Positions 1 to 64,000 of a stretch of 64,000 bases of DNA are shown piece by piece. The stretch comes from Paracoccus lutimaris (GTDB lineage Bacteria; Pseudomonadota; Alphaproteobacteria; Rhodobacterales; Rhodobacteraceae): contig NZ_QPJL01000011.1 in the NCBI RefSeq assembly GCF_003337565.1, positions 62,001 through 126,000 of the forward strand, written 5' to 3'. The notes below the pieces were generated by a model. The model saw only the letters and a list, made by a program, of their open reading frames with translations. It was not told where the DNA came from and ran no database searches. Both the position numbers and the translations under genes were made by a program. Each line of letters opens with the position of its first letter. Position 1 is the first letter of the stretch.

Positions 1-354
1 GACGGCCAGATGCAGGTTCGGCTGGCCGGGCATCAGGAACCACAAGCCCCATGCCCCGGCGACGTAAAAGCCGGAGAACAGCCAGATCCAGACCATCCTC
101 CGTCCGCTATTGTCGGCAATCGCGCCCAGGATCGGGGCCAGCACGGCGATGATCGCGCCGCAGATCGCAAGGCCGTAGCCCCACAGCACCTGCGCGCTGG
201 CGCCGGCGGCATCAGAGGTCATGCCCTGCGCCATATAGTGTTCGCGCGCCACCCCGGCGTAATAGACCGGAAAGATGAAGGTCATCAGCAGCGTGGCATA
301 GGGCTGGCTCGCCCAGTCGAAAAACCACCAGCCCCAGATGCGTTTGCGGTTCAT
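1..354 (-). CDS. UMF1-type MFS transporter, N-terminal part (cut by window edge)
   Basis: The reverse strand from 354 encodes at least 118 residues and runs off the left edge with no stop. It opens with WGWWFFDWASQPY, the start typical of the UMF1/Atg22-like branch of the major facilitator superfamily. Hydrophobic segments follow at about residues 20-35, 55-80 and 90-108, with an ADNSGRR loop between TM2 and TM3. It would be an inner-membrane transporter; the substrate cannot be told. The ATG at 354 lies 42 bases past the end of the thioesterase gene on the same strand, so the two may be co-transcribed. Family call from motif memory; moderately sure. Confidence 0.7.
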   Translation of the reverse strand, partial: MNRKRIWGWWFFDWASQPYATLLMTFIFPVYYAGVAREHYMAQGMTSDAAGASAQVLWGYGLAICGAIIAVLAPILGAIADNSGRRMVWIWLFSGFYVAGAWGLWFLMPGQPNLHLAV

Positions 355-396
355 GGCGGCCCCGTTGCTACTTGCGCGCATATGGTCAGATGCGCC

Positions 397-969
397 TCAG
401 GCTGGCAAGTCGTCTGTCCGGTCGGTGGCGGCGATGGGCGGCAGCGCGGGCGGCCATGGCCGCATCGCATCCGCCGCGATCCAGGCCTGGACCCATTCGG
501 GCAGGGCCGGGCTTTCCGGGTCGCGCCCGGCAGCCAGCAACGCCCGCGCCGGCGGTACGATGCCTTGGGTCGAGGTGATCGCCACGCGCAGCAGCATGTG
601 GTTGCAGCACTCGCCGCCGCGCCACATGCTTTGCTCCATGTAAAGAAAGCGGTCGTCCCAGCCGATGCTGCGCGACACCATGGTAAAGCGCTGGAAGGCC
701 TTGATCCGCCGCCGATACCGGACCGAGTTCCCGGCCACGGTGAACCCCCACTGGTTCTGGCGCAGGATCTCGACGATGCCGGTGCGCACCGCCATCGGGA
801 TGCGGCCCAGATCGTAAAGCGTCAGGGTGCGGCCGTTGTTCAGCTCGATCCACGGGTCCAGATCCCAAGGCCAGCAGCGATGGGTCGAGACATGCGCCTC
901 CAGAAGGCCGATGCGCGGCGCGCGGCGGTATTTCAGCATTTCCTTGGCGAAACGCAGAAACGGATACAT
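397..969 (-). CDS. acyl-CoA thioesterase-like hotdog protein
   Basis: A 190-residue protein beginning MYPFLRFAKEM. It resembles the 4HBT/hotdog thioesterase-like family (THEM6-like) common in Rhodobacterales. Recognisable stretches are DLDPWIELNNGRTLTLYDLG, where the hotdog active-site Asn/Asp region lies, and FLYMEQSMWRGGE on a central strand. It probably hydrolyses an acyl thioester in the cytoplasm, but the substrate is unknown. A longer in-frame upstream start is possible, but the ATG at 969 sits behind a purine-rich GGAGAGAG-type site (reverse strand), which fits. It lies upstream of the truncated MFS gene on the same strand. Confidence 0.6.
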   Translation of the reverse strand: MYPFLRFAKEMLKYRRAPRIGLLEAHVSTHRCWPWDLDPWIELNNGRTLTLYDLGRIPMAVRTGIVEILRQNQWGFTVAGNSVRYRRRIKAFQRFTMVSRSIGWDDRFLYMEQSMWRGGECCNHMLLRVAITSTQGIVPPARALLAAGRDPESPALPEWVQAWIAADAMRPWPPALPPIAATDRTDDLPA

Positions 970-1129
970 GGCGCTCTCTCTCCTGCCTTGGGCACGTCTT
1001 TGGGCTAACCAGCGCGCAAGGGGGCGTCAATCGGGGACGCTACGCCAAGCCGGGGTCAAGCTGGGTCCAGTGGCTTGCGAAACGCTTGCCGCTGGCTTAC
1101 CTGTCGCATGACAGCCGGAAGGGGACCGA

Positions 1130-1423
1130 ATGGGCACGATCTACGAAGCTTTGATGCTGATACTCGACGTCGTCTGGTTCGTGATGATCGCCCATATCAT
1201 CATGTCCTGGCTGATCAACTTTCAGGTGCTGAACCTGCGCCAGCCGCTGGTCTGGCAGATCTGGAACGGGCTGAACCGCCTGCTTGAGCCGCTTTATACG
1301 CCGATCCGCAGGATCCTGCCCAATACCGGCGGGCTGGATCTGGCGCCCCTGGTGGTCTTTATCGGCGTCATCATCCTGCAACGCGGGCTGATCAACAACC
1401 GCGACTGGTTCTACGGGGTCTGA
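1130..1423 (+). CDS. YggT family membrane protein
   Basis: A 97-residue integral membrane protein with two hydrophobic segments (about residues 4-26 and 65-90) joined by a loop containing LNRLLEPLYTPIRRILP, the hallmark of the YggT family. In other bacteria these proteins are linked to osmotic tolerance or cell-division and cell-shape functions; the molecular role is unclear. The stop is followed after one base by the recQ start, so the two genes are probably co-transcribed. The start is supported by AAGGGG a few bases upstream. Confidence 0.85.
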   Translation: MGTIYEALMLILDVVWFVMIAHIIMSWLINFQVLNLRQPLVWQIWNGLNRLLEPLYTPIRRILPNTGGLDLAPLVVFIGVIILQRGLINNRDWFYGV

Positions 1424-1424
1424 C

Positions 1425-3449
1425 ATGTCCGCCGCGCCCCTGTTGCGGCAGGTCTTCGGCTTTGACGCCTTTCGCCCCGGGCAAGAGGAAATCGTCGATG
1501 CTGTGGCCATGGGCCGCGACGTGCTGGCGATCATGCCGACCGGCGGGGGCAAGTCGCTGTGCTATCAGCTGCCCGCCTTGATGCGCGACGGGCTGACGGT
1601 GGTGATCTCGCCCCTGATCGCCCTGATGCGCGATCAAGTGCGCGCCCTGACCGAGGCGGGCGTCGCCGCCGCCGCCCTGACCAGCGGCAATTCCGAGGAC
1701 GAGAATTCCGAGGTGATCCGCGCCCTGAACGCGCGTGAGCTGCGGCTTTTGTACATGGCGCCGGAGCGGCTGGCCTCGGGTGCGGCAATCCCGATGCTGC
1801 GCCGCGCCGGCGTGCAGGCCATCGCCGTAGATGAGGCGCATTGCGTCAGCCAATGGGGCCATGATTTCCGCCCCGATTATCTGCGCGTGGGCGAATTGCG
1901 CCGGGCGCTGGCTGTGCCGCTGGCGGCTTTCACTGCCACCGCCGATGCCGAGACCCGTGACGAGATCGTCGCCCGGCTGTTTGACGGTGACGCGCCGCAG
2001 ATCTTTCTGCGCGGGTTCGACCGGCCGAACATCCATCTGGCCTTTCAGGCCAAGGACGGACCGCGCCGGCAGATCCTTGATTTCGCCGCCGCCCGCCGGG
2101 GCCAGTCGGGCATCGTCTATTGCGGCACCCGTGCCAAGACGGAAACGCTGGCGCAGGCCCTGAACGAATCCCGTCTGGCCGCCGTCGCCTATCACGGCGG
2201 CATGGAGGCCGAGGCCCGCCGCGAGGTCGAGACCCGCTTTCAACGCGAGGACGGGCTGATCGTCGTGGCGACGGTGGCCTTTGGCATGGGCATCGACAAG
2301 CCCGATATCCGCTGGGTCGCCCATGCCGACCTGCCGAAATCCATCGAGTCCTATTATCAGGAAATCGGTCGCGGTGGCCGTGACGGCGCCCCGGCCGAGA
2401 CGCTGACGCTTTACGGCCCCGACGATATCCGCCTGCGCCGCAGCCAGATCGACGAGGGGCTGGCGCCACCCGACCGCAAATCCGCCGACCATGCCCGGCT
2501 GAATGCGCTGCTGGGCCTGGCCGAGGCGACCGGCTGCCGCCGCGTGGCCCTTTTGCGCTATTTCGGCGAAACGCCCGCGCCTTGCGGCAATTGCGATATC
2601 TGCGACAACCCGCCCGACACATTCGACGGCACCGAGGCCGTGCAAAAAGCGCTGTCGGCCATTCTGCGCACCGGCCAGACCTTTGGCGCGGGCCATGTCA
2701 TCGACGTGCTGACCGGCACCATGACCGACCGTATCCGCCAGCGCGGCCATGACCGGCTGCCGACATTCGGCGTCGGCCGCGACCTGTCGAAACCGCAATG
2801 GCAGGTGGTGATCCGGCAGATGCTGGGCCTTGACCTGATCCGCCCCGACCCGGAACGCCATGGCGGGCTGGCAATCACGCTGGCCGCCCATCCGGTCCTG
2901 CGTGGCGAGGAACGCATCACCCTGCGCCACGACCCCGCCGCCCGGACACGCAGCAGCACGGTCATCCGCACTCAGGTCGATGACGAGGATGCGCCGCTGC
3001 TCTCAGCGCTCAAGGCCAAGCGCCGCGCGCTGGCCGAGGCCGCCCGCGTGCCCGCCTATGTCATCTTCCCCGACCGCACCCTGATCGAGATGGCGCAGTC
3101 GCGCCCGCAGACGCTGGACGACATGGCCCGCGTGAATGGCGTCGGCGCGAAAAAGCTGGAAAGCTATGGCGAGGCGTTTCTGGCCGTCATCGCCGGTGAG
3201 GTCGCGCCCATGCATCCGGCGCGCAAGGCATTGGCCGGGCGTGCCTCGGGCGATCTCTACGATCGCCTGTCCGAGGCGCAAAACCGCCTCAATCGCGGTG
3301 AGGACGGCACCGGCAAGCCGCTTTCGGTCAGCACTTCGCTGTTGCGCCGCATTGCCGAGGATCGGCCGCGCGATCTGTCGCGCTATCTGGACGGGCCGCG
3401 CCTGGACCGTTTCGGTGCGGCCTTCGACGCCGAAATCGCCGCCGGCTGA
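1425..3449 (+). CDS. recQ: ATP-dependent DNA helicase RecQ
   Basis: A 674-residue superfamily 2 helicase. Walker A is TGGGKS at residues 39-44 and the Walker B DEAH box is at 136-139, followed by the RecQ-specific CVSQWGHDFRPDY loop. The second RecA-like domain carries the VAFGMGIDKPDIR and QEIGRGGRDG motifs. The zinc-binding domain shows CGNCDICDNP, followed by winged-helix and C-terminal HRDC regions (about 530-600). It unwinds forked and recombination DNA with 3'-5' polarity in genome maintenance. Length is normal for the full RecQ architecture. It starts directly behind yggT and converges on the RND permease gene; a small GC-rich inverted repeat (3454-3470) lies in the 20-base gap. Confidence 0.95.
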   Translation: MSAAPLLRQVFGFDAFRPGQEEIVDAVAMGRDVLAIMPTGGGKSLCYQLPALMRDGLTVVISPLIALMRDQVRALTEAGVAAAALTSGNSEDENSEVIRALNARELRLLYMAPERLASGAAIPMLRRAGVQAIAVDEAHCVSQWGHDFRPDYLRVGELRRALAVPLAAFTATADAETRDEIVARLFDGDAPQIFLRGFDRPNIHLAFQAKDGPRRQILDFAAARRGQSGIVYCGTRAKTETLAQALNESRLAAVAYHGGMEAEARREVETRFQREDGLIVVATVAFGMGIDKPDIRWVAHADLPKSIESYYQEIGRGGRDGAPAETLTLYGPDDIRLRRSQIDEGLAPPDRKSADHARLNALLGLAEATGCRRVALLRYFGETPAPCGNCDICDNPPDTFDGTEAVQKALSAILRTGQTFGAGHVIDVLTGTMTDRIRQRGHDRLPTFGVGRDLSKPQWQVVIRQMLGLDLIRPDPERHGGLAITLAAHPVLRGEERITLRHDPAARTRSSTVIRTQVDDEDAPLLSALKAKRRALAEAARVPAYVIFPDRTLIEMAQSRPQTLDDMARVNGVGAKKLESYGEAFLAVIAGEVAPMHPARKALAGRASGDLYDRLSEAQNRLNRGEDGTGKPLSVSTSLLRRIAEDRPRDLSRYLDGPRLDRFGAAFDAEIAAG

Positions 3450-3469
3450 TCGCGGCGGCCTGCTGCCGC

Positions 3470-6400
3470 CTATTCATGGGCGGCGGCGCGGCGCATGTCC
3501 TCGGGGTCGGGCATGCCGTCTCCGGCAGGCGCCCTGACCCCGAACACGGCGCAGTAAAGCGCTGGCACGAACAGCAGGGTGATCAGCGTGCCGGCGATGA
3601 TGCCGCCCATCATCGCATAGGCCATCGGCCCCCAGAACACCTGCCGGGCAATCGGGATCAGCGCCAGGCTGGCGGCGGCGGCGGTCAGCAGGATCGGCCG
3701 GGCGCGGCTGTCCGAGGCCTCGAAGACCGCGTCCCAGGGGGCATGGCCCTTGGCGATCAGGACCTGGATCTCATGCACCAGAATGATCGAGTTGCGGATC
3801 AGGATGCCCCCCAGCGCCAGCACGCCCAGAATGGCCACGAAGCCCATCGGTACACCAAAGGGCAACAGCGCCGCGACCACCCCGATCAGGCCCAGCGGCG
3901 CCGCGGCAAAGACGATCAGCGACAGCCGGAAGCTTTGCATCTGCACCATGACCAGAACCGCGATGATCAGCAGCATGACCGGCACCACCGCGGCAATCGG
4001 CTGCTGGCTTTCGGCCGAATTCTCGACCGTGCCGCCTACGGTGATACGGACCTGCGCGGGCAGCCCGGCCTGAAACTGGGCCACGCGTTCGGCCATGGCA
4101 TTGACCAGCGTCGCGGGCTGATCCTTGCTGGCGATATCGGCCTTTACCGTCACGGTCGGAATGCCGTCGCGCTGCATGATCAGCGACCACTCGGTCGCAA
4201 ATTCCAGCGTCGCTAGCGCGGTCAAGGGGATCGGCGTGCCGCTGGCGGTCGCAAGCTGCAGGTTCTGGATCGAATCGACCGAACTGCGATCGGCCTCGGT
4301 GCCGCGGGCGACGACATTGATCAGGAAGATCCCGTCGCGGATCTGGGTGATCGTGCGGCCTGTAAAGGTGGCGGCCAGCGAGGCCGAAATATCCTCGCTT
4401 GTGATGCCCAGCTGCCGCGCCTGATCCTGATTGACCTGCAGGCGGACGACGCGCGCCGGCTCGTTCCAGTCCAGAGTGATGTCGCGCAGACGCGGCTCGG
4501 TCGCCAGCAGCGCCGCCAGATCGCGGGCGGTATCGCGCGCCTCGTCCAGATCGGGGGACGAGACCCGGTATTGCACCGGCTTGCCGACCGGCGGCCCGAT
4601 TTCCAGATTCTTGACATACAGGTCGGTCCCGACCAGCGCGTGCTGGCCGAATGCGACGATCCGCGCCTTGAGCCGGTCGCGGGTCGCAAGGTCACGGGTC
4701 TGGATGACGATCTGGCCCATATAGGGGCCGGGCGTCAGCACATCCATCGACAGCACGAAACGCGGTGCGCCGCGCCCGACATATGAGGTCCAGAACAGCG
4801 CGTCCTCTTCCTCGGCCAGCATGCGCTCGATCGCGGCGATATCGGCGCTGGTCTTGGCGATCGAGGCATTCGCGCGCTCGGTCACGTCGACGATGATCTC
4901 GGTCCGGTCCGAGGTCGGGAAGAACTGCTGCTCGACCAGGCGCATGCCATAGACCGAAGCGGCAAACAGCGCGGCGGTAATGGCGATGGTCAGCCATTTG
5001 GCGCGCATGGCCCGCAGCAGCAGCCGGTGAAAGACGCGCCGCAGCCTGCCGGGATTGCTGTCGTGACGGGGCATCCGCGCTGGCAGCATGGTGACACCCA
5101 GAAGCGGCGCGAACAGGACCGCGACGATCCAGCTGACGATCAGCGAGACGGCGATCACCACGAAGAGCGAGAAGGTGAATTCGCCCGCAGCCGAGCTGTT
5201 CAGGCCAATGGGAATGAAGCCTGCGACCGTGACCAGCGTTCCGGTCAGCATCGGGAATGCGATCGAGCTCCAGGCATAGCTTGCGGCGCTTTCCAGATTT
5301 TCGCCGATCTCAAGCCGCGAGATCATGGTCTCTATGGCGATCATCGCGTCATCGACCAGAAGCCCCAGCGAGATGATCAGCGCCCCCAGCGAGATCCGCT
5401 GCAGCGTGATCTGGTATGTGTCAAGCACCACGAAGGTGACGGCCAGCACCAGCGGGATGGTCATCGTCACCACCAGCCCGGCGCGCAGCCCCAGGCTGAT
5501 GAAGCTGACCAGCAGAACGATGACCACCGCCTCGACCAGAGCCCGGACGAAATGGCCGACCGCATCGTCCACGACATGCGGCTGGTCGGCGATTTTCGTC
5601 ATCTCGATCCCGATCGGCAGGTCTTGCCCGACCCGTGCCATCAGCGCATCGACCTGCTTGCCGAATTCCAGGATATTGCCGCCATCGCGCATGCCAATCT
5701 GCAACCCGACCGCATCCTTGCCATCAAAGCGGAACAACGCGCTGGGCGGGTCCTCGTAGCTGCGCCGCACCGTCGCGACATCGCCGATATTGAAGAAGCG
5801 GTCGCCGACCCGCAGGTTGACGGCGGCAATCGCGGCGGCATCGAGGAACTGGCCGCCGACGCGGACCAGCACCTGCTCGGACCCGGCCTGCACGACGCCC
5901 GAGGGCGCGATGGCATTCTGGACCGCCAGTGTCTGCAGGACCTGGTTCTGGTTGACCCCCAGGGCCGCCAGCCGCGCCGACGAGAATTCCAGATGGATTT
6001 CCTCTTTCTGTACGCCCAGGAGCGCGGTTTTTCCGGCCATGGGCAGGGTCTGGACCTGTTTGCGGATATCCTCGACCCGGTCGCGCAATTCGCGCCGGGT
6101 AAATCCGTCGGCAGTGAAGGCATAGATATTGCCGAACACGTCCCCAAAATCGTCATTGAAGCGGAAGCCTTGGAATTCTTGTGGAAATTCCGGCCGGATA
6201 TCCGCCATCATGTTGCGCACGCGGCTCCATATCTCGGGGACGTTGCGCGCGGGTGTGGTCGGGTCAAGCTCAAGATAGACGATCGACCGGCCCGGCGTGG
6301 TGACTGAACGGGTATTGTCCAACTCGTCCAGTTCTTCGAGCTTGGTCTCGATCCGGGTGGTGACCTGGTCCAGCGTGTCCTTGGTCGTGGCGCCGGGCAG

Positions 6401-6565
6401 CGAGGCACTGATCACCATGATCTTGAGGGTGAAGTTCGGGTCCTCCTCGCGGCCCAGCCGTGCGTAGCTGATGGCGCCCGCGATCATCGAGACGATCAGC
6501 AAGAACCAGACCAGCGAACGGTGACGCAATGCCCAGTCGGAGAGGTTGAAATGTTGCACATTCAT
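3470..6565 (-). CDS. RND efflux transporter permease (AcrB/HAE-1-like)
   Basis: A 1031-residue inner-membrane RND pump of normal length. The first TM segment (about 15-33) is followed by GREEDPNFT, typical of AcrB-like proteins. There are two large periplasmic loops and two six-helix repeats. The TM4 proton-relay motif GLLVDDAMIAIE is visible, as is RNSIILVHEI in the second repeat. It would use the proton gradient to export drugs, dyes or toxic metabolites through a tripartite channel. Its start overlaps the stop of the adaptor gene by four bases (ATGA), so it is translationally coupled. No outer-membrane factor gene is present here. Substrate not inferable. Confidence 0.92.
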   Translation of the reverse strand: MNVQHFNLSDWALRHRSLVWFLLIVSMIAGAISYARLGREEDPNFTLKIMVISASLPGATTKDTLDQVTTRIETKLEELDELDNTRSVTTPGRSIVYLELDPTTPARNVPEIWSRVRNMMADIRPEFPQEFQGFRFNDDFGDVFGNIYAFTADGFTRRELRDRVEDIRKQVQTLPMAGKTALLGVQKEEIHLEFSSARLAALGVNQNQVLQTLAVQNAIAPSGVVQAGSEQVLVRVGGQFLDAAAIAAVNLRVGDRFFNIGDVATVRRSYEDPPSALFRFDGKDAVGLQIGMRDGGNILEFGKQVDALMARVGQDLPIGIEMTKIADQPHVVDDAVGHFVRALVEAVVIVLLVSFISLGLRAGLVVTMTIPLVLAVTFVVLDTYQITLQRISLGALIISLGLLVDDAMIAIETMISRLEIGENLESAASYAWSSIAFPMLTGTLVTVAGFIPIGLNSSAAGEFTFSLFVVIAVSLIVSWIVAVLFAPLLGVTMLPARMPRHDSNPGRLRRVFHRLLLRAMRAKWLTIAITAALFAASVYGMRLVEQQFFPTSDRTEIIVDVTERANASIAKTSADIAAIERMLAEEEDALFWTSYVGRGAPRFVLSMDVLTPGPYMGQIVIQTRDLATRDRLKARIVAFGQHALVGTDLYVKNLEIGPPVGKPVQYRVSSPDLDEARDTARDLAALLATEPRLRDITLDWNEPARVVRLQVNQDQARQLGITSEDISASLAATFTGRTITQIRDGIFLINVVARGTEADRSSVDSIQNLQLATASGTPIPLTALATLEFATEWSLIMQRDGIPTVTVKADIASKDQPATLVNAMAERVAQFQAGLPAQVRITVGGTVENSAESQQPIAAVVPVMLLIIAVLVMVQMQSFRLSLIVFAAAPLGLIGVVAALLPFGVPMGFVAILGVLALGGILIRNSIILVHEIQVLIAKGHAPWDAVFEASDSRARPILLTAAAASLALIPIARQVFWGPMAYAMMGGIIAGTLITLLFVPALYCAVFGVRAPAGDGMPDPEDMRRAAAHE

Positions 6566-7668
6566 GGAAGCACGCTCCGGCCGACCGGCTGGCCGGGGGT
6601 CAGCGAATGGATGCCGCGGATCACCACCTCATCCCCCGGGGACAGACCCGCGGCGATGTCGATATGGCCATCGTGTGCCAGGCCGGAGGTTTCGACGTTG
6701 CGGATATCGACGGTGGCGCGGGCTCCGTCGCGGTGGACGATCCAGACCTGTTCCTGGCCGTCCTGGTTCAGGATGGCCAAGCGCGGCAAGCTCAGCAGCG
6801 GCGCGCCGGTGCTGACAGGCCGCGCCCGGATCAGCGCGCCAAGCCGAAAGCTGGCATCGTCGTCCAGCGCCAGATGGATGCGGCGGGTGCGTGTCACCGG
6901 ATCGGCCACGGGTTCGATCTGCGTGATCCGGGCTGGCTCGCGGGTATTGGGCTCGAACCCTGCCCAGACTTCGTAGGGATCGCCAATCTTCACCCGTGAC
7001 AAGGCGGCCTCGGGCAGGTCGATCACCGCCTCAAGCCCCTCTTGCGCGGAAAGCTGGATCACCGGCTCGCCCGCGCTGACCACGGCGCCTGCATTGACAT
7101 GAACGGCGCTGATGACGCCATCGAACGGAGCCTTGATTTCGGCGAAACCCGCCGCATCAAGGGCGCGGATCAGTTCCGATCGCGCCTGCTGGTCGGCAGC
7201 CATTGCCGCTGCAAGCGCCCGTTCCGCCTGTTCAAGCTGCGCCGTCGAGGCAACTTCGCGTTTGACCAGGGCCCGCGTCCGCTCGGCCGTGGCCCGCGCG
7301 GTAACCATCTCGACGGCAGCGGCCTCGACTTCGGCCTGGGCGGCCCGAACGTCGCCCTGCAGATCGTCGGGGTTCAGAGTGGCCAGGACATCGCCCTGAC
7401 GCACTAGAGATCCGACATCGACATTCCGCGCGGTGACCCGGCCCAGCGTCTGAAACCCCAATGCGACATCGATCTTGGCCGAGATCGTGCCGGGAACCGA
7501 ATGTTCCGGCAGCGCGGCATCATCGACGATTATGCTGGCCACGGGGCGAGGCATCGACCCGGTGTCGCGATCGGCGCTTTTCCGGTGCAGGGCGAGAGCC
7601 GCGACCACCGCGACCGTCGCTGCCATCAGCGCGGCCAATGCGGCGACCAATACGGTCTTGCGCCTCAT
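6562..7668 (-). CDS. RND efflux periplasmic adaptor subunit (second in operon)
   Basis: A 368-residue membrane fusion protein. An N-terminal hydrophobic anchor or signal (residues 6-28) precedes VPGTISAKIDVALGFQTLGR, the first half of the lipoyl/barrel-sandwich domain. An alpha-helical hairpin rich in Ala, Glu and Arg follows (about 105-165). The second lipoyl half has APFDGVISAVHVNAGAVV, and a beta-barrel and C-terminal GLSPGDEVVIRGIHSLTPGQ region complete it. It would link the permease to an outer-membrane channel. It overlaps the genes on both sides by four bases. It is not a duplicate copy of the upstream adaptor: their sequences differ clearly. Confidence 0.9.
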   Translation of the reverse strand: MRRKTVLVAALAALMAATVAVVAALALHRKSADRDTGSMPRPVASIIVDDAALPEHSVPGTISAKIDVALGFQTLGRVTARNVDVGSLVRQGDVLATLNPDDLQGDVRAAQAEVEAAAVEMVTARATAERTRALVKREVASTAQLEQAERALAAAMAADQQARSELIRALDAAGFAEIKAPFDGVISAVHVNAGAVVSAGEPVIQLSAQEGLEAVIDLPEAALSRVKIGDPYEVWAGFEPNTREPARITQIEPVADPVTRTRRIHLALDDDASFRLGALIRARPVSTGAPLLSLPRLAILNQDGQEQVWIVHRDGARATVDIRNVETSGLAHDGHIDIAAGLSPGDEVVIRGIHSLTPGQPVGRSVLP

Positions 7669-8726
7669 TCGTCGCCCCCGGCGCCGGCATCCCTGACCTT
7701 GCGGCCCGGATAAAGCAGCTGTGAGCCCGCCCCGACCACGGTCTGCCCGGGAGTGACGCCAGTATTCAGGATGACGGTGCCGTTGTTGAACCGCTCGATC
7801 TTCACCTCGGCCAGGATGACGCGGTCATCCCGACCGACCATCCAGACTGCGGCACTCCCGTTGGCCGAGGTCAGCGCGGTCCACGGCACGGCGATGCCGG
7901 TGCCCGCGGGGTAATGAATCGCTCCGCGCACCGCGGCGCCGAGCAGGCTGGTATTCGCGGGGGCATCGTCGATCGTTGCCCTGATCGTGACCGAGCCCGT
8001 ACCGGGGTCTACGATCGGCGCGATTTCGCTGACATGGGCCGTCATGTGCAGGTCCGGAAAGTCGATGCCTGACAAGGTCACCGGCGCACCGATTGCATTC
8101 CGCAGCAGGGCCGAGTCGGGCGTCCGGAACACGGCTTCACGCCCAGTCGCCGAAGCCAGCGACACGACCGCCTGCGCGGCTCCGACGATCTGGCCCGGCT
8201 CGGCCATGCGCGACGTTACGATCGCGTCCGTCGGAGCATAGATCACGGTATCGGCCAGCGCACGCTCGGCCTGGCCAAGCGACGCTTTCGCTTGGGTCAG
8301 CGCGCCAACCGCAACCGAAAGCCTAAGGTTTTCCGAATCCAGTGCGGCGCGCGTGCCGACGCCGCGCTCAAGCATTGCCGCTGCGCGGACCTGCGCCTGA
8401 CGGGCCTGCGCCTCTGCGGCAGAGGCGGACTCGACTGCGGCCTGGGCGACGCGCAACCGCTGTTCCTGCTGCAGCGGGTCGGTTCTGGCCAGCGCTTGAC
8501 CCGTGCTGACCAGATCGCCCTCTTGGACCATCACCTCAAGGACCCGACCGCCAAGACGGAAGCCGACCTCGACAATGTCCTGGGCATTGATCGTCCCGGT
8601 CAGTGCCGCGTCAAAGGTCAATGGCGCGCTTTCGACCTTCACAAACTCGACAGGCAGAACAGTCTCTGCGATGGCGGGGCATGCCTGCAGAAACAAGATC
8701 GAAGCTGTCGCAGTCAGGCGTCGCAC
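7665..8726 (-). CDS. RND efflux periplasmic adaptor subunit (first in operon)
   Basis: A 353-residue HlyD/AcrA-type adaptor starting with GTG at 8726. The N-terminus MRRLTATASILFLQACPAIA is a signal peptide. LQAC could be a degenerate lipobox, although cleavage after AIA is equally possible. The lipoyl half-motif GFRLGGRVLEVMVQEGDLV, a helical hairpin (about 90-150), YAPTDAIVTSRMAEPGQIV and a C-terminal GVTPGQTVVGAGSQLLYPGR give the full adaptor order. It is the first gene of a three-gene operon (adaptor, adaptor, permease). Two adaptors with one permease is a recurring RND layout, in which the adaptors may form a mixed hexamer. Confidence 0.88.
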   Translation of the reverse strand: MRRLTATASILFLQACPAIAETVLPVEFVKVESAPLTFDAALTGTINAQDIVEVGFRLGGRVLEVMVQEGDLVSTGQALARTDPLQQEQRLRVAQAAVESASAAEAQARQAQVRAAAMLERGVGTRAALDSENLRLSVAVGALTQAKASLGQAERALADTVIYAPTDAIVTSRMAEPGQIVGAAQAVVSLASATGREAVFRTPDSALLRNAIGAPVTLSGIDFPDLHMTAHVSEIAPIVDPGTGSVTIRATIDDAPANTSLLGAAVRGAIHYPAGTGIAVPWTALTSANGSAAVWMVGRDDRVILAEVKIERFNNGTVILNTGVTPGQTVVGAGSQLLYPGRKVRDAGAGGDE

Positions 8727-8889
8727 GGCTACCCTATCAGAGGTCTATCGATGTGATGCCCAATTTCAGGCATCCTGTGAAGAGGCCTGAGCGTTGACGT
8801 TACGGACCTCATCCCATGCGGGTGTCCATGTATGGCTTTGCCCCTGGATCATTGCGGATCCGCAAAGGCTGCGGCCGGCAGGGCCCTGA

Positions 8890-9618
8890 CTATTGATAAC
8901 TTCGGACCAAGGCAGCAGCCACCATGCCCCAGCCATCCACGACCAGAAAGAATGCCAGCTTGAAGGGCAGCGCCACGACTGTCGGCGGGACCATCATCAT
9001 CCCCATCGACATCAGCACGGCCGAGACAACAAGGTCGATGATGAGAAACGGCAAGGCCACCAGGAACCCGATCTCGAACGCACGCTGAATTTCGCTGAGC
9101 ATGAAGGCTGGAACCAGAACCGACAGGCGCTCCGGCGGGGCATCCGGCTCGGGGGAGACCTCGGCCAGCGAAGCCAGCATCTCGGGATCGGTACGGGCCT
9201 CCATGAAGCCGCGAAAGGGTACGATTGCACGCTCGAAAGCCTGCTCGATCGTGATCGTTCCGTCGCGCAGCGGTGCACCCGCCGTGTTCCATGCCTCCGT
9301 CAGGACGGGACTCATCACGAACCAGGTCAAGAACATGGCAAGGCTGACGATCAGCATGTTGGGCGGTGATTGCTGCAGGCCGATCGATTGCCGCAAGATC
9401 GACAGCACAGTGACAATGAAGGGAAAGCAAGTCACCATGATGGCGATACCCGGCGCAAGCGACAGCGCCGTGATCGCCGCCAGCAAGGTGATCGCATTCC
9501 GCCCGATGCCATCCTGCACCGCGTCCAGACCAGACGTCGCAAGACCGCCCGAGATTTCCTGCGCATATGCGATCCCGGGCAGCAGCAGGATTGTCAGGAT
9601 CAGGATGGCGTGTTTCAC
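8890..9618 (-). CDS. fliP: flagellar export gate protein FliP
   Basis: A 242-residue protein with a cleavable signal peptide (residues 1-19, AYA|QE), as is usual for FliP. The body carries FIVTVLSILRQSIGLQQSPP and MFLTWFVMSPV, and the C-terminal part has FMLSEIQRAFEIGFLVALPF and MGMMMVPP, all FliP signatures. FliP forms the core of the flagellar type III export gate together with FliQ and FliR. It overlaps fliN by four bases and is the last gene of the leftward fliF-fliH-fliN-fliP operon. No fliQ gene follows, which is unusual since fliP and fliQ are often adjacent. Confidence 0.96.
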   Translation of the reverse strand: MKHAILILTILLLPGIAYAQEISGGLATSGLDAVQDGIGRNAITLLAAITALSLAPGIAIMVTCFPFIVTVLSILRQSIGLQQSPPNMLIVSLAMFLTWFVMSPVLTEAWNTAGAPLRDGTITIEQAFERAIVPFRGFMEARTDPEMLASLAEVSPEPDAPPERLSVLVPAFMLSEIQRAFEIGFLVALPFLIIDLVVSAVLMSMGMMMVPPTVVALPFKLAFFLVVDGWGMVAAALVRSYQ

Positions 9619-9872
9619 GATATGTTGGCCGGACCAAGAATGCGCACGCAGAGCCGATTGTCGGATTCGTCGCCCGACGTCAGTTCGCCCTTGGCAATGA
9701 CCTTGTCGCCAACGCAGATATCGACACCATCCGACATGTCCTGATCGAGGGTCAGGATATCGTCCGGCCGCAGACGTGCCAGTTCGGCCACCGACAATTG
9801 CGTTCCGCCCAGACGAATGGTGATTTCCACCTGGATCTGGTCGGTTGCGATAAGACTTGCAATATCTTCCAT
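9615..9872 (-). CDS. fliN: flagellar motor switch protein FliN
   Basis: An 85-residue protein made almost entirely of one SpoA (surface presentation of antigens) domain: IQVEITIRLGGTQLSVAELA, then LRPDDILTLDQ and the C-terminal VGDKVIAKGEL. FliN builds the lower part of the C-ring and takes part in switching and export-substrate docking. The short form without an N-terminal extension is common in alphaproteobacteria. It is separated from the fliH-like gene by two bases and overlaps fliP by four, so it lies inside one operon. Confidence 0.92.
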   Translation of the reverse strand: MEDIASLIATDQIQVEITIRLGGTQLSVAELARLRPDDILTLDQDMSDGVDICVGDKVIAKGELTSGDESDNRLCVRILGPANIS

Positions 9873-9874
9873 GA

Positions 9875-10435
9875 TCAGTCCTCAGCTATGATGTCGTTGA
9901 TGATCGACTGCAGTGCGGCGACAGAGGCATCCGGATCAAAGCTGATCGTCGCCTTGTCGGCGATCAGATCCACCGCGAGTGTCCCTTCACGGGTTTCTTC
10001 GATCAACGCGCCAGAAAACCCGGCTTTTGTCAGGCAGTCATCGACATCCGGCCGCAGATCCTGCGCGCAGCGGATCAGCAGTCGCTGTGGCGTTGCCATT
10101 TCCTGCATGCGCTGCAATTCCTTCATCAGAGCGTCGCGCAGCCGCGCTCGACCAGAGCTTGCACCCAGCAGATCCACAATGGCGGCCAGCACCGGCAACA
10201 GTTCGGACAGGGCCGTTCGTCGCATGGCCGCCGCCATTGCGTCATGTTTCGCCATGTCATCACGCATGCTGGTCAAAGCGACCGTCAGTGCGTCCAGGCT
10301 TTTCTCCCGACCCTCGCTCAGGCCTTGCTCATGGCCGCGCTGAAATGCCATTTCCATGTCGGAGGCGCTGGTCGACGACTTGTCGATGCCAATCCCCGTC
10401 GAAAAGGAATCAAGACGGATCGCCGAGGATCTCAT
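9875..10435 (-). CDS. fliH: FliH-like flagellar assembly protein
   Basis: A 186-residue, mostly helical protein between fliF and fliN, the position of fliH. The segment AFQRGHEQGLSEGREKSLDA has the glycine-spaced GxxxG-like repeats seen in FliH and YscL proteins. The C-terminal half (about 110-180) looks like the FliH/V-ATPase E-subunit-like globular domain, with LLIRCAQDLRPDVDD. FliH would hold the export ATPase FliI at the C-ring, but fliI is not in this window. Sequence identity in the family is low, so the call leans on context. It overlaps fliF by four bases. Confidence 0.75.
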   Translation of the reverse strand: MRSSAIRLDSFSTGIGIDKSSTSASDMEMAFQRGHEQGLSEGREKSLDALTVALTSMRDDMAKHDAMAAAMRRTALSELLPVLAAIVDLLGASSGRARLRDALMKELQRMQEMATPQRLLIRCAQDLRPDVDDCLTKAGFSGALIEETREGTLAVDLIADKATISFDPDASVAALQSIINDIIAED

Positions 10436-12018
10436 ACCGCATCCTCACGTTTCTCGATCCAACCGGAAAGCACCTTCAGACTTTCCTCCTTGCGCGCCTT
10501 CATGAGCTCTTTCAGGCGATCGACCGGATCGGCGCTGGCAATTGTCGCTGGCGTGAAGTCGATCTCGGGCACGGCAGCGGAAACTGCGGGCAGTCCCGAA
10601 AGCGCTTCGGCGGCGGTTCGCGGCGTTTCAGGCGCGCGGATGGCCGGAACCGGTGCAGACGTATCCAGTGCGAAGGCTTGCCCCCCCTGAACTGGCTTGG
10701 CCTTCAGGATCGGGCGCAGCAGGAACATGGCCAACGCCAGCGCGAACAGGCCGACCAGGATAATCCGGATCATTCCGTTCAGATCCAGCCGGGAAAGCAA
10801 ACCACCCTCGCTTGCTGCAGTGCCTGCCTCCGAGAGAGACGCAAATGGAAGCGATTTGATGGTGATCGCATCGCCGCGTGTCTCATCAAAGCCGACTGCC
10901 GAGGCGACCAGTTCACGAATGGCCTGAAGTTCGGATTCTTCGCGCGGCACGAGAGTCGTCTGATTATCGGCGCCAGTTTGCGCCACCCCGTTTACAAGAA
11001 CAGCGACCGTCAGACGTCGCGTCGCCCCCGGCCGGCGTGATACCTCACGCGTGACATTGCTTACCTCAAAGTTTGACCGTTGCCGCGTCTCGGAGCGCGA
11101 AGACTTGTTTTCCCCGCCGCCTTGCCCCTGGCCCTCGGGCAGGTTCGAGGCTGCGGTCACCGCGCCCTCTTGTGCGTTGCTGCTCTGATCGGTCGACTCT
11201 TCGTTCTCCTGCGCGATCAGTGCGCGCTGCTGCGGGTCGAAGCGCTGTTCGGTCATGCGCTCGGTTTCGTTTACCACGTCCAGATTCAGCTCGACGATGG
11301 CATTGCCCATGCCGACATGGGCTTCCAGGATACGTTCGACGTTTCGCTTCATCTCCGTTTCGCGGTCTTCACTGGCGAACTCTTCGCCCGAGGTGACGAC
11401 GCCGCGCTCACTGTCGATCACCGAAACCCGGTCGGCATCCATGCCCGGAACACCTGAGGAAACAAGAAACTTCAACGCCTTGGCCTGAGAGCGATCAAGC
11501 GCTGTGCCGTTGGTTGTCACCGTGACCGAGGCGGTGGCCTGCGCCTCGCGCCGATAGCCACGGCCGCTGGGAACAGCCAGATGAACCCTTGCGGTTCTGA
11601 CATTGGGTAGTGCCAGAATTGTGCGCGCGAGCTCACCCTCCTTTGCGCGCCAGTAAGCTGCATCAAACATCTGAGACGTGGTGCCGAACCCCGACATGCC
11701 GTCCAGAATCTCATAGCCAGCGCCACCAGCGTCAGGCAGTCCCTCGCCGGCAAGCGACATGCGCAGGGCGTCGCGGCGGCTTTCATCCACCCAGATCGAA
11801 TCGCCCTCGATCCGATAGGCGATTCCAGATTTTTCGACAGCTGCCAGAATGGCGCCGGATTGCTGTGAGTTGAGGCCGGAATACAGCAGTGCCATCCCCG
11901 GGCGGCTGGCGAACCAGGAAAGCCCTGCGATGGCAGCGAATGTCAGCAGAAAGGCGGCTGCCAGGATACCTTTCTGCTTTGCGCTTCTTTCGCGCCAGTA
12001 GTCTTGCAGCTTCAGCAA
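10432..12018 (-). CDS. fliF: flagellar MS-ring protein FliF
   Basis: A 528-residue protein with two transmembrane segments (about residues 20-40 and 433-452) flanking the periplasmic ring-building domains. N-terminal GMALLYSGLNSQQSGAILA and the stretch ARVHLAVPSGRGY are classic FliF/YscJ features. The C-terminal cytoplasmic tail, which binds FliG, is about 75 residues. FliF polymerises into the MS ring on which the motor is built. It is the first gene of the leftward operon; its start is 114 bases from divergent fliL, and the gap contains a CtrA-like box. Confidence 0.96.
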   Translation of the reverse strand: MLKLQDYWRERSAKQKGILAAAFLLTFAAIAGLSWFASRPGMALLYSGLNSQQSGAILAAVEKSGIAYRIEGDSIWVDESRRDALRMSLAGEGLPDAGGAGYEILDGMSGFGTTSQMFDAAYWRAKEGELARTILALPNVRTARVHLAVPSGRGYRREAQATASVTVTTNGTALDRSQAKALKFLVSSGVPGMDADRVSVIDSERGVVTSGEEFASEDRETEMKRNVERILEAHVGMGNAIVELNLDVVNETERMTEQRFDPQQRALIAQENEESTDQSSNAQEGAVTAASNLPEGQGQGGGENKSSRSETRQRSNFEVSNVTREVSRRPGATRRLTVAVLVNGVAQTGADNQTTLVPREESELQAIRELVASAVGFDETRGDAITIKSLPFASLSEAGTAASEGGLLSRLDLNGMIRIILVGLFALALAMFLLRPILKAKPVQGGQAFALDTSAPVPAIRAPETPRTAAEALSGLPAVSAAVPEIDFTPATIASADPVDRLKELMKARKEESLKVLSGWIEKREDAV

Positions 12019-12075
12019 AACCTTCCCCTTCGAATCGGCGTTATCCTTGTCATGCCCTTCATGACACAGCGGCGA

Positions 12076-12091
12076 TTAAGAATTGGTTAGC
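12076..12091. promoter_or_regulatory. CtrA-type binding site between fliF and fliL
   Basis: TTAA at 12076-12079, seven bases, then TTAGC at 12087-12091. The CtrA consensus is TTAA-N7-TTAAC, so this site has one mismatch. It sits between divergent fliF and fliL, 42 bases before the fliL ATG and 58 bases from the fliF ATG, where it could control both. CtrA regulation of flagellar genes is well established in Caulobacter and Rhodobacterales. The match is to a short motif, so chance is possible, but it is conspicuous in otherwise GC-rich DNA. Confidence 0.55.
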
Positions 12092-12132
12092 CCCGAGGTG
12101 ATATTCGGTCGTCAGATCGATGGAGAATCACC

Positions 12133-12615
12133 ATGACCGAAGCCGCCGACACTCCCGAGGACGAAAAGCCGAAAGGCGGGATTGGCCGTATCCTTCTGCC
12201 GCTCGGGCTTGTGGTAATCATGGCCGGCGGCGGCTTTGCTTCAACCTATCTGGGCTTCTGGTCGCCGATGGGCCTGCTTGCCAAGAAGGAAGACGTGCCA
12301 GCCGAGGCGACCCTGCCTTCCACCGAATTCGTTGATATTCCGCAGATCGTTCTGACCCTTGCAGGGCCAAAGTCTCGGATATTGATCATGACCGTCAAGA
12401 TCGAGACCGATCAGAAGCACCGGGCCGAAATTGAACATCTGATCCCGCGCGTTCTCGACAGTTTTAATAGTTTTCTTGCTGGTGTGGACGCCACGGCTTT
12501 TGAAAAGCGGGGCATATTGGACATCGTTCGCGATGAGCTGGCAACGCGTGCTGTCTTTGTTCTTGGGAAAGACGCCTTTACCGACATTCTGATCACGGAG
12601 TTCCGTATCCAATGA
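12133..12615 (+). CDS. fliL: flagellar basal body-associated protein FliL
   Basis: A 160-residue single-pass membrane protein. A short cytoplasmic N-terminus (TEAADTPEDEKPKGG) is followed by a TM segment (about 18-40) and a periplasmic stomatin-like domain with SRILIMTVKIETD and a C-terminal DILITEFRIQ, the usual FliL ending. FliL rings surround stator units and stabilise them under load. It is the first gene of the rightward operon, with AUGA overlap to the next gene. The start has a purine-rich GGAGAA a few bases before the ATG. Confidence 0.93.
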   Translation: MTEAADTPEDEKPKGGIGRILLPLGLVVIMAGGGFASTYLGFWSPMGLLAKKEDVPAEATLPSTEFVDIPQIVLTLAGPKSRILIMTVKIETDQKHRAEIEHLIPRVLDSFNSFLAGVDATAFEKRGILDIVRDELATRAVFVLGKDAFTDILITEFRIQ

Positions 12616-12959
12616 CAGTTTCCGCAATTCTACAGGTCGTTTTGATCACCTTTATGGTCGGTCTTGCGGGTTTCTGTTTTACGCTGACCCGACGGCTGAG
12701 AAAGCTGAACGATCTCGAAACCGGCCTTGGTGGTGCGATCGCAGTCATGGCCAGCGAGATAAGCCGACTGGAGAAGTCGATCATTCTTGCCAAATCCGAG
12801 GCGATGGCCGCTACCCGGGCACTTTCCGAGGAAATCGAGCGAGCCAAGGAAGAGCGTGCGTTCTGGATGCTTCAGAAAAAGTTTTCGGAAAGCATGCCTG
12901 CCCGTCCTGTCAAGTTACAGCGCCGCCGCCGTCGCGAGGGGGTTGATCTGGATGCGTAG
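12612..12959 (+). CDS. unknown small membrane-anchored coiled-coil protein in flagellar operon
   Basis: A 115-residue protein with one N-terminal TM segment (about residues 5-25) followed by a charged helical region (about 30-95) likely to form a coiled coil, and an Arg-rich tail (QRRRRRE). No catalytic motif is seen. Its place between fliL and motE is shared with small proteins in other alphaproteobacterial flagellar clusters (possibly the DUF6468 group; not checked). The topology suggests a membrane-tethered scaffold acting at the motor or pole. It overlaps fliL by four bases and the motE-like gene by eight. Function is not known to me. Confidence 0.7.
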   Translation: MTVSAILQVVLITFMVGLAGFCFTLTRRLRKLNDLETGLGGAIAVMASEISRLEKSIILAKSEAMAATRALSEEIERAKEERAFWMLQKKFSESMPARPVKLQRRRRREGVDLDA

Positions 12960-13494
12960 GCCGGTTCTCTCCGTGATTGGCGGCATTCTGGTGCTGGCTG
13001 CGGCTGGACAGGCGGTCATGCTGATGGACGGGTTTTCCCGTTTGACCGCGAATGCCGAACCGTCCGAATTGATGGCAGGATGCACCGATGTTCCCGAAGC
13101 CGTCGCACTTGCCGAAACGCTACGGGAAAGATCGTTGCGTCTAGATGGCTATATGAAGGAACTCGATCGCAAGAAGGCCGAGATCAATTTTGCCGAAAAG
13201 CAACTTACGGAAAAGCTCGTCGAGCTTCGCAAGGTCAAGCAGCAGTTAGCGCAGCGTGACGCGGGTCAGCGCCAGTCGGTGACCGAGGACATCTCGCGTC
13301 TGATTGCGGTCTACGACCAGATGAAGCCCGAGCAGGCCGCAATGGTCCTGTCAAACCTGCCGCCGGATTTCGCAGCGCAGATTCTGGTTCGCGTGCAGCC
13401 GGAAACCGGTGCGCGGATCATGGCCTCGGTCGAGCCGGGCCAGGCCGCAGTACTGACTTCATATATGGGCGCCGTCAGGGCGGCAGCGAAATAG
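12952..13494 (+). CDS. motE: MotE-like flagellar protein (MgtE N-domain-like)
   Basis: A 180-residue exported or membrane-anchored protein: hydrophobic N-terminus (about 5-24), a long coiled coil (about 70-105), then YDQMKPEQAAMVLSNLPPDF and ILVRVQPETGARIMASVEP, the MgtE N-terminal-like repeats that define MotE. In Sinorhizobium MotE is a periplasmic chaperone for the motility protein MotC. I chose the ATG at 12952, which overlaps the previous stop by eight bases. A longer in-frame start at 12787 would lie inside the upstream gene. Lies seven bases before motA. Confidence 0.85.
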   Translation: MRRPVLSVIGGILVLAAAGQAVMLMDGFSRLTANAEPSELMAGCTDVPEAVALAETLRERSLRLDGYMKELDRKKAEINFAEKQLTEKLVELRKVKQQLAQRDAGQRQSVTEDISRLIAVYDQMKPEQAAMVLSNLPPDFAAQILVRVQPETGARIMASVEPGQAAVLTSYMGAVRAAAK

Positions 13495-13501
13495 GTGAAC
13501 C

Positions 13502-14368
13502 ATGTTCGGTATGATCGGTATTGTCGTGACCTTCGCGATGGTTTTCGGCGGATATATTCTTGCAGGTGGCAAGCTTGGCGTCATCATGCATTCGTTGCCG
13601 TTCGAGATGATGATGATTGGCGGCGCAGCGATCGGCTCATTTCTGCTGTCCAACGAGACTGCCGTTATCAAGCAATCGCTTGCGGGGTTGGGACGCTCAC
13701 TCAAGGGGCCGCGCTGGCACGAGTCGGATCTGCAGGACGTACTTTGCCTGCTTTTCCAACTGCTGCGAATTGCGCGGGCAAGCCCCGTAGAGCTCGAGGA
13801 GCATATCGAGAATCCGTCTTCTTCCACGATCTTCCAAGCCTATCCCAAAATTCTGGCCGATGAGCAGGCGGTGACACTCATTACCGATACGTTGCGTTCG
13901 GCCAGCCTTAACTATGACGATCCCTATCAGGTCGAGGAAATGCTGTCGCAGCGGATCGGCTTGATGAATGAAGAGGCGATGCACGCGCCGCATGCCTTGC
14001 AGAACATGGCGGATGCCTTGCCGGCACTGGGAATCGTGGCGGCAGTTCTGGGGGTTATCAAAACCATGAGCGCGATTGACCAACCCCCCGAAGTTCTGGG
14101 GAAAATGATCGGGGGGGCGCTGGTCGGGACATTCCTGGGCGTGTTTCTTGCCTATGCGCTTGTCGCGCCTTTTGCACAGCGCCTGTCGGCGGTTACGAAG
14201 CAAGATCAGGCATTTTACGATGTGATCAAGTCCGTCCTTGTCGCGGGATTGCATCAGCATGCCACGAATCTCTGCGTCGAGGTCGGACGTCAGGCAGCGC
14301 CCGACCACGTCCGCCCGTCTTTCGGTGATCTTGAGACTGCGCTTCGCGAACTCAAGAGGGCATCGTGA
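13502..14368 (+). CDS. motA: flagellar motor stator protein MotA
   Basis: A 288-residue inner-membrane protein with four TM segments (about 2-22, 32-50, 170-192, 200-222). The motif ALPALGIVAAVLGVIKTM and the following GGALVGTFLGVFLAYALVAP mark the MotA/TolQ/ExbB proton-channel domain. MotA forms the stator ring around MotB and drives rotation. MotB is not encoded nearby. The large cytoplasmic loop (about 50-165), which contacts FliG, is present, so the length is normal. Confidence 0.96.
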   Translation: MFGMIGIVVTFAMVFGGYILAGGKLGVIMHSLPFEMMMIGGAAIGSFLLSNETAVIKQSLAGLGRSLKGPRWHESDLQDVLCLLFQLLRIARASPVELEEHIENPSSSTIFQAYPKILADEQAVTLITDTLRSASLNYDDPYQVEEMLSQRIGLMNEEAMHAPHALQNMADALPALGIVAAVLGVIKTMSAIDQPPEVLGKMIGGALVGTFLGVFLAYALVAPFAQRLSAVTKQDQAFYDVIKSVLVAGLHQHATNLCVEVGRQAAPDHVRPSFGDLETALRELKRAS

Positions 14369-14634
14369 TCGTGCATTTCCTCGTATCGGCGGCACTGGCA
14401 GGCGGCCTGCCGCAGGCATCAGTTCCACCGACCCGCGATGGATTGATCGCAGAGGCGACCGACCTGCTGTTGAACGGTGAGCCATTGCCACCAGATCTGG
14501 ATGCCCGCCTGATGGAGCTTTCTCCGGCAGATCGGATTGAGGTCCTGATCTTTCTTCGCAGATCGGGAATGTTGACCGACCCGGTTTGGACAGTCGATCG
14601 GCTTCTGGCACCGCGCAAAGAGGGAGAGCGTTAG
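14365..14634 (+). CDS. unknown small exported protein between motA and flhA
   Basis: An 89-residue protein starting with GTG at 14365, overlapping the motA stop by four bases. The N-terminus (IVHFLVSAALAGGLPQAS) looks like a signal peptide. The rest is acidic and helical, with LMELSPADRIEVLIFLRRSG. No family is recognised. It ends directly before the flhA ATG with no gap. It must be translated as part of the flagellar operon, and export to the periplasm would put it beside MotB/FliL, but no function can be assigned. Confidence 0.65.
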   Translation: MIVHFLVSAALAGGLPQASVPPTRDGLIAEATDLLLNGEPLPPDLDARLMELSPADRIEVLIFLRRSGMLTDPVWTVDRLLAPRKEGER

Positions 14635-16722
14635 ATGAGCGTTGCTGAACAGGCCGCAGGTCCGGGTCTGTCAACCCGGCCTCTCGTCATTACCGGCATT
14701 CTGATCCTGATAGTCTTGTCGATGGTAATTCCCATACCTGCGGCCGTTCTGGACGTGGGCATTGCGCTTTCGATCGCAACTGCGACGCTGATCCTGGTCA
14801 TGGCTTCGCTGGTTGGGCGTCCCACAGATTTTCAGGCTTTCCCCGTCCTCTTGCTGGTCTCGCTACTGATCCGGCTTTCGCTGAATATTTCCTCGACGCG
14901 ACTGATCCTGACGAACGGCCAGAATGGACCAACCGCTGCCGGTCACGTGATCAATGGATTTGCGGAGTTTGTTGCAGGCGGTTCACTGCTGGTCGGGCTG
15001 ACGGTTTTCGGTGTGATCTCGGTTGTGAACTTTATGGTGATCACCAAGGGCTCGGGACGAATGGCCGAGGTTTCCGCCCGCTTTGCCTTGGATTCTTTGC
15101 CGGGCAAACAGCTTGCCATCGATGGGGATCTGAATTCAGGGGCGATCGACCACGAGGAGGCCAAGCGTCGCCGAATTCGCGAGCAACGTGAAATCAGTTT
15201 CTTTGGCTCGCTGGACGGCGCGTCGAAATTTGTCAAGGGCGATGCCATTGCCGGTCTGTTGATCACGCTGATCAACCTGTTCGTCGGGCTTGCGGCCGGA
15301 GTTTTTGTTCATGCGATGCCGGTCGGTGAGGCGCTTGAGACCTATTCAAAACTGACCATCGGCGACGGGTTGGTCAGCCAGATCCCATCGCTGATAACCT
15401 CGATGGCGGCGGCACTGCTGCTGTCACGCGGAGGAGCAACCGAAACCACGGCCGATTTGCTCTCGCAGCAACTGACTTCGGACTGGCATGTCCCGGCTGT
15501 TGGCGCAGGTGGGATGGCGCTTGTCGGCCTTGTCCCCGGAATGCCGACTATAATATTCTTCGGTATCGCCTCCGCGCTTGGTGCGATCGCGTGGTTCATC
15601 CGAAATCGCCAGTCCACAAGCTCCGAACCCAAGGTTGCCGCAAGCGAGAGCGAAAAGCCGGCGCCCGTCCAGACGCGAATTGGTGATGTGCTCGACACGG
15701 ACGAAATCTGCGTCGAGATCGGCACGGGGCTGATTGTCAGTGCGCTGGATGCCGGGCGTGGCCTTGGGCAGCGGATCACGAACCTGCGGCTACATATTGC
15801 ACGGGCATACGGTCTGATCCTGCCAGATGTCCGGATTACTGACGGTGTCGGCTTTCGTGATGGGGAGTACGTGATCCGCTTGCAGGGGGTCGTACGGGGG
15901 CGTGGCTTGCTGCATCCGCAAGGCATCCTGGCGCTAGGTTCCGATCCAGTGCTTGAGAAGCTGTCGGGTGATACGGTACGCGAGCCCGTCTATGGCAGCC
16001 CGGCACGGTGGATTGCACCAGATAAGCAGGACGAAGCCGCAATTGCCGGCGCAACTGTCGTTACACCGATGGAGGTTCTTTCCACGCATCTGATGGAGGT
16101 CGTCAAATCCAACCTCTCGGCACTTCTGACCATGTCCTCAATGCAGCGGATGATCCGCGAGTTGTGCAACCTGTCGGACGAGCATCGCGCACAACTGAAC
16201 CAGCGCTTTTTTGACAGCATGGTTCCGGACAAGGTATCGCCCGAAATGCTTCTGGCGGTTCTGCGCGGAATGCTGGAGGAGCGCCTTTCCATCCGCAACC
16301 TAGTCCTGATCACCGATGCGGTTCATGAAGCGCGCGGTGCGGCGACGCCCGAGGCGGTTTACGAGGCGGCCCGCAGACGTCTGCGGGGTCAGATTACGGA
16401 ACAGTTTCTGACCGAGGATGGCTTCCTTGATATCCTGCAGTTGCATCCGCAGTGGGAGGCAGAGATCACCCGCGCCGAAAGTGAGGCAGGACGCAATGGT
16501 CAGACGGCGATCCCACAGATTCAGAAGCGGCTGACCGAGGCAGTTCAGGCGACGCTGGGTAGCCTGACAGAAGGATCGGAGGTTGTTCTGGCGGTTCCCG
16601 ACCATCGCCGCCGGCTGATCCGGATGATGCTGACCGCCTCGGGAATCGGACTGCCCGTCATGGCATTGGACGAAATCGACCCCGCCGCCAAAGTCCGGCT
16701 TTGCGGAACGGTCAGCCCATGA
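14635..16722 (+). CDS. flhA: flagellar export gate protein FlhA
   Basis: A 695-residue protein of normal FlhA length. The N-terminal half has about eight TM segments. The FHIPEP region is recognisable as ARFALDSLPGKQLAIDGDLN and IDHEEAKRRRIREQREISFF. The C-terminal cytoplasmic domain (about 340-695) forms the nonameric ring that docks export chaperones. FlhA uses the proton motive force to energise type III export. It follows the small unknown gene without a gap, and its stop overlaps the fliR start (ATGA). Confidence 0.97.
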   Translation: MSVAEQAAGPGLSTRPLVITGILILIVLSMVIPIPAAVLDVGIALSIATATLILVMASLVGRPTDFQAFPVLLLVSLLIRLSLNISSTRLILTNGQNGPTAAGHVINGFAEFVAGGSLLVGLTVFGVISVVNFMVITKGSGRMAEVSARFALDSLPGKQLAIDGDLNSGAIDHEEAKRRRIREQREISFFGSLDGASKFVKGDAIAGLLITLINLFVGLAAGVFVHAMPVGEALETYSKLTIGDGLVSQIPSLITSMAAALLLSRGGATETTADLLSQQLTSDWHVPAVGAGGMALVGLVPGMPTIIFFGIASALGAIAWFIRNRQSTSSEPKVAASESEKPAPVQTRIGDVLDTDEICVEIGTGLIVSALDAGRGLGQRITNLRLHIARAYGLILPDVRITDGVGFRDGEYVIRLQGVVRGRGLLHPQGILALGSDPVLEKLSGDTVREPVYGSPARWIAPDKQDEAAIAGATVVTPMEVLSTHLMEVVKSNLSALLTMSSMQRMIRELCNLSDEHRAQLNQRFFDSMVPDKVSPEMLLAVLRGMLEERLSIRNLVLITDAVHEARGAATPEAVYEAARRRLRGQITEQFLTEDGFLDILQLHPQWEAEITRAESEAGRNGQTAIPQIQKRLTEAVQATLGSLTEGSEVVLAVPDHRRRLIRMMLTASGIGLPVMALDEIDPAAKVRLCGTVSP

Positions 16723-17477
16723 TCGAACTGGGCGCGGATCCGCGGCTGGCTGTGCTCTTGGCGAGTCTCCTGCTGACCTATTGCCGGGTTCAGGCGTGCT
16801 TGCTGGCTCTGCCGGTCCTGTCCGAGCGGTTGCTGCCGGTCCGTGTACGCGTCGGGCTTGCAATGTCCCTGACGCCATTGCTGGCCGAACATACATTGCC
16901 TGTGCAGCAAATCGGGACCGTCACCCAGCTTGCTGCGCTTGCGGGGGCCGAGGTGGCGACGGGACTTGCGCTTGGTGGATTGGTGCGTCTTTTTGCGATT
17001 GCGCTGGATGTCGCGGCCACAGCGATCGCGGCCACGGCCTCGCTGTCACAACTGATCGGCGCGGCGAATGAATACTCGCCACATCCGATTGGCGCGCTGC
17101 TGCATCTGGCCGGCTTGGCGTTGATCATGGCTCTGGGATTCCCGGTGCTGATCTGTGACCTGCTGAGCGAGAGCTTTCAACTTCGACCCTTGGGCGGATG
17201 GCCCGATATCGCGGCGCTGTTGCCAATGGCGGTCGGATTGGTTCAGCGCGGCTTCGTGCTTGCAATGCTACTGGCTGCGCCGTTCATTCTTGGCGGATTT
17301 CTGTTTCAGTTGCTGTCGGGCATGATCAGCAAGGTCATGCCGGCCTTGCCGGTGGTCTTCATTGCCGCGCCTGGCGCGATCCTGCTTGCCTTGCTTGCCC
17401 TGGCGTTGCTGACCCCCTCGATTCTGTCGATCTGGGTGGATGCGGTCCTTGATGTCCTGCAATCGGGGCTGCCATGA
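16719..17477 (+). CDS. fliR: flagellar export gate protein FliR
   Basis: A 252-residue integral membrane protein with about six TM segments. It carries the FliR/SpaR pattern: RVQACLLALPVLSERLLPVR near the start, AGAEVATGLALGGLVRLF, and AAPFILGGFLFQLLSGMISK in the C-terminal half. FliR joins FliP and FliQ in the helical export gate. The ATG at 16719 overlaps the flhA stop by four bases and is preferred over the in-frame TTG 18 bases earlier. It overlaps flhB by four bases. Confidence 0.94.
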   Translation: MIELGADPRLAVLLASLLLTYCRVQACLLALPVLSERLLPVRVRVGLAMSLTPLLAEHTLPVQQIGTVTQLAALAGAEVATGLALGGLVRLFAIALDVAATAIAATASLSQLIGAANEYSPHPIGALLHLAGLALIMALGFPVLICDLLSESFQLRPLGGWPDIAALLPMAVGLVQRGFVLAMLLAAPFILGGFLFQLLSGMISKVMPALPVVFIAAPGAILLALLALALLTPSILSIWVDAVLDVLQSGLP

Positions 17478-18580
17478 GCGAGGAAAGCGACGACAAGCAA
17501 TTCGATCCCTCGGAAAGCAAGCTGCGCAAGGCGCGGCAAGAAGGGGATATACCTCGATCAGCCGAACTCCAGTCGGTGTTGATGTATCTGGGCGCCTGGT
17601 TCGCCATGTCCTTTGCCATGTCCTGGGCGGTGCCGGGCTGGATCAGCATGGCGTCGCGCCTGATGGGCAGTGATCCATGGCCTGATGCGGTGGGCCATTC
17701 GGCGACCGATCTCGCTTGGGGCGTGGCCAGTTATGCAGCTTTCGCGACCATCGCGATGGTGGTGATCATGACGGCCCCGATCATTCTGGGACTTGTCGCG
17801 CAGCGCTCGATTGTCTTTACGCCCAAGAAGCTCCTGCCGGATTTCAAACGCGTCAACCCGATCAAGAATGCCGGGCAGAAGTTCGGCAAGAGCGGCTTGG
17901 CCACATTCGCGATTTCGGCGGGCAAGGCGGTGTTGGTCGGGATCGGCGGCTGGCTGCTTTACGCTTCGCTATTGTCATGGCTGGTCACGGCCGATGCCAT
18001 GGCGGATCAACAATGGGTGGTGGGCCTTGGTGTCATCCTGCGGCGATCCCTCATGCTGGCCCTTGCGGTTGGTGCGGCATTTGCCTGCATCGACCTGCTG
18101 TGGAAGCGCTTGGAATATCTGAAGCGGAATCGCATGTCGCGGCAAGAGATGCAGGATGAACACAAGGAGAGCGAAGGCGACCCGCATCTGAAGGCCGCGC
18201 GGCGCCAGAAAGGTGTCGACATCGTCCTGAATTCGATGCTGGCGAATGTCGAGAAAGCGGATGTGGTGATCGTCAACCCGACCCATTATGCGGTGGCGCT
18301 TGAATGGAAGCGTGGTAGCGGTCTGGCACCGGTTTGCCTGGCCAAGGGCGTCGATGAGGTTGCGCGTCGGATCCGCGAGCGCGCGAATGAGCATCAGGTG
18401 CCGATCTGGTCCGATCCACCATGCGCGCGCGCGCTTCATGCTACGGTCGAAATCGGCGATGAAATCCGGTCCGAGCATTTCGCGCCTGTGGCCGCCGCCA
18501 TCCGGTTTGCCGAAGCCATGCGCAAGAAGGCGCGCGAGGGCTGGCGCGGATTGCCGCTACAAAGGACAAAACAGACATGA
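17474..18580 (+). CDS. flhB: flagellar export switch protein FlhB
   Basis: A 368-residue protein. The N-terminus shows DDKQFDPSESKLRKARQEGD, the usual FlhB opening, followed by four TM segments (about 32-55, 85-110, 145-172, 185-208). The cytoplasmic domain carries the self-cleavage motif NPTH at residues 268-271, flanked by VIVNPTHYAVALEW. Cleavage between N268 and P269 switches export from rod/hook to filament subunits. The motif is intact, so autocleavage is expected. It overlaps fliR and the following unknown gene by four bases each. Confidence 0.97.
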   Translation: MSEESDDKQFDPSESKLRKARQEGDIPRSAELQSVLMYLGAWFAMSFAMSWAVPGWISMASRLMGSDPWPDAVGHSATDLAWGVASYAAFATIAMVVIMTAPIILGLVAQRSIVFTPKKLLPDFKRVNPIKNAGQKFGKSGLATFAISAGKAVLVGIGGWLLYASLLSWLVTADAMADQQWVVGLGVILRRSLMLALAVGAAFACIDLLWKRLEYLKRNRMSRQEMQDEHKESEGDPHLKAARRQKGVDIVLNSMLANVEKADVVIVNPTHYAVALEWKRGSGLAPVCLAKGVDEVARRIRERANEHQVPIWSDPPCARALHATVEIGDEIRSEHFAPVAAAIRFAEAMRKKAREGWRGLPLQRTKQT

Positions 18581-19053
18581 GTCGCAAGACAGACGGGCTG
18601 GGCAAGCTGGAACGGGTGGCGCGACTGAAATCCGATCTGGAAATGCGGCGCTTCTCTGCGTTTCGCGCCCATCTCATTGCGGCGCGGGAGCGAGTCGAGC
18701 ATCTGGGAGACGAGCTTGAGGCTGTTTATCGTTCGGACAGCCCATTCTCGGTTGCCGAGGCGCGGCTGACCAATGCCTTGGCAGGCGAGAAAAGCCGCGC
18801 TCTCATGAGAGCGGAGGCCGAGCTTGCACAGATGATGCCCGGTTTTGAGATTGCGCGACGTGGTGCCGTTCGCGCCTTTGGTCGCGCCGAGGTGCTGCGG
18901 GATCTGCGTGAAGAATCGCATGATGCGGACAGTCAGGCACGCGAGCGTCGGCTTGCGGGTGATGCGGTCGACCTTTCGCGATGCTCCGGGTCGGCGGCAG
19001 TCACCGGCGGGGGAGATTGGCCGCACCTGCCTGGACCGGACAGTCCCGCCTGA
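18577..19053 (+). CDS. unknown coiled-coil protein at end of flagellar operon (FliJ-like?)
   Basis: A 158-residue, strongly charged helical protein overlapping the flhB stop by four bases. Residues 8-120 are rich in Ala, Arg, Glu and Leu with heptad-like spacing (LKSDLEMRRFSAFRAHLIA). The last 25 residues are Gly/Pro-rich and probably disordered. Size, composition and position suggest a FliJ-like export chaperone or stalk protein, but sequence evidence is thin and FliI is not nearby. It is the last gene of the rightward operon. Confidence 0.55.
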   Translation: MSRKTDGLGKLERVARLKSDLEMRRFSAFRAHLIAARERVEHLGDELEAVYRSDSPFSVAEARLTNALAGEKSRALMRAEAELAQMMPGFEIARRGAVRAFGRAEVLRDLREESHDADSQARERRLAGDAVDLSRCSGSAAVTGGGDWPHLPGPDSPA

Positions 19054-19578
19054 TTTTGCATTGCCGGGCAGGTGGGCGGCGTTGTTTCCGGGCGGGTCCG
19101 GCATGGTACATCGCGTATTTTCGATGCGATAGATCAGCTGTCGTCCGATCGGTGGAACGCGTCAAAATAGGCATTATCCCGCTGCGACTCGCCTGTCGGT
19201 GGTGCGGCTCACGGTCGAAACTATCCGTCTGCCGTGCCGGTCTGCGAGGCTGGATGCCGCAATCATTTCGCACAACTTGTACGCCTTGCAGGCAGCAATG
19301 ACCCCATATAGGCGAAAACGTGCCGAAAATCTGCTGAAAACGTGGCCATATCGTCATCATGCCGGGCTGCGCCAACTTTGCCCATTGAACAGGCAGCGAC
19401 AACAGGTGCAATCCATAGGTGGCTTTTAAGACATATTGATCTTGATTGTGCTGAGGCTTTGCAACGACCGAAATTGGTTTTATGAACAATTTGGTTCGGA
19501 TGGTTTCGGCGTTGCTGTGTATGAGTGCTGCCCTCGGTTGAAGGGCATGTTGCGAGGTAGGTAAGGGGGTATTCACGG
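19054..19578. other. 525-base intergenic region, flagellar operon end to tetR
   Basis: No convincing gene on either strand. The last 150 bases are clearly richer in A+T than the surroundings, as expected of a promoter region for the TetR gene. At 19468-19499 there is an imperfect palindrome: CCGAA with ATTG, ten bases, CAAT, four bases, TTCGG. This is a possible operator for the TetR-family regulator downstream, by analogy with self-regulated tetR genes. No clear factor-independent terminator for the flagellar operon was found. Confidence 0.4.
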
Positions 19579-20220
19579 ATGCCGAAGGCTCTTCCGGTGA
19601 CGCGCGGGCGAAAATTCCTTCAGGTTCTTGAAGGTGCCCGGACGATTTTCCTTCGCGATGGTTTCGAAGGTGCGGCGGTCGATGATATCGCCCGCGAGGC
19701 GGGCGTGTCCAAGGCAACGCTTTACAGCTATTTCCCCGACAAGCGCGTCATGTTCATGGAGGTTTTCCGCAATGAACTGGCGCGCGAGGCCGCCGATGCC
19801 AGCGCCCTGATCGAGGTGGACCTGCCGGTCGAGCAGGTATTGCCGTTCATCGTGCAGATCGTGTCCGCGCATATGATCTCGGAATTCGGGCTGCGCATCT
19901 ACCGCGTCAGCGTCGGCGAGGCCGAGCGGTTTCCCTCGCTTGCTCAGGAATATTACGAATCCGGCCCGGTCCTGCTGCGCCAGCAACTGATCAACTATCT
20001 GGAAAAATGCATCCGGCGCGGAGAGCTGAGGATCGCTGACCTGGAGCTTGCGGCCGATCAGCTGATCGAGCTTGCCAGCGTGACCGTCCATGACCGGGCG
20101 CTGTTTCTTGGCACACAATCGATCGACAAGGAAATGCTGCGCAAGGTCAACCGCAGCGCCGTCGACATGTTCCTGGCCTATTACGGGACGCGCGGCAAGC
20201 GTCCGAGCCCGGCGGATTAG
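19579..20220 (+). CDS. TetR/AcrR family transcriptional regulator
   Basis: A 213-residue repressor-type protein. The N-terminal TetR helix-turn-helix is clear: ILEGARTIFLRDGFEGAAVD, then DIAREAGVSKATLYSYFPDK (helices 2-3, about residues 37-56). The C-terminal ligand domain contains LRIYRVSVGEAERFPSLAQE, typical of the AefR-like/TetR_C_7 subgroup. Ligand and targets are unknown. The nearest genes are the I78-like lipoproteins 120 bases downstream; the RND pump is 11 kb away beyond the flagellar genes, so control of it is possible but unsupported. Confidence 0.88.
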   Translation: MPKALPVTRGRKFLQVLEGARTIFLRDGFEGAAVDDIAREAGVSKATLYSYFPDKRVMFMEVFRNELAREAADASALIEVDLPVEQVLPFIVQIVSAHMISEFGLRIYRVSVGEAERFPSLAQEYYESGPVLLRQQLINYLEKCIRRGELRIADLELAADQLIELASVTVHDRALFLGTQSIDKEMLRKVNRSAVDMFLAYYGTRGKRPSPAD

Positions 20221-20339
20221 CTGCGCCGGGCCCGTCCTCTGGAAATGATTGGCAGATAGACTGCCGGCCCGGCTTCTCATTTCCAGCGCACAGCCCTATG
20301 ATGCGGCGACAGAAAAATGTTCAACTGGATGACCGCCCG

Positions 20340-20678
20340 ATGACCCGAGCCCTGATCGCTTTTCTAGCCCTTGCCGCATTGACGGCCTGCACGCCGTCCT
20401 ATCAGTCCGCGCCTGAACCTGCCCCGGCAGTGGCGCCGGCTCCAGTCTCTCCGGTTGCCGGTATCAGCGGGCTGCAATCGCGCGAGCCGGACGCCTGCCA
20501 CGCCAAGGATTATGTCTCGGCGCTGGGTCAGTCGGGCACGATCATTCCGACGCTGGGCATCAAGCGCGAATATCGCGTGGTCGAGTATCGCGGCATCGAG
20601 CCGCAGGAATACGACCCGCTGCGCATCGTCTTCCGCCTCGATGCGGCCGGCAACATCCAGAACATCGATTGCGGCTGA
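20340..20678 (+). CDS. I78 family peptidase-inhibitor-like lipoprotein (copy 1)
   Basis: A 112-residue lipoprotein. The signal ends in LAALTAC, a good lipobox, so Cys17 would be lipidated. A Pro/Ala linker (about 20-45) leads to an I78-type domain: DACHAKDYVSALGQ, a middle RVVEYRGIEPQEYDPLRIVF and a final NIQNIDCG. The two conserved cysteines of the domain are present. I78 proteins inhibit serine proteases in fungi and bacteria, and the bacterial ones are periplasmic or membrane-attached. The start at 20340 is chosen over an upstream in-frame start because it gives a clean lipoprotein signal. Confidence 0.7.
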   Translation: MTRALIAFLALAALTACTPSYQSAPEPAPAVAPAPVSPVAGISGLQSREPDACHAKDYVSALGQSGTIIPTLGIKREYRVVEYRGIEPQEYDPLRIVFRLDAAGNIQNIDCG

Positions 20679-20689
20679 TCGGGCCGGAC

Positions 20690-20968
20690 ATGAAAAAGCT
20701 GCTGATCGTTTGTGCGCTTGGCGGGCTTGGCGCATGCAGCTGGTCCCAGCCCGACGTGCCGGCCACGCCGCCAGCGACGGACGCCTGCGGTGCTGCGCGC
20801 TTGCAGGGGCTGATCGGCCAGTCCGACGCGCTTCTGCGCGACATGAAACTGCCCGAGGGCACGCGCGTTATCGGCCCGCGCGATGCCGTCACCGCGGATT
20901 ATCGCGAGACGCGGATGAACTTCGAGATCGGCGCTGACGGCCGAATCGCGAAAGTCGCCTGTTACTGA
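20690..20968 (+). CDS. I78 family peptidase-inhibitor-like lipoprotein (copy 2)
   Basis: A 92-residue lipoprotein with signal MKKLLIVCALGGLGAC (lipobox GLGAC). The I78 domain matches the family better than its upstream neighbour: ACGAARLQGLIGQ, LPEGTRVIGPRDAVTADY, RMNFEIGADGRI and a final VACY. The R-V-I-x-P and T-x-D-Y core is the inhibitor signature. The gene starts 11 bases after copy 1 stops, so they form a tandem operon. The two are clearly related but diverged, which suggests an old duplication with different target proteases. Confidence 0.8.
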   Translation: MKKLLIVCALGGLGACSWSQPDVPATPPATDACGAARLQGLIGQSDALLRDMKLPEGTRVIGPRDAVTADYRETRMNFEIGADGRIAKVACY

Positions 20969-20975
20969 GCAGGGC

Positions 20976-20997
20976 GGGCGCGGCAGGATCCGCGCCC
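20976..20997 (+). terminator. hairpin after the I78 gene pair
   Basis: GGGCGCGG (20976-20983), six-base loop, CCGCGCCC (20990-20997): a perfect 8-bp stem eight bases after the stop codon of copy 2. Only two T residues follow directly, so termination strength is uncertain. Confidence 0.5.
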
Positions 20998-21494
20998 CTT
21001 CGCCTGCCGGCGCCGAGTGTCCCAGATGATATGACCGGCGAATGACTGCCCTGTGGGCAGGCATCTTTGAGCCATTTCCTGCCTAGTCCTCAAGCCGGAG
21101 CCGGGACCGGAATACAGGGTTTTCGGGACAGCGAAGCCGGTTTGCCGAGCGTCTCGCAAGCAGGACAAGGCAGATTCCTTCTACCACGACGTTGCGCGAC
21201 ATGACTCGATTTCGATCAGCTAAAAGTTGAATACACAAGCGTGAATAATATAAATTCGACCGGCTTCAGATCGCGGATTCATGTTAGGGTTGCAAGAATG
21301 ACAATCCCTTGAGGGGGCGTCTTGTGCCGCTCGCCGACCGTCGATCACGACATCTGGTTGGGGCGCTGCACTGCCGACCAGGACGACATCCCGCCGCGAG
21401 GGGCCAGATTGCGGTCTTGACGGCTGTGGATCGCTGCACAAATAGATCGGCCAGTTTTTGAGTTTATTTTTAACGAGTCGATGGAGCATGTTTC
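20998..21494. other. 497-base intergenic region with long leader before the acyltransferase
   Basis: No supported gene. The part around 21220-21300 is unusually A+T-rich for this genome and contains the promoter-like sequence listed separately. Between it and the acyltransferase start there are about 240 bases of possible leader RNA. I found no known riboswitch pattern and no open frame with a good ribosome-binding site there. Confidence 0.35.
21227..21254 (+). promoter_or_regulatory. sigma-70-like promoter upstream of the acyltransferase
   Basis: TTGAAT at 21227-21232 and TATAAA at 21249-21254 with a 16-base spacer, in an A+T-rich island of a GC-rich genome. It faces the acyltransferase gene, about 240 bases further on. 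Pattern-based only. Confidence 0.4.
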
Positions 21495-22550
21495 ATGCCG
21501 AAATTTTCGCTCGGTCGTGCCGAGAGCCTGCGGCACCTGCCAATTGAGACCGTCCGCGCCATAGCAATCCTGGTGCTTGTCAGCTTTCACGTCATCGGTG
21601 GCCCCGAGAATGGGCGTGGGCTTGCGCTTCAATACCCGCACCCGCTTCGCTACTATGCTGATCTGCTGATCGACATCCGCATGCCGCTTTTTGCCTTCAT
21701 CGCCGGGGCAGTCTATGCGCTTCGGCCGGTCAAGGTTGAAAAGCTAGGCAGTTTCCTTGCTGGCAAGTTCCGGCGCCTCGCGCTGCCCGGCATCACCGCG
21801 ATCACCCTGTTCGTGCTGATGTCCAAGATCATGAACACGCCCGATGGCGTTATCGAGCACCCTTGGGACCCCTATTTCCGGGACTATGCCATTTACTGGT
21901 TCCTGCAGGCCATGCTGGTGATCTTTCTGGTCTACGGCACGCTTGATATCCTGACGCATGGCCGGGTTCTGATGCCTGCGCTGATCATCTCGGGGCTGGC
22001 CGTCGCCTTTGGATATGGGCTGAAGACGGATATCATGGGAATGAACCATCTGACCCAGCTGCTGTTCTATTTCCTGCTCGGCATTGTCTTCATTCGTCAA
22101 TTCGGTTTCGTGGCCGAGAATCGCCGGGCCGTGCTTGTCGTGGCATTGGCAGCCATGGCGGCGGGCCTGGCGATGAACATCAATGTGCTGATGCAGACCG
22201 GCGCGTTCTCCGCGCAGCGGCTTGACCTGCAAAGTCTGCTTTTTGGTGCCGGAACATGCGTCACGGCCTTCCTGCTGCTGCCGCGGCTTGGCTGGCTGCA
22301 ATGGCTGGGGGCCTATTCGCTGACCATCTATCTTTACCATATCTTTGCGACCTCCGGGGCGCGCCGGGCGATGGAGGCCGCTGGGTTCTCGTCGCCATGG
22401 CTGCAGGTGCTGATCGGAACTGCCGCGGGGATTGCCTTCCCCGTAGTGCTGCAGATCCTGGCAAAGCGCTGGTCAGCGACGCGGCTGCTTGTGCTGGGGA
22501 TGCGCGACAAGCCTGCCATTCGCGACGTGCCGGCGGCTCATCCGGCCTGA
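21495..22550 (+). CDS. acyltransferase family membrane protein (acyltransferase-3 type)
   Basis: A 351-residue protein with about ten TM segments. LPIETVRAIAILVLVSFHVI near the start carries the R-A-(6 residues)-F-H pattern of acyltransferase-3 proteins, whose conserved His is thought to be catalytic. RMPLFAFIAGAVYALR and LTIYLYHIFA follow the same family pattern. These proteins transfer acyl or succinyl groups to envelope polysaccharides or glucans; the acceptor here is unknown. It is transcribed alone and ends at a terminator-like hairpin. The ATG at 21495 has GGAGC about seven bases upstream. Confidence 0.82.
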   Translation: MPKFSLGRAESLRHLPIETVRAIAILVLVSFHVIGGPENGRGLALQYPHPLRYYADLLIDIRMPLFAFIAGAVYALRPVKVEKLGSFLAGKFRRLALPGITAITLFVLMSKIMNTPDGVIEHPWDPYFRDYAIYWFLQAMLVIFLVYGTLDILTHGRVLMPALIISGLAVAFGYGLKTDIMGMNHLTQLLFYFLLGIVFIRQFGFVAENRRAVLVVALAAMAAGLAMNINVLMQTGAFSAQRLDLQSLLFGAGTCVTAFLLLPRLGWLQWLGAYSLTIYLYHIFATSGARRAMEAAGFSSPWLQVLIGTAAGIAFPVVLQILAKRWSATRLLVLGMRDKPAIRDVPAAHPA

Positions 22551-22556
22551 GATCGG

Positions 22557-22589
22557 ATCCTGGCGGTGCGGGAGCGCTGCCAGGATTTT
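22557..22589 (+). terminator. terminator after the acyltransferase gene
   Basis: ATCCTGGC (22557-22564) pairs perfectly with GCCAGGAT (22579-22586) across a GC-rich 14-base loop, followed by TTT. It begins seven bases after the stop codon. Confidence 0.65.
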
Positions 22590-22748
22590 CGCTTCACGCC
22601 CGGGCATATCGCGGCGCGGATTGCGATGCGGACAGGGCAAGCAGGCGCCCATGCCTGTCTTTTGCCGATGACGGTCGAGGCGCCGTTCGCCAAAATGAAA
22701 GCTCTTCAGATTTCAAAGCGCGGCTGTGATCTGGCGATCTGGGAGAGA

Positions 22749-22822
22749 TGGAGGCGGGTACCGGAATCGAACCGGTCTTCACGGATTTGCAATCCGCTGC
22801 GTAACCTCTCCGCCAACCCGCC
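22749..22822 (-). tRNA. tRNA-Cys (GCA)
   Basis: The reverse strand gives a 74-base cloverleaf. The 7-bp acceptor stem is GGCGGGT with ACCCGCC. The anticodon arm is CGGATTGCAAATCCG with anticodon GCA, and the T arm is CCGGTTCGATTCCGG. The discriminator T is followed by an encoded CCA. The gene stands alone between the acyltransferase terminator and the fused dioxygenase gene. No integrase or repeat suggests use as an attachment site. Confidence 0.96.
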
Positions 22823-22917
22823 GTTGCCGTAGCTTCGCCGCGATTTAGCCTGTTCTCGCGCCCGGCGCAAGGCTGTCACCCCGCCGGGACGCAATCAAAA
22901 TTGGCCGGGTGCGGATC

Positions 22918-22946
22918 TGCTGCGGCCAGAATATCAGGCCGCAGCA
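22918..22946 (-). terminator. hairpin downstream of the fused dioxygenase/hydrolase gene
   Basis: TGCTGCGGCC (22918-22927), nine-base loop, GGCCGCAGCA (22937-22946): a perfect 10-bp stem starting 16 bases beyond the stop of the leftward gene at 22963. A T-rich stretch appears only further on, so it may terminate or just stabilise the RNA end. Confidence 0.55.
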
Positions 22947-22962
22947 CGTCTTGTGCGTTCAG

Positions 22963-24501
22963 TCAGGCGACCGGCTCGGCGGCCAGCCATGCGCCGGCGC
23001 GCGTCAGGTCCTCGGCAGAGAGTTCGTGCCCGGCAGCCAGCATCTGGCTGTCCAGATCGGCCCCGCCCCGGCGCAATGCCTGTTCCAGCGCCGGAGCCAT
23101 TCCGGCAAAGGGATCGCGCGCGCCGTTCAGCATCAGCACGCGATGGCCGGCCAGCGCGTCGGGCGCAAGCTGCGGCGCGTCCTCAAGCACTTGCAGACCG
23201 CGCAACAGGATCGCCTGCTGCGCGGCATCGGGGTAAAGCTGCAGGATCGCGCCGATTAGGTTGGCGCCGTTCGAATAGCCCAGAACGGTCATTCGCGCCG
23301 GGTCCAGACCATAGGCGCGGCTGGCATCCGTGACAAAGGCGGCAAAGGCCTCGGCCTCGGCGCGGATATCGGCCTGATCATAGGTCGTCGCGTCATAGCG
23401 GCGGAACCAGCGGTTGATGCCTTCCTCGGTCGAGCGGCCGCGCACGCCCAAAAGCGTCGCGTTGGGCGCAAGGCGATGGGCCAGCGGCATCAGGTCGGAC
23501 TCGTTGCCGCCGGTGCCGTGCAGCAGGATGATCGTGCTTCCATCCGGCGCCTCGGGCCGGTGGAAACGATGGATGAAATGCAGATCACGCATCGGGGTCC
23601 TTTCCTCGCCCGGCAGGGCGAATTGCGGCAGGATCACGCGCAGATCTTCGGCGCGGGCCGCGTCATGGGGCGGAACGAACAGGGTCTGGCCCAGATCGGC
23701 GGCAGACTCGTCCACGGTGAATCCGGGCGTGTCAGTGGCATATTCCAGCAGGATACCGGCCGGCTCGCGGACATAAAGCGACAGGAAATATTTCCGGTCG
23801 TGGACGCTGGTCGCGTCCGTGCCCTTCAAGGCCAGCCGCATCTGCCGCACGGCATCGACATCCGTCGCCCGGAAGGCGACGTGATCCAGAACGCCCGTGC
23901 CCGGAATTCCGCCAAAGAACCCGGTCGCGTCGCGAATGTCGATCACGTCGGTGTCTGACGCCACACGCCGGATCGCGCCCTCGCTTGCCTGTTCAGCATA
24001 GCCAAAACGGGCCAGAAAGTCGCGGGTCTCGTCGGGCTTTTCGGTAAACAGCGTCACCGAACGCAGCCGCGTCGGCGCGATCGGGTCGGGCAGGGGGGCG
24101 GCTGCGGGCATGTCAAGGCCGACCAGCTTGACGGTCACCCCGTCAGGGTCCTTCAGCCGCAGCACGGTTTCGCCGAATTCGCGGCTGGGGCCCTGAACGG
24201 GCACGCGGGCGGTCATGGCGCGGGTCAGCCATTCGCCGATGCTTTCGGGCGGCACCGCCAATGCGATCTCGGCGACCTGGCCATGGCCCACGCGGCCCGG
24301 CGCGCCATCTTCCCACACAAGGAAGGTGACGACCGAGCCGGGCGAGCCAAGCGCATCGCCATAGAACAGGTGCAACTGTTCGGCATCCTCATAGCCGCCC
24401 GTGCGCTTGACCAGCCGCAGGCCCAGAAAGCCCACATAGAAATCGACATTGGCCTGCACCCGGCGGGTGATGCCGGTGACGTGATGGATGCCGGTGGACA
24501 T
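22963..24501 (-). CDS. fused ring-cleaving dioxygenase (MhqO-like) and serine hydrolase (MhqD-like)
   Basis: A 512-residue fusion. Residues 1-310 match the VOC-type ring-cleaving dioxygenases: two glyoxalase-like modules starting IHHVTGITRRVQANVDFYVG, with likely metal ligands H7, H207 (VLDHVAF) and E253 (ILLEYAT). Residues 310-512 are an alpha/beta hydrolase of the phospholipase/carboxylesterase type: LLHGTGGNESDLMPLAHRLA, nucleophile S410 in GYSNG, D463 in NGARDPF and H492 in AAGHE. In Bacillus subtilis the separate proteins MhqO and MhqD belong to the quinone-detoxification regulon. Here both would act in one chain on hydroquinones or catechols. It is followed 12 bases upstream by a GST gene on the same strand. 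All catalytic residues appear intact. Confidence 0.85.
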   Translation of the reverse strand: MSTGIHHVTGITRRVQANVDFYVGFLGLRLVKRTGGYEDAEQLHLFYGDALGSPGSVVTFLVWEDGAPGRVGHGQVAEIALAVPPESIGEWLTRAMTARVPVQGPSREFGETVLRLKDPDGVTVKLVGLDMPAAAPLPDPIAPTRLRSVTLFTEKPDETRDFLARFGYAEQASEGAIRRVASDTDVIDIRDATGFFGGIPGTGVLDHVAFRATDVDAVRQMRLALKGTDATSVHDRKYFLSLYVREPAGILLEYATDTPGFTVDESAADLGQTLFVPPHDAARAEDLRVILPQFALPGEERTPMRDLHFIHRFHRPEAPDGSTIILLHGTGGNESDLMPLAHRLAPNATLLGVRGRSTEEGINRWFRRYDATTYDQADIRAEAEAFAAFVTDASRAYGLDPARMTVLGYSNGANLIGAILQLYPDAAQQAILLRGLQVLEDAPQLAPDALAGHRVLMLNGARDPFAGMAPALEQALRRGGADLDSQMLAAGHELSAEDLTRAGAWLAAEPVA

Positions 24502-24513
24502 CGCGGATACTCC

Positions 24514-25131
24514 TTACTTGGCCTCTTCGCGGGCCAGAACGGTTTTGACGGCCGGGTCGGCGGCCAGACGGTCGTGCAGCGCCTGCACGTTGGGCCAGTC
24601 GCCCAGTTTCTCGGGCAGCATCTTGATCGCCCAACGCAGCATCGGGCAGGCATAGGCGTCGATCACCGAGCGCTTGCCGAGGACCCAGTCCTTGCCCTCA
24701 AGCTGGGCGTTCAGGATGCCCAGTTGCCGGCGCACCAGCTTGCGGCCGGCCTCGCGCACGGCGTCAAGATCGGCCTGTTCGCGGCTGGTCGTATAGCGCT
24801 GGGGCGTAAAGACCGGGTAAAAGCTGGGATGCAGGTCGCCGGTGAAAAAGCTGGACCAGCGGTCCAGTTCGGCGGCGCCGCGGGGGGTGTCTTCGCCGGC
24901 CAGATCGGCCGCGGGATGCTTGTGCGCCAGATAATGCAGGATGGCGCCAGCCTGGGTCAGGATCCAGCCATCGTCCTCGATCAGGGTCGGAACCGCACCC
25001 GAGGGGTTCAGCGCGAAAAGCTCGGCCGATCCATATTCGACCGATTGCGCCTCATAGGGGGCACCGGTCCATTCCAGCACGATATGCGGCGCCAGCGAAC
25101 AGGCGCCGACATGGTAAAGCAGCTTGGGCAT
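24514..25131 (-). CDS. glutathione S-transferase
   Basis: A 205-residue cytosolic GST. The N-terminal thioredoxin-like half starts MPKLLYHVGACSLAPHIVLE, with the catalytic Ser/Cys region GACS typical of beta-class bacterial GSTs. It continues with GAVPTLIEDDGWILTQAGAI, the cis-Pro and glutathione-binding Glu/Ser region. The helical C-terminal half contains LGKRSVIDAYACPMLRW, the N-capping Asp motif. It lies 12 bases upstream of the fused quinone-type dioxygenase, so the two probably form a detoxification operon in which the GST could conjugate quinones. Confidence 0.9.
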   Translation of the reverse strand: MPKLLYHVGACSLAPHIVLEWTGAPYEAQSVEYGSAELFALNPSGAVPTLIEDDGWILTQAGAILHYLAHKHPAADLAGEDTPRGAAELDRWSSFFTGDLHPSFYPVFTPQRYTTSREQADLDAVREAGRKLVRRQLGILNAQLEGKDWVLGKRSVIDAYACPMLRWAIKMLPEKLGDWPNVQALHDRLAADPAVKTVLAREEAK

Positions 25132-25232
25132 AACAATCTCCGTCGGTCACGCAACACATCTAATACAGGTCCGCCGCCCGCCCAAAGGCAAGAGCGGAAA
25201 CGCCGTGTTCTGTGCAACCGAACGAAGATGGC

Positions 25233-26030
25233 TCAGGCTCTATGCGCGCCCTTGGCCAAGGCGGCGACGAAATCGAGGACCTCTGCCACGGGGCGGCCTT
25301 CGCCGATCAGCTTGACGATGGCCGAGCCGACGACGCAGCCATCGGCGACGCTTGCCACCGCCTCTGCGGCCTCGGGGGTCGAGATGCCAAAGCCCACCAC
25401 GACCGGCAGGCCGGCGCTCGCGCGGATGCGGGCGACCTCGGGGGCGACCTCGGCGGCATTGGCGGCGGGGCCGCCGGTGATGCCGGTGACCGAGACGTAA
25501 TAGACAAAGCCGCTGGTGTTGCGCACCACGGCGGGCAGGCGCGCGTCATCGGTGGTGGGCGTCGCCAGCCGGATGAAGTTCATGCCGGCGCGATTGGCGG
25601 GCAGGCACAGTTCGCTGTCTTCCTCGGGGGGCAGGTCGACGACGATCAGCCCGTCGACGCCCGCCGCGACTGCCTCGGCCAGAAAGCGGTCGACCCCGCC
25701 CTCGCGGGCATAGATCGGGTTGTAATAGCCCATCAGCACGATGGGGGTGGTGGCGTCGGACTGGCGGAATGCGCGCACCATCTCGAAGACGCGGCTGACG
25801 CTGCCACCGGCGGCCAGCGCCCGCTGGCCAGCGGCCTGAATCGTCGGCCCGTCGGCCATCGGATCGGTAAAGGGCATGCCCAGTTCGATGATGTCCACGC
25901 CCGCACCGGGCATGCCGCGCATGATCTCAAGCGAGCGGTCGAAATCCGGGTCGCAGCCCATCATATAGGCGACGAAGGCCTTGCGCTTTTCGGCGGCAAG
26001 GGCTGCGAACTTGGTCTCGATCCTGGTCAT
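25233..26030 (-). CDS. trpA: tryptophan synthase alpha subunit
   Basis: A 265-residue TIM-barrel protein. E49 and D60 in [18 protein letters not shown] sit at the same numbers as the catalytic residues of E. coli TrpA. The phosphate-binding GFGIS near residue 210 is also present. It cleaves indole-3-glycerol phosphate to indole, which passes to TrpB. trpB and trpF are not adjacent in this window, so the gene is separated from the rest of the trp set or lies at its end. A conventional ribosome-binding site GGAGGTGAC precedes the ATG. Confidence 0.96.
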
Positions 26031-26103
26031 GCGTCACCTCCCGGGCAGATCCTTGCCGGTCTAGCCGGAAAGCGCGGGCCAGCGCAATTGCCGACGCGCA
26101 GGC

Positions 26104-26607
26104 TCAGTGGCTGCCCAGATTGCGATGCAGGCGCAGGAAGCCGAAATTTGCGCCCGGATTGTCGTCGCCAAGATCGGCATTCGAGATATGCGCAACGGCT
26201 GCCGAGGCAGACCAGTCCTCGTTCAGGTGATATCCCAGTGCAAGCTGGCTGCGGAACTCCAGATCATGGCCCAGATCGTGATCATTGTCGCCGGCATGGT
26301 AAAAGCCGGGCATCTCGCTGAACTCGACGAACCAGCGGTCGCCAAGGTCGCGGGTGACGACCAGACCACCGCCAAGGAAATAGCTGCCACCGCTGCCCCA
26401 TTGCCCGATGCCGCCAAGGCCGAAATCAAAGCCCCGATAGGTCGCAAAGGGCGAGGCGTGATACTCGACCGTGCCGAACAGCCGGTTTTCGGCATGGTTG
26501 TCGCTGTAATCCGAGCGCCCCAGCCCGATCACCAGCTCATTCGCGGATGCAGCCGCCGAATGGCCTGCAAGGGCCGCAAAGGCGGCCAGAGCCAATACGT
26601 ATTTCAT
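26104..26607 (-). CDS. PagL-like lipid A deacylase / acyloxyacyl hydrolase family outer-membrane protein
   Basis: A 167-residue protein with a signal peptide (about 1-22) and an eight-stranded beta-barrel-like pattern. The PagL motif is recognisable as AHISNADLG, giving H140 and S142 as the catalytic pair. PagL removes the 3-O acyl chain of lipid A in the outer membrane. The third catalytic residue of Pseudomonas PagL, E140, lies 14 residues after the His. Here that position is N154 (in NPGAN), so the site may be changed or inactive. It is a single gene, with a small palindrome upstream. Confidence 0.72.
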   Translation of the reverse strand: MKYVLALAAFAALAGHSAAASANELVIGLGRSDYSDNHAENRLFGTVEYHASPFATYRGFDFGLGGIGQWGSGGSYFLGGGLVVTRDLGDRWFVEFSEMPGFYHAGDNDHDLGHDLEFRSQLALGYHLNEDWSASAAVAHISNADLGDDNPGANFGFLRLHRNLGSH

Positions 26608-26650
26608 GACAATACGCCTCTGATTGTTGGATTCATCTCGAGGTAGGCAA

Positions 26651-26668
26651 ACCTGTGTATGAACAGGT
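26651..26668. promoter_or_regulatory. palindrome upstream of the PagL-like gene
   Basis: ACCTGT, six bases, ACAGGT: a perfect 6-bp inverted repeat about 44 bases before the ATG of the leftward PagL-like gene, in an A+T-rich promoter region. It could be an operator; no regulator is identified. Confidence 0.3.
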
Positions 26669-26848
26669 ATTTAGGCAAGGCTCGGTTCATGTTCCGTGAC
26701 GTAAACCAAGAGAGTTTCCAAGCTCTTGATCTGTATGCGCGAATTTTTCCGGGGGATCACGGTCATGCGATGATGGCGACACCGGAAACGCCCGGCCCGC
26801 AAGCGCGCCGCGGGCCGAACGCATGGCGCGGCGGGACCTGCGCCGCCT

Positions 26849-27379
26849 TTATTGGGCCGAAAGTTGTGCGGTGCAGGAACTTGCCGCCTCGATGGCGGCG
26901 CGGCTGCCGGTCAGGTCAACCTCGACCCCTTTGCCGGACTTGTCGGAAAAGGCGATCATCTTTTGCCCGGCCATCATGTCCTCGATGAATTGCGGGTTGT
27001 TGGCCAGGAAATAGCCGCCCTGATAGCCATCGGCCAGGCCGTGTTCGCGCATCGTGGCGGTGCCGGAATAGGCGTGGCCGTTCACCTCGATGGTGATGGT
27101 CTGATCGCCGCCCTTGCCAAGCCCGGCATCGGTGGGCGTGAAGACGCCGACATAGCCCAGCGTCTTGTCGCTGATCAGGCCCATCTGGACCACGGTGCCG
27201 GCGCCATCCGTGCCCTCGATCAGGCAGGATCTACGGTTGCCATCGGCATAGATGGTCCAGGGGCCCTCTTTGCCAACTTCGGCAAAAGTGTCGGTGCCGG
27301 GCGACAGGACCTCGGCGAATGCTGTGGTGGAAATCAGTGTCACAGCGGAAGTCAGAAGGAACGTCCTGAAATTCATCAT
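26849..27379 (-). CDS. unknown periplasmic protein
   Basis: A 176-residue protein with a clear signal peptide (MMNFRTFLLTSAVTLISTTAFA) cut after AFA. The mature part shows GPWTIYADGNRRSCLIEG and a C-terminal EAASSCTAQLS, so the two cysteines could form a disulphide. The layout (GxW near the N-terminus and a C-terminal Cys) recalls the invasion-associated locus B fold, but I cannot confirm it. I set the start at 27379 because AGGAG lies six bases before it. The longer open frame on this strand runs through ychF and is an artefact. Divergent from ychF. Confidence 0.65.
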   Translation of the reverse strand: MMNFRTFLLTSAVTLISTTAFAEVLSPGTDTFAEVGKEGPWTIYADGNRRSCLIEGTDGAGTVVQMGLISDKTLGYVGVFTPTDAGLGKGGDQTITIEVNGHAYSGTATMREHGLADGYQGGYFLANNPQFIEDMMAGQKMIAFSDKSGKGVEVDLTGSRAAIEAASSCTAQLSAQ

Positions 27380-27592
27380 GATTTTCTCCTGAAAATGAAG
27401 CTGGCGGCGCGGCAGGGATTTGCCGTTTTCCGCAAGCTCATCCGCAACAGTCCGCCGCTGGTTTTGTTCCCCCGTTGCGGCGCTTGGTCGCAGCCGTCGC
27501 GCCAAGTTCCGCCTGCGTGGCTTGCGCCGGGGCCGGGTGATGCTTATTAGCTGCGCATTCTTCATTTGTCCGAAAATCGCGGGGAACGGATC

Positions 27593-28690
27593 ATGGGCTT
27601 TCGCATGGGAATTGTCGGGCTGCCGAATGTCGGCAAATCGACCTTGTTCAACGCGCTGACGAAAACCGCCGCCGCGCAGGCAGCGAACTTTCCGTTCTGC
27701 ACCATCGAGCCGAATGTGGGCGAGGTTGCAGTCCCCGATCCGCGTCTGGACAAGCTGGCCGAGATCGCGGGCAGCAAGCAGATCATCCCGACCCGCATCA
27801 CCTTTGTCGATATTGCCGGTCTGGTGAAGGGCGCGAGCAAGGGCGAGGGGCTTGGCAACCAGTTCCTTGCCAATATCCGCGAGGTGGACGCCATCGCCCA
27901 TGTGCTGCGCTGCTTTGAAGACGGCGATGTCACCCATGTCGAGGGCCGCGTCGATCCCATCGCCGATGCCGAGACCATCGAGACCGAACTGATGATCGCC
28001 GATCTGGAATCGGTCGAGCGCCGGCTGGCCAATATCCAGCGCAAGCTGAAGGGCGGCGACAAGGAAGCCGTGGCGCAGGAGCGTCTGCTCAAGGCCGCGC
28101 AGGCGGCGCTGGAATCGGGCAAGCCCGCGCGCACCGTCAAGGTGGACGCCGACGACCAGAAAGCGTGGGAGATGCTGCAACTGCTGACCGCCAAGCCGGT
28201 CTTGTTCGTCTGCAATGTCGAAGAGGACAAGGCCGCGACCGGCAACAGCCAGTCCGACCGCGTGGCCGAAATGGCCAAGGCGCAGGGCGCCGGTCAGGTC
28301 GTCATCTCGGCCAAGATCGAGGAAGAGATCAGCCAGCTTCCCGCCGATGAGGCAACCATGTTCCTTGAGGAAATGGGCCTGCACGAGGCGGGTCTCGATC
28401 GCCTGATCCGCGAAGGCTACAAGCTGCTGGGTCTGGACACCTATTTCACCGTCGGCCCGAAAGAGGCCCGCGCCTGGACCATCCATCACGGCACGCTGGC
28501 CCCGCAGGCGGCGGGCGTTATCCATGGCGATTTCGAGCGTGGCTTCATCCGTGCCGAGACCGTCGCCTATGACGATTACGTCACCTACAAGGGCGAGGCT
28601 GGCGCGCGTGAGGCGGGCAAGTTCCGCGTCGAGGGCAAGACCTATCAGGTCAAGGACGGCGACGTGCTGCATTTCCTGTTCAACGCCTGA
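27593..28690 (+). CDS. ychF: redox-regulated ATPase YchF (Obg family)
   Basis: A 365-residue OLA1/YchF protein. It opens MGFRMGIVGLPNVGKSTLFN with the P-loop GLPNVGKST; switch-region TRITFVDIAGLVKGASKGEG and the ATP-specific NVEED loop follow. The C-terminal TGS domain contains YFTVGPKEARAWTIHHGT. YchF binds ATP rather than GTP, associates with ribosomes and affects stress responses. The ATG at 27593 is chosen because the protein then begins like all homologues; an in-frame ATG 27 bases earlier is possible. It ends at a strong terminator. Confidence 0.96.
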   Translation: MGFRMGIVGLPNVGKSTLFNALTKTAAAQAANFPFCTIEPNVGEVAVPDPRLDKLAEIAGSKQIIPTRITFVDIAGLVKGASKGEGLGNQFLANIREVDAIAHVLRCFEDGDVTHVEGRVDPIADAETIETELMIADLESVERRLANIQRKLKGGDKEAVAQERLLKAAQAALESGKPARTVKVDADDQKAWEMLQLLTAKPVLFVCNVEEDKAATGNSQSDRVAEMAKAQGAGQVVISAKIEEEISQLPADEATMFLEEMGLHEAGLDRLIREGYKLLGLDTYFTVGPKEARAWTIHHGTLAPQAAGVIHGDFERGFIRAETVAYDDYVTYKGEAGAREAGKFRVEGKTYQVKDGDVLHFLFNA

Positions 28691-28716
28691 GCAGGCGCAG
28701 GGGGCAGCAAGCAAAC

Positions 28717-28740
28717 GGGGCGGGATTTCCCGCCCCTTTT
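28717..28740 (+). terminator. rho-independent terminator after ychF
   Basis: GGGGCGGG (28717-28724), loop ATTT, CCCGCCCC (28729-28736) and TTTT: a perfect 8-bp GC stem with a T tail, 26 bases after the ychF stop. It can also serve the leftward gene ending at 28749. Confidence 0.85.
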
Positions 28741-28748
28741 CGTATCGC

Positions 28749-29144
28749 TCAGTTCGAGAAGGCGTCGATCAGGTTGATCACTGCAAGGATTTTGCGGGTG
28801 TTGCTGTCGACGCGATAGATGCGGTCGTCGTCGCGGTAATAGTCCCAGTTGTCACGCCGCTCGAGATCATAGCGGTCATAATCGCGCACGCGGTAATAGT
28901 CGCCGTAAAGCACGTCACCCCGGCGATAGTATTTCTTCGCATGGCCGGGCGGCTGGCAGCCGTTGCGCTTTTTGGCCAGGCCGGGCGGGCAGCCGCGATA
29001 GTCGCCATGCCGGCTGTAATCCTCGCGGTGTTCGCGGTGGTGCTCCTTGCGGTGATGCTTTTTGCGATCGCTATCTGCAAGGGCAGGCATTGCAACGCTT
29101 GTCGCAATCGCAAAGATCAGCGCAGCCCTGAATGAGCGTTTCAT
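28749..29144 (-). CDS. RcnB-like periplasmic protein
   Basis: A 131-residue exported protein: signal peptide MKRSFRAALIFAIATSVAMP cut near ALA, then a very basic, His-rich stretch (DSDRKKHHRKEHHREHRE). The pattern CPPGLAKKRNGCQPPGHAKK is typical of the RcnB/YcfR-like periplasmic family. E. coli RcnB affects nickel and cobalt homeostasis, and the His-rich segment here could bind metal. The tail is rich in Tyr, Arg and Asp. The start at 29144 gives the signal peptide; an earlier in-frame ATG only adds an unlikely leader. Confidence 0.65.
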   Translation of the reverse strand: MKRSFRAALIFAIATSVAMPALADSDRKKHHRKEHHREHREDYSRHGDYRGCPPGLAKKRNGCQPPGHAKKYYRRGDVLYGDYYRVRDYDRYDLERRDNWDYYRDDDRIYRVDSNTRKILAVINLIDAFSN

Positions 29145-29271
29145 CGGATTCTCCAGATTCGGAACTTGATGCGTCATAACGCTGCGACTTGGAACTAGGT
29201 AGCAACGCTTTCGCGAGGGCGGCGGTTTCATGCCGATCCGGCTTTGACGCCTGCCGGGGCCCGGAAAAGCC

Positions 29272-29295
29272 GAAAGCGGCCCTTAGGCCGCTTTT
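29272..29295 (-). terminator. terminator downstream of tRNA-Gly
   Basis: GAAAGCGGCC (29272-29281), loop CTTA, GGCCGCTTTT (29286-29295): a 10-bp stem with one G-T pair, 23 bases beyond the tRNA-Gly 3' end. The arms are A/T-rich at their outer ends, so it can work in the leftward direction. Confidence 0.65.
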
Positions 29296-29318
29296 CGCTG
29301 TCCCAATCGGGAAGATTT

Positions 29319-29393
29319 TGGAGCGGGCGATGAGATTCGAACTCACGACCCTAACCTTGGCAAGGTTATGCTCTACCCCTGAGCTACGCCCGC
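29319..29393 (-). tRNA. tRNA-Gly (GCC)
   Basis: The reverse strand gives a 75-base cloverleaf. The acceptor stem is GCGGGCG with CGCCCGC, the D arm is GCTCAGGGGTAGAGC, and the anticodon arm is TAACCTTGCCAAGGTTA with anticodon GCC. The T arm is GTGAGTTCGAATCTCAT, followed by discriminator T and encoded CCA. A terminator-like hairpin follows. It stands alone; no other tRNA is adjacent. Confidence 0.97.
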
Positions 29394-29590
29394 ACTCCAT
29401 CCCGGTGCCTCTCGGCCTCCGGTGACGGGTCATTTATGGGACGATGCGGGGGGGCGCAAGCGGAAAATGCGGCGCGTGGAGAAAATTTTTACCTTTCGGG
29501 TTTAAGGCGGGTTGGGGCGGGTCCGGCGCTGCATCGCGCTTGACCCCGGATCGGTGCTGGCGGATTCTGCGCGTGCAAAAAGGGGATGCC

Positions 29591-30211
29591 ATGAAACCGG
29601 CCGACCAGCTTTCAGAATTCGTCCGCGACGCCATGGCGCAGGGCGGCGACCACGACCAGATCGCGCAGGCCCTGACCGAGGCCGGCTGGTCCGCGCCCGA
29701 AATCGCCGAGGCGCTGCATGGCTGGCAGGCGGCGCCCGGCCTGCCGCCGGTGCCGCGCCCGCGCCCCTATGCCTCGGCGACCGAGGCGCTGCTTTACGGG
29801 CTGTTGTTCCTGTCCTTGGGCACGGTTGCCTGGAACATCACCGATCTGGGGATGGAGGTGCTGGACCGGCTGATCCCCGATCCGACCGAGCTTCTGTATC
29901 ATCCGGCCAATGCCGCATTGCGCTGGCCCATCGCGGCGCTGATCGTCTTTGCGCCGCTGTTTCTGTTCCTGAACCGCAAGGTCGCGGCCATGGCACAGAA
30001 CGATGGCGGGCGGCGGCGGTCCCTGGTGCGCAAATGGTTCGCCTCGATCACGCTGCTGGTGGCGGCTTTGGTGCTTCTGGGGGACGGGATCTATGTCGTC
30101 TATGCGCTGCTCAGCGGCGAATTGACCACCCGTTTCGCCGCCAAGGCGGTGCTGGTCGCGGGGATCGCCGCATTGGTCTTTGCCTATTACCGGGATGAGC
30201 TGAATGACTAA
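29591..30211 (+). CDS. DUF5671-type membrane protein
   Basis: A 206-residue protein. The first 45 residues form a soluble UBA-like helical segment (DHDQIAQALTEAGWSAPEIA), followed by four TM segments (about 62-85, 115-135, 150-172, 182-200), the layout of DUF5671 proteins. Function is unknown. The ATG at 29591 follows AAAAAGGGGATGCC, a usable ribosome-binding site. It overlaps the next gene by eight bases, so the two proteins are made together. Confidence 0.7.
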   Translation: MKPADQLSEFVRDAMAQGGDHDQIAQALTEAGWSAPEIAEALHGWQAAPGLPPVPRPRPYASATEALLYGLLFLSLGTVAWNITDLGMEVLDRLIPDPTELLYHPANAALRWPIAALIVFAPLFLFLNRKVAAMAQNDGGRRRSLVRKWFASITLLVAALVLLGDGIYVVYALLSGELTTRFAAKAVLVAGIAALVFAYYRDELND

Positions 30212-30632
30212 GGGCTGGGCCACCATGGCGCTGGTCGCCGTTGCCGCCATTGCAGTCGGTGCGGGGCTTGCGCTGACCGGCGGCCCCGGGCAGGCCCGCA
30301 TGGAGCGCCGCGATCAGCAGCGCGAAAATGACCTGGGCACGCTGGCCGGGTTGGTCGATTGCCTTGCCGCAACCAATCGCGGCCAGTTGCCCGACAGGCT
30401 GGCCGCGACGCCGCAATGTGACTGGAAATCGGCGCTGGACGACCCCTATACCGGCCGGCCCTATCGCTATGAGCGCATCGGCCCGCGCAGCTATCGGCTT
30501 TGCGCCGATTTCGAGACGCCGCCCCCGGTGGCGCGCGGCCCATGGGGGCGCGACGCCGAGGGCTGTATCGGCCGGCTGAATGTCCTGTCGCCGCAATCGG
30601 GGGCGGCGGCAACGATTCCCTATCAGGAATAG
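30204..30632 (+). CDS. unknown membrane-anchored protein paired with DUF5671
   Basis: A 142-residue protein with one N-terminal TM or signal segment (about 5-27) and a periplasmic domain containing three cysteines. LGTLAGLVDCLAATNRGQLP and YTGRPYRYERIGPRSYRLCA look like a small ligand-binding or pseudopilin-like C-terminal fold, but no family is certain. The ATG lies within the end of the DUF5671 gene (8-base overlap). It converges on the condensation-domain gene with a 4-base gap. Confidence 0.6.
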   Translation: MTKGWATMALVAVAAIAVGAGLALTGGPGQARMERRDQQRENDLGTLAGLVDCLAATNRGQLPDRLAATPQCDWKSALDDPYTGRPYRYERIGPRSYRLCADFETPPPVARGPWGRDAEGCIGRLNVLSPQSGAAATIPYQE

Positions 30633-30636
30633 CGCC

Positions 30637-32028
30637 TCAGCCCAGCAATTCGCGCAGCGGCCGGGACAGCGCGGCCCCGGCCAGCGCCCGGCTCAGGAAA
30701 CGCGGCAGACTGTCGGCCAGCCGGGCGAAATCCGCGCCGGGGGTCAGAGCCGGATCGGCCTCGATCAGCAACTCCAGCCCCTCGGCCTGCCCGTCGCTGC
30801 GGATGGTGATGTTGAAGCCGTCACCCGGTCCGTTCGACAGCACTTCGCGCCTGGCCACGCATCCCGGAAAATGCGCCTCGTCAAAGGGCAGGACGTTGAT
30901 CAGCGGCGAAAAGAAGAACCGGCTTTGCGCGCCGACGCCGGAATCCTGGGCGATCTGCTCGATCCGGTAACGGCCATGGCGGCGCAGTTTGCGCAGGCTG
31001 GTGCCCAGCCGGGTCAGCACCGCCTCCAGCGTCTCGTCGGGGTGCAGATCGACGGCCAGAGGCAGGATGTTCACCACCAGCGCCGGCACCGCCACGCTGA
31101 CGCTGCCCATGCGGCTCATGTAGGGCAGCCAGACCGGCATCGCGATGCGGCCATCGGCATCGGGCCGGCGCGCGGCCGAGCCATCGGCAAGGCTGAGGCC
31201 CGCCCAGATCGCGCAAAGCGCCGTCAGCAGGTCCGGCCAGCCGATCCCTGCCAGCTGCGTCTGCTGCATCAGCGCCGCGCGCAGCGCCGACAGGTCATGT
31301 CCGGCCTCAAAGGCCTCGGTCGGATAGTTCTCCGAGCCCTTTTTCAACACGTGCAGCCGGGGCACGCTGGCCAGAACCCCGGCCCAATGCTGGCCGTCGG
31401 CGGTATGGCGGGGGCTGGCGCGGTAATCGGTTTCCTCGTTCAGGTAATCGGCCAGCGGGCGCAGCGGCGGCCCCGGATCGGTGCCCTGCGTCAATGCCGC
31501 ATACAGTGCGGCGCAGCGCCGCTCGACCAGCGCCATGCCGTAACCGTCCAGCGCGATGTGATGGCCGCGATTGAACCACAGGTAATGCCCCTCGCCCAGC
31601 CGGATCAGCCATTGCGCGGCGATGGGCCGGGTCAGCAGGTCAAGGGGCGCGTCCACATCGGCCTGCATCATCGCAAAGGCCCGCGCGCGCCCGTCCTCGT
31701 GCCGGTCAAAAACCATGCGCCTCAGGGGCGGACGGCGGCCGGGATCGATTCGCTGGCGCGGCTGGCCGTCGGCGCCCAGCGAAAAGCGCAGCGCGGTGAT
31801 GTCGGTCTCGGCGATGGTCGTCTCGATCGCGCGGCGCAGCGCGCCGGGATGGGTGACGCCGCGCAGCTCGATCACATGCGCCACGGTCGAGACGGCGGTG
31901 TCGGGATGCAGGCAGAATTCCTCCCAGAAATCCAGCTGCGCCAGCGTCAGCGGCATCCAGTGGGCATCGGGCTGGTATTGGGTCATGTCGAGGGTCCGGA
32001 TATCTGAGAAAGGCAAGGCGCCGGACAT
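30637..32028 (-). CDS. stand-alone NRPS condensation protein (VibH-like amide synthase)
   Basis: A 463-residue protein consisting of a single condensation domain. The catalytic HHxxxDG motif is intact (GHHIALDGYG). The family start PLTLAQLDFWEE and the second-half SRFFFSPLINVLPF are also visible. No adenylation or carrier domain is attached. In Vibrio cholerae the free-standing VibH joins carrier-bound 2,3-dihydroxybenzoate to norspermidine. The neighbouring DHB genes and separate carrier protein suggest the same chemistry with a polyamine here. Start uncertain: ATG at 32028 or at 31986 (449 residues); neither has a good ribosome-binding site. Transcribed away from entE. Confidence 0.82.
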   Translation of the reverse strand: MSGALPFSDIRTLDMTQYQPDAHWMPLTLAQLDFWEEFCLHPDTAVSTVAHVIELRGVTHPGALRRAIETTIAETDITALRFSLGADGQPRQRIDPGRRPPLRRMVFDRHEDGRARAFAMMQADVDAPLDLLTRPIAAQWLIRLGEGHYLWFNRGHHIALDGYGMALVERRCAALYAALTQGTDPGPPLRPLADYLNEETDYRASPRHTADGQHWAGVLASVPRLHVLKKGSENYPTEAFEAGHDLSALRAALMQQTQLAGIGWPDLLTALCAIWAGLSLADGSAARRPDADGRIAMPVWLPYMSRMGSVSVAVPALVVNILPLAVDLHPDETLEAVLTRLGTSLRKLRRHGRYRIEQIAQDSGVGAQSRFFFSPLINVLPFDEAHFPGCVARREVLSNGPGDGFNITIRSDGQAEGLELLIEADPALTPGADFARLADSLPRFLSRALAGAALSRPLRELLG

Positions 32029-32070
32029 CCTTCGGGTTGTGTCCGGCTTGCCTTGGGGAAATATTCCAGA

Positions 32071-32090
32071 TAAAAATACTAAACTATCCT
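32071..32090. promoter_or_regulatory. A+T-rich operator candidate between divergent siderophore genes
   Basis: The only A+T-rich stretch in the 105-base gap between the condensation gene and entE. It begins GATAAAAATA and ends CTAAACTATC, so GATA and TATC mirror each other 12 bases apart. Iron-responsive regulators (Fur, RirA, Irr) bind A+T-rich inverted repeats at such places. I could not match it firmly to one consensus. Confidence 0.35.
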
Positions 32091-32133
32091 GCCGGGTCAA
32101 GATGCCGGGCGGGGCACGACACGGAATAAGGGT

Positions 32134-33759
32134 ATGCCCATGATCGAATTCAGCCCCTGGCCGCAGGAACTGGCCGCGCGCTATCGCAAGGCCGGATATT
32201 GGATCGACCAGCCGCTGACCGGGATCCTGGACGCGCAGATGGCGATCAGGCCGATGGCCGAGGCGCTGGTCTGCGGCGACCGGCGGCTGAGCTATGCCGA
32301 TCTGGACCGGCTGTCGCGCAATCTGGCGGGGCGGCTGGCGCAGGCGGGGCTGGGGCATGGCGATACGGCGCTGGTGCAGCTGCCGAATGTGGCCGAATTC
32401 TACATTGTCTTTTTCGCGCTGCTGCGCATTGGCGTGGTGCCGGTGAATGCACTTTACAGCCATCGCCGGCTGGAGCTGGCCGCCTATGCCGCCCAGATCA
32501 AGCCGCGCCTTGTCATCGCCGCGCGCGGGCATGAGCTGTTTCGCGACGACGCCTTCGCCGATGAATTGCGCGCTGGCGGGGTCCAGACCCTGCTGCTGCT
32601 GGACGAGGACGCATCCGCGCACAGCCTGAACCATTGGCTTGAGCCGGGCGCCGATCTGCCCGAGGGCGCCGGCCCGACCCCCGCCGATCAGGTCGCCTTC
32701 TTCCAGCTTTCGGGGGGCAGCACCGGCACGCCCAAGCTGATCCCGCGCACCCATAACGATTACGATTACAGCATCCGCGCCAGCGCCGAGATCTGCGCCG
32801 TGACCGCGCAGACGCGGTTTCTCTGCGCGCTGCCGGCGGGGCATAATTTCACGCTCAGCTCGCCCGGGGCGCTGGGGGTGTTCCATGCCGGCGGCACCGT
32901 CGTCATGGCGCCCAGCCCCGAGCCGCAGACCTGTTTCGACCTGATCGCGCGCGAGGGCGTGACCATGGCGCCGCTGGTCCCGCCCGCCGTCGCCCTATGG
33001 CTGCGCGCGGTCGAGGAGGAACCCGCCCGCCGCGCCCAACTGGCGACGCTGAACCAGATGCTGGTCGGCGGGGCCAGCTTTGCCGAGGCGACCGCGCGCC
33101 GCGTCCCCGAACTGCTGGGCTGCCGCCTGCAACAGGTCTTTGGCATGGCCGAGGGGCTGGTGAACTATACAAGGCTCGAGGACAGCGCCGAGACGATCTT
33201 TACCACCCAGGGCCGCCCGATCAGCCCCGATGACGAGGTGCGCGTGCTGGATCAGGACGGCCGCCCCGTCCCCGACGGCACCGCCGGCGCGCTGGCGACA
33301 CGCGGCCCCTATACGTTCCGGGGCTATTACCGCAGCCCCGACCATAACGCGCAGGCCTTTGATGCGGATGGATTTTACCATTCTGGCGACGTGGTGGTGC
33401 GGCAGGGCGGCTATCTGCGCGTCGTCGGCCGCATCAAGGATCAGATCAACCGGGGTGGCGAAAAAATCGCTGCCGAAGAGATCGAGAACCTGCTGCTGCG
33501 CCATCCCGACATCACCCATGCCGCACTGGTCGCGACCCCTGATGCCTGGCTGGGCGAGAAAAGCTGCGCCTTTCTTGTGCTGCGCGCAGGGGTCGAAAAG
33601 CTTTCGCCGCCCGCTTTGCGCCGCCACCTGCTGGATCTGGGCGTGGCCGAATACAAGCTGCCCGACCGCTTCCGCTTTCTGCCCGACCTGCCGCTGACAG
33701 CGGTAGGCAAGATCGACAAGCGCCGCCTGCGCGACAGTCTGGCCACAATCGCCGCCTAG
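32134..33759 (+). CDS. entE: 2,3-dihydroxybenzoate-AMP ligase
   Basis: A 541-residue stand-alone aryl-acid adenylation enzyme. The ATP-binding core SGGSTGTPK lies at residues 193-201; later core motifs GRPISPDDEVRVLDQDG, HSGDVV and GRIKDQINRGGEKIAAEEIE follow. The aryl-acid pocket HNFTLSSPG has N238, which contacts the 2-hydroxyl in DhbE-type enzymes. S243 is the residue usually Ser in DHB-specific and Cys in salicylate-specific ligases. It therefore activates 2,3-dihydroxybenzoate and loads it onto the carrier protein encoded 11 bases downstream. Confidence 0.93.
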   Translation: MPMIEFSPWPQELAARYRKAGYWIDQPLTGILDAQMAIRPMAEALVCGDRRLSYADLDRLSRNLAGRLAQAGLGHGDTALVQLPNVAEFYIVFFALLRIGVVPVNALYSHRRLELAAYAAQIKPRLVIAARGHELFRDDAFADELRAGGVQTLLLLDEDASAHSLNHWLEPGADLPEGAGPTPADQVAFFQLSGGSTGTPKLIPRTHNDYDYSIRASAEICAVTAQTRFLCALPAGHNFTLSSPGALGVFHAGGTVVMAPSPEPQTCFDLIAREGVTMAPLVPPAVALWLRAVEEEPARRAQLATLNQMLVGGASFAEATARRVPELLGCRLQQVFGMAEGLVNYTRLEDSAETIFTTQGRPISPDDEVRVLDQDGRPVPDGTAGALATRGPYTFRGYYRSPDHNAQAFDADGFYHSGDVVVRQGGYLRVVGRIKDQINRGGEKIAAEEIENLLLRHPDITHAALVATPDAWLGEKSCAFLVLRAGVEKLSPPALRRHLLDLGVAEYKLPDRFRFLPDLPLTAVGKIDKRRLRDSLATIAA

Positions 33760-33770
33760 AAAGGACGACC

Positions 33771-34013
33771 ATGGAAACCGCCGAGAAAGCCCGCCTCAGC
33801 CCCGACTGGCTGCTGGCCCGCGTCCAGAAGATGATCGAGGATGATGGCGAGATCGACCCGGCCGAAAATCTGGTCCTTTACGGGCTGGATTCCATCGCCG
33901 TGATGACATTTTCGGCCGAGCTGAAGCAGATGGGCATCGAGGCCAGCTTTGAGGATCTGGCGCGTGAGCCGACACTGGACAACTGGTGGGCGCTGATCGC
34001 GTCCCGGCTTTAA
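33771..34013 (+). CDS. free-standing aryl carrier protein
   Basis: An 80-residue acyl/aryl carrier protein. The phosphopantetheine attachment motif is YGLDSIAVM with Ser41. Helix patterns before (LLARVQKMIEDDGEID) and after (ELKQMGIEASFEDLAREPTL) match the ArCP domain found at the C-terminus of EntB and in VibB. In enterobactin systems this domain is fused to the isochorismatase, but here it is a separate gene next to entE. It would receive DHB from EntE and present it to the condensation protein. Confidence 0.9.
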   Translation: METAEKARLSPDWLLARVQKMIEDDGEIDPAENLVLYGLDSIAVMTFSAELKQMGIEASFEDLAREPTLDNWWALIASRL

Positions 34014-34019
34014 GTAAAG

Positions 34020-34044
34020 GCGGGCGCCGGGGTCTGGCGCCCGC
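34020..34044. terminator. bidirectional hairpin between the carrier protein gene and entA
   Basis: GCGGGCGCC (34020-34028), seven-base loop, GGCGCCCGC (34036-34044): a perfect 9-bp stem filling the gap between two convergent genes (stops at 34013 and 34053). No clear T run, so strength is uncertain. Confidence 0.55.
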
Positions 34045-34052
34045 ATCCGCCG

Positions 34053-34826
34053 TCAGGCGCGCAGGGTCGCGCCGCCATCGACAAAGATATCGGCCATGGT
34101 GATGTGGCCGGCCTGATCCGACAGCAGAAACATCACCGCATCCGAGATATCCTCGGGCGTCGCCAGCTTTTTCAACGGGATGCCGGTGCGATAGCTTTCC
34201 AGATTGCCCTCGATCACCGCGCGCTCGCCATTGGCGGCCTGGTCGGCCCACATGCCGGTCTGCATCGGCGTCAGGGTCGAGCCGGGCGCGACGATATTGC
34301 AGCGCACGCCCTGTCCGGCCAGTTCCAGCCCCAGACAGCGCACCAGCATCGTGACGGCGGCCTTGGACGCCGCATAGGCGCCCATGTTCATGCGCGGCAG
34401 CGCCGCCGCGTTCGAACTGACGGTGACAATGCTGCCGCTGCCATGGCGCACCATCGCCCGGCCAAAGGCCCGCAGGGTGTTGAAACTGCCGGTGGTGTTG
34501 ACGCCGATCACCCGCTCCCATTCCTCGGGCGCAAGATCCAGCAGCGGCCCGATCGACAGGATCCCGGCGGCATGGACGCCAAGGGCCAGCGGACCCAGCC
34601 GGGCCTCGGTTTCGGTCACCAGCGCCTCAAGCGCCGCGCCGTCGCGGACATCCAGCACCGCAGATGTGACGCCGGGCGGGGCCGGGTTCGCGGCCAGCGC
34701 GGCCTCGGTATCGGCGGCGGTGACGCGGGCGCCTGCCTCAAGCAGGGCGCGGGTCACCGCCTGCCCGATGCCGCCCGCCGCACCGGTGACGATGGCGGCT
34801 TTCCCGGCAAATCCGGTCAGGCGCAT
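34053..34826 (-). CDS. entA: 2,3-dihydro-2,3-dihydroxybenzoate dehydrogenase
   Basis: A 257-residue short-chain dehydrogenase. The NAD-binding TGAAGGIG lies at 14-21, followed by the NNAG-equivalent HAAG, catalytic Ser in VTVSSNAAALPRMNMGAY and the YAASK Tyr/Lys pair. The SSNAAxxPRMxMxAYxASKAA stretch is characteristic of EntA and DhbA rather than general SDR enzymes. It oxidises 2,3-dihydro-DHB to 2,3-dihydroxybenzoate with NAD+. Last gene of the leftward entC-entB-entA operon, overlapping entB by ten bases. Confidence 0.92.
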   Translation of the reverse strand: MRLTGFAGKAAIVTGAAGGIGQAVTRALLEAGARVTAADTEAALAANPAPPGVTSAVLDVRDGAALEALVTETEARLGPLALGVHAAGILSIGPLLDLAPEEWERVIGVNTTGSFNTLRAFGRAMVRHGSGSIVTVSSNAAALPRMNMGAYAASKAAVTMLVRCLGLELAGQGVRCNIVAPGSTLTPMQTGMWADQAANGERAVIEGNLESYRTGIPLKKLATPEDISDAVMFLLSDQAGHITMADIFVDGGATLRA

Positions 34827-35476
34827 GATCTGACCTTTTCGGCGGGACCCAGCGCCGCGACCGCCTGATCGGTGGACAGCACCACGCCGCAGGTCGCCGC
34901 GATCCAGCCCATCGCCATGTCGTGTTTCTCGCGCGAGAAATCGGCCTGCGCATCGGCGACGGCAAAGGTCTCGATATCGCGCTGGAAGGCCTCGACCGCG
35001 GTGGCAAGGCAGCCGATATGGGCGTAAATCCCGCAGATCATCAGCTGGTCGCGCCCGCGCGCGCGCATCAGTGCTTCCAGATTCGAGCGCTGAAAGGCAC
35101 TGTAGCGGTGCTTGACCAGCAGGATATCGCCCTGTGCCGGAGCCAGATCGGGCAGGATCTCCTCATGCTCGGGGGTGGCGCCCATGCCCGGGCCCCACAG
35201 ATCGGCCTGAAGACCGCGATCGGGGCGGAACTGGTTGCCGTTCTGCGCGGTGTAAAAGACCGGCACGCCCGCCGCGCGCGCGCCCGCGATCAGGCGGGCG
35301 ATATTGGCGATGGCCGGGGTCAGCGGTGCGCCTGCAGGATAGGGGCGGCAGAAATAGCGCTGCATGTCATGGACCAGCAGTGCCAGCCGGTCGCGCCGGG
35401 GCTGCCACGGCCCGCGCGCCTTGGGCAGGTCGCTTTCGCGGGGCAAGTCATAGGGGGCGATGCCGGGCAGGGCCAT
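34817..35476 (-). CDS. entB: isochorismatase (EntB without carrier domain)
   Basis: A 219-residue isochorismatase. ALLVHDMQRYF gives the catalytic Asp, ILLVKHRYSAFQRSNLE the catalytic Lys, and ICGIYAHIGCLATAVEAFQR the EntB-type active-site loop. It converts isochorismate to 2,3-dihydro-2,3-dihydroxybenzoate and pyruvate. E. coli EntB is about 285 residues because it carries a C-terminal aryl carrier domain. This protein ends before that domain, and the carrier is encoded separately at 33771-34013. The start overlaps the entC stop by one base (TGATG), which sets the start firmly. Confidence 0.92.
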   Translation of the reverse strand: MALPGIAPYDLPRESDLPKARGPWQPRRDRLALLVHDMQRYFCRPYPAGAPLTPAIANIARLIAGARAAGVPVFYTAQNGNQFRPDRGLQADLWGPGMGATPEHEEILPDLAPAQGDILLVKHRYSAFQRSNLEALMRARGRDQLMICGIYAHIGCLATAVEAFQRDIETFAVADAQADFSREKHDMAMGWIAATCGVVLSTDQAVAALGPAEKVRSCA

Positions 35477-36681
35477 CAGTTCACTCCTTCTTCCATACGC
35501 AGGACACCGGCCAGACCGGCATCTGCGGGCAGGCCAAGCGCGGCCAGCAATGCGCCGAACTTGGCACCAGTTTCGGCCGCCTCGGCCATCGGTTCTGATC
35601 CGGGCACGATCCCTGCCCCGGCATAAAGCCGCGCCTGCCGGCCGCTGATCTCGGCGCAGCGGATGGCGACATACCAGGCACCATCGCCCCTTGCGTCGCA
35701 CCAGCCGACGGCCCCGGCATAGAAATCCCGCGCCACGGGTTCAAGCGTCCTGATCAGCCCCTCGGCCCGGGTGGTCGGAACGCCGCCCACCGCCGGCGTC
35801 GGATGCAGCGCCGAGGCCAGCACCACGGCGGGGGTTTCGGCATCCTTCAGCCGCCCCTCGATCCGTGTGCCCAGATGCCACATGCTGCGGGTCGAGGTGA
35901 CGCGCGTGCCCTCGGGGCAGCGCAGATCGCGGCACCAAGGGGTCAGCGTGTCCAGGATCGCCTCGACCACCATGGCATGTTCGCGGTGGTCCTTGCCGGA
36001 TTTCTCCAGCCCGGCGGCGGCGGCGCGGTCCAGCTGCGGGTCGATCTGGCGCCGGGCCGATCCTGCCAGCGGATGCGACAGCACCCGCGCGCCACGCTTT
36101 TCGACCAGCAGCTCCGGCGTTGCGCCGCAAAGCTGTCGGCTTTGGCCATCTGGCGCAGGCGGCAGCTGCACACGAAAAGCGGTGGCACTGGGATCGGCGC
36201 CCAGCCGCGCCATCAGGGCGCTGACCGGGATCGGATCTGCGGCGCGCAGTATCAGCGTGCGCGCCAGCACCAGCTTTTGCAGCGCGCCGGGCGCGCCGGG
36301 TTCCCCGTCCATGATCTCCAGCGCCTGCGCGACGCTGCGGGCATAGTCCCGCACCGCCGGTTCGGGGGTCAGCGACCAGTCCCGCAAGGCCAGCGCCTCC
36401 GTGCCGGCGGTGATCGGGGCGGGGGCAGTGGTGTCGCAAAGCCACAGGCAATCGGGCGCCGCGCGGTCAAAGGGCAGCGCCCCGCCGATCATCTGGCCTG
36501 GCCCGGCCTCGTCAAAGGCGTCGTCGATCCGCGCGGCCAGCGTGCGCGCCGTGCCGGGCGCGACCTGCGCCGCCGTGCCACGGCCCAGGACGCATCCGGC
36601 CGGGCCGTTGAACGCAAATGCGATCTGCGCGTCCAGCCGTGCGGCAGCTGCGCTGGTGGAGTCAGAGAGACGAATGTTCAT
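35476..36681 (-). CDS. entC: isochorismate synthase
   Basis: A 401-residue chorismate-binding enzyme of EntC/DhbC type. Recognisable segments are LQKLVLARTLIL, ATPELLVEKRGARVLSHPLA, SGKDHREHAMVVEAILD-like EKSGKDHREHAMVVEAIL and the C-terminal LHPTPAVGGVPTT and FYAGAVGWCDARGDGAWYVA, which form the chorismate/Mg site. It turns chorismate into isochorismate, the first step to 2,3-dihydroxybenzoate. First gene of the leftward entCBA operon; the 314-base region upstream should hold its promoter. Confidence 0.95.
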   Translation of the reverse strand: MNIRLSDSTSAAAARLDAQIAFAFNGPAGCVLGRGTAAQVAPGTARTLAARIDDAFDEAGPGQMIGGALPFDRAAPDCLWLCDTTAPAPITAGTEALALRDWSLTPEPAVRDYARSVAQALEIMDGEPGAPGALQKLVLARTLILRAADPIPVSALMARLGADPSATAFRVQLPPAPDGQSRQLCGATPELLVEKRGARVLSHPLAGSARRQIDPQLDRAAAAGLEKSGKDHREHAMVVEAILDTLTPWCRDLRCPEGTRVTSTRSMWHLGTRIEGRLKDAETPAVVLASALHPTPAVGGVPTTRAEGLIRTLEPVARDFYAGAVGWCDARGDGAWYVAIRCAEISGRQARLYAGAGIVPGSEPMAEAAETGAKFGALLAALGLPADAGLAGVLRMEEGVN

Positions 36682-36995
36682 GCTCTATCTCATTGCTGGA
36701 AAGGGTGCAGCCCCATGTCGGTCGGGTGCCAAAGACATCGCCGCCGCAATGCGGCGGGGTCTCTGGGGCGGAATGCTCCTGCATGGGGGCGGTGATTGAT
36801 TTTACAGGGGTGGCGTGCCCTGCGACCCGGCAGTCAAGCGGTCGCGGATGGCTGATCTGGCTGCCCGCGCGCAATCTGGACGAGTGTCCACAGAAAGGCA
36901 AGTGAAAAAGTCAGGTATAGCAATCTGCGGGTCCGGCGCTTGGAACTTGCCGCTTGGCACCTATGTTCTGGCGATAGGCCAACCCCCGAGGACGC
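36682..36995. other. 314-base divergent region, entC to lipid kinase
   Basis: No supported gene. It should carry the promoter of the leftward entC operon and of the rightward lipid-kinase operon. I searched for a Fur or RirA inverted repeat by eye and found no convincing one. The part next to entC (36690-36710) is moderately A+T-rich. Confidence 0.3.
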
Positions 36996-37961
36996 ATGCG
37001 CAATTCCCCCCCGCAAAGCCCCGATGCTGCCGTGTTCGACCTGTCCCGCGCGCGGGTCTGTGTCATCGTGAACATGGGTTCGGGGCGCAAGGCCGGCGGC
37101 GATATCGCGGCCCGACTGCAGGATGCGCTGCAAGGCCGCGCCGCCGAGGTCGCGATTCGCCGCATCGAACAGGGCGCCGATCTCAGCGACATGGCGCGGC
37201 AGGCCGTGGCCGAGGGCTTCCATCTGGTCGTGGCCGCCGGCGGCGACGGCACGCAGGCGGCTGTGGCCAGCGCGCTGGCCGGTACCGATGTCGCCATGGC
37301 GGTGATCCCCGGCGGCACCTTCAACTATTTCGCCCGCGATCTTGGCTCGGGCGAGACGGTCGACGAGGCGTTGAAGATCTTCGAAGCGCCGCAGCTGCGC
37401 CACGTCCATGTCGGCGAGGTCAACGGCATGATCTTCCTGAACAATATCAGCTTCGGCGCCTATCCCGAGATTCTCAAACGCCGCGAAAGCATCTATCGGC
37501 GCTGGGGCCGTTCGCGCATCGCGGCCTATTGGTCGGCGCTGGCGGCTTTGTGGAACCTGCGCCACCCCCTGCACCTGACCGTGCGGGCCGAGGGGCAGGA
37601 ACAGCATTTCACCACTGCGCTCGCCTTTGTCGCCAAAAGCGCCTACCAGCTGGAAACCTTTGGGCTTGAGGGGGCCGACCGCGTGCGCGAAGGCCATCTG
37701 GCGCTGCTGATTGCGCGTGCCCGCAGGCCGTGGCCGCTGGTGCGCGCCGCGCTGCGGCTGGCCTTTGGCAAGACCGCCCGCTATGCCGATTTCGACCTGA
37801 TCTGCGCCGATGAAATGCGCATCGACGCCGCTCCCGCCCATGAATATATCGCCCATGACGGCGAAAAAAGCTGGATGGATTCGCCCTTTGAGGTCCGGGT
37901 GCGGCATGATGCGCTGAAGGTGCTGGTTCCCGCCGCCGGCACCGGGCAGGATAAGGCATGA
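36996..37961 (+). CDS. diacylglycerol kinase family lipid kinase
   Basis: A 321-residue protein with the DAGK catalytic domain: VIVNMGSGRKAGGD near the start (nucleotide-binding NP/NxxSG region), AAGGDGTQAAVASAL (the GGDGT motif, about residue 85) and VIPGGTFNYFARDLG. The second domain continues with HVGEVNGMIFLNNISFGAYP. Such enzymes phosphorylate diacylglycerol, ceramide or related lipids at the membrane. The ATG has GAGG four bases before it. The stop overlaps the phosphodiesterase start (ATGA), so the two are coupled and may act on connected membrane-lipid chemistry. Confidence 0.88.
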   Translation: MRNSPPQSPDAAVFDLSRARVCVIVNMGSGRKAGGDIAARLQDALQGRAAEVAIRRIEQGADLSDMARQAVAEGFHLVVAAGGDGTQAAVASALAGTDVAMAVIPGGTFNYFARDLGSGETVDEALKIFEAPQLRHVHVGEVNGMIFLNNISFGAYPEILKRRESIYRRWGRSRIAAYWSALAALWNLRHPLHLTVRAEGQEQHFTTALAFVAKSAYQLETFGLEGADRVREGHLALLIARARRPWPLVRAALRLAFGKTARYADFDLICADEMRIDAAPAHEYIAHDGEKSWMDSPFEVRVRHDALKVLVPAAGTGQDKA

Positions 37962-38746
37962 CCCGCATCCTGCATCTTTCCGACCTGCATTTCGGCCTTG
38001 AACGCACGACGCTGATCGCGCCCCTGCTCGATCTGGTGAATGCTGCCCGTGCCGATCTGGTGGTGGTCTCGGGCGATCTGACCCATCGCGGCCGCTCGGC
38101 GCAATTCGCGCAGGCAGCGGCCTTTCTGCGCCGGATCGAGGCGCCGCTGATCGCGGTGCCGGGCAATCACGACATCCCGCTTTACAAGCTGACCGACAGG
38201 ATCATGCGGCCCTATCGCCGCTATCGCGATGCGATTGCCCGGACACTTGAGCCGATCGGCCATGTCGGCGATATCCGGGTCCAGGGCGTGAACAGCGTCG
38301 ATCCGATGGCCTGGCAGCGCGGCGCGATCAGCACCGATCAGGTCGCCCGCGTGACCCGCGCGCTGGACCCCGCCTGCGTCAATATCGTGGCGCTGCACCA
38401 CCCGTTGCAGCAGCGCCCCGAGGTGGACAAGGCCCTGGCCGAAGGCGCGCCCGAGGCCTTGGCAGGCTTTGAAAGCGCCGGCATCCATGTCGTTCTGACC
38501 GGTCATCTGCATATCTGGTCGATCGGCGCCTTTCAGGGCGCAAGCGGCCGCAGCCTTTTGCAGATTCAGGCCGGCACCGCGCTTTGCGCCCGCCCGGGGG
38601 ATCTTCAGAACGAATTCGCCGTGCTGGACTTTCAAGGCGATGACCTTCTGGTCGAACGCCACATCGCCCCCATGTCCGAGCCGGGCTTCCGCCCCCCCGA
38701 ATATCTGCGCTTCACCCGCCGCACCGGCATCTGGCAAAGCCTCTAG
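37958..38746 (+). CDS. metallophosphoesterase (CpdA-like)
   Basis: A 262-residue calcineurin-like phosphoesterase. The metal-ligand blocks are all present: ILHLSDLHFG, VVVSGDLTHRG, VPGNHDIPLY, IVALHHPLQQ and LTGHLHIWSIG. The closest well-known member is the cyclic AMP phosphodiesterase CpdA, but many paralogues act on other phosphodiesters, so the substrate is open. It overlaps the upstream lipid-kinase gene by four bases, suggesting a phospholipid-linked role. A REP-like hairpin follows the stop. Confidence 0.88.
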   Translation: MTRILHLSDLHFGLERTTLIAPLLDLVNAARADLVVVSGDLTHRGRSAQFAQAAAFLRRIEAPLIAVPGNHDIPLYKLTDRIMRPYRRYRDAIARTLEPIGHVGDIRVQGVNSVDPMAWQRGAISTDQVARVTRALDPACVNIVALHHPLQQRPEVDKALAEGAPEALAGFESAGIHVVLTGHLHIWSIGAFQGASGRSLLQIQAGTALCARPGDLQNEFAVLDFQGDDLLVERHIAPMSEPGFRPPEYLRFTRRTGIWQSL

Positions 38747-38751
38747 CCCTT

Positions 38752-38798
38752 CTTCTTCACCGAAATATCCTCGGGGATCCGGGGGGCGAGCCCCCCGG
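38752..38798. repeat. REP-like element between convergent genes (single copy)
   Basis: A+T-containing lead GAAATATCCTCGGGG followed by CCGGGGGGC, GA, GCCCCCCGG: a perfect 9-bp hairpin at 38779-38798. The same lead-plus-hairpin design occurs twice at 43489-43617. It fills the gap between the convergent phosphodiesterase and VOC genes and could stop transcription from both sides. Confidence 0.6.
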
Positions 38799-38806
38799 CG
38801 CGGCGC

Positions 38807-39601
38807 TCAAGCCTTCCCCTCGACGCGGATCTTCGTCCCCCAGGGGTCCACGAATTCCCGCGCCCCCAGCGCCGCCAGAACCCCGGCATCCGCCGCCAGA
38901 ACCAGTTCCGACAGCCCGGTCGCATCCGCGCTGCGCGGACCCGCGCCGCGGCTGTTCCAGATATTCCCGGCCAGATGATGGTGATAGCCGCCGCTGGCAA
39001 AGAAGCTGGCGCCAAAGACATGGGCGGTGCGGTCCATGCCCAGCCGGTTCATGTAGAAATCCTCGGCCCGGGCCACGTCGCCGACCTGCAGATGCACATG
39101 GCCGATCACCGTGCCTTCGGGCGCGCCCCGCCAGAGGTCGCGTCCCGCAGCCAGCAGATCCTGCAGGTTCAGCGCCACCGTGTCCATCCGCACCTCGGCG
39201 CCGTTCCGGTCCCAGCTGTCGCGGGGCCGGTCGGCATAGACCTCGATGCCATTTCCCTCGGGGTCGCGCAGATAGATTGCCTCGCTGACCAGATGGTCCG
39301 AGGCTCCGTCCAGCGCGGTCTGGTTCTCGGCGATCCTGCGCAGCCAGCTTCCCAACGCGCGCCGGTCGGGCAACAGAAAGGCGGTGTGGAAAAGCCCGGC
39401 TTCCTGAGGGCGAAACCGTGCGGCGGTGTCGCGGCGCAACTCGACAAGAGGCGCGTCATCGACGCCCAGCACCATCCCGGCCGCATCGCCGGACAGGCGC
39501 TGTAAGCCGATAGTGTCCTGATAGAAATCGCCGACCTTGCCGAGGTCGTTGACGGTCAGCACGACGCGGCCGATCTGAAGGGGGGCGTCACTCGTTGCCA
39601 T
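38807..39601 (-). CDS. VOC family ring-cleaving dioxygenase (CatE-like)
   Basis: A 264-residue protein with two vicinal-oxygen-chelate modules. The first has QIGRVVLTVNDLGKVGDFYQ, LFHTAFLLPDR and RDPEGNGIEVYADRPRDSW, close to catechol-2,3-dioxygenase CatE of Bacillus. The second has IGHVHLQVGDVARAEDFYMN and YHHHLAGNIWNSRG. The likely Fe ligands are His of FHTAF or GHVHL and Glu of GIEVY. It may open catechol or hydroquinone rings. Start at 39601 is set by CAGGAG upstream; the long open frame beyond it is spurious. Stands alone. Confidence 0.85.
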   Translation of the reverse strand: MATSDAPLQIGRVVLTVNDLGKVGDFYQDTIGLQRLSGDAAGMVLGVDDAPLVELRRDTAARFRPQEAGLFHTAFLLPDRRALGSWLRRIAENQTALDGASDHLVSEAIYLRDPEGNGIEVYADRPRDSWDRNGAEVRMDTVALNLQDLLAAGRDLWRGAPEGTVIGHVHLQVGDVARAEDFYMNRLGMDRTAHVFGASFFASGGYHHHLAGNIWNSRGAGPRSADATGLSELVLAADAGVLAALGAREFVDPWGTKIRVEGKA

Positions 39602-39760
39602 GATGATCTCCTGTGATCCTTGCCGCCAAGATAGGCGCGCGGGGCCTGTCCTGAAATGGCGAAAGTCGGGGAATACTGACGCTGAAATGGCGACAATTTC
39701 CGCCAATTGCCTTCGCCTGCGGCCCGGCGCATGATGCGGGACCCTTGCCGCCGGATACCG

Positions 39761-40978
39761 ATGACCCCCAAGACCCGCCCGCAGCGCCCGCCCAAGCCTG
39801 CCCAGAAACCAGCCGCGAAACCCGCAGCAAGCCCCGCGCAACCGCCCGAGGCCGCGCCTTTGGCCGCCGATCCCGCGCGGATGGAGATCTTTCTGGTCGC
39901 CACCCCGGGCCTTGAGGACCCCTTGGCCGATGAGGCCCGCGCATGCGGCTTTGACGCGCAGGTCCAGCCCGGCGGCGTGACCTTCACCGGCGGCTGGCCG
40001 GATGTCTGGCGCGCCAATCTGGAGATCCGCGGCGCGACCCGCGTGCTGGCCCGCATCGGGGCCTTTCGCGCCATGCATCCCGCGCAACTGGACAAGCGTG
40101 CGCGCCGGTTTCCATGGGCCGACTGGCTGCGCCCGGACGTGCCCATCCGGATCGAGGCCACCAGTCGCAAGTCCCGCATCTATCACGCCGGCGCCATCAT
40201 CCAGCGGTTTCAGGCTGCAATCAGCGAAACCCTTGGCGCTCCGATCGCCGAGGACGCGCAGGTCACACTGAAAATCCGCATCGAGGACGATCTGTGCACG
40301 ATCAGCCTGGATAGCTCGGGCGAGTCGCTGCACAAGCGTGGCCACAAGCAGGCGGTCGGCAAGGCGCCGATGCGGGAAACCATGGCGGCGATGTTCCTGC
40401 GCCAATGCGGCTTTGACGGGGACGAGCCGGTTCTGGACCCGATGTGCGGCTCGGGCACATTCCCGATCGAGGCGGCTGAAATCGCTGCCGGGCTGAAACC
40501 GGGCCGGATGCGGCATTTCGCATTCGAACAGTTTGCCCATTTCGACGACGCTGCGTGGCAGGCGATGCGCGCAGCCCCCGCCATTCCGCCCGCGCCCGCA
40601 AGTCTCCGCTTCTTTGGCCGCGACCGCGATGCAGGCGCAATCCGCATGTCCCAGGAAAACGCCATCCGCGCCGGGCTGGCGGACTGGACCCGGTTTGAGC
40701 CGGGATCAATCAGCGACCTGACTCGCCCCGAGGGACCGCCGGGCCTTGTCATCATCAACCCGCCCTATGGCGCGCGGATCGGCAATAAAGGTCCGCTATT
40801 CGGTCTGCACGCCGCAATGGGCGAGGTTCTGCGCAACCAGTTCGGCGGCTGGCGCGTCGGCATCGTCACCAGTGACGGCCAGCTTGCCCGCGCCACAGGT
40901 TTACCCTTCCGCGAGCCGGGACCTTATATCGCCCATGGCGGGCTGAAGATCCGGCTTTACCTGACGGGGCCGCTTTAA
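39761..40978 (+). CDS. THUMP-domain class I RNA guanine methyltransferase (RlmL-like)
   Basis: A 405-residue protein. A Pro/Ala-rich N-terminus (about 1-35) precedes a THUMP/ferredoxin-like RNA-binding region (about 38-190, IFLVATPGLEDPLADEARA). The methyltransferase domain has DPMCGSGTFPIEAA for SAM binding and IINPPYGARIG, the NPPY motif for N2 methylation of guanine. It resembles the RlmL N-terminal half/YcbY family acting on 23S rRNA. The ATG at 39761 is preferred; an in-frame start at 39707 would add a poor leader. Its TAA shares the palindrome TTAA with the stop of the convergent gene. Confidence 0.88.
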   Translation: MTPKTRPQRPPKPAQKPAAKPAASPAQPPEAAPLAADPARMEIFLVATPGLEDPLADEARACGFDAQVQPGGVTFTGGWPDVWRANLEIRGATRVLARIGAFRAMHPAQLDKRARRFPWADWLRPDVPIRIEATSRKSRIYHAGAIIQRFQAAISETLGAPIAEDAQVTLKIRIEDDLCTISLDSSGESLHKRGHKQAVGKAPMRETMAAMFLRQCGFDGDEPVLDPMCGSGTFPIEAAEIAAGLKPGRMRHFAFEQFAHFDDAAWQAMRAAPAIPPAPASLRFFGRDRDAGAIRMSQENAIRAGLADWTRFEPGSISDLTRPEGPPGLVIINPPYGARIGNKGPLFGLHAAMGEVLRNQFGGWRVGIVTSDGQLARATGLPFREPGPYIAHGGLKIRLYLTGPL

Positions 40979-41511
40979 TCCTTGCCATGCCTCCGGGCGG
41001 CAAGGCGCGCGGGCCAGCGGGGCAAGGGCGGGATAAGCAGGGTATCGCCGGGCGCGACCCGCCCGGCCAGCCAGATCAGATCACGCCGTGCCATGGCGAT
41101 GCAGCCCGCCGTCGGAAAGCCGGGCCGCCGCCACTGGTGCAGGAATATGGCCGAACCCAGACCGGTCCTGGCATCGGGATAGTTCCAGTCGGTGACCAGC
41201 ACGATATCGTAAAGCGGATCAGGCCGCCGCATCGCCTCGTGGCTGGGGCGAAAGGGCGCGCGGACATGCTGGTTATAATCCGGGTGGCCTGATGCATCGC
41301 ACCACAGATCCCCCGGCAGGATCGGCTCGGCCCAAGGGCTTGGCCGAATCAGCCGGTCGGGCCGGTAAAGCACGCCCAGAATGCGATGCACGCCCATGGG
41401 GGTCGCGCCATCGCCTTCGCGCTTTGTCGCACTTATCCCGCCCCGCCCGACACTGCAGGGAATGACCCTGCGCCCGGCGCGCAGGCCCATCGGCGTCAGC
41501 ACCAGTCTCAT
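40975..41511 (-). CDS. L,D-transpeptidase family (YkuD) protein
   Basis: A 178-residue YkuD-domain protein. The catalytic block is FLHQWRRPGFPTAGCIAM with H125 and C137; SVGRGGISATKREGDGATPMG is the family's N-terminal substrate strand. There is no visible signal peptide, which is unusual for a periplasmic peptidoglycan cross-linking enzyme, but this short form is widespread in proteobacteria. It overlaps the ribA stop by four bases, so it is translated with ribA, and it converges head-on with the methyltransferase gene (stop codons overlap). Confidence 0.88.
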   Translation of the reverse strand: MRLVLTPMGLRAGRRVIPCSVGRGGISATKREGDGATPMGVHRILGVLYRPDRLIRPSPWAEPILPGDLWCDASGHPDYNQHVRAPFRPSHEAMRRPDPLYDIVLVTDWNYPDARTGLGSAIFLHQWRRPGFPTAGCIAMARRDLIWLAGRVAPGDTLLIPPLPRWPARLAARRHGKD

Positions 41512-42569
41512 AGCAGATGCCCGGACTTCTGCGCTTTCACATCCAGATAGCCGGTATTGTGCCGGTTGCGGGGGGTGATCAGCGGAACCCGTTCGGCCAC
41601 GCGGATCCCGTGGCCCTCCAGCATCGTCACCTTGCGCGGGTTGTTGGTCATCAGCCGCACGGCGCCGAACCCCATCTTGCGCAGGATGCCGGCACCGATG
41701 CGAAAATCACGCTCGTCATCCTCGAACCCCAGCCGGTGATTGGCCTCGACGGTGTCAAAACCCTGATTTTGCAGGGCATAGGCACGCATCTTGTTGGCAA
41801 GGCCAATGCCGCGCCCCTCTTGGTTCAGATACAGCAACACCCCTTCGCCCGCCTGCCCCATGGCGTTCAGCGCTGCATGCAGTTGCGGGCCGCAATCGCA
41901 TTTCAGGCTGCCCAGAACATCGCCGGTGAAACAGGCCGAATGCAGCCGCGCCAGCACGGGCTGGTCGCGATGCGGGGCGCCGATTTCGATGGCGTAATGC
42001 TCGGCCTCGCCATTGTCGGGACGAAAGATATGCAGTTTCGAATTCTCGGCCGACAGCAAGGGCAGGCGGGCGGCGGCAACCGGGGCCAGCGCCGCCTCGG
42101 TCGCAAGCTGCGCCAGCGCGGGGCCGGCGGTCAGATGCGTCAGCCCCTCGGGCGCGTCAGCAATCGGCACCATCAGCACGGCGGGCAAAAGCTGCGCCGA
42201 TTTCGCCAGCGCGATGGCGGCGCGGTGGGGCTGGGCGTCACCTCCGCGCGCGCTGCGCAAAGGCCCCTTCATCGGCGTCATCAGATCGCCCGCCGGGTCC
42301 GCGACCGCCCGCAGCCAGCGCGGATCGGCGTCCAAAGGCACCTCGATCCGGGCCACGTCGCCGTCATAGACCCGTGCCTTCAGCGTCTCGGCCCGCCACG
42401 AGGTCACCGCCAGAACCGCCGGGCCAAGCGCACGCATCGCCGCCACACGGTCAGCCGAAACCGTCTCGACCGCCGCTGCCAGATAGCCTCCGATCACCAC
42501 GGGCAGGCCCATGCGCAGGTCGGCGCGGGCGCGCGACAGGGTCTCGGTCAGGGTCGGGATCAGGCTCAT
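41508..42569 (-). CDS. ribA: GTP cyclohydrolase II with extra N-terminal domain
   Basis: A 353-residue protein. The C-terminal half is RibA: zinc ligands C213, C224 and C226 in ACFTGDVLGSLKCDCGPQ, then LYLNQEGRGIGLANKMRAYA and LMTNNPRKV. It opens the imidazole ring of GTP in riboflavin synthesis. The first 170 residues take the place of a DHBP synthase domain but lack its recognisable catalytic residues, so the protein is probably not a working RibBA. The start at 42569 avoids a long unlikely leader. It overlaps the L,D-transpeptidase gene by four bases. Confidence 0.9.
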   Translation of the reverse strand: MSLIPTLTETLSRARADLRMGLPVVIGGYLAAAVETVSADRVAAMRALGPAVLAVTSWRAETLKARVYDGDVARIEVPLDADPRWLRAVADPAGDLMTPMKGPLRSARGGDAQPHRAAIALAKSAQLLPAVLMVPIADAPEGLTHLTAGPALAQLATEAALAPVAAARLPLLSAENSKLHIFRPDNGEAEHYAIEIGAPHRDQPVLARLHSACFTGDVLGSLKCDCGPQLHAALNAMGQAGEGVLLYLNQEGRGIGLANKMRAYALQNQGFDTVEANHRLGFEDDERDFRIGAGILRKMGFGAVRLMTNNPRKVTMLEGHGIRVAERVPLITPRNRHNTGYLDVKAQKSGHLL

Positions 42570-42702
42570 GGCATCCGCGAAATTGAAACAAACTGAAACA
42601 TAGGGCCTTTTTCCGACAACTCCATGTGAGAATTGCTGCAATACGCTGGACGCAAGGCCATCGCATCCTCACGTTTCCGCCATAACGCCAAAGGAGGCAA
42701 GA

Positions 42703-43389
42703 ATGGCCGGACTGAAAAAGATCCTGTTGGTCGATGACGAAGAAGACCTGCGCGAGGCGCTGGCCGAGCAACTGGCCGCCACCGAAGACTTCGAGGTGGC
42801 CGAGGCAGGCACCGGGGCCGAGGCGGTCGAAAAGACCAAGGGTGCGATCTATGATCTGGTCGTGCTGGACGTGGGCCTGCCCGACACCGACGGGCGCGAG
42901 TTGTGCAAGCGGCTGCGCAAGCAGGGCGTGAAATGCCCCATCGTCATGCTGACCGGGCACGATACCGATGCCGACACCATTCTGGGCCTCGACAGCGGTG
43001 CGAACGACTACATCACCAAACCCTTCAAGTTCCCGGTGCTGCTGGCACGGTTGCGCGCCCAGTTGCGCACTCATGAGCAGTCCGAGGACGCCATTTTCCA
43101 GCTTGGCCCCTATACGTTCAAGCCGGCGATGAAGATGCTGATCGATCAGAAGGACCGCAAGATCCGCCTGACCGAAAAGGAAACCAATATCCTGAAGTTC
43201 CTGTACCGGGCGCAGGATGGCGTGGTTCCGCGTGACGTGCTGCTACACGAGGTCTGGGGTTATAATGCCGGCGTGACCACCCATACGCTGGAAACCCATA
43301 TCTATCGCCTGCGCCAGAAGATCGAGCCCGATCCCTCGAACGCACGATTGCTGGTCACCGAATCCGGTGGCTATCGCCTGGTCGCCTGA
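42703..43389 (+). CDS. OmpR/PhoB-type response regulator
   Basis: A 228-residue two-component regulator. The receiver domain shows acidic pair D11-D12, phospho-acceptor D56 (VVLDVGLPD), T84 and K106 (ITKPFKF). The C-terminal winged helix carries LTEKETNILKFLYRA and VTTHTLETHIYRLRQKIEPD, an OmpR-type DNA-binding domain. No histidine kinase gene is adjacent, so the partner is unknown. The DNA-binding part is reminiscent of alphaproteobacterial CenR, but that is only a suggestion. The ATG follows AAAGGAGGCAAG, a strong ribosome-binding site. It ends at a good terminator. Confidence 0.9.
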   Translation: MAGLKKILLVDDEEDLREALAEQLAATEDFEVAEAGTGAEAVEKTKGAIYDLVVLDVGLPDTDGRELCKRLRKQGVKCPIVMLTGHDTDADTILGLDSGANDYITKPFKFPVLLARLRAQLRTHEQSEDAIFQLGPYTFKPAMKMLIDQKDRKIRLTEKETNILKFLYRAQDGVVPRDVLLHEVWGYNAGVTTHTLETHIYRLRQKIEPDPSNARLLVTESGGYRLVA

Positions 43390-43438
43390 CCGGACCCCTT
43401 CCCAAGCCCAGTGGCCGGCGGATGCGGCCACGCGTCAT

Positions 43439-43471
43439 GCCCGGCCTCGGACAACCGGCGGCCGGGCTTTC
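43439..43471 (+). terminator. terminator after the response regulator gene
   Basis: GCCCGGCC (43439-43446), 13-base loop, GGCCGGGC (43460-43467), then TTTCTGTTT. A perfect 8-bp GC stem with a T-rich tail, 50 bases after the stop. Confidence 0.75.
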
Positions 43472-43488
43472 TGTTTGCACTGGCGCAC

Positions 43489-43617
43489 GGGGGACTTCGC
43501 GTCCCCCGGACCCCCTGCGGGATATTTGGACATGAAAGAAAGGCGCGGAGGCGGCAACGTTCCCCTATTCTTTCATGGAAAAATATCCTCGGGGGGTGCG
43601 GGGGGCGAAGCGCCCCC
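43489..43617. repeat. inverted pair of REP-like elements (BIME-like)
   Basis: Two copies of one design face each other. Left: hairpin GGGGGAC/GTCCCCC (43489-43507), then GATATTTGGACATGAAAGAA ending at 43540. Right: TTCTTTCATG starting at 43568, an ATATCC lead, then hairpin GGGGGCG/CGCCCCC (43601-43617). CATGAAAGAA at 43531-43540 and TTCTTTCATG at 43568-43577 are a perfect 10-bp inverted repeat 27 bases apart, and the 20-base inner arms match at 17 positions. A related single element lies at 38752-38798. Such pairs sit between genes as mobile or structural repeats. Confidence 0.7.
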
Positions 43618-43682
43618 GCCCGGCGGCGGTGGACAAGCGATCCCCTCGCCCCTAGGCTCTGCCCGCAATCAGGAGCCTGCCC

Positions 43683-44468
43683 ATGTTCACCATCGCCACC
43701 TGGAACATCAACTCGGTCCGCCTGCGCGAGGCGCTGGTCACCCGCCTGCTGACCGAAGAGGCGCCTGATATCCTGTGCCTGCAGGAGATCAAGACTCCGA
43801 TCGACAAGTTCCCGGTCGATGGCTTTGCTGCGCTGGGCTATCGCCATCTCGTGGCGCGCGGGCAAAAGGGCTATAACGGCGTCGCCATCCTGTCGAAGCT
43901 GCCCATCGAGGATGCGGGCGACCGGGACTATGCCAGCCTTGGCCATGCCCGCCATGTTGCGGCGCGGCTGGAAAATGGCGTCACCATCCATAACTTCTAC
44001 GTCCCGGCGGGGGGCGATATTCCCGACCGCGAGCAGAACGAGAAATTCGGCCAAAAGCTGGATTTCCTGACCGAGATGCGCGACGCCTTCCATGCCGACA
44101 ATCCGTCCCGGGCCATTCTCGTGGGCGATTTGAACATCGCTCCGCGTGAAGACGATGTCTGGTCGCACAAGCAGCTTCTGAAAATCGTCAGCCACACGCC
44201 GGTCGAGGTCGAGCATCTGGGCGCGGCTCAGGATGCCGGGAAATGGGTCGATATCACCCGCAAGGACATCCCCGAAGGCCTGCTTTACAGCTGGTGGAGC
44301 TATCGCGCCAAGGATTGGGACGCCGCTGACAAGGGGCGTCGTCTGGATCATATCTGGGCCACGCCCGATATCGCCAATGCCGGTCATGGCAGCCGCATCC
44401 TGCGGCCGGTGCGCGGCTGGGACCAGCCCAGCGATCACGTTCCGGTTCTGGCCAGTTTCGATCTGTAA
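43683..44468 (+). CDS. xth: exodeoxyribonuclease III
   Basis: A 261-residue AP-endonuclease-family protein of normal length. It opens MFTIATWNINSVRLREALVT (metal-binding Asn), has CLQEIKT with the catalytic Glu, YNGVAILSKLPIE, VGDLNIAPREDDVWSHKQ (catalytic Asp/Asn) and the final DQPSDHVPVLASFDL with the catalytic Asp-His pair. It removes nucleotides 3'-5' from duplex DNA and cuts at abasic sites in base-excision repair. The stop is one base before the next gene, so it heads a compact operon of otherwise unrelated-looking genes. Confidence 0.96.
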   Translation: MFTIATWNINSVRLREALVTRLLTEEAPDILCLQEIKTPIDKFPVDGFAALGYRHLVARGQKGYNGVAILSKLPIEDAGDRDYASLGHARHVAARLENGVTIHNFYVPAGGDIPDREQNEKFGQKLDFLTEMRDAFHADNPSRAILVGDLNIAPREDDVWSHKQLLKIVSHTPVEVEHLGAAQDAGKWVDITRKDIPEGLLYSWWSYRAKDWDAADKGRRLDHIWATPDIANAGHGSRILRPVRGWDQPSDHVPVLASFDL

Positions 44469-44469
44469 G

Positions 44470-45948
44470 ATGCGAGCGTTCTCGCGGCGGGCATTGCTGT
44501 TTGGCTCGGGTGCGGCACTGGGCTGGGTCGCGGGAACGCGGCTGGCGCCGTGGCGGGGCGCTCTGGACGGGGTGGCGCTGACACCCGTGGCCAGCGCGCA
44601 GATGCTCGACGATGCCTCGCAGCTTTCGGCGACGCCTGTCGCTAGACATATCGTTCTGACGGATGACCCCGGCGCGGCGCTGATCGCCCGGCTGCGCAGC
44701 GAACTCGCTGAGGCGCGCAGCGCGGGCCGGCCGCTCTGCCTTTCTGCCGCGCGGCATTCGATGGGCGGGCAATCCATCCCGCGCATGGGGACCGCGCTCA
44801 CATGGGACAGCGGCCGGATCGAGATCGACAGCACCGCCCGGACCTATCGCGCGGCGGCGGGCGCGCGCTGGTCGCAGATCATCGCCGCGCTGGACCCGGT
44901 CGGGCTGTCGCCCAAGGTCATGCAATCAAACCATGATTTTGGCATTGCCGCGACATTCTCGGTCAACGCCCATGGCTGGCCGGTGCCCTATGGCCCGATG
45001 GGCGCAACCGTTCGCAGCATCGATCTGATGCTGCCCGACGGTGAAATCGTCACCGCCTCGCGCAGCGAAAACCCCGATCTGTTCGGCATGGCCATGGGCG
45101 GCTATGGCCTGATCGGCCTGATCCTGTCGGTCGAGGCCGAGGCGGCTCCGAACCAGCGCCTGACGCCGACCTTCCAGACCATGCCTGGCGGCGGCCTGGC
45201 GGATGCCTTTGCCACGGCACTGACCGATCCTGCGGTGAGCATGGCCTATGGCCGGCTGTCGGTGGCGCGGGCCGAGTTCCTGCGCGACGAGCTGATGATC
45301 GCCTATCGCCCGGATGCGGATCAACAGGATCTGCCGCCGGCTGAGGGCTCGGGTTGGGCATCGCGCGCGGCGGCATGGGTCTATCGCCGCCAGCTTTACC
45401 GCGAGCCGGTCAAGGCCGCGCGCTGGTGGCTCGAGGCCGGGCTGAACCCGCACCTTGGCGGCGGATCGACGCGCAATTCGCTGATGAACGAGCCGGTTGC
45501 GACGCTGGATGACGGTGATCCGACCCGCACCGATATCCTGCACGAATATTTCGTCAGCCCTGAGCGCTGGGACGATTTCCTGACGCTTTGCCGCGAGGTG
45601 ATCCCCGGCAGCTATCAGGAAATGCTGAACGTCACCATTCGCCATGTCGCCGCCGATCCCGAAAGCTGGCTGAGCTATGCGCCGGTGCCGCGCCTGGCGG
45701 CGGTGATGTCCTTCAGTCAGGAAATGTCCGCGCGGGCCGAGGCCGACATGGCCCGCCTGACCCGCGACATGATCGAGGGCATGATCGCCATTGGCGGCAG
45801 CTATTACCTGCCCTATCGCCCGCATGCACGGCCCGACCAGTTCCACCGCGCCTATCCGCGCGCCGCCCAATTCGCGGCCCGCAAGCGCGAGCTGGACCCG
45901 GGTCTGGTGCTGCGCAATGCGCTTTGGGACAATTATCTGGGGGTCTGA
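44470..45948 (+). CDS. Tat-exported FAD-binding oxidase (D-arabinono-1,4-lactone oxidase family)
   Basis: A 492-residue flavoprotein. The N-terminus SRRALLFGSGAALGWVAG is a twin-arginine signal, so the protein is folded with its cofactor and exported. The FAD domain contains LSAARHSMGGQSIPRMG, where H96 is placed like the His that binds FAD covalently in VAO-type aldonolactone oxidases, and AHGWPVPYGPMGATVRSIDL. The C-terminal half has YLPYRPHARPDQFHRAYP of the ALO domain. It probably oxidises a sugar or aldonolactone in the periplasm. It begins one base after xth and overlaps the DUF4383 gene by one base. Confidence 0.82.
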   Translation: MRAFSRRALLFGSGAALGWVAGTRLAPWRGALDGVALTPVASAQMLDDASQLSATPVARHIVLTDDPGAALIARLRSELAEARSAGRPLCLSAARHSMGGQSIPRMGTALTWDSGRIEIDSTARTYRAAAGARWSQIIAALDPVGLSPKVMQSNHDFGIAATFSVNAHGWPVPYGPMGATVRSIDLMLPDGEIVTASRSENPDLFGMAMGGYGLIGLILSVEAEAAPNQRLTPTFQTMPGGGLADAFATALTDPAVSMAYGRLSVARAEFLRDELMIAYRPDADQQDLPPAEGSGWASRAAAWVYRRQLYREPVKAARWWLEAGLNPHLGGGSTRNSLMNEPVATLDDGDPTRTDILHEYFVSPERWDDFLTLCREVIPGSYQEMLNVTIRHVAADPESWLSYAPVPRLAAVMSFSQEMSARAEADMARLTRDMIEGMIAIGGSYYLPYRPHARPDQFHRAYPRAAQFAARKRELDPGLVLRNALWDNYLGV

Positions 45949-46340
45949 TGGGATTTCACCGCAAGCTGGCGCTGGTCTATGCGCTGATCCTTTTCGCGGC
46001 GGCGGCGCTGAACTATGTGCCGGGGCTGACTGATGCCGAAGGCCGCGTCTTTGGCGTCTTCGCGCTGGATGTCTTTGACGACCTGCTGCATCTGGCCTCG
46101 GGGTTGTGGGCCTTGGCGGCGGCGCTGGTCTCGACCCGCGCGGCGCGGAATTTCCTGCGCATCTTCGGGGCGCTCTATCTGCTGGACGGGCTTTTGGGGC
46201 TGTGGACCGGCTCGGGTTTTCTGGATCTGGGGATCGTCAATTACGGGGTGCTTGACCTGCCCTTCGGCTTCAAGATCCTTGCCAGCGGGCCGCATATCCT
46301 GCTGGGGGGTGTCGCGCTGGCGGCGGGACTGCGGAAATGA
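45948..46340 (+). CDS. DUF4383-type membrane protein
   Basis: A 130-residue protein with four TM segments (about 5-22, 42-62, 70-88, 105-125). The order and the segment VFDDLLHLASGLWALAAAL match DUF4383 membrane proteins of unknown function. The ATG overlaps the TGA of the oxidase gene (TGATG), so translation is coupled. Being co-translated with an exported flavoprotein, it might serve as a membrane partner or electron acceptor link, but that is speculation. Confidence 0.7.
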   Translation: MGFHRKLALVYALILFAAAALNYVPGLTDAEGRVFGVFALDVFDDLLHLASGLWALAAALVSTRAARNFLRIFGALYLLDGLLGLWTGSGFLDLGIVNYGVLDLPFGFKILASGPHILLGGVALAAGLRK

Positions 46341-47383
46341 GCTTTCTCTGGCGCTGGACGAGGCGACTTTTTCTGGCGGTCCTGCTGGTCGCCGTCCTGC
46401 TGGCGCTGCCGGTTCTGCGCAATGAAACCATGTGCCGGGGCACGCCCCTGCCGCAGGACCACGAGCCCATCGTCAGCCAGACCCGGCCCGAGGAACGCAC
46501 CTTCACCACCTATCCCGAATGGCACATCGTCCATGCCTATGAGGATTATGCCCGCGTGATCGCCAAGGCCGATCCGCATGATTTCGGCTATGTTCAGGCG
46601 ATCTCGGGCTTTTGGTCCTCGCTTTGCCCGCTGACCGCGCTGGCGGATGAGCATGGCGGCTTTACCACCGAATCCAAGATGACGCTTTATACCATCGGTA
46701 TCAGCTTCTCCGCCGAGATGGCGCTGAAGGCTGCCTATGAGGAAACGCTGGGCCGCGTTGCGACATGGGCGCGCGGGCCGGGTCACAGCGCGCTGGACCG
46801 GCTGTCGGCGGAACAGGCCGCCGAATACGCGGCCTTTCTGCAGCAGACGCCATGGTATCTGTGGGATTTCCGCAGCGATGCGCAGGCGCTGGATGCTGCG
46901 GCAGGCAGCGATCTGCGCGACCGCGAACGGCGGCTGGCTTTGGGTCTGGAATACCGGGCCAAGGCCGCTTACGCCGGGATGATCGCCGGGGCGGTGGCGG
47001 CAACGGGGCAGGATGCGCTGACCCTGCGCGCCGTGGTCGCGGGCATCACCCCCGAGGCGCTGGCCGCCATTCCCGGCGTCAAGGTCATCCAGCGCCGCCC
47101 CGAGGGGATCGAGATCGAGACCCCCCGCTATCGCGCCCTGACCCATATCCTTGAGCGTATCGCCGATCAGCGCGGCCAGATGGTCGAGATCGCCGGAAAT
47201 GACGATATCCTGCTGACCGCGATCAGCCCCGATCCCGACCATCCCGGCGCCGTCTTTACCTTTCCGTTGCAGGGCAGCGCGGATTTTCGCCACCTGATCA
47301 CGGTCAAGGTGCCCGAGCTTTCCGCGACCCTGCGCGGCTTGGGCGACAGCGGCGCGCGGCTTGAACATATCCACGATTACTGA
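46337..47383 (+). CDS. unknown membrane-anchored protein in the oxidase operon
   Basis: A 348-residue protein with one N-terminal TM segment (about 10-27) and a large outer domain. Notable is FTTYPEWHIVHAYEDYARVI (residues 56-75), an aromatic/acidic patch that looks conserved in character, then a helical region (about 110-225) and a mixed C-terminal domain ending ARLEHIHDY. No known catalytic motif or metal site stands out. It overlaps DUF4383 by four bases and the next gene by one base. Not recognised; probably works at the outer face of the inner membrane with the exported oxidase. Confidence 0.65.
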   Translation: MSFLWRWTRRLFLAVLLVAVLLALPVLRNETMCRGTPLPQDHEPIVSQTRPEERTFTTYPEWHIVHAYEDYARVIAKADPHDFGYVQAISGFWSSLCPLTALADEHGGFTTESKMTLYTIGISFSAEMALKAAYEETLGRVATWARGPGHSALDRLSAEQAAEYAAFLQQTPWYLWDFRSDAQALDAAAGSDLRDRERRLALGLEYRAKAAYAGMIAGAVAATGQDALTLRAVVAGITPEALAAIPGVKVIQRRPEGIEIETPRYRALTHILERIADQRGQMVEIAGNDDILLTAISPDPDHPGAVFTFPLQGSADFRHLITVKVPELSATLRGLGDSGARLEHIHDY

Positions 47384-47667
47384 TGGCGCGGCTGGCCGCA
47401 TATGCGTTGGCCGTGGCCCTTGGCTGGCTGGCGCTGATGGCGGGCGGCATGTTCATTCCCGGCGCGGCGCCGGCGGCGCTGGTGCTGCTGCCGGGGCGTG
47501 ACTTTCTGACGCGCCTGCCCGAATCGGCGCGGCTGGTCGATGCCTCGGGGCGGTTTGGCGTGACCGTCACAGGGGCGGGCGCGCGCCAGCTTTACGCGGC
47601 GGGTGCGGTTCTGGTCCTGCCGGCGGGCCTGCCGCTTTGCGTCGATCCGCGCCGTGATCGCCGCTGA
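47383..47667 (+). CDS. unknown small membrane protein at the end of the oxidase operon
   Basis: A 94-residue protein with two hydrophobic segments (about 3-28 and 70-86) and the middle DFLTRLPESARLVDASGRFG. The start overlaps the preceding stop by one base (TGATG). No family is recognised. The short periplasmic or cytoplasmic loop resembles sensor-like small proteins, but there is no evidence for a role. It is followed 61 bases later by the thioredoxin-like gene. Confidence 0.55.
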   Translation: MARLAAYALAVALGWLALMAGGMFIPGAAPAALVLLPGRDFLTRLPESARLVDASGRFGVTVTGAGARQLYAAGAVLVLPAGLPLCVDPRRDRR

Positions 47668-47728
47668 CCTTGCATCGTCGCAATCCCTGCTCCATCTAGG
47701 GGACAACCCGCCCGAATGAGGAATTCCG

Positions 47729-48640
47729 ATGCTTGAGCTTGGCTCCGCCCCCACCGACAAGGCCCCCGCCGATATCATCAAGGACGTGACCGAGGCGACA
47801 TTCATGGCCGATGTCATCGACGCCTCGATGACGGTTCCGGTGATCGTCGATTTCTGGGCGCCGTGGTGCGGCCCGTGCAAGACCCTGGGCCCCCAGCTTG
47901 AGGCCGAGGTCGCCCGCCACAAGGGCCGTGTCCGCATGGCCAAGATCAACGTGGACGAAAACCAGATGATCGCGGGTCAGCTTCGCGTGCAGTCGATCCC
48001 CACCGTCTATGCGTTCTTCCAGGGCCAGCCGGTCGATGCATTCCAGGGCGCGGTCCCGGCCAGCCAGATCAAGCAATTCGTCGAAAAGCTGGTGGCTCTG
48101 GGGGGTGACGATGGCGGTCTGGCCGAGGCGCTTGACGCCGCCGAGGCCATGCTGGCCGAAGGCGCGGCCGAAGACGCCGCCGAAACCTTTGCCGCCATCC
48201 TTGGCGAAGAGCCGGAAAACGCGCAGGCCTGGGGCGGTCTGATCCGCGCCCATCTGGCTGCCGGACAGCCCGATCAGGCCGCCGAGGCACTGGCGCAGAT
48301 TCCTGCCGCCGTTGCCGGCGCCGCCCCGGTCGAGGCCGCCCGCGCCCAGTTGCAACTGGCGCGTCAGGCCGAGAATGCCGGCCCGCTGGACGATCTGCGC
48401 CACAAGGTCGAGGCTGACCCCGCCGACCAGCAGGCGCGGTTCGACTATGCCACCGCACTGCATGCGGCGGGCGAGGTCGAGGCGGCCATCGACCAGCTGC
48501 TGGAATCCTTCCGCCGTGATCGCGACTGGAACGAGAGCGCGGCGAAAACCCAGCTCATCACCATTTTCGATGCGCTGAAACCGACCGATCCGATTGCGCA
48601 AAAAGGCCGCCGGCGGCTGTCGTCGCTGATCTTTGCCTGA
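47729..48640 (+). CDS. cnoX: thioredoxin/TPR co-chaperone CnoX (YbbN)
   Basis: A 303-residue protein: thioredoxin domain (about 17-112) with active site WCGPC (C47, C50), cis-Pro in VQSIPTVYAF, followed by TPR-like helical repeats (about 118-300). E. coli CnoX has lost the first active-site Cys. This one keeps both, as in Caulobacter, so it may act as both oxidoreductase and holdase that passes clients to GroEL and DnaK. It probably starts a new unit with the Lon-N gene three bases downstream. Confidence 0.92.
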   Translation: MLELGSAPTDKAPADIIKDVTEATFMADVIDASMTVPVIVDFWAPWCGPCKTLGPQLEAEVARHKGRVRMAKINVDENQMIAGQLRVQSIPTVYAFFQGQPVDAFQGAVPASQIKQFVEKLVALGGDDGGLAEALDAAEAMLAEGAAEDAAETFAAILGEEPENAQAWGGLIRAHLAAGQPDQAAEALAQIPAAVAGAAPVEAARAQLQLARQAENAGPLDDLRHKVEADPADQQARFDYATALHAAGEVEAAIDQLLESFRRDRDWNESAAKTQLITIFDALKPTDPIAQKGRRRLSSLIFA

Positions 48641-48643
48641 GCC

Positions 48644-49282
48644 ATGTCGCGCGGCCCCGACCTGCCCGAGACGATTGCGCTGTTCCCGCTGCCGGGTGCG
48701 GTCCTGATGCCGCGCACGCGCCTGCCCTTGCAGATCTTCGAGCCGCGCTATCTGCAGTTGGTCGAGGACGTGCTGAAGACGCCCGGCCGGCTGATCGGGA
48801 TGATCCAGCCGGCGGTGGCGGGGCTCGATTCGCTGGCGGCGGTCGGCTGCGCGGGGCGGATCGTGGCTTTTTCCGAAATGGATGACGGGCGGCTGATGAT
48901 CTCGCTCAAGGCGCGTTCGCGTTTCCGGCTGAGCGAGGTGCAGCCGGGCTTTACCCCCTATCTGCGCGCGCAGGTCAGCTGGACGGGCTATGATTCCGAC
49001 CTGCTTGCCCAGCCCGAGGAAGATCAGGGTTTTGTCCGTTCCACCTTCATGGCGCGGTTGTCGCGCTATATGGAGCTGCGCGGGCTGACGACCGACTGGA
49101 CCTCGGCCGAGGCGTCCGATGACGAGACATTGGTGAATGCGCTGGCAATGCTCTTGCCCCTTGCCCCCGAGGAAAAGCAGGCCCTGCTGGAATGCCAGAC
49201 ACTTTTTGAGCGGCGTGTGCTTCTGGACGGGTTGATGGAATATGCGCTGCGCGGCGGCGACAATGAGGAGACGATCCAGTGA
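48644..49282 (+). CDS. Lon-N (LON substrate-binding domain) protein
   Basis: A 212-residue protein with the Lon N-terminal domain only: [34 protein letters not shown] and the later FRLSEVQPG and [20 protein letters not shown]. There is no AAA+ ATPase or peptidase part, so it is not a protease. Such proteins may bind unfolded substrates; the molecular role is unclear. It starts three bases after cnoX and overlaps the Trm112-like gene by four, so a protein-quality-control operon is plausible. Confidence 0.9.
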
Positions 49283-49479
49283 GCGAGACCCCCGAAACGC
49301 AAGATCGCGGCTTTGACCGCCATATGCTCGAGGCGCTGGTCTGCCCGGTCAGCCATGCGACCCTGCGCTATGACGCCCGCGCGCAGGAGCTGATTTCCGA
49401 GACCGCCGGTCTGGCCTTCCCGATCCGCGACGGCATCCCGATCATGCTGCTGAACGAGGCACGCCAGATCAAGGCGTGA
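49279..49479 (+). CDS. Trm112/YcaR family small protein
   Basis: A 66-residue protein. [16 protein letters not shown] gives the first conserved Cys of the YcaR/Trm112 family, but the second zinc-ligand pair is replaced, as in many proteobacterial members. [18 protein letters not shown] is the family's C-terminal signature. Eukaryotic Trm112 activates methyltransferases; the bacterial role is not established. It overlaps the Lon-N gene by four bases and closes the cnoX operon. Confidence 0.9.
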
Positions 49480-49556
49480 GGGGGGTGGGTGGGACCTGCC
49501 TCTGCACGGCCTGCGGCAAGTTTCATCGGGGAATATACCATCGTGGAGGCACTGGA

Positions 49557-49955
49557 ATGACGAAGAGACCGCATAGTGAAGCCCCCCGCAAGCCGATCGG
49601 AAACTCGCCCGATGGCTTCGTTCGCAAGACCGACGAGCAAGATGAAGAAGGCCGAGACGAGGAGGCTCGGGACGAGGAGGGCGGCGCGGATGGCGAAGAC
49701 GTAGCCCATTCATCCCTCAGTCCGACGCCCGGGCGGAAAGAGAACGAACCCGTGTCCCGGGACTTTGGCTCTGTCGAAAATCCGGCGAAAAACAGTGATG
49801 AGCGCGCGTTCGCAACTTGGCTTTCGAAGCTTGATCGCGACCCTTTGAGCAAGGATGAAATCCGGATTGCCGGCGAATGTTATCCCGATGCGGACAAAGC
49901 CCGGCGGCTGATCGACCAAGAGCGCGATCCGTCACCTGGCGATTTCAGTATGTGA
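49557..49955 (+). CDS. unknown acidic low-complexity protein
   Basis: A 132-residue hydrophilic protein. Residues 25-50 are a run of Asp/Glu/Arg/Gly (DEQDEEGRDEEARDEEGG), probably disordered; the C-terminal 45 residues form a small helical part with LSKLDRDPLSKDEIRIAG. There is no signal, TM segment or known motif. The ATG at 49557 is supported by GGAGG eight bases upstream. Codon use is less GC-rich than in neighbouring genes, which hints at a lineage-specific or acquired gene. Function unknown. Confidence 0.6.
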   Translation: MTKRPHSEAPRKPIGNSPDGFVRKTDEQDEEGRDEEARDEEGGADGEDVAHSSLSPTPGRKENEPVSRDFGSVENPAKNSDERAFATWLSKLDRDPLSKDEIRIAGECYPDADKARRLIDQERDPSPGDFSM

Positions 49956-49992
49956 CGGCTGCCTTGTCCCGGTGCGCGCAGATCGGGCGCGG

Positions 49993-50298
49993 CTAGGCGA
50001 TGCGGATGCTGAAATCCCGCCGGATCCCCGCCGAGGCGCGCCACCATTCCGAGGCCCGCGTCCGCACCTGATGGGCGTCAAAGGCGGTCTGATCGGCAAA
50101 GCATTCCTCGACGCGCCAGATCATCGGGTCATCGCTTTGGGTGACGTCAAAGGACAGGCAGCCCGGCTCGGCGCGGCTCAGGCGGATATGTTCGGGCAGG
50201 TATTGATGCACGATCGCGGCCTCGGCCGCCGAGGCGCAGGTCAGAAGGCCGCTCAGGCGCAGCTTTCCGGTCGTCAGTGCAGGTTTTTCGTCGTCCAT
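49993..50298 (-). CDS. antibiotic-biosynthesis-monooxygenase (ABM) family protein
   Basis: A 101-residue small ferredoxin-like-fold protein. GLLTCASAAEAAIVHQYLPE, RAEPGCLSFDVTQSDDP and RVEECFADQTAFDAHQVR match putative quinol monooxygenases of the ABM/YgiN type, which act on quinols without a cofactor, usually as dimers. Substrate unknown. It lies 126 bases from the DUF779 gene on the same strand, at the end of the alcohol/aldehyde oxidation group. Confidence 0.82.
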   Translation of the reverse strand: MDDEKPALTTGKLRLSGLLTCASAAEAAIVHQYLPEHIRLSRAEPGCLSFDVTQSDDPMIWRVEECFADQTAFDAHQVRTRASEWWRASAGIRRDFSIRIA

Positions 50299-50424
50299 CG
50301 CATCCCACCGTTCAGCTATGGCGCAGGGTTTCAGCCGCGCCGCATGCTGTCAATCCGGGAAGGTGGCGGGAAACGGCGGGCGCGCTGCAAGCGGGGGGAA
50401 GGCGGCGCGCCCGCAGGTCCGCGG

Positions 50425-50760
50425 TCAGATCTGGCAGATCTCGGACCGCGTCAGAAACCGCATTTCGCGGCCGTTATCCAGACTGAACATGCCGCCGCGT
50501 CCGGGGATGGCGTCGATGATCAGCCGGGTATTTTTCCAGACCTCGTATTGGCTGGCCGAGATGTAAAAGGGCATGCCGCCGATCTCGCCCAGCTTCACGT
50601 CGCGCTCGCCCAGACGGAAATCGCCTTGGGCATAGCACATGGGCGAGGACCCGTCGCAGCAGCCGCCGGACTGGTGAAACATCACCGGCCCATGATCCGC
50701 GACGATCTCGGCCAAGAGCGCCAATGCGGCGGGGGTGGCCTCGACAAGGGGTTCGTCCAT
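50425..50760 (-). CDS. DUF779 protein linked to aldehyde dehydrogenase
   Basis: A 111-residue protein matching DUF779. MFHQSGGCCDGSSPMCYAQG holds a Cys pair plus a third Cys that could bind metal, and FYISASQYEVWKNTRLIIDA and GGMFSLDNGREMRFLTRS are the family ends. Its gene regularly neighbours exaC/acoD-type aldehyde dehydrogenases, as here. It may be a small redox or assembly partner of that enzyme; function is not established. It lies 17 bases after adhP on the same strand. Confidence 0.85.
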   Translation of the reverse strand: MDEPLVEATPAALALLAEIVADHGPVMFHQSGGCCDGSSPMCYAQGDFRLGERDVKLGEIGGMPFYISASQYEVWKNTRLIIDAIPGRGGMFSLDNGREMRFLTRSEICQI

Positions 50761-50777
50761 GTGCTGTCTCCTTTGGG

Positions 50778-51812
50778 TCAGGCGGTCAGATCAAGGACCA
50801 TGCGCCCCTCGATCTGGCCTTTGTGCATCTTGGCAAAGATATCGTTGATGTCTTCCAGTTTCGCGCTTTGCACCGTGGCCTTGACCTTGCCCTGACCGGC
50901 GAAATCCAGCGATTCCTGCAGATCCAGCCGCGTGCCCACGATCGAGCCGCGCACCGTGATTCCGTTCAGCACCATGCCAAAGATATCCAGCGGGAAATCG
51001 CCCGGAGGCAACCCGTTCAGCGCCACGGTGCCGCCGCGCGCGACCATGCCGATGGCCTGCTCGAACGCCTTGCGGCCGACGGCGGTGACCAGCGCACCTT
51101 GCGCGCCGCCATCGGTCTCGCGCTTGATGGTGGCGGCGGGGTTGGGGTCGGTTGCGGCGTTCACGGTCACCGTCGCGCCCAGCTTGCGGGCAAAGGCCAG
51201 CTTTTCATCGTCGATATCGACGGCGGCAACGTTCATGCCCATGGCTTTGGCGTATTGCACCGCCATATGGCCCAGACCGCCGATGCCCGAGATCACCACC
51301 CAGTCGCCGGGCTTGGTGTCGGTGACTTTCAGGCCCTTGTAGACGGTGACGCCCGCGCAAAGCACCGGGGCGATTTCCAGAAAACCGATGTTCTTGGGCA
51401 GGTGGCCGACATAGTTCGGGTCGGCGACGACATAATCGGCAAAGCCGCCATTCACCGAATAGCCGGTATTCTGCTGCTGCTCGCACAGCGTTTCCCAGCC
51501 GCCAAGGCAGTGACGGCAGCAGCCGCAGGCGGTGTAAAGCCACGGCACGCCGACGCGGTCGCCTTCCTTGACGTGCTTGACGCCGGCGCCCACGGCCGAG
51601 ACATAGCCCACGCCCTCATGCCCCGGAATAAAGGGCGGGTTGGGTTTCACCGGCCAGTCGCCCTCGGCGGCGTGCAGGTCGGTATGGCACACGCCCGAGG
51701 CCTGAATGGCGACCTGGATCATGCCCGGACCCGGCTCGGGGATCGGCACCTCGTCAATGCTGAGCGGTTTTCCAAACTCGCGGACAACAGCGGCCTTCAT
51801 GGTTTTCGCCAT
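50778..51812 (-). CDS. adhP: zinc-dependent alcohol dehydrogenase (AdhP-type)
   Basis: A 344-residue medium-chain dehydrogenase. Catalytic zinc ligands C42 (SGVCHTDLHAAEGDWP) and H65-E66 (GHEGVG) and a structural zinc loop with C96, C99, C102 and C110 are intact. NAD is bound at GIGGLGHMAVQYAKAMGM. It oxidises ethanol and other short alcohols to aldehydes, which the neighbouring aldehyde dehydrogenase can remove. The ATG at 51812 is chosen because AGGAG lies eight bases before it; the frame extends further upstream, but only as a read-through into the hairpin and the dehydrogenase gene. Confidence 0.95.
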   Translation of the reverse strand: MAKTMKAAVVREFGKPLSIDEVPIPEPGPGMIQVAIQASGVCHTDLHAAEGDWPVKPNPPFIPGHEGVGYVSAVGAGVKHVKEGDRVGVPWLYTACGCCRHCLGGWETLCEQQQNTGYSVNGGFADYVVADPNYVGHLPKNIGFLEIAPVLCAGVTVYKGLKVTDTKPGDWVVISGIGGLGHMAVQYAKAMGMNVAAVDIDDEKLAFARKLGATVTVNAATDPNPAATIKRETDGGAQGALVTAVGRKAFEQAIGMVARGGTVALNGLPPGDFPLDIFGMVLNGITVRGSIVGTRLDLQESLDFAGQGKVKATVQSAKLEDINDIFAKMHKGQIEGRMVLDLTA

Positions 51813-51860
51813 GCCGTAAACTCCTGAAAAATAGGTGGGGGGTAATATGGAAAGGCAGGG

Positions 51861-51896
51861 GGGATGCCGGGGCCATGGTGGCCGCCCCGGCATCCC
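51861..51896 (-). terminator. strong hairpin between the aldehyde dehydrogenase gene and adhP
   Basis: GGGATGCCGGGGC (51861-51873), ten-base loop, GCCCCGGCATCCC (51884-51896): a perfect 13-bp stem beginning nine bases after the aldehyde dehydrogenase stop and 49 bases before the adhP start, in transcription order. No long T run follows, so it may act as a partial terminator or as an RNA-stability element between the two genes. Confidence 0.6.
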
Positions 51897-51904
51897 GGCC
51901 GGGA

Positions 51905-53431
51905 TCAGAAGAACCCGAGTTTCTTGGCCGAATAGCTGACCAGCATGTTCTTGGTCTGCTGATAGTGGTCGAGCATCATCTTGTGGTTTTCGCGCCCGAT
52001 CCCCGACTGCTTGTAGCCGCCGAAGGCCGCATGCGCGGGATAGGCGTGATAGCAGTTGGTCCAGACCCGGCCGGCCTTGATCGCGCGGCCCATGCGATAG
52101 CAGGTATTGCCATCGCGCGACCACAGCCCGGCGCCAAGGCCGTAAAGCGTGTCATTGGCGATTTCCAGCGCGTCCTCGGCGGTCTTGAAGGTCGTGACCG
52201 ACACCACCGGGCCAAAGATTTCCTCTTGGAAGATCCGCATCTTGTTATGGCCGCGGAAGATCGTCGGCTCGATGTAATAGCCGCCCGACAGCTCGCCGCC
52301 CAGATCGGCCGCCTTGCCGCCGGTCAGGACCTCGGCGCCCTCTTTGCGGCCGATATCCAGATAGGAAAGGATCTTTTCCTTTTGCTCGCTGGAGGCCTGC
52401 GCGCCGATCATGGTGGCGGCGTCGCGCGGGTCGCCCTGCGTGATCGCCTGCACGCGCTTCACCGCGCGCTCCATGAACTTGTCATAGATCGATTCCTGGA
52501 TCAGCACGCGCGAGGGGCAGGTGCAGACCTCGCCCTGGTTCAGCGCGAACATGGCAAAGCCTTCCAGCGCCTTGTCGAAGAAGTCGTCATCCTCGCGGGC
52601 GACATCGGCAAAGAAGATGTTGGGGGATTTGCCGCCCAGCTCCAGCGTCACCGGGATCAGGTTTTCGGCGGCATATTGCATGATCAGCCGGCCGGTGGTG
52701 GTTTCGCCGGTAAAGGCGATCTTCGAGATGCGCGGGTTCGAGGCCAGCGGCTTTCCGGCCTCAAGGCCGAAGCCGTTGACGACGTTCAAGACGCCCGGCG
52801 GCAGCAGATCGCCGATCAGGCCGACCCAGACCATGATGCTGGCCGGGGTCTGTTCGGCCGGTTTGATGACCACGCAGTTGCCGGCGGCCAGGGCAGGCGC
52901 CAGTTTCCAGCAGGCCATCAGCAGCGGAAAGTTCCACGGGATGATCTGGCCGACGACGCCCAGCGGCTCATGGAAGTGATAGGCGATGGTGTCGGCGTCG
53001 ATTTCGGAAATGCCGCCCTCCTGCGCGCGCAGCACTCCGGCGAAATAGCGGAAATGGTCGATGGCCAGCGGCACGTCGGCGGCCATGGTCTCGCGGATCG
53101 GCTTGCCGTTGTCCCAGGTTTCGGCGGTCGCCAGCAGCTCAAGATTGGCTTCCATCCGGTCGGCGATCTTCAGCAGGATATTGCCGCGCTCGGCCGGCGA
53201 GGTGTGGCCCCAGCGATCCTTGACCGCATGGGCGGCGTCCAGTGCCGCCTCGATGTCCTCGGCGTTCGAACGGGCGATCTGGCCGATCTCGGCGCCGGTG
53301 ATGGGCGTGGTATTGGTGAAATACTTGCCCGATTTCGGGGCGACCCATTCACCGCCGATATAGTTGTCGTAGCGCGCCTCAAAGGGCAGGCTGTTGACGC
53401 CTTTGAAAACATGCGTCTGGTCATTCGGCAT
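51905..53431 (-). CDS. exaC: NAD-dependent aldehyde dehydrogenase (ExaC/AcoD-type)
   Basis: A 508-residue aldehyde dehydrogenase. Catalytic Glu is in [15 protein letters not shown] and catalytic Cys in [18 protein letters not shown]-binding [20 protein letters not shown] is present, as is the C-terminal [20 protein letters not shown]. The ending and the DUF779 neighbour point to the acetaldehyde dehydrogenase ExaC/AcoD/AldB group. AGGAGG lies seven bases before the ATG. It is probably co-expressed with adhP and DUF779 to turn ethanol into acetate, under the AcoR-like regulator just upstream. Confidence 0.93.
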
Positions 53432-53539
53432 TGTACATCCTCCTGTCGCGGCCAGCTCCTCCCGCCGGCTCTGTCAGAAGGGTGCGGCGGGGGGGCATGC
53501 AAATCAACGCGCCATCCATGCCGCAGTGCGGAATGTGTT

Positions 53540-54556
53540 TCAGCCCTGAGACAGTCTGCCCGGATTTTCCGAAATCCCCAGCCGCTGCATCCGCCGGTAC
53601 AGCGTCGCGCGCCCCACACCCAGCGCGCGGGCGGCGGCCGAGACATTCCCCTCGGCCCGCGCCAGCGCCCGAATCACGGCGGCGCGCTCGGCTTTTTCAA
53701 AGCCGGTGACCTCGTCCTCGCGGCCAAACAGATCCGAGGCCGGGCGGGGCCGCAGCTTGCCCTCTTTTTCCAGACCGTAGGCGCGGCGGGCGGCGCGGTT
53801 GGCGCCGATGGCCAGATCGTCCTTGTCCACCGCGACCAGCAGCAGCGCGTCGTCGGCCTCGCCGGTCTGGGCGCTGATGATGCGTGCGCCGGGGAACGAG
53901 GCGCGAAAGAACGCGGCCTCGATCTGCCGGGCGCTCTGGTTGACTTGCGCCGCGATCAGCCCGTTCCAGCGTTCGGTATGGTCGGCCCGGGCCGAGCTGA
54001 CATCCAGCGCCCCCAGAAGCCGCCCGTCCGGCCCCCAGATCGGCGCGTCCATGCAGGAAAGGCCGGTGTTGCGGGCATAGAAATGTTCGTCGCGATGGAT
54101 GGTGACCTGCCGCCCCTCGGCCAGACAGGTGCCGATGCCGTTGGTGCCCTCGGCCTCTTCGGACCAGTCGGTGCCCTGCCACAGCCCCCAGGTGCGAAAG
54201 GTCGCGGCGTCGGATGCATTGACGCGATGTTCCAGCACGATCCCGGCCGCATCGGTCAGCAGCACATTGCAGCCGGTTGGGCAGACAAGCTGGAAAAGCT
54301 GGTCCAGTTGCGGGCGGGCGATGGCCAGAAACTCGTCCAGACGTGCGCTGCGGCTGGCCAGTTCCGGCGCGGTCAGGCGGCGCAGCTGCGGCGGGCGGCC
54401 CGGGTCCAACCCGTGCTTGACCATCGAGCGACGCCAGCTTGCGGCCAGCCGGGTGACGGCAGCCGGGGAATGCGACGCCTGCGCGACGCGATCCTCGTGG
54501 CGGATGTCGGGCAAGGCCTTCTCCCCTTCCTTACGCGATGGCGGGATTATCACCAT
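53540..54556 (-). CDS. AcoR-like regulator lacking the AAA+ domain
   Basis: About 338 residues. The N-terminal AcoR-like part (RHEDRVAQASHSPAAVTRLA) and GAF domain (about 70-205, with WGLWQGTDWSEEAEGTNGIG) match sigma-54 activators of the AcoR/AcxR group. The C-terminus carries a Fis-type HTH: ALARAEGNVSAAARALGVGR, then ATLYRRMQRLGI. The whole central AAA+ module that AcoR uses to activate sigma-54 is absent. It therefore must act by another route. The ATG at 54556 is listed; a TTG at 54514 preceded by GGGGAG may be the true start, since homologues begin near ALPDIRHEDRV. Divides aldehyde dehydrogenase and A2M genes, same strand. Confidence 0.8.
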   Translation of the reverse strand: MVIIPPSRKEGEKALPDIRHEDRVAQASHSPAAVTRLAASWRRSMVKHGLDPGRPPQLRRLTAPELASRSARLDEFLAIARPQLDQLFQLVCPTGCNVLLTDAAGIVLEHRVNASDAATFRTWGLWQGTDWSEEAEGTNGIGTCLAEGRQVTIHRDEHFYARNTGLSCMDAPIWGPDGRLLGALDVSSARADHTERWNGLIAAQVNQSARQIEAAFFRASFPGARIISAQTGEADDALLLVAVDKDDLAIGANRAARRAYGLEKEGKLRPRPASDLFGREDEVTGFEKAERAAVIRALARAEGNVSAAARALGVGRATLYRRMQRLGISENPGRLSQG

Positions 54557-54603
54557 GGCGGGGCCATCCGGCAAGCAAAGCTTTCCCGACAGGCGGAGAA
54601 GTG

Positions 54604-54634
54604 AAAACCCCCGGCCTTTCGGACCGGGGGTTTT
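54604..54634 (-). terminator. rho-independent terminator after the alpha-2-macroglobulin gene
   Basis: AAAACCCCCGG (54604-54614), nine-base loop, CCGGGGGTTTT (54624-54634): a perfect 11-bp stem with A/T tails on both ends, 27 bases beyond the stop of the leftward alpha-2-macroglobulin gene. Effective in either direction. Confidence 0.85.
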
Positions 54635-54661
54635 CGGGGATCAATGGGGTGTTTCGCGCCC

Positions 54662-57600
54662 CTAGCGCGTCACGGTCACCGTGCCGCCCGCACTCCAGGC
54701 GCGGTATTCGGGGCGGTACATGTCCTCGACGCTGGCGGCGGGGTGGCGGAAGCTGCCGGGCGTCACCGCGCGCACGATATAGACCAGGCTGAAGGGCTGG
54801 TCCGAGGTCCAGGTCAGCGCCGCCGCGAAACGGTCGGCGCGGAACTCGGTCATCTCGGCCGAGGTCTGGCCTTCCAGCCAGTCCAGGGCCGAGACATCGC
54901 CCGCGCGCAGCAGGTTCGGGTTGTCGATTTCCCAGCCTGCCGGCAGCGGGTCCGAAACGACCAGCCGGCCGCCGGCCCCGCCCTGGCCCGTGGTTTCGGG
55001 CCAGACCTGCACCCGCACCACCATGCGCGTGCCCTGCGCCAGCGATGCCGGGTCGATCGGCTGGCCCTCGGGGGTGAAATAGCTGCGCTCGATCCGATAG
55101 CCGCGCCCGCCTGCCATGGGCGGGGTCGTGGGCTTGCCGGTCGCGGTCAGCGTCACCTCAAGCGGCTGGTCGCCGTTATTGGCGATGCTGGCCGCCGTAT
55201 CGGGCAGGCTGGCGACCGGCTGGGTCAGGGTGACGCCATTCAGTGCGGCGGGCGGCACCGATTGCGCCAAAGCGCGGGCCGCCAGCACGGTCCAGATCGA
55301 TTCCTGCGTCGACAGGCCGTGGCCCGACTGCTCGGTCCGGGCGATGCGTTCGGCGACCGCGCTGGTCAGCGCGGCGGTATCGACCGCCTGCGATTTCGCA
55401 TCCGCCGCCAGCGCCAGCAGCGCCGTCGCATCGCGCAGGCGGGTGCCGTAATCCGGGCGATAGCGATAGGGCTCGGTGCCGCTCAGATCGACGGTCTCGC
55501 CCGCGCGGCGGAACAGCCGGTCGGCGCGGGCCTGATCGCCATAAGAGGCCAGCGCCGCCCCCAGATTGGCCGCCGCCATCGGGGTCGAGAAGGCATCGGG
55601 CACGGTATCGGCGTAATAGCGCAGATCGCCCACCGTCGCCGCCCGTTCCCGCGCCAGCACCATCAGCGCATAGGCCAAAGCCGCGTTTTCCTCGGCCGAG
55701 GCATGTTGCGGTTCGGTCGCGTAATTGGCGCGATTGCGCAGGTTGTTGATCGCCTGTTTCATGGCGCTGTCGGGCACCTGATAGCCCATGGCCCGCGCCC
55801 GCGACAGGAAGTCGGTGACATAGGATTCCAGCCACAGATCGCCCGAATCCGCATACCACAGCCCAAAGCCGCCATTCGACGATTGCCGGGTCAGGATCTG
55901 GCCGATGGCATCCTGCACGCGCTTGCCGGTTTCGGCGGCGCCCGCATCCTCGATCCCCTCAAGGCTTTCCAGCCCGCTGAGATACAAAAGCGGCATCGCC
56001 CCCGAGGTCAGCTGCTCGGTGCAGCCATAGGGATAGCGCGACAGCCGCGCCAGCGCGCCCGCTACGTCCAGCCGCGCATAGGGGCCGACCGCCGCGGTCA
56101 AAAGCGCGCCGGGCAGCATGTTTTCGGTCAGCGCGGGCGGGACCGAGACGCTTTGCCCCGGCGCCAGCTCCAGCCGGTCCTGACGCTGGATATCGGCCTC
56201 GTTCAGGGCGACGGGGATGGTGATGTCCTTGGTCAGCGCCGTGCCGTCGGGCGTGGTCAGGGTCAGGCGCAATTCGGCCCTACCCTCGGTCTGGCCGGCA
56301 GTGACGGCCATTTGGGTCGCGGCCTCGTTGCTGGCGTCGGTCAGTTCGACGCTGTCAGTGGCAAGGCTGGTGGTCAGGGGCGCGTCGCCGCCGGTCTGCT
56401 GGACCGCCAGCCGCATCTCGCCCGCAGGACCCGAGGTGCGGGTCAGCCGCAGCCCGACCTGCGCCTGATCGCCCGGCGCAAGGAAGGCGGGCGCGGTCAC
56501 GGTCAGCACCACCGGGTCGCGCACAAGCACCGAGGCGTCGGACTGGCCCACGCCCTTTGCCGACCAGACCACGGCCATGACCCGGACCTCGCCGTTGAAA
56601 TCGCCGACGGGGATGTCCAGTCTGGCGGTGCCGTCATCGCCCAGCGTGACCGGGCCGGAAAACCAGCTCATCAGCTTTTCGGTGGGGGGCGGGGCCTCGG
56701 CATTGGCGGCAAGACTGGCGTCGCCGCCCTGACGCAGCGCCCCGTCCGGGGCGCCGGTCGGCAGGATCAGCCGCCCGTAAAGATCGCGCAGCCCGACGCC
56801 CAGCCGGCGCTGGCCGAAATAATGCTTGCCGGGATCGGGGGGCGTATAGCCGGTCAGGTTCAGGATGCCCTGATCGACCGCCGCGACGGTGGCATGGACG
56901 GTCTCTCCGCCAGCGCCGTCCACTTTCAGCGCGACCGGAATGACGCCGCGCGGACGGGTTTCCTGCGGCGCCTCGATACTGGCGGCCAGCTTGCGGTCGC
57001 CCGGATCGACGGCGGCATGGGCCAGACCCATGGCGCGCACCGGCTGGCGGTCGCCGGGCTTGGCGCCTTCCAGCGGGCGGATGGCGCTGACGGTCACATA
57101 GACGCCCGCGCCCCAATCGTCCGTCACCGGCAGTTCGATGTCGTTTTCGCCCGCGCTCAGCGCGACGGTCTGCATCGACACCAGCTTGTTCGACAGGACC
57201 GAGACCAGCCCCAGCCCGTCCGAGATCGCCTGCACCTTGACGCGCGCGGTATCGCCGCTGCGATAGGCTGGCTGGTCCAGCACGACCTGCAAGCGGTCGG
57301 GCGTTTCGGTGCCCGAGGTGGCAACCGCGCCCCAGCCGGCATAGAACTGGACCGAGCTTTGCCCGCCCTGACCGGATGCCGGTTCGGCCAGCAGCTCATA
57401 CTGGCCCCATTCGACCATGGCGGCGATTTCGACCGGGGTTGCGCCCGGCTCGGCCACGCCCTCGCTGACGCGGGTGCGTGTGGTGATCGCCTCCCAGTTC
57501 CATTGGCCGCCGACGGAATACCATTGGTAATCGGTGTCGATGCGGTTCAGCACCCAGCGCACCGGCGCGGTGGCGGGTTTCAGGTCCGGCCCGATGGCCA

Positions 57601-60184
57601 GCAGCGAAAAGCGCGCCTCGGATTTTTCCGGCACGGTGTCGCCCTCGAACAGGGGCTTGATGCCGATGACCGGGGCCTCGGGCATGACGATGCGGCTTTC
57701 GGTCCGCTCGACCGGGCGGCCGGCGCCTTCGCGGATACTCAGGATCACCTCGGCCTGATAGGGGCGCGGGCCCAGCGTCGCGGCGTCGGGCAAGGTGATC
57801 TGCGTGCTGTAGTTGCCCTCTGCATCGGTCACGCCCGAGGGCAGGCTTTCGTTCACCGGCTGGGTGTCGTCATCCTGACGGCCAAAGCTGTAGCCGTCAT
57901 GGCCGGCAAGGCTGCGCGTGGGGGCAAGACGCTGCTGCCCCTCGACCGGCAGATTGGCGGCGGGGGCGCCGAACAGCCAATGCGCGGCCAGCGACACGTC
58001 CAGAGTGCCGCCTGCGCGGGCCGGGCCTTCGGGCAGTTTCGGGGTGAAATCGATGCGCTCGGGCAGGAAGTCCTCGATCAGCAGGCGCGCGGTGGCAAGG
58101 GCCGGGCCGTCCGCCTCGGTGCGCAGTTCCAGCCGCCATGTGCCGCGCGGGGCATTGCCGGGGATGGCCCAGGCCAGCGTGCTGCCGCCCGCGCCAAGGG
58201 GCGTCGGGGCAAAGCGGGTCTGTTCGACCCCGTCAGGGCGCAGGATCACGGCGGTCAGCGGCAGGTTTTCCAGCGCCCGGGCCTCGGCATTGCGGGTCAG
58301 GACGGTGGCGTTGACGGTTTCGCCGACGCGATAGGCGCCGCGATCGGTGGCGACGAACAGATCGATCGGCGGCGCGGGCGGCGCGCCCTCTACCCCGCGA
58401 TCCGACAGATCGAACTCCGGGTCCGACAGCGACAGGAAGGCCATGTCGCGCGGCGCGCGGTCCGCCCCCTCGCCCTGCCATTCGGTCACGGTGACCAGCG
58501 CGGGTTCGGCGCCGTTCCGGCCAAGGCTCAGGCCGGGGTCAAAGCGAGCAATGCCCTGATCGTCGGTCACCGCCCGCGCCAGCACCTCGTTCGAGCGGCT
58601 GAGCAGCGCCACTTCGGCCCCCGGCTTGGCGCCGGTGTCGCGCAGGCTGCGCACCGCGACGGTCAGCCCGTCCGCGCCGGAAAATGTCGAGATGCCGAAA
58701 TCCGAGATCACGAACCATTGCGTCGCCAGCCCGGTATCCGAGACTGCCTTGTTGGCGATATGCGCCTCGAGGATATAGATGCCGGGTTCCAGCGGGCCGG
58801 CCTCGGCGGGGATGGCAAGGCTGGTGGTCAGCTCGCGGTTCATGCTGTCCTGACCCATCGGGCGGGCGACCTCGGCCGCGCCTTTCCAGACCTCGCGCGC
58901 CATCTGCTCCGAGAAATATTCCGCCTGCCAGCTGTCCAGAGGCGTCGCGAACATGCTTTCGGACATGGTGCGGATCAGGTTGCGGTCGGAAATGCGCAGC
59001 AGGCGCAGGTCGATCAGCTCGGCATTGACGGTGACCATGGCCAGCCGCTGATCGCCCGAGGCGGGCAGCACATAGGCGCGGCCGGGAAAGCGCACTTCGG
59101 GCGAGCGGTCGCGGATATAACCCTTCAGGGTCACGTCGCTGGCCAGCGTCTCGCCATCCGCCGCAGGCAGGCCGGCGCGCAGGGTCAGCTCGATATTCTG
59201 GCCATGGGTCAGGCCGGCCACGCAAAGCTGCTGGCCGTCGGCCTCAACCGTCAGGTCCCCCTCGGGCAGGCGCAGGAAGGGGGCGTAATCGGTCGACGGG
59301 GACAGCTCACGCGTCATCACGGCGCAAAAGCGCGGCATCTTGCCATCCGCCTCGACGCGGCTGTCGGTGACGCGCAGGCCGTTGCGGGCCTCGGACTGTT
59401 CCAGGGCCGAGGTGATGTCGGGATTGCCGGGCGCGATCTGCCGCGCCAGACGCAGCGCGGCCAGCCCGTCGCGGCCGCGATCCAGATGGTCATAGCTGCG
59501 GGCCAGATAGTAAAGCGCCTGTCCGGCCACGACATCCTCTTCGGCGCGCAGATAGCCGTTCAGCGCCATCTGCGCGGTCGAGGCCGCCTGCTGGCTGCCA
59601 TCCTCGGCGCGCAGGGTCATGCGGGCCAGATCGACCCAGTCCTGCGCCAGATCGTCGCGCGCCACATAGGCGGCCAGAAGCTGGGTCGCGGCCGACAGGT
59701 TGCCGCCATATTCCAGTGACCGGATCTCGGCCCGGTCGCTGCCAGATGCAGGCAGCGGTCTTTGCATGGCGGCGAATGTCCGCGCCTGCGTCAGCGCCGA
59801 AGAGAGGTCATCGGCCGTCAGGAACGGCGCCGCCCCGGCGCGGGCGATGGCGCTGGCGATGGCCTCGGGCGAGGGGCTGACCGCATAGCCCGAAATCGCG
59901 CCGTCAAAGGGTGCGGGCGCACCGGCCTGACCCTTGGGGAAACAGGCGCGGGCGCGTTCGTTATAGGTCAGGCTGCGGCATTCGGCATTGCCGGCGCAGG
60001 CCTGAACGCAGGCTTGCAGCGTGGTGTCGAAAAGCTGCGCCAGATCGCCGCCGGGCATGTCGGTATTGGCCATCAGGCTAAGCCGGCGTTCGGGCAGCGG
60101 GCTGTCATCGGCAATGGCCGTGCCCGCGATCAAAAACCCGGACAGGGCGGCGACAATGAAACCATGCCATGCGGAACGAGCCAT
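54662..60184 (-). CDS. bacterial alpha-2-macroglobulin with N-terminal PAN domain
   Basis: An 1840-residue periplasmic protein. A signal peptide (1-26, cut near AIA|DD) is followed by a PAN/Apple-like Cys cluster (about 50-100, LQACVQACAGNAECRSLTY), TPR-like and macroglobulin domains. VATDRGAYRVGETVNATVL marks an MG domain. The thioester site is YPYGCTEQ with C1388 and Q1391. Bacterial A2Ms trap proteases through this thioester and are thought to guard the periplasm. E. coli YfhM works next to penicillin-binding protein 1C, but no pbpC lies here. The ATG at 60184 has GGAGG seven bases upstream. Ends at a strong terminator. Confidence 0.93.
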   Translation of the reverse strand: MARSAWHGFIVAALSGFLIAGTAIADDSPLPERRLSLMANTDMPGGDLAQLFDTTLQACVQACAGNAECRSLTYNERARACFPKGQAGAPAPFDGAISGYAVSPSPEAIASAIARAGAAPFLTADDLSSALTQARTFAAMQRPLPASGSDRAEIRSLEYGGNLSAATQLLAAYVARDDLAQDWVDLARMTLRAEDGSQQAASTAQMALNGYLRAEEDVVAGQALYYLARSYDHLDRGRDGLAALRLARQIAPGNPDITSALEQSEARNGLRVTDSRVEADGKMPRFCAVMTRELSPSTDYAPFLRLPEGDLTVEADGQQLCVAGLTHGQNIELTLRAGLPAADGETLASDVTLKGYIRDRSPEVRFPGRAYVLPASGDQRLAMVTVNAELIDLRLLRISDRNLIRTMSESMFATPLDSWQAEYFSEQMAREVWKGAAEVARPMGQDSMNRELTTSLAIPAEAGPLEPGIYILEAHIANKAVSDTGLATQWFVISDFGISTFSGADGLTVAVRSLRDTGAKPGAEVALLSRSNEVLARAVTDDQGIARFDPGLSLGRNGAEPALVTVTEWQGEGADRAPRDMAFLSLSDPEFDLSDRGVEGAPPAPPIDLFVATDRGAYRVGETVNATVLTRNAEARALENLPLTAVILRPDGVEQTRFAPTPLGAGGSTLAWAIPGNAPRGTWRLELRTEADGPALATARLLIEDFLPERIDFTPKLPEGPARAGGTLDVSLAAHWLFGAPAANLPVEGQQRLAPTRSLAGHDGYSFGRQDDDTQPVNESLPSGVTDAEGNYSTQITLPDAATLGPRPYQAEVILSIREGAGRPVERTESRIVMPEAPVIGIKPLFEGDTVPEKSEARFSLLAIGPDLKPATAPVRWVLNRIDTDYQWYSVGGQWNWEAITTRTRVSEGVAEPGATPVEIAAMVEWGQYELLAEPASGQGGQSSVQFYAGWGAVATSGTETPDRLQVVLDQPAYRSGDTARVKVQAISDGLGLVSVLSNKLVSMQTVALSAGENDIELPVTDDWGAGVYVTVSAIRPLEGAKPGDRQPVRAMGLAHAAVDPGDRKLAASIEAPQETRPRGVIPVALKVDGAGGETVHATVAAVDQGILNLTGYTPPDPGKHYFGQRRLGVGLRDLYGRLILPTGAPDGALRQGGDASLAANAEAPPPTEKLMSWFSGPVTLGDDGTARLDIPVGDFNGEVRVMAVVWSAKGVGQSDASVLVRDPVVLTVTAPAFLAPGDQAQVGLRLTRTSGPAGEMRLAVQQTGGDAPLTTSLATDSVELTDASNEAATQMAVTAGQTEGRAELRLTLTTPDGTALTKDITIPVALNEADIQRQDRLELAPGQSVSVPPALTENMLPGALLTAAVGPYARLDVAGALARLSRYPYGCTEQLTSGAMPLLYLSGLESLEGIEDAGAAETGKRVQDAIGQILTRQSSNGGFGLWYADSGDLWLESYVTDFLSRARAMGYQVPDSAMKQAINNLRNRANYATEPQHASAEENAALAYALMVLARERAATVGDLRYYADTVPDAFSTPMAAANLGAALASYGDQARADRLFRRAGETVDLSGTEPYRYRPDYGTRLRDATALLALAADAKSQAVDTAALTSAVAERIARTEQSGHGLSTQESIWTVLAARALAQSVPPAALNGVTLTQPVASLPDTAASIANNGDQPLEVTLTATGKPTTPPMAGGRGYRIERSYFTPEGQPIDPASLAQGTRMVVRVQVWPETTGQGGAGGRLVVSDPLPAGWEIDNPNLLRAGDVSALDWLEGQTSAEMTEFRADRFAAALTWTSDQPFSLVYIVRAVTPGSFRHPAASVEDMYRPEYRAWSAGGTVTVTR

Positions 60185-60241
60185 GACCAAACCTCCGTGA
60201 TGCAATGCATCTTTGTGCCATCCTGTCCCCGACGAGGCAAT

Positions 60242-61303
60242 CTATTCCCATTCCAGTTCGGCATAGGCGGCCGAGGCATTGCGTGCCGTGGTGGCGTCGA
60301 AATCGGCCCAGATCCCGGCCATGGGCTGCATGGCCGCAAGAATGGCCGGCACCGCCTGCGACAGGGGCTGGCCCTGCGCCACCGCCGCCCGTGTCGCATC
60401 GCGCAATCCGGTCAGATAGGCACGGGTGGGGGCGATGGCCTTGTCCCAGTCGGCGGTCACCGGGCCATGGCCGGGCACGATGCGTTCGGGTGCCGGATCG
60501 GGTGGGGTGTCCAGCCAGTCGAGCCAGCCCTTAAGCGATCCGTCCAGCGACGGCGTCAGCCCCATCGCGATCAGATCGCCCGCGAAAAGCGTGGCCGAGC
60601 CGTCATCGAACACCGTCATGTCGGTATCGGTATGCGCGGTCGCCACCGGCCGCAGAAGCAGGCTGCGCCCGCCAAGCGCCACGGTCTGCGGCGTCTCGAT
60701 CCGGTGATCGATGGTGGCGATGCGGGTGCTGGCAAAGGCGGCGACGCCGATCTGTTCGGGGATCGAGACCATCCATGTCGGCGCCCGCTGCGCCACCGCA
60801 TCGGGCAGGCGGGCATCGGCATGGATCGTGGCCCCGGCCTCAGAGAAAACCTCGGCGCCCAGGATGTGGTCGGGATGCATATGGGTCAGGATCAGGTGGC
60901 GCACCGGCTTGTCGGTGTGCTGCCGGATGGCGGCGTAAAGCGCCTCGCCCTCGGCGCGGCTGCCGCCGGCATCGATCACCGCCACCGCGTCATCGCCGAT
61001 GACAAAGGACAGGTTCGCGATCCGGCCGCGGTTCTGCGGCGAAAGCTGCGCCATTTCGCCCTGATGGACATGCACTCCGGGGGCGATCTCGGGCATGTCC
61101 AATGCCGGCAGGTCAGTGGTTTCCACGCAGCGCGGCTTGGCCCCGGCGGTCAGGTCGGGATGCCGTGCCAGCCAGTCGGCGGCGATGGGGCCGGCGCGCA
61201 TCTCGCAATCCTCGCGGGCGCGGGCCTCGCCGGCAGGCAGAAGGCGCGGCTCGCAGGTCTCGGGCGCGCTGGCTAGGCAGGCGGCAAGGATCAGATGGAA
61301 CAT
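60242..61303 (-). CDS. quinoprotein-relay-type zinc metallohydrolase (MBL fold)
   Basis: A 353-residue metallo-beta-lactamase-fold protein with a short hydrophobic N-terminus (possible export signal). The metal motif THMHPDH, the later ATAHTDTDM, GDLIAM and the final VPGHGPV complete the MBL set. Together with the divergent SoxYZ-like gene it matches the quinoprotein relay system zinc metallohydrolase (type 2) found beside PQQ-dependent alcohol dehydrogenase genes. The real substrate is unknown. The start at 61303 is the first ATG; the gap to the SoxYZ gene is 163 bases. Confidence 0.85.
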   Translation of the reverse strand: MFHLILAACLASAPETCEPRLLPAGEARAREDCEMRAGPIAADWLARHPDLTAGAKPRCVETTDLPALDMPEIAPGVHVHQGEMAQLSPQNRGRIANLSFVIGDDAVAVIDAGGSRAEGEALYAAIRQHTDKPVRHLILTHMHPDHILGAEVFSEAGATIHADARLPDAVAQRAPTWMVSIPEQIGVAAFASTRIATIDHRIETPQTVALGGRSLLLRPVATAHTDTDMTVFDDGSATLFAGDLIAMGLTPSLDGSLKGWLDWLDTPPDPAPERIVPGHGPVTADWDKAIAPTRAYLTGLRDATRAAVAQGQPLSQAVPAILAAMQPMAGIWADFDATTARNASAAYAELEWE

Positions 61304-61466
61304 GATATTTTCCGGCCCCTCCGGTCCGGGCAGCCTATCACAGCCCCGCGATCCCGGCCACCTAAGACCTTTGGCCGCTTGACTGGTCCCCGCGCCAGCG
61401 TAGCATCACTGCGTCCGCATTCTGACCGCGCCGCCCCTGCCGGCGCATGGCAAGAAGGAACCGGAT

Positions 61467-62243
61467 ATGCGAATTGCCCCAAGGCTGGCGCTGATCCTGT
61501 CATTGCTGGCTGGTCCTGTCCTTGCGCAAGAGGTGGAAAACCCGCTGCTGCCCTCGCCGCTCTGGGACGACCTGCGGCTGAGCATCATCGGCACCGAGGA
61601 CGAGCCGCCGCTGGACCCCTCGGTCTTGTTGCTGGATGCGCCCAAGCGTGCCGACAATCCGGCGCTGGTGCCGGTGCGCATCACCCAGCCGCCGGGCGCG
61701 CCCGCGATCACCCAACTGGTGCTGGTGGTCGATGGCAATCCCGCGCCGGTCGCCGCCGAATTCAGCTTTGGCAAGGCGCTGATGCCGCTGGATTTCGAGG
61801 TGCGGATCCGCGTGAACACCTATTCCGACCTGCGCGCCATCGCCACGCTTGAGGACGGGCGGCAGGTCATGGCCGGGCGTTACGTCAAGGCCTCGGGCGG
61901 CTGCGCGGCGCCTGCGGGAAAAAGCATGGACGAGGTGCGCGCCACCATGGGCGAGATGCGCTTTCGCCAGTCCGACGAGGCCGGCCGCCCCTTTGGCACG
62001 CTGATGATCCGGCATCCGAATTTTTCGGGATTGCAGCGCGATCAGGTGTCGCTGCTGACCATCCCGGCCGAGTTCATTCAGGTGCTTGAGGTCAGGCAGG
62101 GCGAAACACCCCTGTTCACCATGGAGGCCGGGATCTCGATCTCCGAAGACCCGGTATTCCGCTTTGCCCATGCGCCGGGTCAGGGCGCGGTCACCGTCCA
62201 TGCGCAGGATACCGAGGGGCGGGTCTGGGATCAGTCCTTCTGA
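61467..62243 (+). CDS. SoxYZ-like carrier associated with quinoprotein dehydrogenases
   Basis: A 258-residue exported protein (signal 1-20, cut after VLA). The N-terminal half is SoxY-like and ends with the swinging-arm-like KASGGCAAPAG, whose C146 would carry a covalently bound substrate. The C-terminal half (about 165-258, FGTLMIRHPNFSGLQRDQ) is SoxZ-like. Fusions of this kind are found with XoxF/PQQ dehydrogenase clusters, where the function of the carrier is unknown. The ATG at 61467 has AAGAAGGAA upstream. Its 3' end overlaps the end of the convergent ABC ATPase gene by 13 bases. Confidence 0.88.
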   Translation: MRIAPRLALILSLLAGPVLAQEVENPLLPSPLWDDLRLSIIGTEDEPPLDPSVLLLDAPKRADNPALVPVRITQPPGAPAITQLVLVVDGNPAPVAAEFSFGKALMPLDFEVRIRVNTYSDLRAIATLEDGRQVMAGRYVKASGGCAAPAGKSMDEVRATMGEMRFRQSDEAGRPFGTLMIRHPNFSGLQRDQVSLLTIPAEFIQVLEVRQGETPLFTMEAGISISEDPVFRFAHAPGQGAVTVHAQDTEGRVWDQSF

Positions 62244-62821
62244 AGCCGGGCCGGCTGGCCCGACAGGTGCCATGCCTGCGCGTTCAGGGCGCGGGCCTCG
62301 TCCGGGGCATGGGTGACCAGCAAAAGGCCAGCGCCGGTCCGCGTCAGCAGCGCGTCGGTCAGCGCCACCATGCGCGCAGCGGTTTCCCCGTCCAGCGAGG
62401 CAAAGGGTTCATCCATCAGCAGGATGTCGGGTGCGGCGGCAAAGGCGCGGGCCAGCGCCAGCCGCCGTTGCTGACCCAGGGACAATTGGCGGGGGAACTT
62501 CGCCTCATGCCCGGCCAGCCCGACCTGCGCCAGCCAGTCCCGCGCCAGTTCGGGCGCGCAGCCGGTGGCGATCACGATATTGGCCAGCGCATCGCGCCAG
62601 GGCAGCAGCACGGGTTCCTGAAACACCACGGCGCGGCGCGCATCCCCGGTCAGGGTGCCGCGAAATTCAGTGTCCAGCCCGGCAAGGATGCGCAAAAGCG
62701 TCGACTTCCCGATCCCCGAGGGGCCCAGCACAGCCAGCCTTTCCCCGCGCGCCAAGCTTAGGGTCAGCGCCCCCAGCACCTCGCGCATGCCAAAGCCTTT
62801 CGAGATCAGTTCAAGCCGCAT
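62231..62821 (-). CDS. ABC transporter ATP-binding protein (taurine/nitrate/sulfonate type)
   Basis: A 196-residue ATPase. Walker A is GPSGIGKST (33-41), the Q-loop FQEPVLLPW follows, the signature reads LSLGQQRR rather than LSGGQ, and Walker B is LLMDEPFASLD with the switch His in VTHAPDEA. It is shorter than typical TauB/SsuB proteins (about 250), lacking part of the C-terminus. It would energise the importer encoded upstream. It overlaps the permease gene by 11 bases. The neighbouring PQQ-relay genes suggest a link to alcohol oxidation; the ligand is unknown. Confidence 0.88.
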   Translation of the reverse strand: MRLELISKGFGMREVLGALTLSLARGERLAVLGPSGIGKSTLLRILAGLDTEFRGTLTGDARRAVVFQEPVLLPWRDALANIVIATGCAPELARDWLAQVGLAGHEAKFPRQLSLGQQRRLALARAFAAAPDILLMDEPFASLDGETAARMVALTDALLTRTGAGLLLVTHAPDEARALNAQAWHLSGQPARLQKD

Positions 62822-63593
62822 CCTGCCTCCAGCGATTGGCGCGGCGTTCCCAGGGGCGCAGGATCAGCAGGTCGATGGCCAGCATGACCGCGACAAAGGC
62901 CAGCGCCCAGGCCAGCACGCCCTCGACGTCGAAGCTGGAGAACAGCAGGTGGATCTTGAAGCCGACCCCGTTCGAGCGGCCAAGAAATTCGACCACCAGC
63001 ACGATCTTCCAGATCAGCGCGATGCCGGCGCGGGCCGAAGCCGCGATCTGCGGCGCAAGCTGGGGCAGCACGACATGGCGCAGCCGCGCCATCGGGGCCA
63101 TGCGGAATGCGCGCGCCATCTCGTCCAGATCGGGGCGCAGGGCACGGGCGCCCTCGCGGATCATGACGGTGACAAGGGGGATCTTGTTCAGTGCCACGGC
63201 GATGATGGCGGCGGTCTCATTCAGGCCGATCCAGATATAGCACAGCACGATCACCACCAGCGCCGGCACGTTCAGCCCGATGATCAGCGCCGGGTTCAGC
63301 CAGTCATCGGCAGCGCGCGAACGGCCCATGACCAGCCCCAGCGCCATGCCCAGGGCCATCGCGAAAGCAAAGCTCAGCCCCACGCGCATCAGCGTCATGC
63401 CGGCGTTGAACCACAGCTCTCCCGAGGTGGCAAGCTGGCCGATCCGCGCGGCCACCTCCCATGGTGCGGGCAGCGTCTGCGGCCGGTCGGTCAGTTGCGA
63501 GGCGATGGCCCACAGAACCAGCATGGCCGCGATCGAGGCCAGCCCCGGCAACAGGCCGGGGCGCAGGGGCCGGGTCTTGGGGGCATCGGTCAA
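62811..63593 (-). CDS. ABC transporter permease (TauC/SsuC-like)
   Basis: A 260-residue inner-membrane permease with about six TM segments. The EAA-type motif is seen as EMARAFRMAPMARLRHVVLP, and ALNKIPLVTVMIREGARALR precedes it. The protein belongs to the family of nitrate, taurine and alkanesulfonate permeases. It overlaps the ATPase gene by 11 bases and lies one base from the binding-protein gene upstream, so all three form an importer operon. Confidence 0.9.
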   Translation of the reverse strand: MTDAPKTRPLRPGLLPGLASIAAMLVLWAIASQLTDRPQTLPAPWEVAARIGQLATSGELWFNAGMTLMRVGLSFAFAMALGMALGLVMGRSRAADDWLNPALIIGLNVPALVVIVLCYIWIGLNETAAIIAVALNKIPLVTVMIREGARALRPDLDEMARAFRMAPMARLRHVVLPQLAPQIAASARAGIALIWKIVLVVEFLGRSNGVGFKIHLLFSSFDVEGVLAWALAFVAVMLAIDLLILRPWERRANRWRQDAA

Positions 63594-63594
63594 G

Positions 63595-64000
63595 TCAGGA
63601 CGGTTCCGGCGACCAGAACAGGCCTTCGGGCAATGTGGTCAGCCCGCCGGTCAACTCATCACCGCCCAGTTCCGCCATGGTGGCAAAGATCTTTTGCGCA
63701 TTGGCGGCGTCGACCGGGCCGGGCGGGGGAATGCCCGCGCGCCAGCCAGCCTTCAGGGCCTCGAACTCGGCATCGTCGGCGGCATTCATGATCGGGCGCA
63801 GCGCCTCCCATGCGGCATCGTCGCGGGCCAGCAGATCCTTGGCCGCGCGCGAGGCACGGGCGAAACCGGCGGCGATTTCGGGGTTTTCGGCGATCCAGCC
63901 GTCGCGCAGCACATAGCCCAGCAGCGGCGTTGCGGGGTCCAGCCCCAGATCGCGCGCCGCATCCGTGACCGAGATCAGCTGCCGCATCCCGGCGGCCTGC
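63595..64000 (-). CDS. ABC transporter substrate-binding protein, C-terminal part (cut by window edge)
   Basis: An open frame of about 134 codons before the stop at 63595, continuing past the right edge with no upstream stop. ATPLLGYVLRDGWIAENPEI and LLARDDAAWEALRPIMNAAD fit the C-terminal lobe of NMT1/TauA-like periplasmic binding proteins. It would deliver the ligand to the permease encoded one base downstream. The internal ATG at 63987 is probably not the start, because the frame is open above it. Substrate unknown. Confidence 0.75.
   Translation of the reverse strand, partial: QAAGMRQLISVTDAARDLGLDPATPLLGYVLRDGWIAENPEIAAGFARASRAAKDLLARDDAAWEALRPIMNAADDAEFEALKAGWRAGIPPPGPVDAANAQKIFATMAELGGDELTGGLTTLPEGLFWSPEPS

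Follow-up and report, generated by a model that had tools for sequence, protein, structure and literature searches.

A four-gene block between xth and a thioredoxin gene

We analyzed a 64,000-nucleotide stretch of Paracoccus lutimaris DNA (the window), in which a head-to-tail series of genes lies on the plus strand. The first, xth (43683..44468), encodes a member of the exodeoxyribonuclease III family (TIGR00633, 158 bits against a cut-off of 99) and is judged to be a positional neighbor only, as described below. It is followed by a block at 44470-47667 with genes for an FAD enzyme carrying a Tat signal and a predicted VAO/PCMH fold, referred to here as the flavoprotein (44470..45948; PF01565), a DUF4383 membrane protein (45948..46340; PF14325), a 348-residue protein with an N-terminal membrane helix, a helical domain, and a C-terminal alpha/beta domain (p348; 46337..47383), and a small membrane protein of 94 residues with conserved orthologues (p94; 47383..47667). 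From xth to p94, the successive spacings are +1, -1, -4, and -1 nt, in agreement with the initial annotation, which had described a tight five-gene run with a one-nucleotide gap followed by small overlaps. A thioredoxin-TPR gene (PF00085 and PF14561; 47729..48640, plus strand) comes next as the downstream neighbor in an xth-trx-LON slot and lies outside the module. A promoter scan yielded one promoter-like site, which lies on the minus strand; 0.9 sites were expected.

We investigated whether the four genes of the block stay together elsewhere, using the best 80 of 168 p348 relatives, a set that leans to close relatives because it was ranked by similarity to the p348 of the window. Within this set, the flavoprotein and DUF4383 genes were found beside p348 in all 77 testable loci (the other 3 of the 80 were left out of these two counts at contig ends), p94 was found beside it in 74 of 80 loci, and the complete set of four was present in 71 of 77. 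Successive genes touched or overlapped in 69/77 flavoprotein-DUF4383 pairs, 72/79 DUF4383-p348 pairs, and 67/72 p348-p94 pairs, with commonest spacings, for start codons picked by rule, of -4, -4, and -11 nt. In a survey of 198 Rhodobacteraceae genomes from 197 genera, the flavoprotein and p348 genes occurred together in 20, in each case with DUF4383, while 3 genomes had p348 only, 2 had the flavoprotein only, and 173 lacked all three (Fisher p=3e-22 for flavoprotein and p348, kinship ignored). Three of the 25 flavoprotein matches in this survey were weak (41-44 bits) and were not counted as members of the subfamily. Roughly one sampled genus in ten has the gene unit, which also occurs in other alphaproteobacteria: in 12 genomes outside the Rhodobacteraceae, 10-16 kb around p348 contained the flavoprotein gene in 11 and DUF4383 in 10, and the set persisted even with the flavoprotein gene on the opposite strand.

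Since genomes with a lone flavoprotein (2/198) or a lone p348 (3/198) exist, the parts of the module are not strictly inseparable. The flavoprotein without partners leaves the family after approximately residue 420 in one of these genomes (G053) and is intact in the other (G161). The genomes G021, G147, and G153 have p348 alone or a p348 fragment, the frame in G147 being full-length, and one locus outside the Rhodobacteraceae also has p348 by itself. Among the relatives examined, these genome comparisons show that the four genes are co-inherited, with order, strand, and overlaps kept. A chance arrangement is excluded because the block is conserved and the flavoprotein and p348 genes co-occur; we also rejected p348 and p94 as chance open reading frames, both being conserved. 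Judged from the gene arrangement, the flavoprotein, DUF4383, p348, and p94 genes are one conserved operon, probably translationally coupled.

Exonuclease III and the flanking genes

The initial annotation had coupled exonuclease III to the block. This corresponds to an explanation in which the flavoprotein is an envelope lactone or sugar oxidase that makes H2O2, and exonuclease III is co-expressed for repair of oxidative damage. In its favor, xth lies 1 nt upstream in the window, and at four other loci only 6-11 nt separate the end of the xth match from that of the flavoprotein. However, of 65 testable loci, 22 had xth upstream of the block and 43 lacked it there (15 of the 80 loci were left out of the xth count at contig ends, and 5 of the thioredoxin count); in the remaining 18 of the 22 the distance was 86-1092 nt. 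Moreover, in Paracoccus, where 30 loci were obtained from 31 genomes (1 gave no locus), xth adjoined the thioredoxin gene at 67-306 nt with no block between them in 21. We therefore rejected xth as a functional partner, and the proposed coupling is not supported.

Of the 75 loci whose sequence extended far enough, 24 had the thioredoxin-TPR gene downstream of the block. Besides xth, thioredoxin-TPR, and LON, which share the slot, the recognized recurrent neighbors were a response regulator, seen at 13 loci, and an ABC transporter ATPase, seen at 9, and none of the recognized rows gave a hint of the substrate. Several rows of the neighbor table are antisense frames or lack an assignment, and recognition was made without a Pfam scan. 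At 20 loci in the xth-trx slot, the distances of the four genes tracked those of the thioredoxin gene (r 0.51-0.86), which is consistent with vertical descent at those loci.

The flavoprotein

FAD_binding_4 (PF01565, E=7.7e-15) was the sole Pfam domain of the flavoprotein at E<=1. Its structural model, of moderate confidence (pLDDT 83.5), matched VAO/PCMH proteins in Foldseek (E 6e-24), and VIA gave Z scores of 31-37 over 373-424 residues among the 50 matches listed, including DprE1 (37.4), ancestral GalDH (8qmy, 35.2), alditol oxidase (32.9), and cytokinin dehydrogenase (32.0). On the strength of this model, the flavoprotein is a VAO/PCMH-fold enzyme nearest to DprE1, GalDH, and alditol oxidase. 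When the family profile was compared with PDB sequences, GalDH ranked first (75 bits). The aldonolactone models TIGR01678, TIGR01679, and TIGR01676 scored 38, 34, and 28 bits against cut-offs of 397, 292, and 458, and neither Pfam nor NCBIfam models place the protein in the ALO family.

A twin-arginine signal and a possible covalent-FAD histidine had both been proposed for this protein, and the orthologues bear them out. The signal reads FSRRALLFGSG in the window, and of 77 aligned orthologues, 73 have an RR pair ahead of the mature part. A lenient automatic pattern found 60 of these, and 13 of the 17 that it missed were recognized by eye with the frame extended upstream; among the last four, three begin where a contig ends and the fourth has KR. 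H96, a histidine of the covalent-FAD type, is invariant (77/77); in alignments it corresponds to His in a protein annotated as D-arabinono-1,4-lactone oxidase and to Leu in noncovalent GalDH. According to the available part of PMC11099136, GalDH is noncovalent and has Leu at the covalent-His position, where GULO and ALO carry His.

In the same portion of that source, a gatekeeper position is Gly in the aldonolactone oxidases that use O2, and plant GalDH has Ala there (PMC11099136). In the flavoprotein this position is taken by Q152, which aligns with A113 of GalDH and the Gly of the ALO-type protein; the Gly found in GULO and ALO beside flavin N5-C4a is absent, with Gln instead. An MQ[ST] motif surrounds Q152 in 22 of 23 diverse sequences, the exception being a second, different FAD protein at one locus (L138). 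The replacement of the gatekeeper Gly by Q152 argues for poor O2 reactivity; oxygen use depends on other residues too, however, which makes a single position a weak predictor (PMC11099136, available text). We predict from these residues that the flavoprotein is a dehydrogenase feeding electrons to the membrane rather than a peroxide-making oxidase. H2O2 had been suggested as a likely by-product, and although the VAO/PCMH fold and the covalent-type His are as in the ALO and GULO oxidases (PMC11099136, available text), the Gln gatekeeper speaks against it. Together with the distribution of xth described above, this makes the peroxide-producing oxidase improbable, and we consider it the least likely of the explanations weighed here.

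The substrate may be of the lactone or sugar type. R391 is invariant in 23 diverse sequences, and the alignments stop short of the region of the Arg388-Lys456 catalytic pair (PMC11099136, available text).

Mycobacterial DprE1 (decaprenylphosphoryl-beta-D-ribose oxidase) works at the cell envelope. A DprE1-like function would mean oxidation of a polyprenyl-phosphate sugar or glycolipid at the membrane, either as half of an epimerization or to modify it, and p348 and DUF4383 would keep this lipid in place. Among the structural matches DprE1 ranks first, sharing the VAO/PCMH fold over the mature protein (407 aligned residues, 2.7 A), and all four proteins are predicted to lie in or at the membrane side of the envelope. 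DprE1 is also the best NCBIfam match (NF053785), but at 63 bits this falls far below the cut-off of 500, and identity is approximately 16-18%. Furthermore, K418 of DprE1, which we take to be a catalytic residue, aligns with Y449, conserved in 77/77 orthologues; the flavoprotein differs as well in its Tat signal, covalent-type His, and three partner genes. Neither a DprE2-like nor a glycosyltransferase family was recognized in the table of recurrent neighbors. Weighing these points, we regard a DprE1-like role as unlikely.

The membrane-associated partner proteins

The third protein scored 35.8 bits against the PF14325 gathering cut-off of 27 (E=1.1e-8), which confirms its assignment to DUF4383. 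Two histidines, H48 and H116, are present in 95/95 orthologues and in 10/10 members from other families. The topology is tentative, since a hydropathy scan gave just two membrane stretches; tentatively, both histidines would be on the periplasmic side. A bis-His b heme would fit the pattern of these residues. DUF4383 had been grouped with p94 as two further small membrane proteins, and both are indeed conserved; p94 may pass the membrane once or twice, because it has a second hydrophobic stretch at 69-87 (scoring >=1.6 in 16/88 orthologues). Across the 88 aligned p94 orthologues, C86 near the C terminus is invariant, accompanied by a VLPAGL motif, and Pfam and NCBIfam gave matches below cut-off only.

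For p348, the predicted single membrane pass and conserved patch were upheld. A simple hydropathy scan backs the N-terminal helix, and in 99 sequences the 11 defined positions of the patch PEWHIVHAY.DY are 98-100% conserved; the pair C33 and C97 is invariant. The p348 of the window had no Pfam or NCBIfam match at E<=1, and at this threshold each Pfam family matched at most 2 of 50 relatives (a stray best E of 0.0032 in 1/50). The p348 model (pLDDT 93, pTM 0.89) found no clear match in the PDB, the best Foldseek E being 0.087 and the best VIA Z 6.2 over part of the model; weak, partial matches of a model do not prove a new fold. The CxxCH heme-c motif was absent from all 77 flavoprotein, 95 DUF4383, 99 p348, and 88 p94 orthologues.

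Proposed function

Taken together, these data suggest that the four-gene operon may encode a periplasmic flavo-dehydrogenase, attached to the membrane and delivering its electrons there, a reading we hold tentatively, at somewhat less than even likelihood. The flavoprotein would fold in the cytoplasm and bind FAD, probably covalently via H96, and would then be exported in the folded state by Tat; both steps have good support. p348 and p94 are predicted to be anchored by an N-terminal helix with the remainder in the periplasm, and the DUF4383 protein to be membrane-embedded, the periplasmic side carrying its conserved loops together with the two invariant histidines. We hypothesize that the flavoprotein acts like alditol oxidase, GalDH, and DprE1 and oxidizes a C-OH group, which might belong to a polyol, a lactone, or a (possibly lipid-linked) sugar. 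Because Q152 fills the oxygen-access position beside flavin N5-C4a, O2 would not receive the electrons; they would enter the membrane, in the simplest case by way of DUF4383 and on to the quinone pool. The two DUF4383 histidines might hold a b heme or line a quinone site, p348 might dock the flavoprotein onto the membrane, and p94 might stabilize the assembly; exonuclease III would have no part.

Alternatively, p348, DUF4383, and p94 could carry no electrons and serve instead to mature or anchor the flavoprotein, with cytochrome c or another soluble acceptor in the periplasm taking up its electrons. GalDH, the second structural match by VIA, has cytochrome c as a suggested acceptor (PMC11099136, available text), and p348 is large and membrane-anchored with an invariant Cys pair, but the invariant DUF4383 histidines suggest more than a scaffold. 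We consider this quite unlikely, slightly more so than a DprE1-like role. The intact lone flavoprotein of G161 fits a soluble acceptor no worse than a membrane relay.

Returning to the flavo-dehydrogenase that we favor, an extended version would make it a new class of periplasmic quinone reducer: a covalent-FAD enzyme, exported by Tat and with Gln as gatekeeper, would feed electrons into a minimal DUF4383 redox subunit (bis-His b heme or quinone site), held by a p348 of unmatched fold and p94. This is doubtful; if it were true, DUF4383 would be a redox subunit wherever present. The idea of a redox module in the envelope, encoded by genes that keep together, is supported, and it would provide the first functional context for DUF4383 and the unclassified p348 family, with a candidate role in envelope electron flow. 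Literature searches, in the text they returned, gave no paper describing the four-gene module and, for DUF4383, one paper, whose available part mentions it solely in one row of a table (PMC11876180). Ruegeria pomeroyi DSS-3, a laboratory model, carries the module (SPO_RS20280, SPO_RS20285, SPO_RS20290, and SPO_RS22675). In the R. pomeroyi literature for SPOA0086 to SPOA0091, putative older tags of the module genes, the match in the available text of PMC4334477 concerned another gene, and SPOA008/SPOA009 tags were absent from the main texts of PMC10041152 and PMC3305630.

Comparison with known systems

Membrane-bound flavo-dehydrogenases with several subunits, of the gluconate/fructose dehydrogenase type, and quinone reductases of the DoxDA type place a catalytic part outside the membrane and use small membrane subunits to pass electrons. 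The module would resemble both by analogy in this division of parts, but differs in belonging to another flavoprotein family, in lacking the heme-c motif, and in having partner families without known function. The fold is shared with plant GalDH, and the His at the covalent position with animal and fungal GULO/ALO (PMC11099136, available text); unlike these enzymes, which have Ala or Gly as gatekeeper, the flavoprotein has Gln, and Pfam sees the FAD domain only. Alditol oxidase (AldO) and cytokinin dehydrogenase likewise share the fold, but here FAD_binding_4 stands alone at E<=1 and the operon context differs.

As a DUF4383 member, the third protein differs from the family at large in its setting, standing beside p348 and the flavoprotein in the p348 loci examined. 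A PF14325 search covering six relatives gave matches in the window genome and in 1 of 14 control genomes. The DUF4383 copies on a Rhodococcus plasmid are short or interrupted, and the His of the last helix was seen by eye in one of the two.

Four genes are inherited together as an operon

The initial annotation placed five genes correctly in the window, which comes from a 4.2-Mb genome. These are xth (43683-44468) and the genes for a flavoprotein (44470-45948), a DUF4383 protein (45948-46340), the 348-residue membrane-anchored protein p348 (46337-47383), and the 94-residue membrane protein p94 (47383-47667), all on the plus strand, with measured spacings of +1, -1, -4, and -1 nt. The xth product matched exonuclease III (TIGR00633, NCBIfam), and Pfam assigned the next two proteins to FAD_binding_4 and DUF4383. 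Pfam and NCBIfam searches with p348 gave no match at E<=1, and all hits to p94 fell below cut-off. A thioredoxin-TPR gene (trx, 47729-48640, plus strand) lies 61 nt past the block and is followed by a LON-domain gene.

A p348 scan of named genomes gave 168 relatives, the closest from Paracoccus (93, 76, and 76% identity), which is therefore the probable genus of the window, and we analyzed the best 80 of the 168. In all 77 loci that extended far enough, flavoprotein and DUF4383 genes lay upstream of p348; p94 lay downstream in 74 of 80. As the initial annotation had proposed as a check, genes do stay together across genomes: all four were present in 71/77 loci. With start codons picked by rule, neighbors touched or overlapped in 69/77 flavoprotein-DUF4383 pairs (commonest spacing -4 nt, 60 loci), 72/79 DUF4383-p348 pairs (-4 nt, 49 loci), and 67/72 p348-p94 pairs (-11 nt, 42 loci).

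In a family sample of 198 genomes from 197 genera, p348 was detected in 23, DUF4383 in 20, and the flavoprotein, counted only at >150 bits, in 22; 20 genomes had the complete trio and 173 had none of it. Flavoprotein and p348 co-occurred with a Fisher p of 3e-22, in a test that ignores phylogeny. Taken together, these comparisons show that the four genes form a co-inherited operon.

There were exceptions within the family. Two of the 198 genomes carried a flavoprotein gene without DUF4383 or p348 nearby, intact in G161 (L151, 6583-8070) and diverging from the family past approximately residue 420 in G053 (L150, 3139-4779). Three others (G021, G147, and G153; loci L101/L152, L104/L154, and L105/L153) had p348 or a fragment of it between xth and trx, without flavoprotein or DUF4383; these are probably relics of a lost block, though one of them, G147 (L101/L152), kept the full frame. 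In G184 (L155, 6092-8665, minus strand), p348 is split by a transposase-like insert, and flavoprotein, DUF4383, and p94 are present.

xth is a bystander of the block

The initial annotation also suggested a functional coupling to exonuclease III, which our comparisons did not bear out. Of the 65 loci whose upstream sequence was long enough to judge, 22 had xth ahead of the block, at match distances to the flavoprotein of 6-11 nt in 4 and 86-1092 nt in 18. Among 30 loci of the window's genus, centered on trx, xth preceded trx at 67-306 nt without an intervening block in 21, p348 and p94 preceded it in 3, including the window, and neither was found within the 1.5 kb examined before trx in 6. Since xth and trx adjoin without the block, the block occupies a slot between genes that are neighbors anyway, in a recurrent neighborhood of xth, thioredoxin-TPR, and LON-domain genes (43683-49282 in the window); it was either inserted there or lost from loci without it. 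Nothing suggests a shared task, and xth is a bystander of the four genes, although the two may be cotranscribed in this window. The same genome has a second xth-like stretch (L002, 947-1726, minus strand) whose product is 34% identical to the window's protein.

Flavoprotein fold and active-site residues

The predicted flavoprotein model (pLDDT 83.5) matched DprE1 at Z 37.4 (2.7 Å, 407 residues), ancestral L-galactono-1,4-lactone dehydrogenase (GalDH) at Z 35.2, alditol oxidase at Z 32.9 (2vfs) and 33.1 (8ot8), and cytokinin dehydrogenase at Z 32.0, with 14-20% identity among the matches listed. Apart from the general FAD_binding_4, it exceeded the cut-off of no Pfam or NCBIfam curated family tested, and it has Y449 at the position of DprE1 K418.

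According to PMC11099136, the oxygen-using aldonolactone oxidases GULO and ALO bind FAD covalently through a His, whereas GalDH has a Leu there and binds FAD noncovalently, and changing its gatekeeper Ala113 to Gly raises kcat with oxygen 15- to 200-fold. The flavoprotein's H96, in AARHSMGG, was invariant in 77 orthologues; it aligned with the Leu of GalDH and with a His in an Arthrobacter protein that is annotated as D-arabinono-1,4-lactone oxidase. Q152, whose context MQ[ST] was kept in 22 of 23 diverse sequences, aligned with Ala113 of GalDH and with a Gly in the ALO-type Arthrobacter protein. The H96-Q152 combination thus differs both from the plant dehydrogenase, which has Leu and Ala, and from the oxidases, which have His and Gly. 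From these residues we predict covalent FAD and poor oxygen use. Because the H96 position is Phe in a Legionella lytica plasmid relative (L142) and Tyr in the protein of L138, a locus outside the class, the covalent link may be specific to the alphaproteobacterial operon type.

Membrane proteins and a proposed electron route

DUF4383 H48 and H116 were conserved in 95/95 sequences and in 10/10 from other families. The positive-inside rule, applied by eye, places them close to where helices 2 and 4 reach the periplasm; this topology is tentative because a hydropathy scan detected only two of four presumed helices. In the high-confidence p348 model (pLDDT 93, pTM 0.89), residues 2-32 form one long helix, residues 54-223 make up a helical part, and the C-terminal part is alpha/beta. 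The protein gave nothing beyond partial, middling matches in the PDB, and no Pfam family was common to more than 2 of 50 relatives. In 99 sequences, p348 C33 and C97 were invariant and the motifs PEWHIVHAY.DY and terminal EH.HDY nearly so; p94 C86 was present in 88/88 orthologues. No orthologue of the four proteins contained a CxxCH motif.

We hypothesize that the flavoprotein is a dehydrogenase which, exported by Tat as its sequence suggests, oxidizes a C-OH group of its substrate either in the periplasm or at the face of the membrane. Its electrons would pass to the membrane, most simply to quinone by way of DUF4383, and p348 and p94 would serve as docking parts. Searches of open-licence literature for DUF4383, Tat/FAD/Ruegeria, and p348 peptides found no description of the module, and a single table row on DUF4383. 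As far as these searches reach, what is new is the conserved membrane setting, in which a member of a known flavoprotein superfamily resides.

Occurrence outside the family and on plasmids

We searched 385 class-level and 398 phylum-level genomes by profile, both sets including some family members, and detected p348 in 12 genomes of other families. In the 10-16 kb around these genes, profiles identified the flavoprotein in 11, DUF4383 in 10, and p94 in 5. Two loci (L127 and L128) had a window-like gene order. In eight, from large-genome alphaproteobacteria (L129-L135 and L137), DUF4383 and p348 were still adjacent and the flavoprotein was encoded on the opposite strand, at 0.2-2.2 kb from whichever gene of the set was closest; the L129 locus has a LysM-like frame between it and DUF4383-p348. 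L138 has the flavoprotein and a piece of p348 at a contig end, and L136 has p348 alone.

Named plasmid carriers were Ruegeria pomeroyi DSS-3, Ruegeria sp. TM1040, and two Tritonibacter mobilis. A Legionella adelaidensis plasmid carries a distant p348-like gene with no flavoprotein nearby (L141, 5956-7017), and the L. lytica plasmid carries a distant flavoprotein with no p348 nearby (L142, 5926-7371).
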